In this document: piece by piece, positions 1 to 35,379 of the stretch | How positions within the stretch are numbered: position 1 is the first letter of the stretch | Layout of the letters: the number at the start of each line of letters is the position of its first letter | Source: Phycisphaerales bacterium | GTDB lineage: Bacteria > Planctomycetota > Phycisphaerae > Phycisphaerales > SM1A02 | DNA: 35,379 bases | Direction: 5' to 3' | Assembly (NCBI GenBank): GCA_022616475.1 | Contig: JAKEEP010000254.1 | Coordinates: 1 to 35,379 of the forward strand | Translations under genes and position numbers: made by a program | The notes under the pieces: model-generated | Databases searched by the model: none | What the model saw: the letters and a program-made list of their open reading frames with translations, nothing else | Told to the model about the DNA's origin: nothing

Positions 1-49
1 CATCATTTGAGCGCCTCGCCTGGCCCTCAATCAAATGCCGCGCGTCAGA

Positions 50-1573
50 TCACTTCTTTCTGGAGGTTTTCTTCTTCGGGGTCGCTTCGCTTTTTGCGGC
101 AGGCTTCGCGGGCTCGTCGGACTCTGATTTTGCCGCGGACTTGCGGGTGCGCGTGGTCTTGGCGGGCGTTTTGCCGCCCTGCTTTTTCTTCTTGACCAGA
201 TCGTTCCATTCCTCGGCGGATATTTCGACTTGCTTGACCTGCTCAACGACTCGTTGGGCCGCCTTTTCGTCGCGGATCAGCCGCGCGACTTCGCCCAAGC
301 GACCCGATTGCGACAATTCCGTCCTCAGCTTCTCGGGCCGAACGTTTCGCTGGGCGGCGATGAGGGCGATGCGGCCGTTCACTTCCTGCTCCGAGACTTC
401 GACTTGGAAATGCTCAGCCAATCGCTGCAAAAGGAAGAAATGCTTGAGGCGGCGGCGCGCCTCGGCCAGGGAGTCGCTTCGGGTTTCGGCGAGCTTCTCC
501 TCGACCTCTTCCGGGGTTGAGCCGCGGTAGAGCAATTCCAGGCGATACTGCTCAAGGTGCCGGGCCGACTGCTGGGCCGACATTTTCTCGGGCAGCTCGA
601 ACTCAACCAGCTCGGCGAGCTGCTCGACGGCCTGCTCGCGCATGGCGGCGGCCTGCTCATCATCGCGGCGATGCTCGAGGGCGAGCTTGATCTGCTCGCG
701 CAGAATCTCTTCGTTGGTCAGGCCGTACTTTTGGGCGACGACAGCAGGCTCGGCCGGAGCGACGCGCTCAGCCTGGCGGAGTTCGAACTCGATGGTCAGT
801 TTCACGCCGCGGATGTCATCGCGCTCGTGGGACTCGGGCCCGACGGTTTCGATGACGATTTTGTCGCCGATCTTCCTGTCTATGAGCTGATCGCGAAGCC
901 CTTCGATCATGAGGCCAAGGACCTGGCCGCGGCCGCCATCGGCCTTGCCGGGGATGATGATGATGACGTTGTCCTGCCGGAAGAAGGGCTCGGTTTCGTC
1001 CTCCTTGGTGACGGTTGCGTAGCCGCCGAGGCGGTCGCCTTCGGTGAAGTCGCTTTCGATGCGAGAGGCGACGCCATGCATCAGTTGCTGGCGCTCAAGC
1101 TCCTGGGCGATGCGCTCGTCGGTGATGTCGACCATCGGTTTCTTGACTTCGATGGTGTCGAGGGCGGGAAGCTCGAAGCTGGGAACGACCTCGACCTCGA
1201 GCGAGAAGGTCATGGCCTTGCCCGGCTCGAGCTCGAGTGTTTTCATGTCGTCGCCGGGCTCAGGCTCGCCGACGGGCTTGAGCTTGTGCTCTTCGATGGC
1301 GGTGGCGTAGGCGCTGGCGATGAGTTGATTTTTCGTTTCGGTTCGGACTGAGGTGCCGAAGCGGCGTTCGAGAAGTTTCTGCGGGACGTGCCCCTTGCGG
1401 AAGCCGGGCAGGACGGTTTGGCCCGCCAGCACGGTCATGGACTCGGCGAGCTTGTCGTTGATCGCGTGAGCCGGAATGGTGATGGTGAGGCGCTTGCGAG
1501 CGGGGCCGGCGTCTTCGATCTTCACCTGGTTGGTGGAGGTGGTGGGTTCGGTGGTGGCGGTGGCGGGGGACAT
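50..1573 (-). CDS. tig: Trigger factor (ribosome-associated chaperone) with basic C-terminal tail
   Basis: Encodes 507 residues starting at ATG 1573. The N-terminal ribosome-binding domain is recognisable from the PGFRKGHVPQKLLERRFG stretch (about residues 56-73), which matches the trigger-factor signature GFRxGxxP. The central part corresponds to the peptidyl-prolyl isomerase region but is weakly conserved. The long helical C-terminal domain (about 270-455) would form the chaperone arms. The family usually has 430-480 residues. The excess here is a tail of about 50 residues rich in Lys, Ala, Ser and Pro, similar in composition to histone-H1-like tails. The protein would bind near the ribosomal exit tunnel and assist folding of nascent chains. 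The usual clpP/clpX partners are not visible, since the gene ends close to the window edge. The Shine-Dalgarno before the start is weak. Confidence 0.93.
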   Translation of the reverse strand: MSPATATTEPTTSTNQVKIEDAGPARKRLTITIPAHAINDKLAESMTVLAGQTVLPGFRKGHVPQKLLERRFGTSVRTETKNQLIASAYATAIEEHKLKPVGEPEPGDDMKTLELEPGKAMTFSLEVEVVPSFELPALDTIEVKKPMVDITDERIAQELERQQLMHGVASRIESDFTEGDRLGGYATVTKEDETEPFFRQDNVIIIIPGKADGGRGQVLGLMIEGLRDQLIDRKIGDKIVIETVGPESHERDDIRGVKLTIEFELRQAERVAPAEPAVVAQKYGLTNEEILREQIKLALEHRRDDEQAAAMREQAVEQLAELVEFELPEKMSAQQSARHLEQYRLELLYRGSTPEEVEEKLAETRSDSLAEARRRLKHFFLLQRLAEHFQVEVSEQEVNGRIALIAAQRNVRPEKLRTELSQSGRLGEVARLIRDEKAAQRVVEQVKQVEISAEEWNDLVKKKKQGGKTPAKTTRTRKSAAKSESDEPAKPAAKSEATPKKKTSRKK

Positions 1574-1674
1574 AGGGAATTCCGGTGGAAAACGAGCGAT
1601 TCTGGAAGCGAAGCTCGAAGGATATCACGCCCGCCTGACGAATCCAACTTGTCACCTACCCCGCCGCAATGCGG

Positions 1675-2643
1675 TCACAGAAGCTGCGGTTGCAGCGGTT
1701 CCACGGTTGGCACGTTTCCAGCATCGACGCTCGTCAGCAAATCGGAGATCGTTCGGGAATCACGTTCAGAAACAAAACGGAACAGTGACGCACGCACATA
1801 TTCAAGATTCAAGTCTATGGTCATCCACTTTCGAGACAGTCGCTCGGCCGCCTCCCCGGTTGTTCCGCTACCACCGAAAATGTCTAAGACGAAGTCCTTG
1901 GGGTCGGTCAGAAACCTGATAAAGAACTCCGGCAGGTCCCGCGGAAAGCGCGCCGGATGCGGGTCGATCGTATATTCGTTGCAGAGTCGCAAGTATGTCC
2001 CGTTGCTCTCGCTGTTGGGAAACTGCAACAGATTGGGTGGAATTGCTCCGCCGTTGTCTTTCCCAAAGGCATCGCCGATTTCGTGACCTGAAGGGCGGCT
2101 CTTTGGAGAGTAGAAAGCCGCGGGGTCCTTCAAAAGAGTCTTCATGCGTGCCGAATACGGGACCAAGACATTGGAGACGTTTGCTTTGGGCCATTCACTC
2201 TTACTGAGCCACCACACAGTATTGACGGAATCCTTGGCTCGAAGTTTCCGTTTGTTCACCCATTCGATTGGTGACGGCAGCTTGCTCGGGTTATGCCAAA
2301 AGAACTCTTCAGCGAGATGGAAACCGCAATCATCCACAAGCTCAATCAGGACGCGAAAATTGTAGAGCGATCGTACTGGCACACCCTTGCGATATGCCCC
2401 GCCCAGATCGAGGACGAAACTGCCAGTGGGTTTGAGTGCGCGATGCACAAGCGGACCGAAATCACAAAGCCATTTGACGTAGCTTTCTTGGTCGAGATTG
2501 CCATAGGTCTTCTCTCGAAGCAGCGCAAATGGCGGCGAGGTCACGACGAGGTCGACAGACTCCTGGACCATGCCCGCAAGCACTTCCATCGAATCTCCGA
2601 CCACGGCTTCACCAAGCGGTGTCCTAAAAAGTGGTTTGAACAT
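1675..2643 (-). CDS. pvuIIM: PvuII-type DNA (cytosine-N4) methyltransferase, predicted CAGCTG
   Basis: Beta-class amino-methyltransferase of 322 residues from ATG 2643; an upstream in-frame TTG at 2655 is possible but adds only four residues. The catalytic motif DLVVTSPPFAL (residues 31-41) is of the S-P-P type used by m4C enzymes. The S-adenosylmethionine motif DIFGGSGTTGEAAERL lies near the C-terminus, which is the beta-class order. From memory, much of the middle (for example NPSKLPSPIEWVNKRK and VNTVWWLSKSEWPK) matches M.PvuII closely, so CAGCTG modified at the inner cytosine is the predicted target. It is transcribed divergently from the controller and endonuclease genes, the same arrangement as in the Proteus PvuII system. 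A hand count of one row gives about 50% GC against about 67% in the neighbouring glutamine synthetase, which suggests horizontal acquisition. Confidence 0.92.
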   Translation of the reverse strand: MFKPLFRTPLGEAVVGDSMEVLAGMVQESVDLVVTSPPFALLREKTYGNLDQESYVKWLCDFGPLVHRALKPTGSFVLDLGGAYRKGVPVRSLYNFRVLIELVDDCGFHLAEEFFWHNPSKLPSPIEWVNKRKLRAKDSVNTVWWLSKSEWPKANVSNVLVPYSARMKTLLKDPAAFYSPKSRPSGHEIGDAFGKDNGGAIPPNLLQFPNSESNGTYLRLCNEYTIDPHPARFPRDLPEFFIRFLTDPKDFVLDIFGGSGTTGEAAERLSRKWMTIDLNLEYVRASLFRFVSERDSRTISDLLTSVDAGNVPTVEPLQPQLL

Positions 2644-2719
2644 GATTCGCACCAATCTTTGATGTTGCGCTTTGTCTGTTGAGCAATTTTACGCCCCCGC
2701 GACCCTGTGTGCAACCCCA
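2644..2719. promoter_or_regulatory. Divergent control region of the restriction-modification unit
   Basis: These 76 bases separate the methyltransferase ATG from the controller-gene ATG, so promoters for both directions and the controller's operators are expected here. I looked for the symmetrical GACT/AGTC C-box pattern known from controller-regulated systems and found no convincing copy. The controller ATG has no Shine-Dalgarno, which fits the leaderless transcripts known for several C genes. The role is inferred from gene order, not from a recognised site. Confidence 0.45.
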
Positions 2720-2998
2720 ATGCGCGGAAGTGACTTCACGAAGCGATTCGGTGACCGGCTACGGGAGGCTCGCAAAGCGCGGGGTCTATCCCAGGAGGAC
2801 CTGGCTCACGCCGCCGGATTGCATCGCACGCATGTCAGTCTTATCGAGCGAAACCATCGATCGGTCAGACTCGAAACCCTCGAACGCCTTGCCGCTGCAT
2901 TGAGAGTCGAGCCCGCGTCGCTCATTCCGCCTGCGACTGAACGAGTCAAGCATGGCCGCAACACCTCGCCATCATCCAGACAAAGCAGAACTCGATAA
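2720..2998 (+). CDS. pvuIIC: Restriction-modification controller protein (XRE-family HTH)
   Basis: Small helix-turn-helix regulator of 92 residues from ATG 2720. An in-frame TTG at 2672 would add 16 residues that do not resemble the family, so I prefer the ATG. The HTH core is [20 protein letters not shown] (about residues 23-42), followed by [19 protein letters not shown], the typical Cro/C.PvuII-like fold. In PvuII-type systems the controller activates its own operon, including the endonuclease, after a delay so that methylation comes first. Its 3' end overlaps the endonuclease gene by 47 bases in another frame, as in PvuII. The C-terminal tail after about residue 70 is longer than in the roughly 80-residue C proteins and is probably disordered; it partly results from the overlap. 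Confidence 0.88.
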
Positions 2999-3470
2999 GC
3001 TCTTTCCTGCTATCCGCAAGTATCAGGAATTGGCGACCAGGCATGGTATCGGCGACATCTTCCAAGACAACGGAGGAAAACTCCTGCAGTCGCTGCTCAT
3101 TCTTGACCTGACGTGTGTGGGAAGCCGCGAAGGGAACGATGCCAAAGATTGCTTTGGAAATGAGTACGAGTTGAAAACGGTTAACGTCTTACTCACGCAG
3201 TCGTTCTCGACGCATCATCATCTGAATCCGGTCATTCTCGCGAAGTACCGGAAAGTGCACGCCTGGTATTTCTCGATCTATGAAGGAATTGAGTTGGTGA
3301 GAATCTATCGGATGGAACCTTCGCAGCTCGAGGTGGAGTATTTTGCAAAATGGGAAAGGAAATGGCACGCTTCTGGCGGCAAGGACATCAACAATCCGAA
3401 AATTCCAGTCAAGTTTGTGGAAGCGAACGGGAAGTTGGTGTACGCCGATCCCGTCGATGATCGGCTGTGA
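2952..3470 (+). CDS. pvuIIR: PvuII-type restriction endonuclease, predicted CAGCTG
   Basis: Encodes 172 residues from ATG 2952, slightly longer than PvuII (157). The match to PvuII recalled from memory is strong along the whole length: [49 protein letters not shown] and [13 protein letters not shown] all have counterparts. The PD-(D/E)xK residues of PvuII (Asp58, Glu68, Lys70) correspond here to Asp63, Glu73 and Lys75 with a constant offset of five, and Asp34 corresponds to Asp39. The base-contacting histidines of the STHHH loop are kept at residues 88-90. The enzyme should therefore be catalytically intact and cut CAGCTG to blunt ends as a homodimer; specificity is inferred from similarity. 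It overlaps the controller gene by 47 bases and ends 24 bases before the convergent glutamine synthetase gene. Confidence 0.93.
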
Positions 3471-3494
3471 GTCTTCGGACATTTCGCAGGTTCA

Positions 3495-5627
3495 TCACCG
3501 CACGAACAGCATTTCCGCGTAAGTCGGGAGAGTCCAGAGATCGTCGGGGATCACGGCTTCGAGTGCATCGGAAGCCTTGCGCGCCTTTTCCATCGCGGGC
3601 ACGAGCTTTTGATGGATGAATTTGGCGTGCTTCTCGGGCTCGGCCACGTGATGCGACTCAGCCTGCTCGACGGCGGCGATGGCCTTGCGCAGATCGGTAA
3701 TCATCTTCACGAGCTTCTTGAGCTGTATGACCGTGTCGGGTGCGCTGACGCGGGCTGCCTTGGTGGCGACGACGGTCTCGGCCAGCTGGGTTTGATATCG
3801 CAGCGCAGCGGGCAAGATTTGCTGCTTGAGCAGCGATGTCAGCATCCGAGCTTCGATGCCCATGGTCTTGATGTACGTTTCGATGAGCACATCGACGCGG
3901 GCGTTGAGCTCGCGATTGTTCAGCACGCCGTACTTCTCAAAGAGCTCGAGGGACTTCTTGGAGCGAAGAATCGGAAGCGCCTCGGCAGTGGAACGCAGAT
4001 GCGGCAGGCCGCGCTTCTCGGCTTCCTTGTGCCACTTGGGCGCGTAGTTGTCGCCATCGAACAGGACGCGGCGATGCTTGGAGACGATCTGCTTGAGCAC
4101 GCTCCAGACCGCTTCCTGCTGCTGTGCCGGGGCGGGACGGGCGCCAGCCTTCTTCTCAAGCTCTGTGGCGACGAAGTCGAGCGACTCGGCGATGATCGTG
4201 TTGAGCACGGTGTTGGGCCAGGAGACGGCGGCGCTGGAGCCGACAGCGCGGAACTCGAACTTGTTGCCGGTGAAGGCGAAGGGGCTGGTGCGATTGCGAT
4301 CGCCGGAGTGGCGGGGAATGTTCGGCAGAATGTGCGACCCCAGATCGAGCGATCCGCCCTTCTTGGTTGATTTGGGCTCGCCCTTCTCGAGCTGATCGAG
4401 GATGTCCGAGAGCATCTCGCCCATGAAGATGGAGATGATCGCAGGGGGCGCTTCGTTGGCGCCCAGGCGATGGTCGTTGGCGGCGCTGGCGATCGAGGCG
4501 CGCAGCAGATCGGCATGCAGATCGACAGCCCGCATCACCGCGCAGAGGAAGACCAGGAACTGCATGTTCGAGTGCGTTTCCTCTTGAGGGTCGAGCAGAT
4601 TGACGCCGGTGTCGGTGGAAATCGACCAGTTATTGTGCTTGCCGGAGCCGTTGATGCCGGCGAAGGGCTTTTCGTGAAGCAAGCAACGAAGCCCAAAGTG
4701 GGGGGCGCACGTTTCCATCACGTGCATCATCACCATCTGGTGATCGGTCGCGACGTTGGCGTTCTCGAACGTCGGCGCCAGCTCATACTGAGCGGGCGCG
4801 ACTTCGTTGTGACGGGTCGCGACGGGAACGCCCAGCTCAAAGAGCCGGCGCTCGACCGCGTGCATGTAGGCCTGCACGCGCTCGGGGATGGAGCCGAAAT
4901 AGTGATCGTGCATCTGCTGGCCCTTGGGGGCGTGGGCGCCGATGAGGGTGCGCTCGCAGATGCGCAGGTCGGGCCGCTCGCGGTAGAACTCATCGTTGAT
5001 GAGGAAGTACTCTTGCTCGCAGCCGAGGGTGGTGATGACTTGAGAGACGCCTTTGTCGCTGCCGAAGAACTTCAGGATGCGCATGGCGTGCTTGCTGACG
5101 GCGGCGATGGAGCGAAGCAGGGGAGTTTTCTTGTCGAGGGCCTCGCCGGTCCATGAGACGAAGGCGGTGGGGATGCAGAGGGTGGCGCCGGAATTGGTGC
5201 GCAGGATGAAGGCGGGGCTGGTGGCGTCCCATGCGGTGTAGCCGCGGGCTTCGTAGGTGTCGCGAATGCCGCCGGATGGGAAGCTGGAGGCGTCGGGCTC
5301 GCCACGGATGAGCGCGCTGCCGGAGAACTTGGCGATCGCGCCGCCCTCGCCGTCGGGAACGAAGAAGGCATCGTGCTTTTCGGCAGTCGCGCCGGTGAGG
5401 GGTTGGAACCAGTGGCAGTAGTGGGTGCAGCCGTGCTCGAGCGCCCAGTCTTTCATGGCGCTGGCGACGGTGTTAGCGATGGCCGGATCGAGCGGCAAGC
5501 CGCGCCGCATGGTCTGCTGAAGCTTCTCGAACACTTCGGCGGGAAGCCGCTTGAGCATCACGTCGCCGGTGAAGGTCAACGAGCCAAAGTTCGACGCGTC
5601 GATGGTTGCGAGCGGGGTCGAATCCAT
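3495..5627 (-). CDS. glnN: Glutamine synthetase type III
   Basis: Catalyses ATP-dependent amidation of glutamate in the cytoplasm. From ATG 5627 the protein has 710 residues, the normal size for GSIII (about 700-730) and much larger than GSI/GSII. The reading frame continues upstream to ATGs at 5669 and 5759, but the extra residues look non-coding. Family features seen are [10 protein letters not shown] near the N-terminus, [13 protein letters not shown], the active-site stretch [16 protein letters not shown], the GSIII-specific [19 protein letters not shown], and [16 protein letters not shown]. All parts of the catalytic barrel appear present. No Shine-Dalgarno is evident at either candidate start. 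The gene lies in the same direction as trpA and mazG, separated from trpA by 180 bases. Confidence 0.95.
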
Positions 5628-5807
5628 GTGTGGGTCAAGAATGTCTCGATTGCTGCGGATGATGGTCATGGCGTCTGCGTATCCAGAAACGTGATGCGAG
5701 CGGTTTGCGCGAAGGCACATGATACGCAGATGATGATCGCTGCAAAGCCGACTCATCAATTGACCTGGGTCCTGTGGAAAAGTTGACGAATGGGAGATGG
5801 AGCGCGG

Positions 5808-6557
5808 TCAAGCCGGAGCGATGGCTGAGTCCATTTTCTGACTCAACTGAGCGACAAAATCCACGGCGGTCCGCACGGGATCGGGCGACTCTCCCATTCT
5901 TCGCACCAATGCCGAGCCGACGATGACGCCATCGGCGACGGTCGCGACCTGCGCGGCCTGCTGCGGCCGGGAAACGCCAAAGCCGACCGCAATAGGGAGT
6001 TTTGTCTGCCTTCGTATGGTGTCGATGCGTTGCTTGAGATCTTGAATGTCCAGGCGATCGGACTCACCGGTGATGCCGACGCGGGCCAGAAGGTAGATGA
6101 AGCCGGTGCACAATCCGGCGATCTGGCCGATGCGGTGCGGCGCGGTTGTGGGCGCGATCAAGAGGGTGAACGACAAGTGATGGAGGCGAGCAAGGCCGGA
6201 TAAAGGAGCCGCGGCGTTCAAGTCGATGTCGGGGACGATTAGGCCATCGAATCCCGCAGAGGCCGCCTCTGAGATGAATCGCTCCGGGCCCATACGGGTG
6301 ATGATGGAATCGCTGACCATCGCGACCAGGCCGGCTTGGGTGCGCCGGCGCACGCTCTTGACGATTTGAAAGACTCGGGCGGGAGTGATGCCGGATTTCA
6401 GAGCTTTGTGCATGGCATCGGCGATGACCGGACCATCGGCGATCGGGTCGGAGAAGGGGATGCCGATTTCGATGATCGGTGCGCCGGCGTCGGCCAGGGC
6501 AGGAATGGCTTGCTCGGTTGTCTCGGCCGTCGGGAAACCTGCGCAGACAAATGGCAT
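5808..6557 (-). CDS. trpA: Tryptophan synthase alpha subunit, start codon uncertain
   Basis: TrpA cleaves indole-3-glycerol phosphate to indole, which is channelled to TrpB. The signature IEIGIPFSDPIADGP contains the catalytic Glu and Asp (equivalent to Glu49 and Asp60 of the enteric enzyme). The phosphate-binding C-terminal part, VGFGVSRPQQA and DGVIVGSALV, is complete. From ATG 6557 the protein has 249 residues, and the first alpha helix of the family is missing. That helix is nevertheless encoded in frame directly upstream: RIDSIFADLRRTGRRAL occupies 6606 down to 6558. The frame stays open up to a stop at 6672-6674, but this stretch holds no ATG, GTG or TTG. Either a rare start codon is used (a CTG lies at 6663-6665, and ATC/ATA codons are nearby) or the true start was lost. 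trpB is not in the window. Confidence 0.9.
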   Translation of the reverse strand: MPFVCAGFPTAETTEQAIPALADAGAPIIEIGIPFSDPIADGPVIADAMHKALKSGITPARVFQIVKSVRRRTQAGLVAMVSDSIITRMGPERFISEAASAGFDGLIVPDIDLNAAAPLSGLARLHHLSFTLLIAPTTAPHRIGQIAGLCTGFIYLLARVGITGESDRLDIQDLKQRIDTIRRQTKLPIAVGFGVSRPQQAAQVATVADGVIVGSALVRRMGESPDPVRTAVDFVAQLSQKMDSAIAPA

Positions 6558-6617
6558 GAGCGCGCGGCGACCCGTCCTGCGCAGGTCAGCGAATATGGAA
6601 TCGATCCGAGATCCGCG

Positions 6618-6735
6618 ATTGTGGATTGTGGATTTTGGATTTTGGATTGGGTAGTCTCCGCTCAGTGACTCTCATCGTTGTTGAATCCAGATCCAAACTG
6701 ATAGTCCAAATTCCAAATCCAAAATCTGGAATCAC
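6618..6735. repeat. GGATTTT-type imperfect inverted repeat between mazG and trpA
   Basis: The left arm (about 6618-6650) is an iteration of GGATTTT/GGATTGT units. The right arm (about 6704-6735) is its imperfect complement, built of TCCAAAT-like units. Roughly three quarters of the arm positions pair. The right arm runs over the mazG stop codon. The left arm ends a few bases before the first conserved TrpA codons, and the mRNA of this interval could fold into one long stem. It looks like a dispersed palindromic repeat rather than a terminator, because no T-run follows. Confidence 0.6.
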
Positions 6736-7025
6736 TTGGTTCCCTTGGGCCCGCCGCGGTCCAGGTATTTCTTGTGCACGGCCCTGGTCAGGTCGATCTC
6801 GAGGATGTTCGCGAGCGTTGTCAGCCAGGCGAGCACGTCGGCGAATTCTTCTTCGAGGTTGGTTTGATCGGCGGTTGAGCGTTCGCCGCGTTGGTGCTTG
6901 CCGATGGCGTGAGCCAGCTCACCGACTTCCTCGGCGAACCACAGGAAGGTGGCCGGCGCGCCGCGCGCCGAGTCAGTCGCGAAGTACCGGTCGCGGATCA
7001 GTTGCTGAAACTCTGAAAGCAGCAT
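6732..7025 (-). CDS. MazG-like nucleotide pyrophosphohydrolase
   Basis: Small all-helical protein of 97 residues from ATG 7025. The metal-binding motifs of the MazG/all-alpha NTP pyrophosphatase superfamily are present as EEVGELAHAI (about residues 31-40) and EEEFADVLAWL (about 58-68), giving the ExxE...ExxD arrangement. The family hydrolyses nucleoside triphosphates to monophosphate and pyrophosphate, often for pool cleaning. The length matches single-domain members, but the true substrate cannot be told from sequence. It could be a HisE-like relative, although no histidine genes are near. It lies upstream of trpA in the same direction, separated from it by the palindromic repeat. No Shine-Dalgarno is visible; a TATATT hexamer lies 13 bases before the start. 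Confidence 0.85.
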   Translation of the reverse strand: MLLSEFQQLIRDRYFATDSARGAPATFLWFAEEVGELAHAIGKHQRGERSTADQTNLEEEFADVLAWLTTLANILEIDLTRAVHKKYLDRGGPKGTK

Positions 7026-7038
7026 TGAGCGGCTAGAG

Positions 7039-7044
7039 AATATA
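7039..7044 (-). promoter_or_regulatory. Candidate -10 element (TATATT) for mazG
   Basis: Read on the minus strand, TATATT ends 13 bases before the mazG ATG at 7025, implying a transcript leader of only a few bases. No convincing -35 element was identified. The assignment rests on position and resemblance to the TATAAT consensus alone. Confidence 0.35.
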
Positions 7045-7055
7045 CCGGCAAGCGG

Positions 7056-7964
7056 TCAGGGGCATTCCCCCCATTTGCTGATGACCAACAGGAGATCTGC
7101 AACGTTGACGAGGCCATCGCCGCCGGCCGGTGCTACATCGCTGAGGCAAGGGGCGCCGGGGGGGCATGGTCCCCAGTTGCTGATGACCATCAGGAGATCT
7201 GCAACGTTGACCAGACCATCACCGCCGGGGGGTGGAGTGATGTCGCCCGGACATGGCGCTTGGGCCGCTGCCACGCTGCCCAGGGTAGGGCCGGTGCGAA
7301 TCTCGTCCAGCGTTTGGCCGTAGCCAAACGTGAAGTCAACAGTTTGATAGTTGATATTGACCGGTGCGGAGACCGAAGCGTGCGGCGGCCCCAGCGCCGC
7401 AGGCGGATTGACCCAAAGATCAATGCTGCTGGGCGTCAAGCGAAGCAAATACAGATCAGTGACGAATGGGCCTGACGCCGACGAGGTCGACACCACCGCT
7501 GGATTGAGTCCGTATTGAAGGGTGACGGTGCCCGAAGCGAGGATCGTTATTTTGAGTGGGTCGACGAAGAACCCCAGCATCTCGAGTGTCATCGGGTTTG
7601 CCTGCTCGCGCTGAAAGAGGAAACTCATCCACGGTCGGCCGGTGCCGGCGATCGCTCCAGTAGCCGAGTGGAATTCGCGCGTGGCGGTTGCTGGATCGAT
7701 GGTTCGCAAGGCGACGCCAGCGCTAGGCAGGGCCAGGGCGTGAGTGAGCGTAGCGAAACCGGTCTGTGCGGCCACAGTGCCTAACCAGGCTATATTCCAT
7801 CCCGTGCCGCCATTCAGGCCGTTGACCGGGAGCGCCGGCGCATAGACAAAGCCTTCGTACGCGTCGCCGAGGCAGGATTGATTGGTGATGAGGATCGAAG
7901 GGGACGCCAACGCGCCGAGGCAAATGATTCGGGCCAAATGATTGGAGAGGTTGTGCGATTTCAT
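7056..7964 (-). CDS. Secreted protein with two C-terminal dockerin-like units, paralog 1
   Basis: From ATG 7964 the product has 302 residues; the open frame extends far upstream, but the start is fixed by similarity to the two neighbouring paralogs and by an AAGAGAA purine run just before it. The order is: an N-terminal signal peptide (MKSHNLSNHLARIICLGALA onwards); a body of about 200 residues beginning DAYEGFVYAPALPVNGLNGG, which resembles the beta-sandwich (LamG-like) domains common in secreted planctomycete proteins; and two dockerin-like units, each ending GDGLVNVADLLxVISxWGxC. The enzymatic or binding function is unknown. It is the most downstream of three tandem copies and closest to paralog 2. 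It ends 30 bases before mazG. No cohesin partner is visible in the window. Confidence 0.85.
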   Translation of the reverse strand: MKSHNLSNHLARIICLGALASPSILITNQSCLGDAYEGFVYAPALPVNGLNGGTGWNIAWLGTVAAQTGFATLTHALALPSAGVALRTIDPATATREFHSATGAIAGTGRPWMSFLFQREQANPMTLEMLGFFVDPLKITILASGTVTLQYGLNPAVVSTSSASGPFVTDLYLLRLTPSSIDLWVNPPAALGPPHASVSAPVNINYQTVDFTFGYGQTLDEIRTGPTLGSVAAAQAPCPGDITPPPGGDGLVNVADLLMVISNWGPCPPGAPCLSDVAPAGGDGLVNVADLLLVISKWGECP

Positions 7965-8059
7965 GACTGATTCTCTTGAGTTGAGGATTGAGGATTTGCG
8001 ATGAGGGTGGAACTCCCTCTGGTGGTGGTGCGGCGGGCGGGGGCTAGCGGGACTGGCCG

Positions 8060-8962
8060 TCACTGGCATGGCCCCCATTCGCTGATGACCAGCAGGAGGT
8101 CTTCGATGTTCACGACGCCGTTGCCGCCGGGCGGGGCCACATCGCTGACGCAGGGTGCGCCGGGCGGGCAGATTCCCCAGTTGCTGATGATCATCAGAAG
8201 ATCGCCAACGTTCACGACGCCATCGCCCGCTGGGGGCGGACTGACATCGCCGGGACACGGCCCTTGCGACGCTGCCACGCTGTCGAGCGTAGACCCGGTG
8301 CGAATCTCGTCGAGCGTCTGTCCATAATCGAAGGTGAAAGCGACATTGCCGTAGTCGACGAAGGCGGGCGCGGCCACGGATGCGTGCGGCGCTCCGAGCG
8401 GTGTCGGGGGGTTGATCCACAGGTCAATGCTGCCAGGCTTCAAGCGAAGCAAGTAGAAATCGGTGACCAATGGACCTGACGCCGGCGAGGTTGACACCAC
8501 CGCTGGATTGATCCCGTATTGCAGGGTGACCGTGCTGGAGGCGAGAATCGTGAGCTTCACTGGATCGGTGAAGAGCCCGTCCATCTCGAGCATCATCGGG
8601 TTGGCCTGCTCGCGCCGAAACATGAAGCTCATCCAGGGGCGTGTGGCGGAATCGATGGCGCCAGTCACCGGATCGAATTCGCGCGCCGCTGTGGCTGGAT
8701 CGATGGTCCGCATGGCGACTCCGGCGCCGGGCAGGGCCGAGGGATGAAGCAGCGGAGCGAAACCGGTTTGGGCGGCAATCGAGGCTCCCCATCCCGCCGT
8801 CCATCCGGTGCCGCCGTTCAAGCCGGCCAGAGGCAGGGCCGGGGCGTAGACAAATCCTTCATAGGCGTCGGCGAGGCAGCGCTGACTGGTGATGAGATTC
8901 GCCGCCAGCGCGCCCAGGCAGGCGATTCGAGCCAAGCGATTGGTGAGGTTGTGCGAGTTCAT
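8060..8962 (-). CDS. Secreted protein with two C-terminal dockerin-like units, paralog 2
   Basis: Encodes 300 residues from ATG 8962, with a good Shine-Dalgarno (GAGGAG) about 6 bases before it. The signal peptide (MNSHNLTNRLARIACLGALA), the DAYEGFVYAPALPLAGLNGG opening, the TIDPATAAREF and GYGQTLDEIRTG-like segments, and the two terminal units (DGVVNVGDLLMIISNWG and NGVVNIEDLLLVISEWG) follow paralog 1 nearly block by block. By eye the two share well over half of their residues. The body probably folds as a beta-sandwich; no catalytic residues can be named. The leader immediately upstream resembles those of the other two paralogs, so the duplications carried the 5' region along. It is separated from paralog 1 by 95 bases and from paralog 3 by 76, with no clear terminator between, so one transcript is plausible. 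Confidence 0.86.
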   Translation of the reverse strand: MNSHNLTNRLARIACLGALAANLITSQRCLADAYEGFVYAPALPLAGLNGGTGWTAGWGASIAAQTGFAPLLHPSALPGAGVAMRTIDPATAAREFDPVTGAIDSATRPWMSFMFRREQANPMMLEMDGLFTDPVKLTILASSTVTLQYGINPAVVSTSPASGPLVTDFYLLRLKPGSIDLWINPPTPLGAPHASVAAPAFVDYGNVAFTFDYGQTLDEIRTGSTLDSVAASQGPCPGDVSPPPAGDGVVNVGDLLMIISNWGICPPGAPCVSDVAPPGGNGVVNIEDLLLVISEWGPCQ

Positions 8963-9038
8963 GACTGATTCTCCTCAGTTGGAATTGTGAGTTTGCGATG
9001 AAGGTGTAGTTTCCTGTGGTGGCGGCATGCGGGCCTCG

Positions 9039-9953
9039 TCACTGACAGGCGCCCCATTCGCTGATGACCAGCAGGAGGTCTTCGACGTTGACCACGCCAT
9101 TGCCGCCGGGCGGGGCGACATCGCCGATGCAGGGCGCGCCGGGCAGGCACCGTCCCCAGTTGCCGATGATCGTCAGGAGGTCGCCGACGTTGACAACGCC
9201 GTCGCCGCCGGCGGGGTCAACATCGCCCGGGCATGGCCCCTCGAGGATGGAGACATCGCTCAGTTCTTCGCCGGTGCGAATCTCATCGAAGGTCTGCGCG
9301 ATGTCTAGGGTGAATTGAATCGCCTCATAGTGCACGCTCGGGGGCACCGCAACCGACGCGTGAGGCGAACCGAGCGGCGCGACTGGGTTCACCCACAAGT
9401 CGATCGATGTGTTCGTCAAATGCACCAGGAAGAAGTCGGTGATGAAGCCACCCGATGCAGACGATGTTGAAACTGACGGCGGTCCGAAGTTGTATTGCAA
9501 CTGGACCGTTCCGAACGGGAAAACCGTGATCGTGCACGCACCAACTTGTTGACCCGCGCCCGGCAGTTCGATGACCATGCCGGTGTTGTCGGCATCTCGC
9601 TCGATCATGAAGCTGAGCCAATCCCTCTCGACCGTATCCAAGTCGCCGATGAGGTGATCAAACTCGCGCACAGCGGTCGCCGAGAAATTGGTTCGGGCAG
9701 CGACGCCAGTGCTCGGCAGGGCCGACGCGTGCGCGAGTGTGAAAAAGCCGGTGGATGCCGGGAAATCCGCTGTCCATGGGGGGCCCCATCCGACCCCTCC
9801 GGCCAGGCCGTTCACCAGGAGCGATGATGAGTATGCGAAGCCTTCGTACGCGTCGGCGCGGCAGGATCGATTGGCGATGGGGATCGATACCGACGCCAAC
9901 GTGCCAAAGCAGGCGATTTGAGTTAAGCGATTGAAGAGGTTGTGCGAATTCAT
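9039..9953 (-). CDS. Secreted protein with two C-terminal dockerin-like units, paralog 3
   Basis: Encodes 304 residues from ATG 9953, with AGGAGA about 7 bases upstream. The signal peptide MNSHNLFNRLTQIACFGTLA matches its neighbours, and the mature part opens ADAYEGFAYSSSLLVNGLAG. The body is the most diverged of the three (for example ERDADNTGMVIELPGAGQQV replaces the corresponding stretch), but the layout is the same. The terminal units are GDGVVNVGDLLTIIGNWG and NGVVNVEDLLLVISEWG. It is the first gene of the tandem set. Its upstream region (about 10026-10110) is duplicated ahead of the protease gene at 12832, hinting at shared regulation. The function is unknown; likely roles are extracellular binding or attachment. 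The dockerin-like assignment is by pattern, not by a demonstrated cohesin interaction. Confidence 0.85.
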   Translation of the reverse strand: MNSHNLFNRLTQIACFGTLASVSIPIANRSCRADAYEGFAYSSSLLVNGLAGGVGWGPPWTADFPASTGFFTLAHASALPSTGVAARTNFSATAVREFDHLIGDLDTVERDWLSFMIERDADNTGMVIELPGAGQQVGACTITVFPFGTVQLQYNFGPPSVSTSSASGGFITDFFLVHLTNTSIDLWVNPVAPLGSPHASVAVPPSVHYEAIQFTLDIAQTFDEIRTGEELSDVSILEGPCPGDVDPAGGDGVVNVGDLLTIIGNWGRCLPGAPCIGDVAPPGGNGVVNVEDLLLVISEWGACQ

Positions 9954-10025
9954 GACTCGTCTCCTGAGTTGTGGTTTTTGTGCTTGCGACAAAGGTGGTG
10001 CGGGTCCGTCCGGTGCAACGGGGGT

Positions 10026-10110
10026 TCATCCGACCTCCCACAGTGGCGCGGAACCCATTCCCCCGACGCCATGAATTTGCGACGCGATCGAAAACAAACC
10101 GAAACAACCG
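10026..10110 (-). promoter_or_regulatory. Duplicated upstream region, copy A (before paralog 3)
   Basis: This stretch matches 12899-12982 at roughly four of five positions by hand alignment, including shared blocks TCATCCGACC, GTGGCGCGGAAC and GACGCCATGAA. It lies about 73 bases before the paralog 3 start, and copy B lies about 67 bases before the protease start. Equal placement before two exported-protein genes suggests a conserved promoter or operator region. No protein-coding signal was seen in it. Confidence 0.55.
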
Positions 10111-10160
10111 ATTGCGGCAAGGGCGAAATTCACCTCGATGAAGTCACCTGCGCCTCTGCA

Positions 10161-10199
10161 AGAAAAGGAGAACGCCCCCACGTTTTGCAGGGGGCGTTC
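10161..10199 (-). terminator. Intrinsic terminator of the subtilase gene
   Basis: On the minus strand, 33 bases after the protease stop codon, GAACGCCCCC pairs perfectly with GGGGGCGTTC (10190-10199 with 10170-10179) around a 10-base loop. It is followed by the T-rich run TCCTTTTCT. This is a textbook rho-independent terminator, and it separates the protease transcript from the paralog 3 gene downstream. Confidence 0.85.
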
Positions 10200-10231
10200 C
10201 AATTCGATCCTCCTTTCCGACAATCCTGGCG

Positions 10232-12832
10232 CTACGGGCACAGACCCCAGGCGCCGATCACCGCCAGCAAGTCGGCGACGTTGACCACGCCATCGCCGCC
10301 GGGCGGGGCGATGTCAGCCGGGCAACCAGCGCAGGGCCCCCAGCTTCCAATGACAAAGAGCAAATCACCGATATTGACCGCGCCATCGCCGCCAGCCGGG
10401 AAGATGTCGGCTGGGCAGGGCGGAGCCTCGCATTCATCAGGCTCGCCGTTCAAATTGGCGTCCAGCGAAACGCGGTTCAGGATGTCGAAGTAGTCGTCCT
10501 CACCGTTGCCGTTGCAGTCCTCCTTGGTGGCCAGGATGCTCACGCCGCCGAGCACGCAGCCATCTGGGGTTTGCGCTGCGATGTGGATCATGGTGCTTGC
10601 GCCATCGGGGTAGGGCAGCGGCGGGTAGGGCAGCACGACAACATCCACGGGACAATCGTCAGCGCCGAGTGTCACCGTCGGGGGATCGATGCTGACGCTC
10701 CAGAGTGGATCGGCGATCACGACATCGAAGGTGATGAGCTGCGGCGCGATGGACACCGTGTTGCGAACCTGGAAAGTCACCGGCGACTGCGTAACCGTGA
10801 TGTTCCTCTGGGCGACGTTGTTGGAGTAGTTGGTGTCGTTGCCGTAGCCGATCTCGGCATACAGACACTGGTGTTCAGATTTCTGGGGTATCCAGGCAAT
10901 CGAAACGGGGGTGAGCCCCGATGGCAAGTCCACGATCCTCGTGCCAATGTCGAAGAATGTTGGTATCGATGCCGAGAACACATGCACGCCAAAGTGAACC
11001 TTGACTCTCGAAACCGGGAAGCCTGCGTTGAAGACGTTCGCCGTCACGGTTGCCAGTTGACCCACTTGGGGCGGAAATGGACTGACGCCCAGGTCCGGCG
11101 AAAGCCACCCGGGATTAGGCGGATGGCTGGGGAACAGAATATCCTGCCCGGCCGCAACCGACACAGCCTCGAAGGCGTCAACCAGCCCCCATCCCGACTT
11201 GTAGTTCCACACCGGGTCCCCCGCCTGGTTTGGCGTCGGACCGAACCCGGCGAGCGGTTCGGCGGTGTCGATCATGATGTCTTTGACCGACGCGGCGTTA
11301 ATGCCTGGTTTCGCCTGCATGATCAGAGCCGCCAGGCCGGCGACATGCGGCGCCGACATAGACGTGCCGCTCTTGATCGTCCCACCGCCCGGAGACATCC
11401 AATCGGCGGCCAAGATGTTGACACCGGGCGCACAGACCTCGGGTTTGAGCTCGTCGAGGTCATCGGCGTCGCTGTCGCTGGAGCGCGGACCGTAACTGGA
11501 GAACGGAGCCATGCCGTCATCGGCGCGGTTGACCGTGACCGCGTCGTCCGACGCTGCGACGGTGATGGCCCTGGTTGCGGCTGCCGGCGTCGACAAGATC
11601 GGCGGAATGAGGAAGGTGCCCGGTGGTCCACATTCACCGCCATTGTTGCCTGCTGCCGCGACCACCACGATCCCCATCGCCTCGGCGAGGTCGACGAGTT
11701 GGCTGAACGCATCCAGACCGTCGCTGCGCAGCGGTGCGCACGGCGACCCCTGCCCGATACTCATGTTGATCACGTCCACGCTCCAGTCGCTTTCGCCGCG
11801 CTTGTCATAGACGATCTCCAGCGTTTTGGTGGTGGTCATCCAGGTTGTGCCGGCGCCGAAGATTTTCACGTCGATCAAACCCGCTGCGGGCGCCACGCCA
11901 CGAGAGAGCATGGCAGTCCCCTGTCCCAGGGCAATCGAGGCCACGTGAGTACCGTGACCAACGATGTCGGGAGGGTCGACGAACAGTCCGCTCGCAGCGT
12001 CATACCCGCCGATGATGGGGGTGGCGGCGAACATTTGGTGATTGTTGTTCACGCCGGTGTCCATGATCACGATGTTCACACCCGTGCCATCGATCCCTTG
12101 GGGCACGGCGGTGGGATAGTCGCTTGACGGCGTCACCTTGATCGCCGGCACGCTGACGTTCAGCGTCGGCTCAAAGCCAACTTGCCTTTCGATGAACGCC
12201 ACCTCGGGCCGGGCGGCGATCAGGGCGATGGCCGCCTTGTCCACGCCGCCAAGGGCCACGTAGACAATGTACTTCCCGATGTGCTGAATCTCGGCCGTCG
12301 GACTCACATTGTCCAGGAACTGGATGTCTTGCGGGGTGGTGCAGCGCCGATAGTTGACGACAATGTCGAACAGTTGATCAGGCTCCTGGTCAATCAGGTA
12401 GTCGATCTTGTTGAGCGGCGCCACCGTGTCCAGCGGCTGGGTGTCGCGGCACCAGAGCACCGGATCTTCCTCCCACTGCGGAGGCGTCAGGTTGCTGAAG
12501 ATGACGGGACAGGGAGGCTTCTTGCCGCAATCGGGGCACAGTTGCAATGCTGCATTGGCGCAGATTCCGTCCCAGGCCACTTGGCAGCAGAACTGATCAA
12601 TCGCGCACACCGCCTGGCAACACTCAAAGTCGTTGCAACCTGGTGTGCCGTGAGCCACGCAGCAGTCTTCCTGACCAGGGCAGCCTTGCGGCTGTGCACG
12701 TGCATCCGCCGTGATGAACAGGCTGGCGGTCATGAAGGCCGACAGCAACCGCATAGCTGAAGCACTGCGGCGGGTCTGCGCGCCGCCACGTCGATCGCCA
12801 ATCTCTTTCCGATCATCGAGACAGGTTTTCAT
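10232..12832 (-). CDS. Secreted subtilisin-like (S8) protease with dockerin-like C-terminus
   Basis: From ATG 12832 the product has 866 residues; GAGGAGG 6-7 bases upstream decides this start over the GTG at 12847. After a long n-region comes a signal peptide (MRLLSAFMTASLFITADARA, about 27-46). Then follow a Cys-rich module (about 50-105, CC/GTPGC/CCQ/FCC pattern), an inhibitor-I9-like propeptide (about 185-225), and the catalytic domain. The triad is Asp258 (IMDTGV), His293 (GHGTHVA) and Ser491 (SGTSMSAPHVAG), with the oxyanion Asn in AAAGNNGGECG near 396. All are intact. A CARDB-like adhesive domain follows at about 590-680, then a calcium-type motif (DCNGNGEDDYFDILN) and two dockerin-like units. 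The enzyme should be an exported endopeptidase, perhaps attached to the cell surface. The stop codon is TAG, followed by an intrinsic terminator. Confidence 0.93.
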   Translation of the reverse strand: MKTCLDDRKEIGDRRGGAQTRRSASAMRLLSAFMTASLFITADARAQPQGCPGQEDCCVAHGTPGCNDFECCQAVCAIDQFCCQVAWDGICANAALQLCPDCGKKPPCPVIFSNLTPPQWEEDPVLWCRDTQPLDTVAPLNKIDYLIDQEPDQLFDIVVNYRRCTTPQDIQFLDNVSPTAEIQHIGKYIVYVALGGVDKAAIALIAARPEVAFIERQVGFEPTLNVSVPAIKVTPSSDYPTAVPQGIDGTGVNIVIMDTGVNNNHQMFAATPIIGGYDAASGLFVDPPDIVGHGTHVASIALGQGTAMLSRGVAPAAGLIDVKIFGAGTTWMTTTKTLEIVYDKRGESDWSVDVINMSIGQGSPCAPLRSDGLDAFSQLVDLAEAMGIVVVAAAGNNGGECGPPGTFLIPPILSTPAAATRAITVAASDDAVTVNRADDGMAPFSSYGPRSSDSDADDLDELKPEVCAPGVNILAADWMSPGGGTIKSGTSMSAPHVAGLAALIMQAKPGINAASVKDIMIDTAEPLAGFGPTPNQAGDPVWNYKSGWGLVDAFEAVSVAAGQDILFPSHPPNPGWLSPDLGVSPFPPQVGQLATVTANVFNAGFPVSRVKVHFGVHVFSASIPTFFDIGTRIVDLPSGLTPVSIAWIPQKSEHQCLYAEIGYGNDTNYSNNVAQRNITVTQSPVTFQVRNTVSIAPQLITFDVVIADPLWSVSIDPPTVTLGADDCPVDVVVLPYPPLPYPDGASTMIHIAAQTPDGCVLGGVSILATKEDCNGNGEDDYFDILNRVSLDANLNGEPDECEAPPCPADIFPAGGDGAVNIGDLLFVIGSWGPCAGCPADIAPPGGDGVVNVADLLAVIGAWGLCP

Positions 12833-12898
12833 TTCGAACCTCCTCACGTTGATTTTGTAGAGAAGGCACTGGCTCCAATGCTCCAGCGCCTCGGATGC

Positions 12899-12982
12899 TC
12901 ATCCGACCCCATCGTGGCGCGGAACACATTCTCCGGACGCCATGAAGTTTGCGGCGCGATTGAACACAAGCCGAATCAAGCG
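12899..12982 (-). promoter_or_regulatory. Duplicated upstream region, copy B (before the subtilase)
   Basis: Partner of the copy at 10026-10110. Together with the adjoining leader (a T-rich then CTCCT stretch on the plus strand nearest the ATG) it forms a shared 5' region of about 140 bases. The rest of the gap up to the kinase stop at 13161 holds no gene. It contains an imperfect hairpin near 13110-13136 (GGGAGG/CCTCCC) without a T-run, which I do not call a terminator. Confidence 0.55.
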
Positions 12983-13160
12983 CGTTCAGCACCACCGCTA
13001 GGGCATTTCTGACCATCCCGTGCGCCGGCGAGCTGCGCGATGTTGTGGCGCGATCTCTGCCGCGTTGCACGCGCGCCGCCGCCCGACAGCGAGTCGCCGC
13101 GCAGCGGTTCCGGGAGGAGGCGAGGAACCTCCCCCACACGCGAACTTCGAGGATCACCGA

Positions 13161-16100
13161 TCAGCGCACAACCGCGCGCCAGCGCTTGACCTGGTCGTGC
13201 TGGCCGAGCGTGTCCAGAAGGTCAGCCAGCGCCTCGAAGTGCCCACGACTTTGCCGATAATTGTCGTAGTCGCCGATGGTCGGCTCGTAGCGTCGCCTGA
13301 TCAGCCGGCAGGCCGGCAACAGGTGGGCGAGCGCTTCGTTGTGTCGTCCGGCGGCCGCGAGGATGAGGCCGAGGTGCGCGTGGAGCACCGCGCCTTCGCC
13401 GATGTTTCGCGAGTCCGGGCGCTCGGCGAGCGTCGCAACCAGCCGCTGCTGAAGCGGCAGCGCCGCGGCCAGGTCGCCCGAATGCATCCAAACGAGCGCG
13501 ACAGCGTCGAGGTAGCCGCGCGCGGCCGCGAGGTCGTCGGCGAAGTGAAGAGTCGCCAGCTCGTGACTACGCTGGGCCCATTGACGAATGTCCGGGTAGC
13601 GTGCGGCCTCGCGAGCAAGTCTCACCGCCGCCTGGCTGCGCCAGCGCAAGAGTCGCTCGGGCTGGTTGGCCAACTCGCGCCCGGCTCGTTCGAGGATCCC
13701 ATTCACCTGCGCGATGTCCTGCGGCGCCGCGGGTCGCGCTTCGATCGCGGTGAGCAAATTGACAAACGCGCTGAAGGCTGGCTCGGCCTGCCATCCGAGG
13801 GTTTCGATGAGCGCCTCGAGCTGATCCGACCATAGGCTGCGCGCCTCATCGTACCGCCCGAGCGTGCGCAACGTGACTCCCCGAAGGTAGGTCAGTGATC
13901 TGCGCAGCGGGTGATCGGGCGAGTGTTCTTGAACGGCTTGTTCGTGCAGTTCGACGGCCGTCGGCAGCAGGCGCGCGGCAAGGGCGCGGCGCGACGGCCG
14001 TGACAGGACGTAATGCCCAATGATGGAGAGGGTGGCGGCCTGTTCTCTCACATCAGCGGGCATGCCTTGAGCCGATGCGGCGTCGCGGATCGTGCGCTCG
14101 AGGATGGTCGATGCGCCGTCGATGTCGCCGAAGTCGGCCATGGTCGCGGCTTGCCAAGCCAGATCGCGGGGACCGACCTTGGCGCCGGCCACATACATGG
14201 AATGGCCGAATTCGGCCGACACGGCGCGAATCTCGTCGGGGCGATTCTCGATATCGAGCATCGTGATCAGGTCCCGCCGCACAACTTGGGCCCCGACGCC
14301 GTCGCTGCCGTAGATGCTGCAATAGTCGTCGTACACCTGGCGCGCGGAGGCGATAGCCTCCTCCACGTCGCCGAGCTCGTAGAGCACATCGGTGACCGAG
14401 CGCCGCCCTTCAAGGTACGCGCCGTCGTGGAGAGCGCCCTGGGGCAAGTCATCCAGCGCGCGGCGGAGGACCAGCCTGCTTTCCTCGGGTTCATCCTCGA
14501 GTGCCAAGCGATCGGCCAGGGCCATGTGGGCGCGAAAGGTCAAGGGGTCGCCGGGCCCCAGCATGCGTTCAGTGTCGGCGACCACGGCCCGCGCCTCGGC
14601 CACCGCGCTGGGGCGTGCCGTGGCGAACCATCCGGTGTACGCCGCGCGCACGCGCGCCCGCAGCGTGTCGGGATCATTCGGGCCGAGCACCTTGACCACC
14701 ACCGGCAGCCGTTCTTCCAGTTCATCAATGGCCGTCGTCGGCGTGTCGCGCGCTTGAACGAAAGCTCTCAGCGCCGTTGGATGCTCTGCTCCGAGCGTGC
14801 GCTCGTAGATACTGGCGCCGTCCATCATCTGCGTAAAGCCGTCTTGCCACGAGATGCACATCAGCCCCTGCCCGATGATCATCCGGATCTCTGCTTCGAC
14901 CAGCGGACGCCCCGCGGTGGCGGTAGGGATCTCGGGGATGACGCGACGAAGGAGCTCGGCCACTTTGAGTTCACCCGGGCGCGCATCGGGCGCTGCGGCC
15001 AATGCGTCCAGCGTGGCGGCACGGCTTGGATCGTCCCAGGCTTTCTCCCCGCCCAAGCGATCCTTTGGAGCGATGGTTGGATCGATCAACGCGAGCATCT
15101 TCCGCAGGAACTCGGTGACGGCGCGGGCGTTGGCAGCCTCCTCCTCAGCGTGGGCTCGTGCCTTGGCCTCGGCGTCGCGCGCGACCAGAGCCTCGGCGTG
15201 TCCCTTGGCCTCATCGCGGCGGCCGTTCTGGGCCTGGACCATCCCATATGCCGACGCCGCCAAGCCCGCCGACATCGCCAGCGCGATCGCGCCGGCGGCG
15301 GCGAAGGCGACCTTGTTCCGCCGGACCAGCTTCTTGAACCGGTAGATGCGGCTCGGCGGTGAAGCGAGCACGGCGTCGCCGCGCAGATGGCGCCGAACAT
15401 CATGCGCCAACGCGGAGGCCGACTCATAGCGCCGGCGTCGATCCTTCTCCAACGCGCGCATGACAATCCAATCAAGTTCGCCGCGGATGGCGCTGCTCAG
15501 CTTCGTCGGCTCCATGCGCCGGCGCTTCGCGACGGTGGTGAGGCTCTCCTTTCCGAATGTGCTGACTCTCGTGGAGGGCTTTGCGGGTTCGCAGTCGCGG
15601 ATCATCCGGTAAATCTCGGTGAAGCCTGCCTGGCGCAGCGTCGCCGCGTCCAGCGGCGTGACGCCCGTCAGCAACTCGTAGAGCAGCACCCCCAGCGAGT
15701 ACACGTCGCTGCGGGTGTCCACATCCAAGCCCGACATCTCCGCCTGCTCGGGGCTCACGTATTCGGGCGTGCCGATGAACTGATGGAACTGGGTGAACAG
15801 GGTGCGCTCGGTCAGTCGGGCGTTGGTCGCTTTGGCAATGCCGAAATCGATCACCTTGGGAACCGGCTCCCCGTCGTGAAGCGTCACCAGGATGTTGCTG
15901 GGCTTGAGGTCACGGTGGATGACCCCCTTCTCGTGCGCATTCTGCACGGCTGAGCAGACTTGAGCGAAGAGCTCCAGGCGCTCGCGCGGCGACAGTTCGT
16001 TGGTGTCGCAGAACTCCGTAATGGGCACACCCCGGACCAACTCCATGACGAAATAGGGGCGTCCTGATTCAGTGGCGCCGGCGTCGAGCACTCGCGCGAT

Positions 16101-16520
16101 GTTGGGATGGTCCATCAGCGCAAGGGCCTGCCGCTCGGCCTCGAAACGCGCCAGCACCTGTTTGGTGTCCATGCCGAGCTTGATGATCTTCAGCGCCACT
16201 CGGCGGCGGATGGGCTCGACCTGCTCGGCCATGTACACGATTCCGAAGCCGCCTTCGCCGATCACTTGCAGCAGCTTGTACCGCCCGACTGTCGCGCCAA
16301 GCCCCTCGGCGATCGCGGCGCCGTCAGCGAGGGGTCCCTCATCTGCTGTTGGATCGCGAAGGAATTTCCCTGACTCATCATGCACGACCAGCAATTGCTC
16401 TACTTCCGCACGGAGGTCCGGGTGACCCGCGCAGGCTCGCTCGAGGTAAGCCGATCGCTGGTGCTGCGCCAGGTCCAGCGCTTCGCCGAAGACATCCATT
16501 GGGGTCCTCTCAGCTGTCAT
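13161..16520 (-). CDS. Transmembrane Ser/Thr protein kinase with helical-repeat C-terminus
   Basis: From ATG 16520 (GGAGAAGG about 4 bases upstream) the protein has 1119 residues. The Hanks-type kinase domain spans about 81-380: glycine loop IGEGGFGIVY (87-96), ATP-anchoring Lys111 (VALKIIK), catalytic loop HRDLKPSN (202-209), DFG at 225-227, and the GTPEYVSPEQ substrate-side motif. All residues needed for activity are present. One membrane helix lies at about 403-427, followed by an Ala/Glu/Arg-rich helical stretch (about 430-480) and a long region of TPR-like helical repeats to the end. The gene overlaps the ECF sigma factor gene by 11 bases. In Planctomycetota such sigma-kinase pairs are common, and the kinase is thought to modulate the sigma factor. 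The signal sensed is unknown. Confidence 0.92.
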   Translation of the reverse strand: MTAERTPMDVFGEALDLAQHQRSAYLERACAGHPDLRAEVEQLLVVHDESGKFLRDPTADEGPLADGAAIAEGLGATVGRYKLLQVIGEGGFGIVYMAEQVEPIRRRVALKIIKLGMDTKQVLARFEAERQALALMDHPNIARVLDAGATESGRPYFVMELVRGVPITEFCDTNELSPRERLELFAQVCSAVQNAHEKGVIHRDLKPSNILVTLHDGEPVPKVIDFGIAKATNARLTERTLFTQFHQFIGTPEYVSPEQAEMSGLDVDTRSDVYSLGVLLYELLTGVTPLDAATLRQAGFTEIYRMIRDCEPAKPSTRVSTFGKESLTTVAKRRRMEPTKLSSAIRGELDWIVMRALEKDRRRRYESASALAHDVRRHLRGDAVLASPPSRIYRFKKLVRRNKVAFAAAGAIALAMSAGLAASAYGMVQAQNGRRDEAKGHAEALVARDAEAKARAHAEEEAANARAVTEFLRKMLALIDPTIAPKDRLGGEKAWDDPSRAATLDALAAAPDARPGELKVAELLRRVIPEIPTATAGRPLVEAEIRMIIGQGLMCISWQDGFTQMMDGASIYERTLGAEHPTALRAFVQARDTPTTAIDELEERLPVVVKVLGPNDPDTLRARVRAAYTGWFATARPSAVAEARAVVADTERMLGPGDPLTFRAHMALADRLALEDEPEESRLVLRRALDDLPQGALHDGAYLEGRRSVTDVLYELGDVEEAIASARQVYDDYCSIYGSDGVGAQVVRRDLITMLDIENRPDEIRAVSAEFGHSMYVAGAKVGPRDLAWQAATMADFGDIDGASTILERTIRDAASAQGMPADVREQAATLSIIGHYVLSRPSRRALAARLLPTAVELHEQAVQEHSPDHPLRRSLTYLRGVTLRTLGRYDEARSLWSDQLEALIETLGWQAEPAFSAFVNLLTAIEARPAAPQDIAQVNGILERAGRELANQPERLLRWRSQAAVRLAREAARYPDIRQWAQRSHELATLHFADDLAAARGYLDAVALVWMHSGDLAAALPLQQRLVATLAERPDSRNIGEGAVLHAHLGLILAAAGRHNEALAHLLPACRLIRRRYEPTIGDYDNYRQSRGHFEALADLLDTLGQHDQVKRWRAVVR

Positions 16521-17160
16521 GAGCCTTCTCCATTTTGCCTTGGTCTTTGATGCCCGAGCCGCGCAGGTCGCGCAACAACCACGCCCGCGCGAACGCCCAG
16601 GCGCGATCGACGCTTCGCGGGGAGATGCCCGCCACCTCGGCGGTCTGGTCAACGCTCATCCCGGCGAAGAAGCGGAGCTTGACGACCTCCGCCGCTTGCG
16701 GCTCGACCGCCGCCAGCCGGTTCAGCGATTCGTCAAGGGCGACCAACGCCCCCCAGTCCTGTGAGAGGGTCAGGTCGTCCAGACGGGTCAGGCAGCGCGT
16801 CCAGTCGCGCCCCCGTTTGATTGCCGAGTGGCGCCGCGCATGATCGACGAGAATTCTGCGCATCGCCTCCGCGGCGGCGCCAAAAAAATAAGTTCGAGAC
16901 CCCCACGCGCTCCCTTCATGCTTGCTCAAACGCAGATACGCCTCGTGAACCAGCGCCGTCGCTTGAAGGGTCAGGCCCGGCGACTCGGCGTTCAACTGGT
17001 GCTGGGCCAGGGCCCGCAGCTCGTTGTAGATCAACGGGAACCAGTTCCGTGCCGCGGAGACCTCGCCGCCGTCCTGCGGCGCGGAGGCTTCGCCGCCGTG
17101 CGAATCCTGTTGTGTTGACGCCGCTGAGACCTCCTCGAGTTGACAGGAATCAAGGCTCAC
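16510..17160 (-). CDS. ECF-family RNA polymerase sigma factor
   Basis: The frame is open to 17238 but begins with a Cys-rich stretch unlike the family. I take GTG 17160 as start (AGAGG a few bases upstream), giving 216 residues. Region sigma2 begins around WFPLIYNELRALAQHQLNAE and includes ATALVHEAYLRL and FFGAAAEAMRRILVDHARR. Region sigma4 is LNRLAAVEPQAAEVVKLRFF followed by the HTH stretch SVDQTAEVAGISPRSVDRAW. This matches the ECF-type sigma factors abundant in Planctomycetota and Acidobacteria that are co-encoded with protein kinases. It would direct transcription of a dedicated regulon, possibly under control of the adjacent kinase. The target promoters are not known, and there is no anti-sigma factor gene beside it. 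Confidence 0.88.
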   Translation of the reverse strand: MSLDSCQLEEVSAASTQQDSHGGEASAPQDGGEVSAARNWFPLIYNELRALAQHQLNAESPGLTLQATALVHEAYLRLSKHEGSAWGSRTYFFGAAAEAMRRILVDHARRHSAIKRGRDWTRCLTRLDDLTLSQDWGALVALDESLNRLAAVEPQAAEVVKLRFFAGMSVDQTAEVAGISPRSVDRAWAFARAWLLRDLRGSGIKDQGKMEKAHDS

Positions 17161-17558
17161 GACCAGACCTCTGGCGCCGCCACAAGCCGCACGCGATCCA
17201 CAACACTGCGGATTTCCTTCGCAGTGATCGAATAGCAACAGCTAGCCGACACCGGCAAAGCGAAGGTTCGTAGAACGCAGAAAGCGATCGTCATCATCAT
17301 CGCCGCGAATTCGACATTGTCCATAGCTGATCTTCTTACGACGGAGGCCTGCGCTCATCGTGGCGTAATGTCCACCCTTCGAGCGCCCGGAAAAGTCACA
17401 GATGTTGACGATTGCTCGGGTTAGTAGGGTGTTGTTCGTATCGGGCGCGCTCAACACCCTGTTGCGCACGGTCAGTGGAAGCCAAGGTCGCGCGGTTTGC
17501 CCTATCTTCGCGCAGGCGAAAAAGTTTCGATACGGGCCGGCGCCCGTGATCCCCTTGC
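17161..17558. other. Intergenic stretch with one perfect inverted repeat
   Basis: This stretch of about 400 bases lies upstream of the sigma factor gene and downstream of the antiporter gene, both on the minus strand. It contains no convincing gene; a 75-codon frame at 17242-17469 (minus) has no family resemblance and an odd DDDDDD run. The one structure seen is a 9-base perfect inverted repeat, AGGGTGTTG at 17426-17434 with CAACACCCT at 17452-17460, around a 17-base loop and without a T-run. It may be a weak terminator for the antiporter gene or an operator for the sigma factor. Confidence 0.4.
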
Positions 17559-19271
17559 TTAGCGCGGCCCGCCCAGCGTTCCGGCTTGGCGCGTTCTCAG
17601 CAGCGCGATGAACTCCGTGAAGCCGTTGACCTGCATGACGCCTTGGCGCACGTGTGCATCGAGGAACGTGCGCGAGATGTCGGCCAGAATCTCGAGCTGC
17701 GCTCCATTATCGTCGGCGGGCGTGAGAATGAGGAAGATCATCTGCGACGGTTCGCCGTCGGGTGCGGCAAACTCGATCCCCTGGCGCGAAATCCCCAGGC
17801 AAACCAGCGGCTTGTTCATTCCGTGCAGCCTCGCATGCGGAACGGCGACGCATAAACCGAGGCCGGTCGGCATCATGCGCTCGCGCTTCAGAACGGCGCC
17901 TTCGATCGCCTCTGCATTCAATCCGCTGATGCCCGACGCTGCCCGCGCTAATTCCCGAATGGCCTCTTCGCGCTCGATCGCCTGCAAGGGATTGATGAAC
18001 CCCTTTGGATGAAGGTAGTCGAGAAAGCGGCGCGGGGCGCGTCGCTGGAGCACCCACTGCATCGCTGTGCCGCTGATCATGGAGGTGGCGATGGCCATGA
18101 TGACCAGGGCGACGAACAATCGCTCGGTGATGACTCTGAACTCGAGCGCCAGCGTGCCCAGAATGATCTCCATGGCGCCTCGGGAATTCATGCCGAAGCC
18201 GATAGCCCACGATTCGCGCCATCCCATGCCCGCATGCCGGGCGCCCAGTCCGCAGCCAAGCACTTTGCTGACCATGGCGATGAACAGGACAACCAGGGTG
18301 ATATCCCAGTCGAAGAACGCCAGGAAGTTCAGTCGCAGGCCGATGCTGGCAAAGAACAGCGGAGCGAAGATGAAGGAGACGAATTGCTCGATGGTGGCGC
18401 GCGTGCGGTCGCGCAAGTGCGGTGAATCGCCCAAGGCGACGCCCACCATGAAAGAGCCGAAGACCGCATGGATGCCGATCGATTCGGTGAACGCCGCGCC
18501 AAATAGCGCCAAGGCCAGCGCAAATGCGAGTACCCCGCCCGGCCAGGATGTCTTGGCCTGTATCCATGGCAGAATCCAGTGGACGAGCCAGCGGCCGATC
18601 GTGAGCATGAACGCCACAAAAAAGATGGTCAGGCCGATTGTGCTGGTGATCAGCATGCCGCCGGTGTCATGCTGCATCAGGCCAAGGACGATGGCGAAGA
18701 TGAACCATCCGGTCAGATCGTCGAAGATCGCCGCCGCAATCACGATCATTCCCAGATCGCTTCGATAGAGATTCAGGTCCATCAGGGTCTTGGCGATGAC
18801 CGGCAACGCCGAGATGGACATGGCCGTCGCGAAAAACAGAGCGAAGATGTAGGGCTGAACCTCGGGACTGCGGCCCAGAAAATCGGGAGTCACCCAGGCT
18901 GCGGTCAGCCCGATTCCGAAGGGAACCAAGATGCCCGAGAGGCTCACCGCGACGGCAGCCCGGCCTTGGCGGAAGATCCTCGAAAGATCGACCTCCATTC
19001 CGGCTACGAGCAAGAACAAGACCACGGCCACCGTCGTTATCCCTTGCAGAACCACTTCCGGTCCGCCGCCCTTTGGAAACAGCCAATGTTCCAGCTCCGG
19101 CCAGACGGGCCTAAGCACCGTCGGGCCCAGAATGATCCCGGCTAGGAGTTCACCGATCACGGCCGGCTGATTGAACTTTCGGAAGACTTCACCCAGGATG
19201 CGCGCCAGCGCCAGCATGACTCCCAGAGACAACAGGACGACGGTGATTTCGTGGGCAGTCAGTGCGTGCAT
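17559..19271 (-). CDS. CPA2-family cation:proton antiporter fused to a PTS EIIA-type domain
   Basis: Encodes 570 residues from ATG 19271. Residues about 1-400 form a Na+/H+ exchanger-type membrane domain with around 12 hydrophobic segments. Family stretches include NQPAVIGELLAGIILGPTV near the N-terminus, LLVAGMEVDL, and the ion-binding-region helix FDDLTGWFIF with paired acidic residues. After a linker, residues about 425-565 form an EIIA domain of the fructose/nitrogen PTS type. Its phosphorylatable histidine is His479 in VAVPHARLHG, preceded by LKRERMMPTGLGLC. The fusion suggests that antiport is tuned by PTS phosphorylation. Whether K+ or Na+ is carried cannot be told. It is divergent from the secreted protein gene at 19313, with only 41 bases between start codons. 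Confidence 0.9.
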   Translation of the reverse strand: MHALTAHEITVVLLSLGVMLALARILGEVFRKFNQPAVIGELLAGIILGPTVLRPVWPELEHWLFPKGGGPEVVLQGITTVAVVLFLLVAGMEVDLSRIFRQGRAAVAVSLSGILVPFGIGLTAAWVTPDFLGRSPEVQPYIFALFFATAMSISALPVIAKTLMDLNLYRSDLGMIVIAAAIFDDLTGWFIFAIVLGLMQHDTGGMLITSTIGLTIFFVAFMLTIGRWLVHWILPWIQAKTSWPGGVLAFALALALFGAAFTESIGIHAVFGSFMVGVALGDSPHLRDRTRATIEQFVSFIFAPLFFASIGLRLNFLAFFDWDITLVVLFIAMVSKVLGCGLGARHAGMGWRESWAIGFGMNSRGAMEIILGTLALEFRVITERLFVALVIMAIATSMISGTAMQWVLQRRAPRRFLDYLHPKGFINPLQAIEREEAIRELARAASGISGLNAEAIEGAVLKRERMMPTGLGLCVAVPHARLHGMNKPLVCLGISRQGIEFAAPDGEPSQMIFLILTPADDNGAQLEILADISRTFLDAHVRQGVMQVNGFTEFIALLRTRQAGTLGGPR

Positions 19272-19312
19272 GATGCGGGCGATATCTTACGGTGCAAAGG
19301 GAATTTGACCGG

Positions 19313-22147
19313 ATGAAGCCGTGGCGATTCAAAACGTGGTGCGTTTTCGCGGCCGTTGCGGTCAGCGCGCCGGTGGGCCGCAGTGCGGCCAGCGAGCCGC
19401 GAAACTTCACAGGACCATTTCACGTTGCCGACGCGCTGAACTTCTACCTCGTGAATGCATCGGGCGGCGATTTCACGATTCGCTTGCAGTATCACGACAA
19501 GCAGCAGGCCACGATGGATCGGCCGATGCTGGTTCGCGTGTTCGATCCCGAGGAAGAGCTGATTCTGCGGCACGACGATCCGGGCGAGCGAGCCGAGGGC
19601 GAGCTACCGCCGCGCATGATCGAACTGCCGATTCAGGCGCGCGGCGCGGGGGTGTATCAGGTCATTGTCACGGCCATTGATGGGGGGCTGGATTTCACCA
19701 CAAGCCCAGCGCTGCCGTGGGGCATTCTCGGCTCACCGGAACTGGTCGGCGTCAACGATCAGTTCGACCGGTCATTTGTGTATCTGCCACCTAAGCTTCA
19801 GACGCTCTCGATCCAGTGCGACGGCGCTGTCGACCAATTGAAACTGAAGGACGAAACCGGCGTTTCGCAAATCGAATTGCGGGGACCGAATCAGATTGGT
19901 CAGGCCACGCTTCCGGACGATGGCGAGCACGTGTGGGAATTGTCGATCGAGTCGCAGGGTCGCCATTCGCTCAATTTCGGAGGCGCGCCGGTGATCCTCT
20001 GCCCCGATGCGCACACGGCGCGATCGATTCGCGGCAGCGTCGATGTGCTCGACGACGGCACGATCTGCTTTCATAAATTTCAAAGACGCGCGCATGAGAT
20101 TCTGAAGCGTTATCGCGCCTTCGATCCAGCCGCCTTTGCCGTTGAAGTTCCGAATCTGAATCAGTATCGAAATCAGTGGCTGGCCGAGCCGATGCGCAAT
20201 CAATATTTGCTTGGGCCGTACGGTGTGTACTCGTCGCTTCCAGCAACGCTGCACGAACAGAATCTTGATCCGACAAGTCCGTGGTTCGGAAGCACGTACG
20301 TGTGGCGGGGGCCCGATGGGCAGTCGCGCCGAGACCATCCATGGACTTGGTACAACAGGCTTGGGCTCAGTCATGTGGCCGAGCACATCACGGTCTTTGG
20401 CGCGGTGTACGCCATCGATGAGCCGTTCAATCCACTGTTCAAGAGCGCGGCGTTGCGCGATCGGATCATCATCGGCGCGCTCCAGGAGCTGATGATGCTG
20501 CAGGAGCATGAGGGGCCGCAAGCTCAGATTACTCATTACTACGGCGGTGAACGAGCATTCAGTTTCTCGCGCGACACACGAGTGTTTCCGTGGGTGATCG
20601 GCGATTGCCCCGCCGATGTGCGCGAGGTATGGACGGCGGGGCTGCGCCGGTATGTCGATCGGATGTCGATCAGCCAGGTTGCCGGAGTGGTGAACCAGTG
20701 GACGCCCATCATCGTCGGCTTTCAGAACTTCTTCGAAGGATCAAAGGACCCGACCTATTCGACGCTGGTCCAACGTCATTTGAGATGGCTGATGACGCGC
20801 AATTTCTGGGGCATGGGGCGGCGCGAGGCCGGGTATTTCGACGAATGCGAGGGGCCCGACGCGAGCTACAACGGCATCACGAATCACAATCTGGCATGGA
20901 TCTATGAGCGGACGCGCGATCCGGCTTTGCTGGAGGCGCTGCGCCGTTGCGTTGATTTGTTCAATCACACCGTTGCGCCCGAGCCCTCGGCGAGCCTGCT
21001 GGCCAAGCCCGCGTGGCTGGGTTCGTGCAGCTTCAACCACCGCATTCCCAAGGACTGGACGCAGACGCAGTCAGGCAGCGGGCTCGCGATGCTGTTCGAT
21101 GATTTTCCGGAAGCGGCGCCGCTGGCCGGCCGGGCCTGGTTGGCTTGGCCGACGCCGCGACACTCAGGTGAGCTCGCCAAGGCGAGAACAGACTTGGCCA
21201 ACATGCTGCGGTACCTGGACATGAACGCGTTCAGCGAGGCGAATAAACCGGCCGCAATTGCCGGGTCATCTGAACTGTTGTTTTCGCTCTGGGAGCACTA
21301 TGCCAGACCGTTCGAGGCGCACGACCTTCCAGTTGTGGCCGAGGATCGCTTCACGCGCAACTTCGGGGATGAGTTCTTCTGCGTGCGCCGGCCAAACTAC
21401 TACGCGTTCATCTACGCCGGGCGCACGATGAGCCCTTGGTTGAACGTTCGGCGGCCGAAGGACCCGCATCGCCAGCACCCGCGCAACGGCGGCGGCCTGT
21501 GCATGTTCTGGTCGCCGAGTTTTGGCTCATCGATTCTCAGCAAGAACTGGTCGGCGTACGCGGCGCACACGATCATCGCGGAGAATGCCCTCGGGGGCGG
21601 GGGTGGTTCCGGGGGTGGTTCCGGGGGCGCGGATTGGGAGGATTACTGGTCGATTCAGAGCGCGTTCGATCAGGATCGCTCCGAAGCCACGATTGGCGGT
21701 AGCCTTCGCGATCAGCCGATAGGCTTTGAGCGCAAATATCGGTTCATGGAAGATCACGTTGAGTGCGATTTGACGCTACGCGCTACGGCGGGAGCGAATT
21801 TCAGCGCGATGTGGGAGTGCTTTCCATATCCATTAGATAAGCCGCAGAGGATGAGCGTGACGTTGCTTGATGGGCGCGGCCGGCCGGTGCAGGACCAACC
21901 GGCCACGGCGGTCAAGTTTCAGACGGGGGCCGACGAGGTTCACTTGATCGTGTTCTCCAAGCCGCGTCGCTGCCAGGTTGGGGTTGACAAGAGCGTCGAT
22001 GATCTGAACGAGAAGCATGAATACGGGCGGGTCCTCGCGGAACTGCCGGCCACATGGCAGGAAGGCCAGAGCCACACGGTTCGCTGGTCGATGATGGCCG
22101 TGCCGGCTCGTCGTGTGCCGCAGGCCATTCGCGACGCCTTTCGTTGA
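19313..22147 (+). CDS. Large secreted protein, possibly a polysaccharide lyase-like enzyme
   Basis: From ATG 19313 the product has 944 residues (a GTG at 19292 is possible), beginning with a signal peptide (MKPWRFKTWCVFAAVAVSAP). Residues about 30-250 look beta-rich. The middle (about 260-680) is mainly helical with Trp/Tyr/His-rich stretches such as EAGYFDECEGPDASYNG and NHNLAWIYERT, suggestive of an (alpha/alpha) toroid. The C-terminal third is beta-rich again (FAFIYAGR-like strands, NPRNGGGLCMFWSP region). This toroid plus beta-sandwich plan is that of heparinase II/III- and alginate-lyase-like proteins, but I do not recognise a specific family or assign catalytic residues. A Gly/Ser linker (GGGGGSGGGSGG, about residues 762-773) interrupts the C-terminal part. 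Export and a role in polysaccharide breakdown are inference. Confidence 0.75.
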   Translation: MKPWRFKTWCVFAAVAVSAPVGRSAASEPRNFTGPFHVADALNFYLVNASGGDFTIRLQYHDKQQATMDRPMLVRVFDPEEELILRHDDPGERAEGELPPRMIELPIQARGAGVYQVIVTAIDGGLDFTTSPALPWGILGSPELVGVNDQFDRSFVYLPPKLQTLSIQCDGAVDQLKLKDETGVSQIELRGPNQIGQATLPDDGEHVWELSIESQGRHSLNFGGAPVILCPDAHTARSIRGSVDVLDDGTICFHKFQRRAHEILKRYRAFDPAAFAVEVPNLNQYRNQWLAEPMRNQYLLGPYGVYSSLPATLHEQNLDPTSPWFGSTYVWRGPDGQSRRDHPWTWYNRLGLSHVAEHITVFGAVYAIDEPFNPLFKSAALRDRIIIGALQELMMLQEHEGPQAQITHYYGGERAFSFSRDTRVFPWVIGDCPADVREVWTAGLRRYVDRMSISQVAGVVNQWTPIIVGFQNFFEGSKDPTYSTLVQRHLRWLMTRNFWGMGRREAGYFDECEGPDASYNGITNHNLAWIYERTRDPALLEALRRCVDLFNHTVAPEPSASLLAKPAWLGSCSFNHRIPKDWTQTQSGSGLAMLFDDFPEAAPLAGRAWLAWPTPRHSGELAKARTDLANMLRYLDMNAFSEANKPAAIAGSSELLFSLWEHYARPFEAHDLPVVAEDRFTRNFGDEFFCVRRPNYYAFIYAGRTMSPWLNVRRPKDPHRQHPRNGGGLCMFWSPSFGSSILSKNWSAYAAHTIIAENALGGGGGSGGGSGGADWEDYWSIQSAFDQDRSEATIGGSLRDQPIGFERKYRFMEDHVECDLTLRATAGANFSAMWECFPYPLDKPQRMSVTLLDGRGRPVQDQPATAVKFQTGADEVHLIVFSKPRRCQVGVDKSVDDLNEKHEYGRVLAELPATWQEGQSHTVRWSMMAVPARRVPQAIRDAFR
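21596..21628 (+). repeat. Short tandem repeat encoding a Gly/Ser linker
   Basis: Two copies of the 12-base unit GGGGGTGGTTCC stand in tandem, flanked by further partial GGGGGC units. All are in frame and code for Gly-Gly-Gly-Ser repeats. Multiples of three keep the frame, so slippage would change linker length without breaking the protein. Confidence 0.75.
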
Positions 22148-22204
22148 GGCCCGCGACGGTTGTGTGTACAGTCGTACCGTTGAGTTTGCTCGGAGCCGCG
22201 TCCG

Positions 22205-23611
22205 GTGCCATTGGATATCAAGCAACTTCTGCAGAGCCACCAGGGTCGGAACTACGACCTGCATCGCGATCACATCAATCCGGTCTTTGCGCGCGTGCTG
22301 AAGACGATCGGCTTCGATCATGTATATGGCAAAGCACAGGGGCCATATCTGTGGGACAACCGGGGCAACAAGTATTTGGACTTCATGGGCGGCTGGGCCG
22401 TGCTCAGCATGGGGCGGAACCATCCTGCGATCAAGCAGGCGCTGATCGATTTTCTGAACGAGGATTATCCGAGCATCGTGGCGTTCGATGCGCCGCTGCT
22501 CTCGGGGCTGCTGGCGGCTGAGCTAAAAAAGAAAACAGCGAACCGGCTCGATTACGTGTTCTTCACCAACTCCGGCACCGAGGGCATCGAGGCGGCGATC
22601 AAGTTCGCCAAGTGCTCAACGGGCCGCCCGGCGATTCTGTTTGCCGAGAAGGCATTTCACGGACTATCGAGTGGATCGCTTTCGCTCAACGGCGAAGCGA
22701 GTTTTCGCAAGGGCTTTGAGCCGCTGTTGCCCGAATGCCGGATGATTCCCTTCAACGATCTGGCTGCGCTGGAGCAGGCGCTGTCGAAAAGGGATGTGGC
22801 GGCGTTCATCGTGGAGCCCATCCAGGGCAAGGGCGTGAACATCCCATCGCCGGGCTATCTGCGCGAAGCGGCCGCGCTCTGCCGCCGCCATGGTTCGCTC
22901 TTTGTCGTTGATGAGGTGCAAACCGGCGTCGGTCGCACCGGCAAGTTCCTGGCGATCGATCACGAGGGCGATGTCGACCCGGACATCATCGTGGTGTCGA
23001 AAGCGCTCTCTGGCGGTTATGTGCCGGTGGGGGCGGTGCTCACGCGCCGGAAAGTCTGGGAAAGTGTCTTCTCGTCGATGGACCGCGCCATCGTGCACTC
23101 CTCGACATTCCACCAGGGGAGCCTGGCGATGGTTACCGGCCTAGCTTCGCTCAAAGCGCTCGAAGAAGAGAACATGATGGAGAACGCCAATCGCATGGGC
23201 AAGCTGATCATCGACGGCATCAACGCGATGAAGCCGCGATTCGAATTGATCAGCGACGTGCGCGGGCGCGGGCTGATGATCGGCATCGAGTTCGGCCGGC
23301 CCAAATCGCTCAGTCTGCGAACGGCGTGGTCGCTCATTCACAAGATGAACGCCGATCTCTTTCCGCAGGCGGTAGTGATTCCGTTGATGGATGATCATCG
23401 CGTCATTACGCAGGTGGCCGGTCATCACATTGATGTGGTCAAGCTCACGCCGCCGCTGAACATCACCCAAGAGGATGTTCGCTGGTTCCTGACCGCGTTT
23501 GAGGATGTAATGCGAAAGCTGCACCAGTTCCCCGGACCAATCTGGGAAGTGATGAAGAAGCTCGGCAAGCATGCGGTGACCAAGCGGCCGCGCGAAGCGG
23601 TAGAGGCGTGA
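22205..23611 (+). CDS. Class III (PLP-dependent) aminotransferase
   Basis: Encodes 468 residues from GTG 22205, with GGAG about 9 bases upstream. This is a fold-type I, class III (ornithine/GABA transaminase-like) enzyme. NSGTEGIEAAIKFAK (about 122-136) binds the cofactor phosphate, VVDEVQTG carries the pyridine-contacting Asp236, and Lys266 in VVSKALSGGYVP would form the Schiff base. All catalytic residues are present. The substrate is unknown; ornithine, diamines or other omega-amino compounds are usual. From memory, the local style (SPGYLREAAALCRRHGSLFV, RAIVHSSTFHQGSLAM) recalls the aminotransferases annotated HpnO in hopanoid side-chain synthesis, and the next gene is an MMPL transporter. 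That link is tentative. It starts 57 bases after the secreted protein gene. Confidence 0.88.
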   Translation: MPLDIKQLLQSHQGRNYDLHRDHINPVFARVLKTIGFDHVYGKAQGPYLWDNRGNKYLDFMGGWAVLSMGRNHPAIKQALIDFLNEDYPSIVAFDAPLLSGLLAAELKKKTANRLDYVFFTNSGTEGIEAAIKFAKCSTGRPAILFAEKAFHGLSSGSLSLNGEASFRKGFEPLLPECRMIPFNDLAALEQALSKRDVAAFIVEPIQGKGVNIPSPGYLREAAALCRRHGSLFVVDEVQTGVGRTGKFLAIDHEGDVDPDIIVVSKALSGGYVPVGAVLTRRKVWESVFSSMDRAIVHSSTFHQGSLAMVTGLASLKALEEENMMENANRMGKLIIDGINAMKPRFELISDVRGRGLMIGIEFGRPKSLSLRTAWSLIHKMNADLFPQAVVIPLMDDHRVITQVAGHHIDVVKLTPPLNITQEDVRWFLTAFEDVMRKLHQFPGPIWEVMKKLGKHAVTKRPREAVEA

Positions 23612-23644
23612 TGCTTGATCTTCATCCCAAGAAGGAAGTGAGTT

Positions 23645-23729
23645 AAGGGTGCCATGGGCAAGCGATAGCTTGCCCGTGGAGTTGGATGCTCCAGTACGGG
23701 CAACCTTGACGGTTGCCCATGCCACCCTT
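23645..23729. repeat. Cloverleaf-shaped palindromic repeat
   Basis: An 85-base element with four stems. The outer stem pairs AAGGGTGCCATG (23645-23656) with CATGCCACCCTT (23718-23729), with one mismatch. Inside are three hairpins: GGGCAAGC-gata-GCTTGCCC (23656-23675), TGGAG-7 bases-CTCCA (23677-23693), and GGGCAACC-ttgac-GGTTGCCC (23698-23718). The inner stems are perfect. It fills the gap between the aminotransferase and MMPL genes, and no T-run follows. The form is that of a REP- or MITE-like mobile palindrome rather than a simple terminator. Confidence 0.8.
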
Positions 23730-23754
23730 GAGTCACTCGGCTCAAACGTTCAGC

Positions 23755-23760
23755 TACGAT
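23755..23760 (+). promoter_or_regulatory. Candidate -10 element (TACGAT) for the MMPL gene
   Basis: TACGAT ends 7 bases before the in-frame ATG at 23768 and overlaps the ATG at 23759. If it works as a -10 element the transcript would start at about the 23768 ATG and be leaderless, favouring that start. The hexamer follows the TAnnnT pattern seen before lpd and paaY in this window. Confidence 0.3.
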
Positions 23761-26431
23761 GCCCGCGATGCGCGACCGGATTCTCACAGCGCTGGCTCAG
23801 TTGGTTTGGCGCGCCCCAATCTTGATTCTTCTGACGGCAGTTTTCCTTGCGGGGGCATCGATCTATTACGCCGCCACATCGCTTCAACTCAACGCCAACC
23901 TCGATGACTTGATCGCCGCCGACCGGCCATACATGCAGAAGTATCGGCAGTTTCTGGATGAGTTCGGCGACCTGGAATACATCTACGCGGTGGTCGAGAA
24001 CACCGGCGATGTGCAGCGCACCGAAGCGGCGGTTGAGGCGCTGACCGCGAAGCTGCGCGCGATCACCGAATTGCCAGGCGTCTACTGTGCGATCGAGCCG
24101 CGCGAACAACTTCGGATCGCCAGCCGCGCGATGGCCGAGCAGGAGCTTGAAGACCTCGCTATCGCTTCGGGGGCGTTTCACGCGTTGATGTCCGATCATC
24201 CAACGCCACGCGTGATCGGCGATGCCAATGAGTATCTCACCCAGCTCATCCGCACCGGCGCCAATCTCCCGGAAGACCAGCAGAGAAGGCTTGGCGCGGC
24301 GGCGGTCCTTCTGCTCAAAACCATCGCGGCGGCAGACGAGAACTCAGCCAGCCGCCGGGAGGTCCGTTTTCTGATCGGGGCCGATCGCCGGTCGGAGTAC
24401 TTCGAATCAGACACGGGTCGCTTCTATTTCATCACAATCATTCCGGTCAAGGATTACAGCACCCTGTCGGTGATCGAGGAGCCGCTGCGGAAAATTCGCG
24501 CCGCGATCGCCGAAACCCGCGCTGAATTTCCCGGCATCAACATCGGCCTGACTGGCAAGCCGGTGCTGCAGGCCGATGAAATGGCCACCAGCAACTCCGA
24601 TATGACCAAGGCCTCGATCATGGCCTTTGTCCTCTGTGCGCTGCTGTTCATCATGATGATCGGAGGCATTCTGCGGCCGGTGCTGGCGATGGTTGCTTTC
24701 GGCATCGGCTCGGCGTGGACGTACGGCGCGGCGACGCTTCTCGTCGGCCAACTGAACCTGCTGAGCATCGTGTTCATGCTGGTGCTCGTTGGCGTGGGAC
24801 TGGATTACGGGGTGCACGTCATTTCGCGGTACCGGGAGTTTCGCCGTACGCAGTCGGTCCGCGAGGCGATCCGCGGCACGATGCTCACAGCGGTGCGCAG
24901 CAACCTGACCGGCGCGATGACGTCGAGCATCGTCTTTTTCATGGCGCTGTTGACGACGTTTCAGGGATTGCGCGAGCTTGGGTTGATCGCAGGCGTTGGA
25001 TTGCTCTTGTGTTGGGCGTCGATGGCGCTCGTGTTGCCGGCGCTGCTGGTCCTGGTCGATCGCAAACGTGGTGATGCTGTCACGGGGATCGCACCGGCGG
25101 CGACACAGGCAAAGCCCGACGCTTCATCAAACATGGGCGTGTTGCGATGGATTGTTCTGCGGCCGACGGCGGTCCTTGTCGCGGCCGCGGTGGTCTCGTT
25201 CGGCCTGATCGCCGCGCCCGGAAGCCTGAGCTTCGAGCAGAACCTCTTGAATCTCCAGGCGCAAGGGTTGGAGTCGATCGAGTGGGAAAGGAGGATTCTC
25301 GAAGACTCCGCTTCGGCGACGTGGTTCGGCGCCGTGAGCGCCGATACCCAGCAGCGCGCCTTGGAAGTCACCGAGCGCGCCAAGACCAAGCCTTCGATTG
25401 GCGCGGTGCGCAGCGTCTTCGATGTCATCGGGCCGCAAACGGTCAAGCGGGACGAGTTGCGCATCAAGCTCCACGAGCCGATTGGCGCGCAAACCAGACC
25501 CGCGAACGCGCCCCAAACTCAGCCGGCAGCCGATTGGTCGATCGACGATCTGCGCAAAGCCGTAACGTCCCTCGAAGCCATCGTTCTTGGCGCTCTTCGG
25601 CGGGCGCCCGCGGAGGCCCGCGAGCTTGCACGCCTTGGCATGGAGCTGAAAACGCTCATCGCGCAGCTCGAGCAGAATCCGTCGATTCGGTTCGCGATCG
25701 ATCAGACCGTTCACGGCATCGGGCAGTCTCTGAGGCTGCTGTTGGAGGGCGATCAGCTCGACCTGCGCTCCGCGTTGCCTGACGCTCTGCGGCAACAGTC
25801 CATTTCACCCAGCGGCCGCTATCTGATCATGCTGCATCCCAAGGACGATGTGTGGGAGTACGAGCCGATGAGCCGGTTCATCCGGGAGATGCGCGAGGTC
25901 GATCCGAACGTGACCGGCGCGCCGATCACTCATTTTGAATCGCTCGACGAAATGCTGCGCTCGTTCGTCATCATGTCGATCCTGGCGCTGCTGGCGATCA
26001 TTTGCATTGTCGGCCTGGACTTCCGCCGCATCAGCGATGTGGCTTTGGCGATCTTGCCGCTCTTGCTTGGCCTGGCCTGGACCGTTGAGCTGATGGGATT
26101 GTTGGGGGTCTCGTTCAACCTGGCCAATTTCTTTTCGGTGCCGATCCTGATCGGCCTAGGCGTGGACTCCAGTGTGCACATCTTGCACCGCTACCACGAA
26201 GGCGGGCCGACGCGCTTCAGCCTGGGTGCCACGCGCCGCGCGGTGATCCTCTCGTCGCTGACCACGATCATCGGCTTCGGATCGCTGATCATCGCCCACC
26301 ACCGGGGCTTGCGCAGCCTCGGTATCGTGATGGCGGTCGGCTCAACCGCGTGCATGCTGGCATCGGTCATCGTTCTGCCGGCGCTGCTGGCTTGGCTGGA
26401 GAGTCGCAAATCCGGGCGGAAGGACCGGTGA
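23759..26431 (+). CDS. MMPL/RND-superfamily membrane transporter
   Basis: Encodes 890 residues from ATG 23759 (or 887 from 23768). The plan is two repeated halves. Each half has one N-terminal membrane helix (LILLTAVFLAGASIYYAAT; TAVLVAAAVVSFGLIAAPG), a large periplasmic loop with coiled and proline-rich parts, and a cluster of five helices. The fourth-helix motifs GVGLDYGVH and GLGVDSSVH are the typical acidic proton-relay sites of the MMPL family. Related proteins export lipids, including hopanoids (HpnN) and mycolates. The substrate here cannot be read from sequence. The preceding aminotransferase raises the possibility of a lipid-modification and export pair. No Shine-Dalgarno is seen, and a cloverleaf repeat precedes the gene. 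Confidence 0.88.
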   Translation: MPAMRDRILTALAQLVWRAPILILLTAVFLAGASIYYAATSLQLNANLDDLIAADRPYMQKYRQFLDEFGDLEYIYAVVENTGDVQRTEAAVEALTAKLRAITELPGVYCAIEPREQLRIASRAMAEQELEDLAIASGAFHALMSDHPTPRVIGDANEYLTQLIRTGANLPEDQQRRLGAAAVLLLKTIAAADENSASRREVRFLIGADRRSEYFESDTGRFYFITIIPVKDYSTLSVIEEPLRKIRAAIAETRAEFPGINIGLTGKPVLQADEMATSNSDMTKASIMAFVLCALLFIMMIGGILRPVLAMVAFGIGSAWTYGAATLLVGQLNLLSIVFMLVLVGVGLDYGVHVISRYREFRRTQSVREAIRGTMLTAVRSNLTGAMTSSIVFFMALLTTFQGLRELGLIAGVGLLLCWASMALVLPALLVLVDRKRGDAVTGIAPAATQAKPDASSNMGVLRWIVLRPTAVLVAAAVVSFGLIAAPGSLSFEQNLLNLQAQGLESIEWERRILEDSASATWFGAVSADTQQRALEVTERAKTKPSIGAVRSVFDVIGPQTVKRDELRIKLHEPIGAQTRPANAPQTQPAADWSIDDLRKAVTSLEAIVLGALRRAPAEARELARLGMELKTLIAQLEQNPSIRFAIDQTVHGIGQSLRLLLEGDQLDLRSALPDALRQQSISPSGRYLIMLHPKDDVWEYEPMSRFIREMREVDPNVTGAPITHFESLDEMLRSFVIMSILALLAIICIVGLDFRRISDVALAILPLLLGLAWTVELMGLLGVSFNLANFFSVPILIGLGVDSSVHILHRYHEGGPTRFSLGATRRAVILSSLTTIIGFGSLIIAHHRGLRSLGIVMAVGSTACMLASVIVLPALLAWLESRKSGRKDR

Positions 26432-26551
26432 AACACCACCAGGCTCGGGCCAACGGGCGTCACACACGCGTTCGTTCGGCATCGGTGGAACATTTCAGCC
26501 CCGGCGTTGATTCTCGTTAACATACTCTCTTGGCTTGCCGAGGGTCCTTCC

Positions 26552-28288
26552 ATGCCTCATCGCCTTTTCGAACGCCATCAGAAGACTCTGCAATCGGCTC
26601 TTGAAGCGATTCGCGCGCGCACGTATTGGAGCGCCTACCCCGAAGTGCCCAGCGGAAAGATCTACGGTGAAACTGCCAGGGACGCCGGCTTGGCCGCGTT
26701 TGAGACCCGTCTGAAAAACAGGAAGTTCCCAATCGATCAACCGAACACGGGCAAGTTCATCGGCGGCGAGGTATCTCCGTTCGGCATGAAGCTGGGCGTG
26801 ACGTATCCTCAGGTCGATCTGGATGAATTGCTCGCGGCCGCCCAGCAGGCAATGGAGGCTTGGAGCAAGTCTGATGTTGAAACTCGCGCTGGCATCGCGC
26901 TGGAGATTCTCGATCAGCTGAACAAGCGCAGCTTTGAGATCGCCAATGCCGTCATGCACACGACCGGCCAGGGCTTCATGATGGCCTTTCAGGCAGGCGG
27001 GCCGCATGCGCAAGATCGTGGGTTGGAAGCCGTCGCGTACGCCTACCAGGAGCTTTCGCGCATTCCGGCGACCGCGAACTGGCAGAAGCAGGTCAGCAAG
27101 ACCGATGTGATTCGCCTTCAAAAGAGCTACCGGATCGTGCCTCGTGGGGTGGCGGTCGTGATCGGCTGCTCGACCTTTCCAACCTGGAACAGCTACCCCG
27201 GATTCTTCGCGAGCCTGATGATCGGAAGCGCGGTCGTCGTCAAGCCTCATCCGGGGGCGATCTTGCCGCTGGCGATCACCGTCGAAGTCGCGCGCGAAGT
27301 CTTGCGCGACAACGGCTTTGATCCGAACCTGGTGACGCTCGCCGCCGACACTCATGGCAAACCGATCACCAAGAAGCTAGTGGCCCACGATGAAGTCAAG
27401 ATCATCGACTACACCGGCTCGTCGGCGTTCGGCGAATGGATCGAAAGCCACGCGCCACAGGCTGTGGTCTTCACCGAAAAGGCGGGCGTGAACTCGGTGA
27501 TCATCGACAGCGTTGACGACCTCAAGGCGATGGCGGCCAACCTGGCGTTTACCCTCAGCCTCTATTCAGGGCAGATGTGCACGACCAGTCAGAACATTTT
27601 CATTCCGCGCGGCGGCATCGACGTGGGCAACGAGCACAAATCGTTTGAAGATGCCGCGTGGGCGATCGTCGATGAGATGAACGCGCTGTTGAGCGATTCG
27701 AAGCGCGCTGCGGAAATCCTTGGGGCCATCCAAAACGAAGAGACCTTGAAGCGAATCGATGAGGCGGCGAACGAAGCCGAGGAGGCCGCGACGGTTCTTC
27801 GGCCGTCGCAATGGGTGTTGAATGAGCAGTTTCCCAAGGCGCGCACGCGCAGCCCGTTGGTGATCAAGGTCGCCGCCGGCCAGAAAAAACTCTACATGCG
27901 CGAGATGTTCGGCCCGATCTCGTACATCATCGCCACCGACGACACGCCGCAGAGCATTGAGCTTGCCAGCAAGTCCGCAAAGGAGCTTGGCGCCATTACA
28001 TGGGCGGCGTACTCGACGAACCCGCAAACAACCGCCGCGATCGAGGAAGCCGCGTTGGAGGCGGCCGTGCCGCTTTCGATCAACCTCACGGGGCCGATCT
28101 ACGTCAATCAGGCGGCCGCGTTCAGCGATTACCACGTCAGTGGCTGCAACCCCGCCGGCAATGCCACATTGACCGACAGCGCGTTCGTGACGCCGCGATT
28201 CAAGGTGATGCAAGTTCGCACTGCGTTGCCGCAGCAGGTCGATCAAGCCGCGCGCAGCACCGAGGCGGCGGCCGCCGCTTCAGCATGA
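26552..28288 (+). CDS. paaN: PaaN-type aldehyde dehydrogenase (phenylacetate-pathway family)
   Basis: From ATG 26552 (GAGGG about 7 bases upstream) the protein has 578 residues; the frame extends 15 codons upstream to 26507, but the Shine-Dalgarno and family fit favour 26552. The whole length matches the PaaN_2-type family: RLFERHQKTLQSALEAIRAR and YWSAYPEVPSGKIYGE at the start, VMHTTGQGFMMAFQAGGPHA, FPTWNSYPGFFASL, and VVVKPHPGAILPLAI. The catalytic residues of the aldehyde dehydrogenase fold are Glu in VFTEKAGVNSV and Cys in SGQMCTTSQN, both present. It should oxidise an aldehyde to an acid or CoA thioester. In phenylacetate degradation this class acts after ring cleavage. paaY follows 92 bases downstream, supporting an aromatic or CoA-thioester pathway. 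The ring-epoxidase genes (paaABCDE) are not in the window. Confidence 0.92.
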   Translation: MPHRLFERHQKTLQSALEAIRARTYWSAYPEVPSGKIYGETARDAGLAAFETRLKNRKFPIDQPNTGKFIGGEVSPFGMKLGVTYPQVDLDELLAAAQQAMEAWSKSDVETRAGIALEILDQLNKRSFEIANAVMHTTGQGFMMAFQAGGPHAQDRGLEAVAYAYQELSRIPATANWQKQVSKTDVIRLQKSYRIVPRGVAVVIGCSTFPTWNSYPGFFASLMIGSAVVVKPHPGAILPLAITVEVAREVLRDNGFDPNLVTLAADTHGKPITKKLVAHDEVKIIDYTGSSAFGEWIESHAPQAVVFTEKAGVNSVIIDSVDDLKAMAANLAFTLSLYSGQMCTTSQNIFIPRGGIDVGNEHKSFEDAAWAIVDEMNALLSDSKRAAEILGAIQNEETLKRIDEAANEAEEAATVLRPSQWVLNEQFPKARTRSPLVIKVAAGQKKLYMREMFGPISYIIATDDTPQSIELASKSAKELGAITWAAYSTNPQTTAAIEEAALEAAVPLSINLTGPIYVNQAAAFSDYHVSGCNPAGNATLTDSAFVTPRFKVMQVRTALPQQVDQAARSTEAAAAASA

Positions 28289-28368
28289 ATCTCCCCATGG
28301 CTAATGATCTCCATCGACCCGACGTCGAGCCCACGGCCGCCTGACTTTCGCGGGGACCGAACATCTCG

Positions 28369-28374
28369 TACTGT
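28369..28374 (+). promoter_or_regulatory. Candidate -10 element (TACTGT) for paaY
   Basis: TACTGT is followed by six bases and then the paaY ATG at 28381. As a -10 element it would place the transcription start at the ATG itself, giving a leaderless message. This would be consistent with the absence of a Shine-Dalgarno. Confidence 0.35.
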
Positions 28375-28380
28375 GCCGAT

Positions 28381-28980
28381 ATGCCCTGTTACGAATTCGA
28401 AGGCATCCGCCCCGTTGTCGATCCGACAGCCTTCGTTCATCCCTCGGCGGTGCTTATTGGCGATGTGATGGTCGGTCCCGGCTGCCTGGTCGGGCCCTGC
28501 GCCAGCCTGCGTGGCGACATCGGCCGGCTCATCCTCAAAGCCGGCTCAAATGTGCAGGACAACTGCACCCTACATTGCTTTCCTGGAAAGGACGTCGTCG
28601 TTGAAGAAGATGGCCACATCGGCCACGGCGCGGTGCTGCACAGTTGCACCATCAAGCGCAACGCGATGGTTGGCATGAACGCGGTCATCATGGATGATGC
28701 GGTGATCGGCGAAGATTCCTTCGTCGCCGCCATGGCGTTTGTCAAAGCGCAAACCATCGTGCCGCCGCGCACGCTCGTCGCAGGCGTTCCGGCCAAAGTC
28801 ATTCGCGAGCTTACGGCCGATGAAGTCAAATGGAAATCCGAAGGCACCGGCCACTATCAGCACCTGGCGCGCCGATACCTGGCCACGATGAAGGAAACCA
28901 AGCCTCTGGCCCAGGTCGAATCGAATCGCCGGCGCGTTCCAGAGTTGATCTATCAGCCCAAGCACGAACGCGACGCCTAA
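28381..28980 (+). CDS. paaY: PaaY-type hexapeptide-repeat thioesterase
   Basis: Encodes 199 residues from ATG 28381. It is a left-handed beta-helix protein of the gamma carbonic anhydrase/PaaY group. Hexapeptide repeats run from about residue 20 to 135 (FVHPSAVLIGDVMVGPG, ASLRGDIGRLILKAG, VQDNCTLHCFPG, IGHGAVLHSCTIKRNAM). The metal ligands of the family are visible as His64, His81 and His86-type positions within LHCFPG and GHIGHGAVLH. From memory the match to PaaY is strong, including the tail ELTADEVKWKSEGTGHYQHL. PaaY hydrolyses dead-end CoA thioesters formed during phenylacetate degradation. Position behind paaN agrees with this. Its stop codon is shared with the convergent TPR gene, the two overlapping by 2 bases. 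Confidence 0.9.
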   Translation: MPCYEFEGIRPVVDPTAFVHPSAVLIGDVMVGPGCLVGPCASLRGDIGRLILKAGSNVQDNCTLHCFPGKDVVVEEDGHIGHGAVLHSCTIKRNAMVGMNAVIMDDAVIGEDSFVAAMAFVKAQTIVPPRTLVAGVPAKVIRELTADEVKWKSEGTGHYQHLARRYLATMKETKPLAQVESNRRRVPELIYQPKHERDA

Positions 28981-29981
28981 GGGCCGGCATCGTTCGACCG
29001 GCGTCGATACTCTTCAACGTGCGGCTCGATCACCGCTGTCAGATCGCTCAACCCCAGTTGTTGGGCCAATTCGAGCGATCGCTCAGCCGTGCGAAGCGCC
29101 TCAGGCATTCGGTCAGCCGCGGCGTAAGCAGCCGCAAGCACGTCGAGTGAGCCCGGGTCCGACCATTCGGTGGCGGCGCAAAGCTGCTCGGCGAGTTGAA
29201 TCGCCCGCGCTGGGTCGCGCTGCGCCGGATCAGGGGATGACGACAGCAGGTGAATCAGCGGCGGCGCGACCTGGATGTACTCCTCCAACGATGGAGCGGC
29301 CGCGAGCGCCTTCCCGAACCACGTGGCAGCCTCGGCATGTCGATTCTGCCGCGCGCGAATCACCGCCGCCGACCGCATGGAAGACCAATCACTCTTGTCG
29401 CGCTCGGCTGCCGCGATGAACTGCGCAGCAGCCTCATCGGCGCGATCTTCCTTGATCAGAAACTGCGCGAGCGACTGGTGATAGGCCGCGCTGCTGTCGT
29501 CGATCGCCAATGCTCCGTTGAACGCCGCCTCGGCTTCCGCGGCGCGTCCAATCGACTGAAGCGAGCGGCCAAGCCGGTGATATTCGCGAGCCAGGAATCG
29601 TGGCGGTCGGGCGCTGGGGTTCGTCATCTTCGCACGGATCTGCCGAATTGACTCGTTCGTTTCCGCGATCGATTCCTCGAATCGACTCTGCATGCGAAGC
29701 GCCTCGGCCAGGTTCGAGCGCGCTGGGTGATGCTCCGGCTTGATTCGAAGGGCGTCTCGATAATGCCCCTCGGCCGCAACCGGATCGCGACGAATGAGCA
29801 GGTTTCCGAGGTTATTGTGGGGCATCCACGCTTCATCGTTTTTCGAGAGCGTGTCCTCAAAGACGGTTTCCGCGGAAAGGTACGTTCCGGCCTGCCGCCA
29901 GGTCAGGGCAAAGAGAATCGGCAGGACCGCAACGCCAGCCGCAACGCCAGCCATCGCCAGCGCGCGCGGGCGCCGAACCAC
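28977..29981 (-). CDS. TPR-containing C-terminal part of a split membrane/TPR protein
   Basis: In-frame continuation of the gene at 29988-31163, after an internal TAG. Taken alone it would start at GTG 29981 and give 334 residues. One hydrophobic segment (ALAMAGVAAGVAVLPILFAL) opens it, followed by ALTWRQAGTYLSAETVFEDT, a stretch that in related proteins links the last membrane helices to the TPRs. At least four to five TPR-like units follow, starting with AWMPHNNLGNLLIRRD and YRDALRIKPEHHPARSNLAE. TPRs normally bind other proteins. If the TAG is a real stop, this half might still be made by re-initiation at the nearby GTG, but no Shine-Dalgarno supports that. The stop is TAG at 28977-28979, formed from the same CTAA that ends paaY. 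Confidence 0.75.
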   Translation of the reverse strand: MVRRPRALAMAGVAAGVAVLPILFALTWRQAGTYLSAETVFEDTLSKNDEAWMPHNNLGNLLIRRDPVAAEGHYRDALRIKPEHHPARSNLAEALRMQSRFEESIAETNESIRQIRAKMTNPSARPPRFLAREYHRLGRSLQSIGRAAEAEAAFNGALAIDDSSAAYHQSLAQFLIKEDRADEAAAQFIAAAERDKSDWSSMRSAAVIRARQNRHAEAATWFGKALAAAPSLEEYIQVAPPLIHLLSSSPDPAQRDPARAIQLAEQLCAATEWSDPGSLDVLAAAYAAADRMPEALRTAERSLELAQQLGLSDLTAVIEPHVEEYRRRSNDAGP

Positions 29982-29987
29982 GTGCGC

Positions 29988-29990
29988 CTA
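29988..29990 (-). other. Internal in-frame TAG splitting the membrane/TPR gene
   Basis: The frame on both sides is the same, with only two codons between the TAG and the GTG that opens the second half. Both halves together give the usual layout of bacterial membrane-TPR proteins, so the TAG interrupts one gene. TAG ends the subtilase gene, the HepT gene and this gene itself, so it is an ordinary stop here rather than a recoded codon. Confidence 0.75.
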
Positions 29991-31163
29991 GCCGCCGATC
30001 ACCAGCGCGATGATTCCCAGGCTTGCCAGGTATTGGAAATGGTCGGCGACGAACGAGAAGCGCATCGGGTACATGTTCACGAATCCCAGAGCCGGGAAAA
30101 TCGTGCCCGCGTAAAAGGCGAGGGCCAGTGCCGGTCCTCGCACGCCCCGTCGATAGAGAAACAGCGACGTGGCGCCGATCGCAATTGCGCCCGCTCCCGC
30201 CATCCACAGGATCACCGAATTCGGATCGATCTGCCAGCGCGGGTACACGAACATCAACTGTTGGGGCCACAGCAGTTGCCGCGGATAGAACAGCAGCGCG
30301 TTGGAGGCGATCAGGATTCGATCGATCCACGAGAACACAAAGTCATCGCCCTCAGCGCCAACGTGCTCGCGCTCGATGTGTGCCGTGTGCAGGGCCAGGA
30401 GCAAGCCGATGATGAGCATCGGCGCCAGCGGAGCCAGCCGAGGAATGGTCAGTCGCTTTCGCTGCCAGAGCATCATCAGGATCAGCGCTGCCGGAAGCGA
30501 GCATGTCACCGATTTGGAGAGAAGAGCCAGCACAAACAGCAGCAAGCTCAAGCCATACCAGCCCCACGAATCGGCTGCGCTTGTGCGACGCGGTTGACCC
30601 TTGGTTTGAGTTGGTCTTGCATCTTCCCCGGTCGGCGCCGCTCGCACATCCTTCAGTGACTCAAACCTCAGATACGCGAGCGCTGCGGTCAGATAGAAGA
30701 AAGCTGAAAGCACGTTCTTGCGCTCGGTGATCCACGCCACCGATTCCACGTGCACTGGATGAAGCGCGAAGACCGCTGCGATCAACCAACCCGCAAGCAG
30801 CCCGCCCGGCAGCTTCAGCACAGTGCACAATCGCCACACCAATAGCGCATTGAGCGCGTGCAGAACGACATTGACGATGTGATACCCCATCGGATTGAGT
30901 TGCCAAAGGTGATGCTCAATCCAGAAGCTCGTGAACACGACCGGGTAGTACTGCGGCGTGTGAGTTGGAATCCAAATCTGCTTGAGGCCTTCGAGATCAC
31001 GCAGGAATCGGTTGGCGCTCACGTACAGATCATCGTCCCAGATGAATCCGCCGCGGATTGCCGGGAGATAGGCGACCACCGTCGCCAAGACGATCAAAGC
31101 CGCGCCCGCCAGCGTCCATGCCAGCTCCCGGCGCAGCCGGAATTCAAAGACTCGATCAACCAT
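29988..31163 (-). CDS. Polytopic membrane N-terminal part of a split membrane/TPR protein
   Basis: Encodes 391 residues from ATG 31163 (AGG about 8 bases upstream), ending at the internal TAG. About nine hydrophobic segments are visible. The loop after the first has acidic residues (GGFIWDDDLYVSANRFL), and HPVHVESVAWITERKNVLS follows further on. This pattern is that of multispanning GT-C-like proteins related to TMTC/O-mannosyltransferases, which carry an acidic motif in the first loop and C-terminal TPRs. The usual end motif DHFQYLASLGIIAL is present just before the stop. Glycosyl transfer is only a possibility. The gene lies 48 bases downstream of lpd, in the same direction. Confidence 0.8.
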   Translation of the reverse strand: MVDRVFEFRLRRELAWTLAGAALIVLATVVAYLPAIRGGFIWDDDLYVSANRFLRDLEGLKQIWIPTHTPQYYPVVFTSFWIEHHLWQLNPMGYHIVNVVLHALNALLVWRLCTVLKLPGGLLAGWLIAAVFALHPVHVESVAWITERKNVLSAFFYLTAALAYLRFESLKDVRAAPTGEDARPTQTKGQPRRTSAADSWGWYGLSLLLFVLALLSKSVTCSLPAALILMMLWQRKRLTIPRLAPLAPMLIIGLLLALHTAHIEREHVGAEGDDFVFSWIDRILIASNALLFYPRQLLWPQQLMFVYPRWQIDPNSVILWMAGAGAIAIGATSLFLYRRGVRGPALALAFYAGTIFPALGFVNMYPMRFSFVADHFQYLASLGIIALVIGG

Positions 31164-31211
31164 GCGCTGACCTGTGAGAACCGACGCTTGCCGGAACGTG
31201 ATCCAAAGGAA

Positions 31212-32645
31212 TTACGGAGCAGGGGCGGCGGCGTTCGATGCCGTTTTCTCGGCTTGGCGTGCGGCGTCGCTGACCAACTCGCTGAGGGTCGGATGGGGGT
31301 GGATGGTCGCCGCCAGGTCGATCAGCGTCGCGCCCATTTCAATCGCCAGAGCGCCCTCGGAAATCATCTCGCATGCGTGCGGGCCGACCATTCCCACGCC
31401 TAGCACGAGCTGGCTTGGTGGATCGTAGATAATCTTGGTCAGGCCCTCGCCGCGTCCCATGCCGACCGCGCGGCCGGAAGCGCCCCACGGGATCTTCGCC
31501 GCCGCGTGCGGAATGGCCTCGGCTTTGGCTTCCTGCTCGGTCAGACCGCACCAGGCGATTTGAGGATCGGTGAAGATCGCGATCGGTATTGCCCGCGGAT
31601 CAAACCGCGCGCCCTGGTCCTTGCCGGCGATCGCTTCGGCCGCAACTCGGCCTTGCGCCAGGGCTTTGTCGGCCAGCAAGGGCGGCCCGGCGATGTCGCC
31701 CACCGCGAAGATGCGAGGATTGCTTGTGCGCATGTGGCCGTCAACTGTGATGAATCCCTCACCATTTAGACCAACCTGAACGCGATCAAGATGCAGGTCG
31801 CCAAGGTTCGGGCGGCGCCCGGCGGCTACAACCACACGATCAAAGCGAGCCGACTTGGCTGCGTCGTCGCCTTCGAAGGAAACTTCCATCGTGCCATCCT
31901 TCTTCCGCGCCGATTTCACGTTCGTTTTCAGCCACATGCCCCGCAACCGGTCCCCAAGCCGCCGAAGCAGCGGCCTGGCAATGTCGGCGTCAACCCCCGG
32001 CAGCCACTGCTCGCCTTCATCAACCAGCGACACCTTGCTTCCCAACGCCGCGTAGATCGAAGCCAGCTCCACCGCAATGTAGCCGCTGCCCACAACGAGC
32101 ATCGAATCAGGAATCTCGCTTACGGCCATCGCCGCTTCCGGGGTGACCACCAGGCGCTGATCGAACGGCAGAGCCGGGTGCTCGGCCGCAATTGAGCCGG
32201 TGGCGACCACCGCGCGCTTGAAGCGCAGCCGGGCGACATCGCCATCGCGGATCGCGAGATTTCGCGAGTCCTCAAAAACAGCGCGGCCCTTGATGCGCTC
32301 GACGCCGAACTTGCGGCATTGGCTGTCAAGACCCGCCGCGAGCTTTGCGATCGCCTTGGTGGTCCATTCGCGCACGCCCTCGGCCTTGAACTTGGGCTTG
32401 GTGAAGCTGACACCCATTTCAGATGCCAGAGACGCCGCGTTGATGATGTCGGCGATGTGCAAAAGCGTCTTGGATGGAATGCATCCATCGTGCAGGCAAA
32501 CGCCACCCAGCGCGCCCGAAGGATGCGCATCGACGATGACGGTCGACACCCCAAGTTCCGCCGCGCGAAACGCGCAGCTGTACCCGCCCGGCCCGCCGCC
32601 GATTACCACCAGGTCGGTTTCCTGCGTGAATTCGCCAACAACCAT
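31212..32645 (-). CDS. lpdA: Dihydrolipoamide dehydrogenase (E3)
   Basis: Encodes 477 residues from ATG 32645. E3 reoxidises the dihydrolipoyl groups of 2-oxo acid dehydrogenase complexes using FAD and NAD+. The FAD-binding motif VIGGGPGGYSCAFRAAELG is at about residues 14-32. The redox disulfide lies in GGVCLHDGCIPSKTLLH; the two cysteines are four residues apart as required, although Leu-His-Asp replaces the common Leu-Asn-xxx. The NAD-binding motif VVGSGYIAVELASIYAALG is at about 183-201. The catalytic His-Glu pair near the C-terminus appears as HPHPTLSELV. The enzyme should be active. It is downstream of the E2 gene and the zinc-ribbon gene with short spacers, so an operon is likely, though a TACACT hexamer suggests an additional internal promoter. 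Confidence 0.95.
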   Translation of the reverse strand: MVVGEFTQETDLVVIGGGPGGYSCAFRAAELGVSTVIVDAHPSGALGGVCLHDGCIPSKTLLHIADIINAASLASEMGVSFTKPKFKAEGVREWTTKAIAKLAAGLDSQCRKFGVERIKGRAVFEDSRNLAIRDGDVARLRFKRAVVATGSIAAEHPALPFDQRLVVTPEAAMAVSEIPDSMLVVGSGYIAVELASIYAALGSKVSLVDEGEQWLPGVDADIARPLLRRLGDRLRGMWLKTNVKSARKKDGTMEVSFEGDDAAKSARFDRVVVAAGRRPNLGDLHLDRVQVGLNGEGFITVDGHMRTSNPRIFAVGDIAGPPLLADKALAQGRVAAEAIAGKDQGARFDPRAIPIAIFTDPQIAWCGLTEQEAKAEAIPHAAAKIPWGASGRAVGMGRGEGLTKIIYDPPSQLVLGVGMVGPHACEMISEGALAIEMGATLIDLAATIHPHPTLSELVSDAARQAEKTASNAAAPAP

Positions 32646-32651
32646 GCTGGC

Positions 32652-32657
32652 AGTGTA
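32652..32657 (-). promoter_or_regulatory. Candidate -10 element (TACACT) for lpdA
   Basis: On the minus strand TACACT is followed by six bases and then the lpdA ATG. The geometry would put the transcription start on the A of the ATG. A near-identical GCTACACTG block occurs before the zinc-ribbon gene (33205-33210). Confidence 0.4.
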
Positions 32658-32669
32658 GCGTTCGTCCGT

Positions 32670-33197
32670 TTAGCGGGCGGGCCCGCCCGCCGTTGGTGTT
32701 TCATTAGATGGCGGCGCTCCCGCATCACCCTCGCGCACCAACCTCGCAACCTGCTCATCAAACGCCCTTCCGCACTCCGGACAATGCGTGCGATCGCTCG
32801 GCAATCCGCGCAGGTCATACCCGCACCTGATGCACACAGGCACACCGCATTCCAGCAACTGGCGGCGCAGCGCCTTGGGCATGTCACGTCGGATCGCCAG
32901 AAACACGATGACGGTGTATCCGGTCAGCGCCATGCCCCACATGATGCGCTCGTTCCACTTCCCCATCGGCGGCAGGAGGTGAGCGGCGATCAGCATCGAA
33001 ACCACCAGCGGTACGACTAGGAAAATTGCGACCGCCAGCAGAAACTGGAACACTCCCTTGATCGAGCGCGGCGTCATGCCGCGCTCAACGAATTCAATCG
33101 CCTTCCGGCGACTTTCCTCGTCGGGAAACATCTCCCACTCTGGCAGCCCCTTGGTGTACGGCCGCCGGGCTATCGCGTTGAATCGCTCAGCTTTCAC
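32670..33197 (-). CDS. Small membrane protein with a C-terminal zinc ribbon
   Basis: Taken from GTG 33197, the product has 175 residues. An ATG at 33230 would add 11, but it leaves almost no spacing to its AGAGGA and lies upstream of a TACACT hexamer. Two membrane helices are visible (GVFQFLLAVAIFLVVPLVVS and IMWGMALTGYTVIVFLAI). A treble-clef-like zinc ribbon follows, CIRCGYDLRGLPSDRTHCPECG, whose four cysteines would bind one zinc. This 'CGYDLRGL' ribbon with adjacent membrane helices is a recurring feature of planctomycete proteins of unknown function. It sits between the E2 and E3 genes, but nothing in its sequence ties it to the dehydrogenase complex. Confidence 0.75.
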   Translation of the reverse strand: MKAERFNAIARRPYTKGLPEWEMFPDEESRRKAIEFVERGMTPRSIKGVFQFLLAVAIFLVVPLVVSMLIAAHLLPPMGKWNERIMWGMALTGYTVIVFLAIRRDMPKALRRQLLECGVPVCIRCGYDLRGLPSDRTHCPECGRAFDEQVARLVREGDAGAPPSNETPTAGGPAR

Positions 33198-33204
33198 ACA
33201 ATTC

Positions 33205-33210
33205 AGTGTA
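33205..33210 (-). promoter_or_regulatory. Candidate -10 element (TACACT) for the zinc-ribbon gene
   Basis: TACACT on the minus strand is followed by seven bases and the GTG at 33197, again a leaderless geometry. If it is the real promoter, it excludes the ATG at 33230 as start on that transcript. Confidence 0.3.
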
Positions 33211-33246
33211 GCGGGGCCGCTTGAGCCCATTCCTCTGTTTGTGCGA

Positions 33247-34773
33247 TCAAAGCAGGAGGCGCGCTGGGTTCTGCAAATCGCCGATCACCTGCTGCATGAA
33301 CTGCACTTCCTGGCCGCCATCAAGGACGCGATGGTCGATTGAATGACTCAGCGGCATGATCAAGCGCGGCGCCAGGCCGCGTTGATGCGAGTAGGGCGAG
33401 GGCGGCAGGTGGGGGTATTCCGGGGGATCGCCTTCGATCACCCATGGTCTCCAGCGCGTGCGCCCGACGGCTAGTACAGCGACCTGCGGCGGCGTGATGA
33501 TGGGCGTCGAATATCGGCTGCCCCCCATCGCGCCAGCGTTCGAGATCGTGTAAGTTCCGCCACGCGTGTCGTTCACCGCGAAGGTGGCGGTGCGGGCCTT
33601 TTCACCGATCACCGCCAGCGCATCGCTGATCTGAGGAATGCTCATCTGATCGGCATCGCGAATGACCATCGGCACCAGGCCGCGCTCAGTGTGCACACCA
33701 ATGGCGATGTTGAAGTATCGCTTGTAGGTGATCTCATTCTTCTCAATATCGATGGCAGCGTTGAAGTCCGGAAAGCGCTGCAGCGCGCGAGCAACAGCTC
33801 GAACGACGAATGCCAGCAGCGTGATCTTCCGATCCGAGCCCTCTGGTGGAGCATAGCCCTGGCGCAGCTTGTCCAGCTCGGTGACGTCGGCATCATCGAA
33901 ATCGGTCGCGTGCGGAATGGTCGACCACGATTGCGACATGACCGTCGCAATGGTCTTCCGCGCCTGGGTCAGCGGCGCGCGCTTGATCGAGCCATATTGA
34001 TCGCTGGCGTCGGCGCCTTGCGGCTCGACAATGACCGATTCGGGCACCGCCGGATACGCAACGCGGGCAGCCACGACGCGCGGCGCAGCCGCCAAACTCC
34101 CTCTCCCTTTGGGAGAGGGCTGGGGTGAGGGCAGGCGCGCAGGGGGTGCTCCGTATTCCGGTGTGCTCATCGCGCTTCCGGCCCTCACCCCTAACCCCTC
34201 TCCCAGAGGGAGAGGGGGATTGCCGGAACTCGCCGCCATCTCCACATCCACGCGCTCGATGCGCCCTCCAGGACCGCTTCCGTTTACCGTTTCAATATCA
34301 ACGCCCAACTCACGCGCTAACTTCCGCACCGCAGGCGAAGCGGGCTTGCGGCCGACCTGATGTTTCCCCGCAATCGGCGACGAAGTCGCCGTTGAACTCC
34401 CTCTCCCTCTGGGAGAGGGTTGGGGTGAGGGCACGCGCGGAGCAGGCGTACCAAGTCGCTGATGATCGGTGGGGCTGCCGGCCCTCACCCCTGACCCCTC
34501 TCCCAGAGGGAGAGGGGAAATCGGTTCCGCGCCTGCTGCACCAAAGCTCACCATCACATCGCCAACGTGCACCATCTGGCCATCGCGCACGTGCACAGTC
34601 TCCACTACGCCGGCGAACGGCGAAGGAATCACCACCGCCGCCTTGTCTGTCTCGACCTCCATCAGCGGCTGATCCTCGCGCACCTGATCGCCCACGGCGA
34701 CCATCACGCGCACGATCTGCCCTTCATGCACGCCTTCACCAAGATCGGGGAGTTTGAAGTCTTTGGTTCCCAT
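33247..34773 (-). CDS. Dihydrolipoamide acyltransferase (E2) of a 2-oxo acid dehydrogenase complex
   Basis: Encodes 508 residues from ATG 34773. An N-terminal lipoyl domain (1-78) carries the lipoylated Lys44 in VETDKAAVV. The peripheral-subunit-binding domain is at about 141-178 (ASPAVRKLARELGVDI, GSGPGGRI). The catalytic domain (about 250-508) ends with the HxxxDG site as IDHRVLDGG, His481 and Asp485, so the enzyme looks active. The two linkers, residues about 86-127 and 186-227, are translations of palindromic repeat elements (LPLGEG..GVRA ... PSPQPSP.GRG). Acetyl, branched-chain or 2-oxoglutarate specificity cannot be fixed; the E1 genes are not in the window. It starts 3 bases after the HepT stop codon without its own Shine-Dalgarno, so translation may be coupled. 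E3 is encoded downstream. Confidence 0.93.
   Translation of the reverse strand: MGTKDFKLPDLGEGVHEGQIVRVMVAVGDQVREDQPLMEVETDKAAVVIPSPFAGVVETVHVRDGQMVHVGDVMVSFGAAGAEPISPLPLGEGSGVRAGSPTDHQRLGTPAPRVPSPQPSPRGRGSSTATSSPIAGKHQVGRKPASPAVRKLARELGVDIETVNGSGPGGRIERVDVEMAASSGNPPLPLGEGLGVRAGSAMSTPEYGAPPARLPSPQPSPKGRGSLAAAPRVVAARVAYPAVPESVIVEPQGADASDQYGSIKRAPLTQARKTIATVMSQSWSTIPHATDFDDADVTELDKLRQGYAPPEGSDRKITLLAFVVRAVARALQRFPDFNAAIDIEKNEITYKRYFNIAIGVHTERGLVPMVIRDADQMSIPQISDALAVIGEKARTATFAVNDTRGGTYTISNAGAMGGSRYSTPIITPPQVAVLAVGRTRWRPWVIEGDPPEYPHLPPSPYSHQRGLAPRLIMPLSHSIDHRVLDGGQEVQFMQQVIGDLQNPARLLL
34095..34217. repeat. REP-like palindromic element inside E2, second linker
   Basis: Two arms face each other: CTCCCTCTCCCTTTGGGAGA...GGGGTGAGGGC on the left and GCCCTCACCCC...CTCTCCCAGAGGGAGAGGGG on the right (34181-34217), around a 50-base centre. 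Each arm is itself a palindrome. The reading frame passes through and yields the linker after the subunit-binding domain. It lies exactly 300 bases from the second copy. Confidence 0.85.
34395..34518. repeat. REP-like palindromic element inside E2, first linker
   Basis: Same design as the copy at 34095-34217: nearly identical arms, with a 50-base centre of equal length but clearly different sequence. In the protein it gives the linker between the lipoyl domain and the subunit-binding domain. The frame is kept because the element length and position suit codon triplets. Confidence 0.85.
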
Positions 34774-34776
34774 GAA

Positions 34777-35112
34777 CTACTCGCGCGGCGCCAGACGCTT
34801 CAGATAGTTTACAACGGGCGGAAGTTCGAACGTCACTGCATCCCACACGACCTTGAGATCGATCTTGTCGTACGCGTGAATCAAGCGATCGCGCATGCCC
34901 GCGATTCTCGACCACGGTATTGAGTTGTGTGCAGTGCGGAACTCGCTGGAGAGCCGTTTGGCGGCCTCGCCCAATACTGCGATCTGATACACAACCGCCG
35001 ACTGCTTCTCGTAATTGGAACAAAACTCGTCAAAGCTGACGCCTTTGAGAAACTCGCCGATCGAATCCGCGGCCAGCAGCATGTCGAGCACCGCATCCGC
35101 GTCACGCTGCAT
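34777..35112 (-). CDS. hepT: HepT-like HEPN toxin (DUF86)
   Basis: From ATG 35112 (GAGG about 8 bases upstream) the protein has 111 residues; an upstream TTG at 35133 lies inside the partner gene and is less likely. It is an all-helical HEPN-domain protein. The active motif R-x4-H-x-Y is present as RDRLIHAY, and the flanking sequence (YQIAVLGEAAKRLS, GMRDRLIHAYDKID) is typical of DUF86. HepT toxins are RNases or are otherwise harmful until the tyrosine of this motif is adenylylated by MntA. The start overlaps the upstream mntA stop by 11 bases. Its TAG stop is 3 bases before the E2 start. Confidence 0.92.
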   Translation of the reverse strand: MQRDADAVLDMLLAADSIGEFLKGVSFDEFCSNYEKQSAVVYQIAVLGEAAKRLSSEFRTAHNSIPWSRIAGMRDRLIHAYDKIDLKVVWDAVTFELPPVVNYLKRLAPRE

Positions 35113-35379
35113 AGAGCAGCCTCGCGGATTCAAGAATCTCGCGCCGCCGAATCCAGTTGCGACTGCTCTCGATGCCGGCGCGCGTCATCAGATCGACCGG
35201 CCGCCCCAGCATTTCCTCCAATTCCTCCTCGGCGGCAATGAGATCGAGTAGTCCGTGCCTGGACTCCGGCGCGAAGGTGATCAGAAAGTCCAGATCGCTT
35301 TTGGGGCCGAAATCATCGCGCAACGCCGAGCCGAAAACTTCCAGGCGCACAATGTCCCACTTGCGGCAGAACTCCGCCA
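35102..35379 (-). CDS. mntA: MntA-like minimal nucleotidyltransferase antitoxin, 5' end beyond the window
   Basis: Partial gene: the frame reads through the window edge, and the visible N-terminal residues (AEFCRKWDIVRLEVFGSALR) belong to the family, so more codons lie outside. The nucleotidyltransferase motif GS-x10-D-x-D is complete: G-S, then ALRDDFGPKS, then D-L-D. Such proteins transfer AMP to the tyrosine of HepT and so neutralise the toxin. The C-terminal part (GRPVDLMTRAGIESSRNWI) is complete. The gene overlaps hepT by 11 bases, the usual arrangement in these operons. Confidence 0.9.
   Translation of the reverse strand, partial: AEFCRKWDIVRLEVFGSALRDDFGPKSDLDFLITFAPESRHGLLDLIAAEEELEEMLGRPVDLMTRAGIESSRNWIRRREILESARLLYAA

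Follow-up and report, generated by a model that had tools for sequence, protein, structure and literature searches.

Does a restriction-modification (R-M) system that resembles PvuII in its enzymes and gene order also share the control of PvuII? This question is raised by a locus in a 35,379-nucleotide stretch of DNA from a Phycisphaerales bacterium (contig JAKEEP010000254.1; hereafter the window), whose genome is a bin of 88% completeness and 4.9% contamination. PvuII is a model for the entry of R-M systems into a new host without killing it. The best overall explanation, which is probably correct, is that the window carries an intact, acquired PvuII-type Type IIP R-M system for CAGCTG, in which the controller protein C would bind a changed DNA block and repress the methyltransferase gene M. 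The features of the locus are as follows:

Positions 1675 to 2655, minus strand: M, a PvuII-type beta-class N4-cytosine methyltransferase (motifs TSPPF and FGGSGTTG; PF01555, PDB 1boo, M.PvuII).
Positions 2663 to 2681, plus strand: the variant C-box TGTTGCGCTTTGTCTGTTG, a predicted C-protein binding site (six-locus conservation; pattern from three loci).
Positions 2686 to 2714, minus strand: a leftward promoter-like element for M, TTGCAC-N17-TAAAAT (six-locus conservation, shuffles, consensus scan).
Positions 2720 to 2998, plus strand: C, an XRE-type controller protein with its recognition helix (PF01381; PDB; C.PvuII).
Positions 2952 to 3470, plus strand: R, a PvuII-type endonuclease (PF09225; PDB; residue map).

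Translation of the window yields three intact open reading frames at 1675-3470. The preliminary description had placed a complete PvuII-type C-R-M system here, and the reading frames, the protein families and the integrity of the frames bear this out. As had also been proposed, the gene order, with a divergent M and a C gene overlapping R, equals that of PvuII on the Proteus plasmid pPvu1 (NC_002632), and the same PvuII-type M/C/R order was found in the retrieved relatives of R wherever enough flanking sequence was available. The overlap of C and R comprises 47 bp in the window and 23 bp in pPvu1. The longest frame of M begins with TTG at 2655; the homologs agree better with the ATG at 2643, which is therefore more likely to be the start.

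The window enzymes are ordinary additions to the PvuII family, and the catalytic and specificity residues of the pPvu1 system are shared. R matches PF09225 with 224.7 bits (E 6.9e-67; curated cut-off 25), its PDB matches are PvuII chains only, and 97 of 155 residues (62.6%) are identical to R.PvuII of pPvu1. Catalytic residues at a constant offset from PvuII had been claimed, which holds for the stretch from D34 to H85: D34 and the catalytic residues D58, E68 and K70 are present as D39, D63, E73 and K75 (offset 5), and S81, H83, H84 and H85 of the recognition loop correspond to S86, H88, H89 and H90, so that the STHHH loop is kept, as described before. The offset does not extend to N140 and N141, which are found at N147 and N148 (offset 7), and H15 of R.PvuII is replaced by A20. 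From this residue map, we infer that R cuts CAGCTG. Cutting by a Niabella homolog is described as indistinguishable from that of PvuII (PMC3850674). M belongs to PF01555 (E 1.9e-40), and its best PDB match is M.PvuII (1boo, 439 bits; runner-up 52.6 bits), with which it shares 186 of 304 residues (61%) as well as the beta-class motif order with SPPF and FGGSGTTG. CAGCTG is thus the expected target for both cutting and protection in a complete, intact-looking system. M would place m4C on CAGCTG and so protect the sites, R would cleave CAGCTG where it is unmethylated, and C would set the timing of M and R expression.

The earlier claim that everything matches PvuII stands for gene order and enzymes and fails for the control layer, in which the canonical C-box is missing and the C helix is different. 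C is assigned to PF01381 (E 1.4e-16), and its PDB matches are C.AhdI, C.BclI and C.Esp1396I; the identity to C.PvuII is 42% over 67 aa. In C.Esp1396I, R46 and T36 contact GTC, plus the TG just outside (PMC4041747, PMC3758141). The base-contact residues R35, T36 and R46 of this protein are all kept in the window C, whereas Y37 and N47 of the C.PvuII/C.Esp1396I recognition region are replaced by H and S. The recognition helix reads RTH(V/I)SLIE instead of the usual RTY(V/I)GS(V/I)ER. Among viral contigs, the window C had just three weak matches, and its relatives there and in plasmids are annotated as generic XRE regulators.

For the analysis of the operator, the M-C-R gaps of 86 PvuII-type loci were scored against a PvuII C-box weight matrix in leave-one-out fashion. 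The canonical C-box GCTACTTATAGTCTGTAGACTCATAGTCATCA scored between 19.6 and 55 bits in 64 of the 86 gaps. Upstream of the window C gene, no canonical two-operator C-box with GACT/AGTC repeats was detected (-12.3 bits; maximum of the shuffled controls -10.5), and in its place the window carries TGTTGCGCWTTGTCTGTWG at 2663-2681. By its position and sequence family, C would act as a C protein; because the canonical C-box test failed, its classification as a normal C.PvuII would be misleading. Two further loci, L002 and L063 (R 75% and 68%), also score low, share the block TGTTGCGCWTTGTCTGTTG with the window, and encode C proteins with the helix HRTH(V/I)SLIE, while RTY is present in nearly all others.

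The variant pattern was defined on these three planctomycete loci and then tested on new loci. L139, L145 and L146, which were retrieved from whole genomes by using R alone, each possess the variant helix and the variant block; six other new loci (L137, L138, L140, L141, L142 and L143) have the canonical helix with a canonical or near-canonical box. Altogether, the block accompanies all six C proteins with the RTH helix, three of them out-of-sample, and none of the 93 others. With up to one mismatch, it is the sole site in each of the six genomes, always at the R-M locus, and is absent from seven comparison genomes. Moreover, the window is the only match to the 18-base core pattern in a phylum sample of 392 genomes, and the two exact matches to the variant box in viral contigs, neither of which is an R-M locus, are consistent with chance. 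Chance sharing of the block itself was rejected, as the six loci show no variation in 17 of its 19 columns, and the same is true of just 2 of 72 M and 0 of 20 R fourfold sites. A coding explanation was also rejected: the block is read in three different frames among the loci and is therefore not conserved as protein.

In a tree of R and M, the three loci that defined the pattern group with a support of 1.0, and in trees with L139 as the only further variant locus, the support is 0.994 for M, 0.999 for C and 0.841 for R. The six variant loci most likely form one clade, and hence represent one evolutionary change of helix and box. Since they form one clade, the link between helix and box is a correlation and not replicated co-evolution. 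What the compared sequences demonstrate is that, specifically in this clade, an altered recognition helix of C goes together with an altered, strongly conserved DNA block. A third C-box-like element, the near-palindrome CTCCGAATATATTCGGAG, is present together with the C helix RTYIGYIEN in a further set of loci, many of which have Bacteroidota titles (M-C gaps of L036, L041, L045, L052, L055, L064, L069, L075, L079, L081 and L086); therefore, three or more C/box classes exist among PvuII-type systems.

Read on the strand of M, a -10 element (TAAAAT/TACAAT) precedes the block by four bases in all six loci, and a TTG (-35) is located at N17 in five of them, an arrangement that was equalled in 0 of 20,000 shuffles. 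A consensus scan also recovered the promoter-like element, although the M promoter of the window agrees only weakly with the consensus (9 of 12 at N16). The transcription start of M is thus expected within the variant block. Because the block covers this expected start, C, by binding the block, should repress M, and repression of M would relieve divergent interference and favour the expression of C and R. For C and R, a search of the plus strand of the window gave no convincing promoter hexamers. Between the variant box and the C start, a near-perfect inverted repeat, TTGTACRC-N12-GYGTACAA, spans the -35 and -10 regions of M in L145, L146 and L063; it is degenerate in the window and is a possible second operator.

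As the block abuts a promoter-like element, it may be asked whether it is merely the core of the divergent promoter, with a C protein that is non-functional or binds elsewhere. The identity of only 42% to C.PvuII fits this explanation, and RNA polymerase or another factor could partly account for the conservation. However, the 17 invariant columns far exceed the needs of a promoter spacer, the GTC-TG half-site contacted by C.Esp1396I is kept in the block, and C is more conserved than R between the window and L139 (73% versus 62%), which makes this explanation unlikely. Ordinary PvuII control, with a canonical two-site C-box that has degenerated but continues to serve C, appears quite improbable. 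GTCTG and the TGT(A/T)G spacer of the canonical box indeed align in register with the variant, and in L050, a sister by R and M, the left site is canonical-like and the right one is degraded. Yet the window score is no better than that of shuffles, the variant loci have no recognisable right operator of the canonical kind, and the left-hand TGTTGCGC, which is new in the variant block, is invariant across the variants. A decayed or broken system with an inactive R is scarcely credible given that all frames are intact and the catalytic and recognition residues are kept.

Under the preferred reading, an acquired system with C acting on the changed block, the relation to the host has to be considered. 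Unlike its counterpart on pPvu1, the window system is chromosomal. The host had been described as planctomycete-like, and indeed it falls into the same Phycisphaerales family as the genome of L032 and L142, two loci with identical M-C intergenic sequences and C proteins that appear to be from one genome. In 18 of 29 genomes examined from this family, tig comes directly after glnA-III, and the 15-252 bp between them contain no R-M genes. The corresponding gap in the window measures 1,921 bp and contains the R-M genes only. The GC content is 50.3% for R, 53.6% for M, 59.5% for C and 62.3% for glnA. The 48-50% reported previously was thus found as a local minimum in R, but the next gene, glnA, does not reach the 67% given for it. 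The GC3 values of M (0.61), C (0.58) and R (0.61) are below those of tig (0.81), glnA (0.83) and trpA (0.73). Because of the empty junctions in relatives and the low GC3, horizontal acquisition of the R-M system between two housekeeping genes is well supported; the recency that had been proposed with it is not. A target-site duplication was sought at the insertion, and just weak 13-14 nt repeats were detected. PvuII-type R proteins are sparse, with 1 in 392 genomes of a phylum-wide and 7 in 397 of a class-wide sample, and a PvuII-type system with canonical control is also present in G397, another genome of the family. Elsewhere, the window encodes a large serine/threonine kinase with TPR repeats (13164-16652) and a fusion of a Na+/H+ exchanger domain with a PTS EIIA-2 domain (17562-19271).

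The four CAGCTG sites listed for the window (3783, 16511, 26915 and 32575) are all correctly placed; 9.2 would be expected from a maximal-order model and 12 from shuffles. Avoidance of CAGCTG as a mark of long residence was rejected: with 858 sites in 3.66 Mb, the genome falls inside the range of 30 relatives. Across the genome, no clear avoidance of CAGCTG is seen, and M must protect these sites if R is active.

How does the proposed control relate to known systems? PvuII is governed by a two-operator activator-repressor switch, whereas C of the window is proposed to repress M at the block. C.Kpn2I acts against the promoter of M, and divergent transcription of C increases as a result (PMC6237814), a logic that resembles the proposed one; the likeness concerns the logic and not a kinship of the proteins. 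The C.Kpn2I site lies within the C gene, whereas the window block is upstream of C, over the expected M start, and thus not placed for a roadblock inside the C coding region; the frame across the block varies. C.Csp231I with motif 8 (PMC3115060) provides a precedent for a separate C class with its own box, but differs in its CTAAG-N5-CTTAG repeats, two extra C-terminal helices and sequence. PvuII-type C-R fusions (Liang and Blumenthal 2013; PMC3850674) share the R family, whereas in the window C and R overlap as two distinct genes. In L063, L145 and L146 of the variant-box group, a single frame encodes both C and R, as in the fusions of that study. Its text passages describe fused, unfused and C-less classes and no box of the window's kind, and a text search of the literature for planctomycete C-boxes gave nothing. 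A catalogue of ten C-box motifs by Sorokin et al. (2009) is cited in PMC6237814 and PMC4824078, and the block may be among these motifs. From the comparisons above, we infer that C and its box form a new class, in which C would control M directly. That this is an undescribed controller class with a cognate C-box, so far confined to PvuII-type systems of planctomycetes and relying on one site over the M start in place of the two-operator switch, has about an even chance of being correct.

The canonical, the planctomycete and the third, Bacteroidota loci would represent a natural series in which R and M are alike and controller and operator differ. Such a series would allow direct tests of how C proteins change their DNA specificity, and could show whether control circuits become mutually incompatible. 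The variant systems are also predicted to escape cross-activation by resident canonical PvuII-type C proteins.

Follow-up and report, generated by a model that had tools for sequence, protein, structure and literature searches.

BoxC/PIT-type palindromic pairs are read in frame in both linkers of a dihydrolipoyl acyltransferase (E2) gene of a Phycisphaerales bacterium

The E2 (dihydrolipoyl acyltransferase) gene of a Phycisphaerales bacterium carries two palindromic elements, one in each of its interdomain linkers, which judged by their sequence are BoxC/PIT ("TM", intrastrand triplex motif) elements made of one type-B and one type-A half each. It is very probable that these two inverted B+A pairs entered E2 in frame, stayed in disordered linkers and have had their arms maintained at the DNA level. 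E2 is not special in this respect, because at least six further conserved genes also read through a copy of this element, folded domains included. The window analysed is the whole stretch of 35,379 nucleotides of contig JAKEEP010000254.1, where the gene occupies 33247..34773 of the minus strand as an ORF of 508 aa with Pfam matches to Biotin_lipoyl, E3_binding and 2-oxoacid_dh. The encoded domains follow the usual order on one open frame that spans both elements: a lipoyl domain (34546..34761, minus strand, residues 5-76), an E3-binding (peripheral subunit-binding) domain (34240..34344, minus strand, residues 144-178), flanked by element 2 and element 1, and a catalytic acyltransferase domain (33250..33987, minus strand, residues 263-508), all assigned by Pfam. 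In a homology search, E2 homologues in named genomes came mostly from Phycisphaerales and other Planctomycetota. AlphaFold2, given a 34-sequence alignment, predicted both linker blocks to be disordered (pLDDT 33-53), with the domains mostly above 85. From reading the sequence, we take a nearby ORF (31212-32645) to be dihydrolipoamide dehydrogenase-like, and the adjoining stretch (34777-35379) presumably holds two short minus-strand coding stretches, HepT-like and nucleotidyltransferase-like, of toxin-antitoxin type.

Element 2 (34399..34516) lies in linker 1 as residues 87-125 and comprises a B half (34399-34432), a 48-base centre (34433-34480) and an A half (34481-34516). Element 1 (34099..34216) lies in linker 2 as residues 187-225, with a B half (34099-34132), a 48-base centre (34133-34180) and an A half (34181-34216). 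Each is a 118-base inverted pair of CCCTCTCCC-NNN-GGGAGAGGG with facing arms GGGGTGAGGGC / GCCCTCACCCC, and the palindromes, 21 bases each, fall at 34099-34119 / 34196-34216 in element 1 and at 34399-34419 / 34496-34516 in element 2. The spacing of palindromes within each pair is 97 bases, and the offset from element 1 to element 2 is exactly 300. Either side of the E3-binding domain, one element per linker contributes 39 in-frame residues, PLPLGEGSGVRAG...PSPQPSPRGRG from element 2 and PLPLGEGLGVRAG...PSPQPSPKGRG from element 1. Coordinates, ORF and Pfam matches thus agree with the initial annotation, which had described palindromic repeats read as E2 linkers, 300 bases apart and on both sides of the subunit-binding domain; the centres that it gave as 50 bases measure 48. 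Folded as RNA, both elements are much more stable than their dinucleotide-shuffled versions (z -7.9 and -7.6, reached by 0/200 shuffles each), and hairpins of this stability pose the question of how translation passes through them.

BoxC/PIT motifs are widespread bacterial repeats that have been described as intergenic DNA without known role. A half consists of a 21-base hairpin plus a G-rich arm, and the motif CCCTCTCCC-loop-GGGAGAGGG-loop-GGGGTGAGGG was matched by all four halves in E2 when they were set against Table 1 of PMC4666352. The sections of that paper on E. coli MG1655 report 23 BoxC/PIT/TM copies, all called intergenic, state that close inverted pairs always join a type A with a type B half, and present the intrastrand triplex as an in vitro property of an oligonucleotide. 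Both E2 elements pair, in inverted orientation, a type A half (second loop TTA-like) with a type B half (second loop CCG-like), and each has one short-loop and one long-loop half; some other clusters in the genome are A+A. The part of PMC2869309 on Enterobacter sp. 638 gives one hundred CCCTCTCCCXX(X)GGGAGAGGG palindromes, and the likeness to the elements described in these portions of the two papers extends to the 34-36 base motif, the A+B inverted pairing, the many copies per genome and the broad phylogenetic spread. The copies studied here differ from those that PMC4666352 tabulates for E. coli in being translated within genes, and in a pair spacing, mostly 95-98, that is wider than its table coordinates imply. 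Copies inside E2 and other genes depart from the intergenic location seen in MG1655; since location is no sequence feature, this marks a variant and is no bar to BoxC/PIT membership. Matches to Rfam families were mostly of microRNA type, far below gathering scores and meaningless for a long hairpin.

The E2 palindromes are not due to chance, because exact palindromes number 109 in the 3.66 Mb genome and the reversed-pattern control gave 0. BoxC/PIT halves amount to 38 with a short and 61 with a long second loop. The genome search that had been proposed at the outset showed that this same genome carries copies in sites that look intergenic as well as in coding ones. A census of loci with a recognisable half, incomplete and with a few sites counted twice where overlapping stretches cut a pair, gave 88 clusters in 90 loci (59 single palindromes, 27 doubles, one triple and one quadruple), and 14 of the 27 two-palindrome clusters had a spacing of 95-98. 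The exact palindrome was present in 13 of 41 genomes searched, source genome included, and a plasmid search returned halves in Enterobacteriaceae, Variovorax and cyanobacteria, mostly without an annotated gene beneath the match. Another 12 loci (L010, L017, L018, L024, L027, L028, L147, L153, L166, L170, L182 and L185), mostly outside clear genes, hold pairs whose centre of 47-48 bases, shorter in L010, L147 and L182, is conserved; this second set is a candidate for the unit that is mobile at present. In some of these pairs the outer flanks (ggtcaaatcc / gggcatg) are conserved as well. The element flanks showed no target-site duplication, and the four Y1_Tnp loci of the genome had no palindrome at up to 4 mismatches within about 1.5 kb on either side.

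Outside E2, 57 candidate frames were open through an element; 30 were scanned and 14 had a Pfam match, the other 16 being left out of the coding count. Homology extends to either side of the element in a carbon-nitrogen hydrolase (L018), a B12-binding/MeaB protein (L019), a histone deacetylase (L184), PutA (L199) and a ligase-associated Lhr-type helicase (L015), which has clusters at two sites, and to either side of a half in 6-phosphogluconate dehydrogenase (L149). In QueG (L006), homology is strong after the element and weak before it, and a further Pfam match, aconitase (L156), has the element behind its last domain. Less certain bearers are PaaB (L003), DeoC (L144), a polymerase-like protein (L004), whose ORF had no match among solved structures, and STAS, VWA and FG-GAP proteins; L010 is open on one strand and has its coding score on the other. 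Among relatives, six of the ten scanned ORFs with an open in-frame half matched Pfam, and the half falls within a domain in the RarA/MgsA ATPase of G008 and between domains in the Mfd of G022. The Lhr-type helicase is a second gene with a double insertion, its in-frame clusters (L015:178-312 and 1302-1533) holding three and four palindromes, some of the CCTTCTCCC variant. In 6-phosphogluconate dehydrogenase, the half (L149:1497-1517, genome G000, contig C18) codes PHPQPLSQRERG and, because the net gain is only one residue, has replaced native codons, so that it is no simple insertion.

To assess the phase of coding copies, a coding-potential model was trained on 82 of the genome's own ORFs. 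Where both flanks were coding on the same strand, 11 of 13 clusters were in frame and open at threshold 4 (P 2e-4), 14 of 17 at threshold 2 (P 5e-5) and 9 of 10 at threshold 6, with binomial P values that assume 1/3 for random phase and with neighbouring same-strand genes counted as frameshifts. Too close to the end of a stretch for this test were 14 of the 88 clusters, and both E2 copies were classed as 'one side coding' at threshold 4, and so stand outside the counts, because linkers score poorly. In seven A-to-B coding pairs (E2 twice, L003, L004, L006, L019 and L015), the first palindrome is read as a PLPLGEG-like peptide six times and as PSPSGRG once. The centres of the six PLPLGEG-like pairs are 48, 48, 48, 48, 42 and 27 bases long, all multiples of three. 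With two open frames, the same reading in six of seven has a chance of about 0.06, so that a preferred reading frame, for which the initial annotation had called for a check, is suggested.

The six same-frame coding pairs were also informative about the level at which the arms are conserved. Invariant positions at codon positions 1, 2 and 3 were 10/12, 10/12 and 10/11 in the A arm and 11/11, 9/11 and 10/11 in the B arm; variation was mainly in the hairpin loops, and the centres differed. This equal conservation at all three codon positions argues that the arm sequence is held by something acting on DNA, and suggests that the element peptides are passengers that the protein tolerates. The uniformity of the arms may alternatively reflect their recent arrival. 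A homology among the centres of coding pairs was considered and set aside: identity among the two E2 copies, L003 and L019, at 22-26 of 48 bases, was weakened to 13-16 of 35 once the end bases were removed.

From these observations we infer arrival by insertion, most likely as two separate events. A unit of two oppositely oriented halves, with palindromes about 97 bases apart, has several stop-free frames, and an insertion of fitting length and phase would merely extend the protein, while selection would purge out-of-frame insertions into genes. Both E2 copies would have been retained for having landed in disordered linkers, where some 40 Pro/Gly-rich residues would do no harm, and the enzyme with its element peptides presumably still works. 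The near-identity of the arms would stem from a DNA process (homogenisation among copies, or structure) and not from peptide selection. Weighing against this account are the flanks free of target-site duplications, the search around the Y1_Tnp loci that tied no transposase to the element, and the replacement of native residues in 6-phosphogluconate dehydrogenase.

Comparison with E2 of relatives bears on how the elements came to stay. The set of orthologues comprised 43 rows, some of them one gene fetched twice and two incomplete. Leaving aside the two incomplete rows, they are 404-481 aa long, and this E2 minus its two 39-residue peptides would be 430; linker 1 has 22-74 residues in the rows versus 67 here, and linker 2 has 38-67 versus 84. 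The initial annotation had recommended this comparison and had counted against its own reading any relative with the same linker sequence on DNA lacking the palindrome; none of the 43 rows shows this linker sequence, none contains an intact element, and a decayed half is found in G008 alone. A profile of the halves, run over 109 loci (504 kb), matched inside two E2 genes, those of G008 and L142, the matches in L119, L120 and L123 falling outside the matched E2 stretches. The G008 gene, from a single-contig genome, is the closest orthologue (58% identity) and has the decayed B half in linker 2, where its strand and frame are those of element 1 (29/36 bases, E 0.019), a match that was reached by 0/300 shuffles and by 0/500 dinucleotide shuffles. 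This half may go back to an old insertion common to both genes or to a second one that hit almost the same spot; in linker 1 of G008 no trace of the element was detected. At least one insertion may consequently be of early date and have been kept since, which would allow for a useful role. The other match (L142:2240-2360, E 3e-7) is an in-frame half in the E2 of a proteobacterial MAG, between the lipoyl (2-73) and E3-binding (121-156) domains, with a probable decayed partner beside it. When 392 genomes from this phylum were searched with a pattern that required an E3-binding motif after a half, it matched at 15 places, spread over 12 genomes and including the E2 of G000 itself. The pattern was rejected as non-specific because its reversed control matched at about two dozen.

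A tentative extension, possible but more doubtful than insertion and tolerance, is that BoxC/PIT pairs are a recurrent source of linkers, so that E2 would have been entered repeatedly (linkers 1 and 2 in Phycisphaerales, linker 1 in the proteobacterium), one insertion predating the split of two genera and the arms being kept by a process at the level of DNA that prevails over codon drift. If true, the element would write and rewrite protein linkers from the DNA side.

The proposal that a REP-like element had been domesticated as protein stood in one part, since the repeat is read in frame as linker. Functional domestication, in which the element peptides would be recruited as E2 linkers for their length, flexibility or the reach of the swinging lipoyl arm and kept by protein selection, now appears improbable. 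The presence of one element in each of two linkers predicted to be disordered would suit it, as would the decayed half that G008 retains, alike in linker, strand and frame, and the independent half with its probable partner in the proteobacterial E2. It is countered by the relatives whose E2 manages without the element, by the in-frame copies in at least six unrelated genes, within folded domains too, and by the arms, whose third codon positions are as conserved as the others, while the centres, equally linker, have diverged.

That one insertion was followed by duplication or conversion inside the E2 gene, be it of the element alone or of a segment of 300 bases, is slightly less probable still. 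The exact 300-base offset and the shared orientation and frame would fit such an origin, and the two centres are identical at 24/48 bases, which only 2/5000 shuffles reach; without the end bases, however, identity is 13/35, which 662/5000 shuffles reach, and elements from two further genes show just as much similarity. The repeat ends at the element and the E3-binding domain is single, which makes the domain duplication raised earlier unlikely; a tandem 300-base duplication was rejected, as the DNA between the copies is not repeated. A metagenome assembly artefact, with repeats misjoined into the E2 contig, might be suspected in a draft MAG of 331 contigs with several palindromes within about 50 bases of a contig start, but is highly improbable given the correct domain order on one open frame across both elements, centres that vary from site to site and the decayed half in the same linker of a single-contig relative.

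REPIN/RAYT systems also have two inverted palindromic units about 100 bases apart around a centre, in many copies; the elements described here share this architecture and differ in that no linked Y1 transposase was found. Closer in behaviour are the Rickettsia palindromic elements (RPE; Ogata 2000, 2002), which the sections of PMC10969869 and PMC2229807 dealing with them describe as translated palindromic repeats, some 100-150 bp long, that have been inserted in frame into conserved genes. The in-frame copies in several unrelated conserved genes correspond to this behaviour; as far as those descriptions, rather than RPE sequences, allow comparison, the present elements differ in phylum and in having the BoxC/PIT triplex motif as arms. 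Intragenic GTAG/CGTC REPs, in the part of PMC3733652 devoted to them, likewise form inverted dimers within ORFs in several phyla, at times two dimers per gene, as in one uvrA gene. The present elements had no adjacent Y1 transposase, and in the outer flanks of 58 A and 37 B halves, compared column by column, no GTAG or CGTC tag stands out. Translation within genes, already known for REPs and RPEs, thus extends to the BoxC/PIT family, and literature outside subscription journals yielded no earlier report of translated BoxC/PIT, of the element peptides, of palindromic E2 linkers or, under intragenic REPs of planctomycetes, of this case.

With in-frame BoxC/PIT copies in several conserved genes, one lineage offers a natural experiment in the absorption of repeated DNA by proteins, in the way a DNA element can preserve its sequence within codons and in the origin of linkers in multidomain enzymes. 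For annotation, the Pro/Gly-rich peptides LPLGEG..GVRA and PSPQPSP.GRG, together with ALTPALSQRER, should be taken as translated repeats and not as domains. An annotated DNA methyltransferase on a Pseudanabaena plasmid (L250:1501-1539, NZ_CP112877.1) holds an in-frame half, read as SPSPSGRGARGEG.
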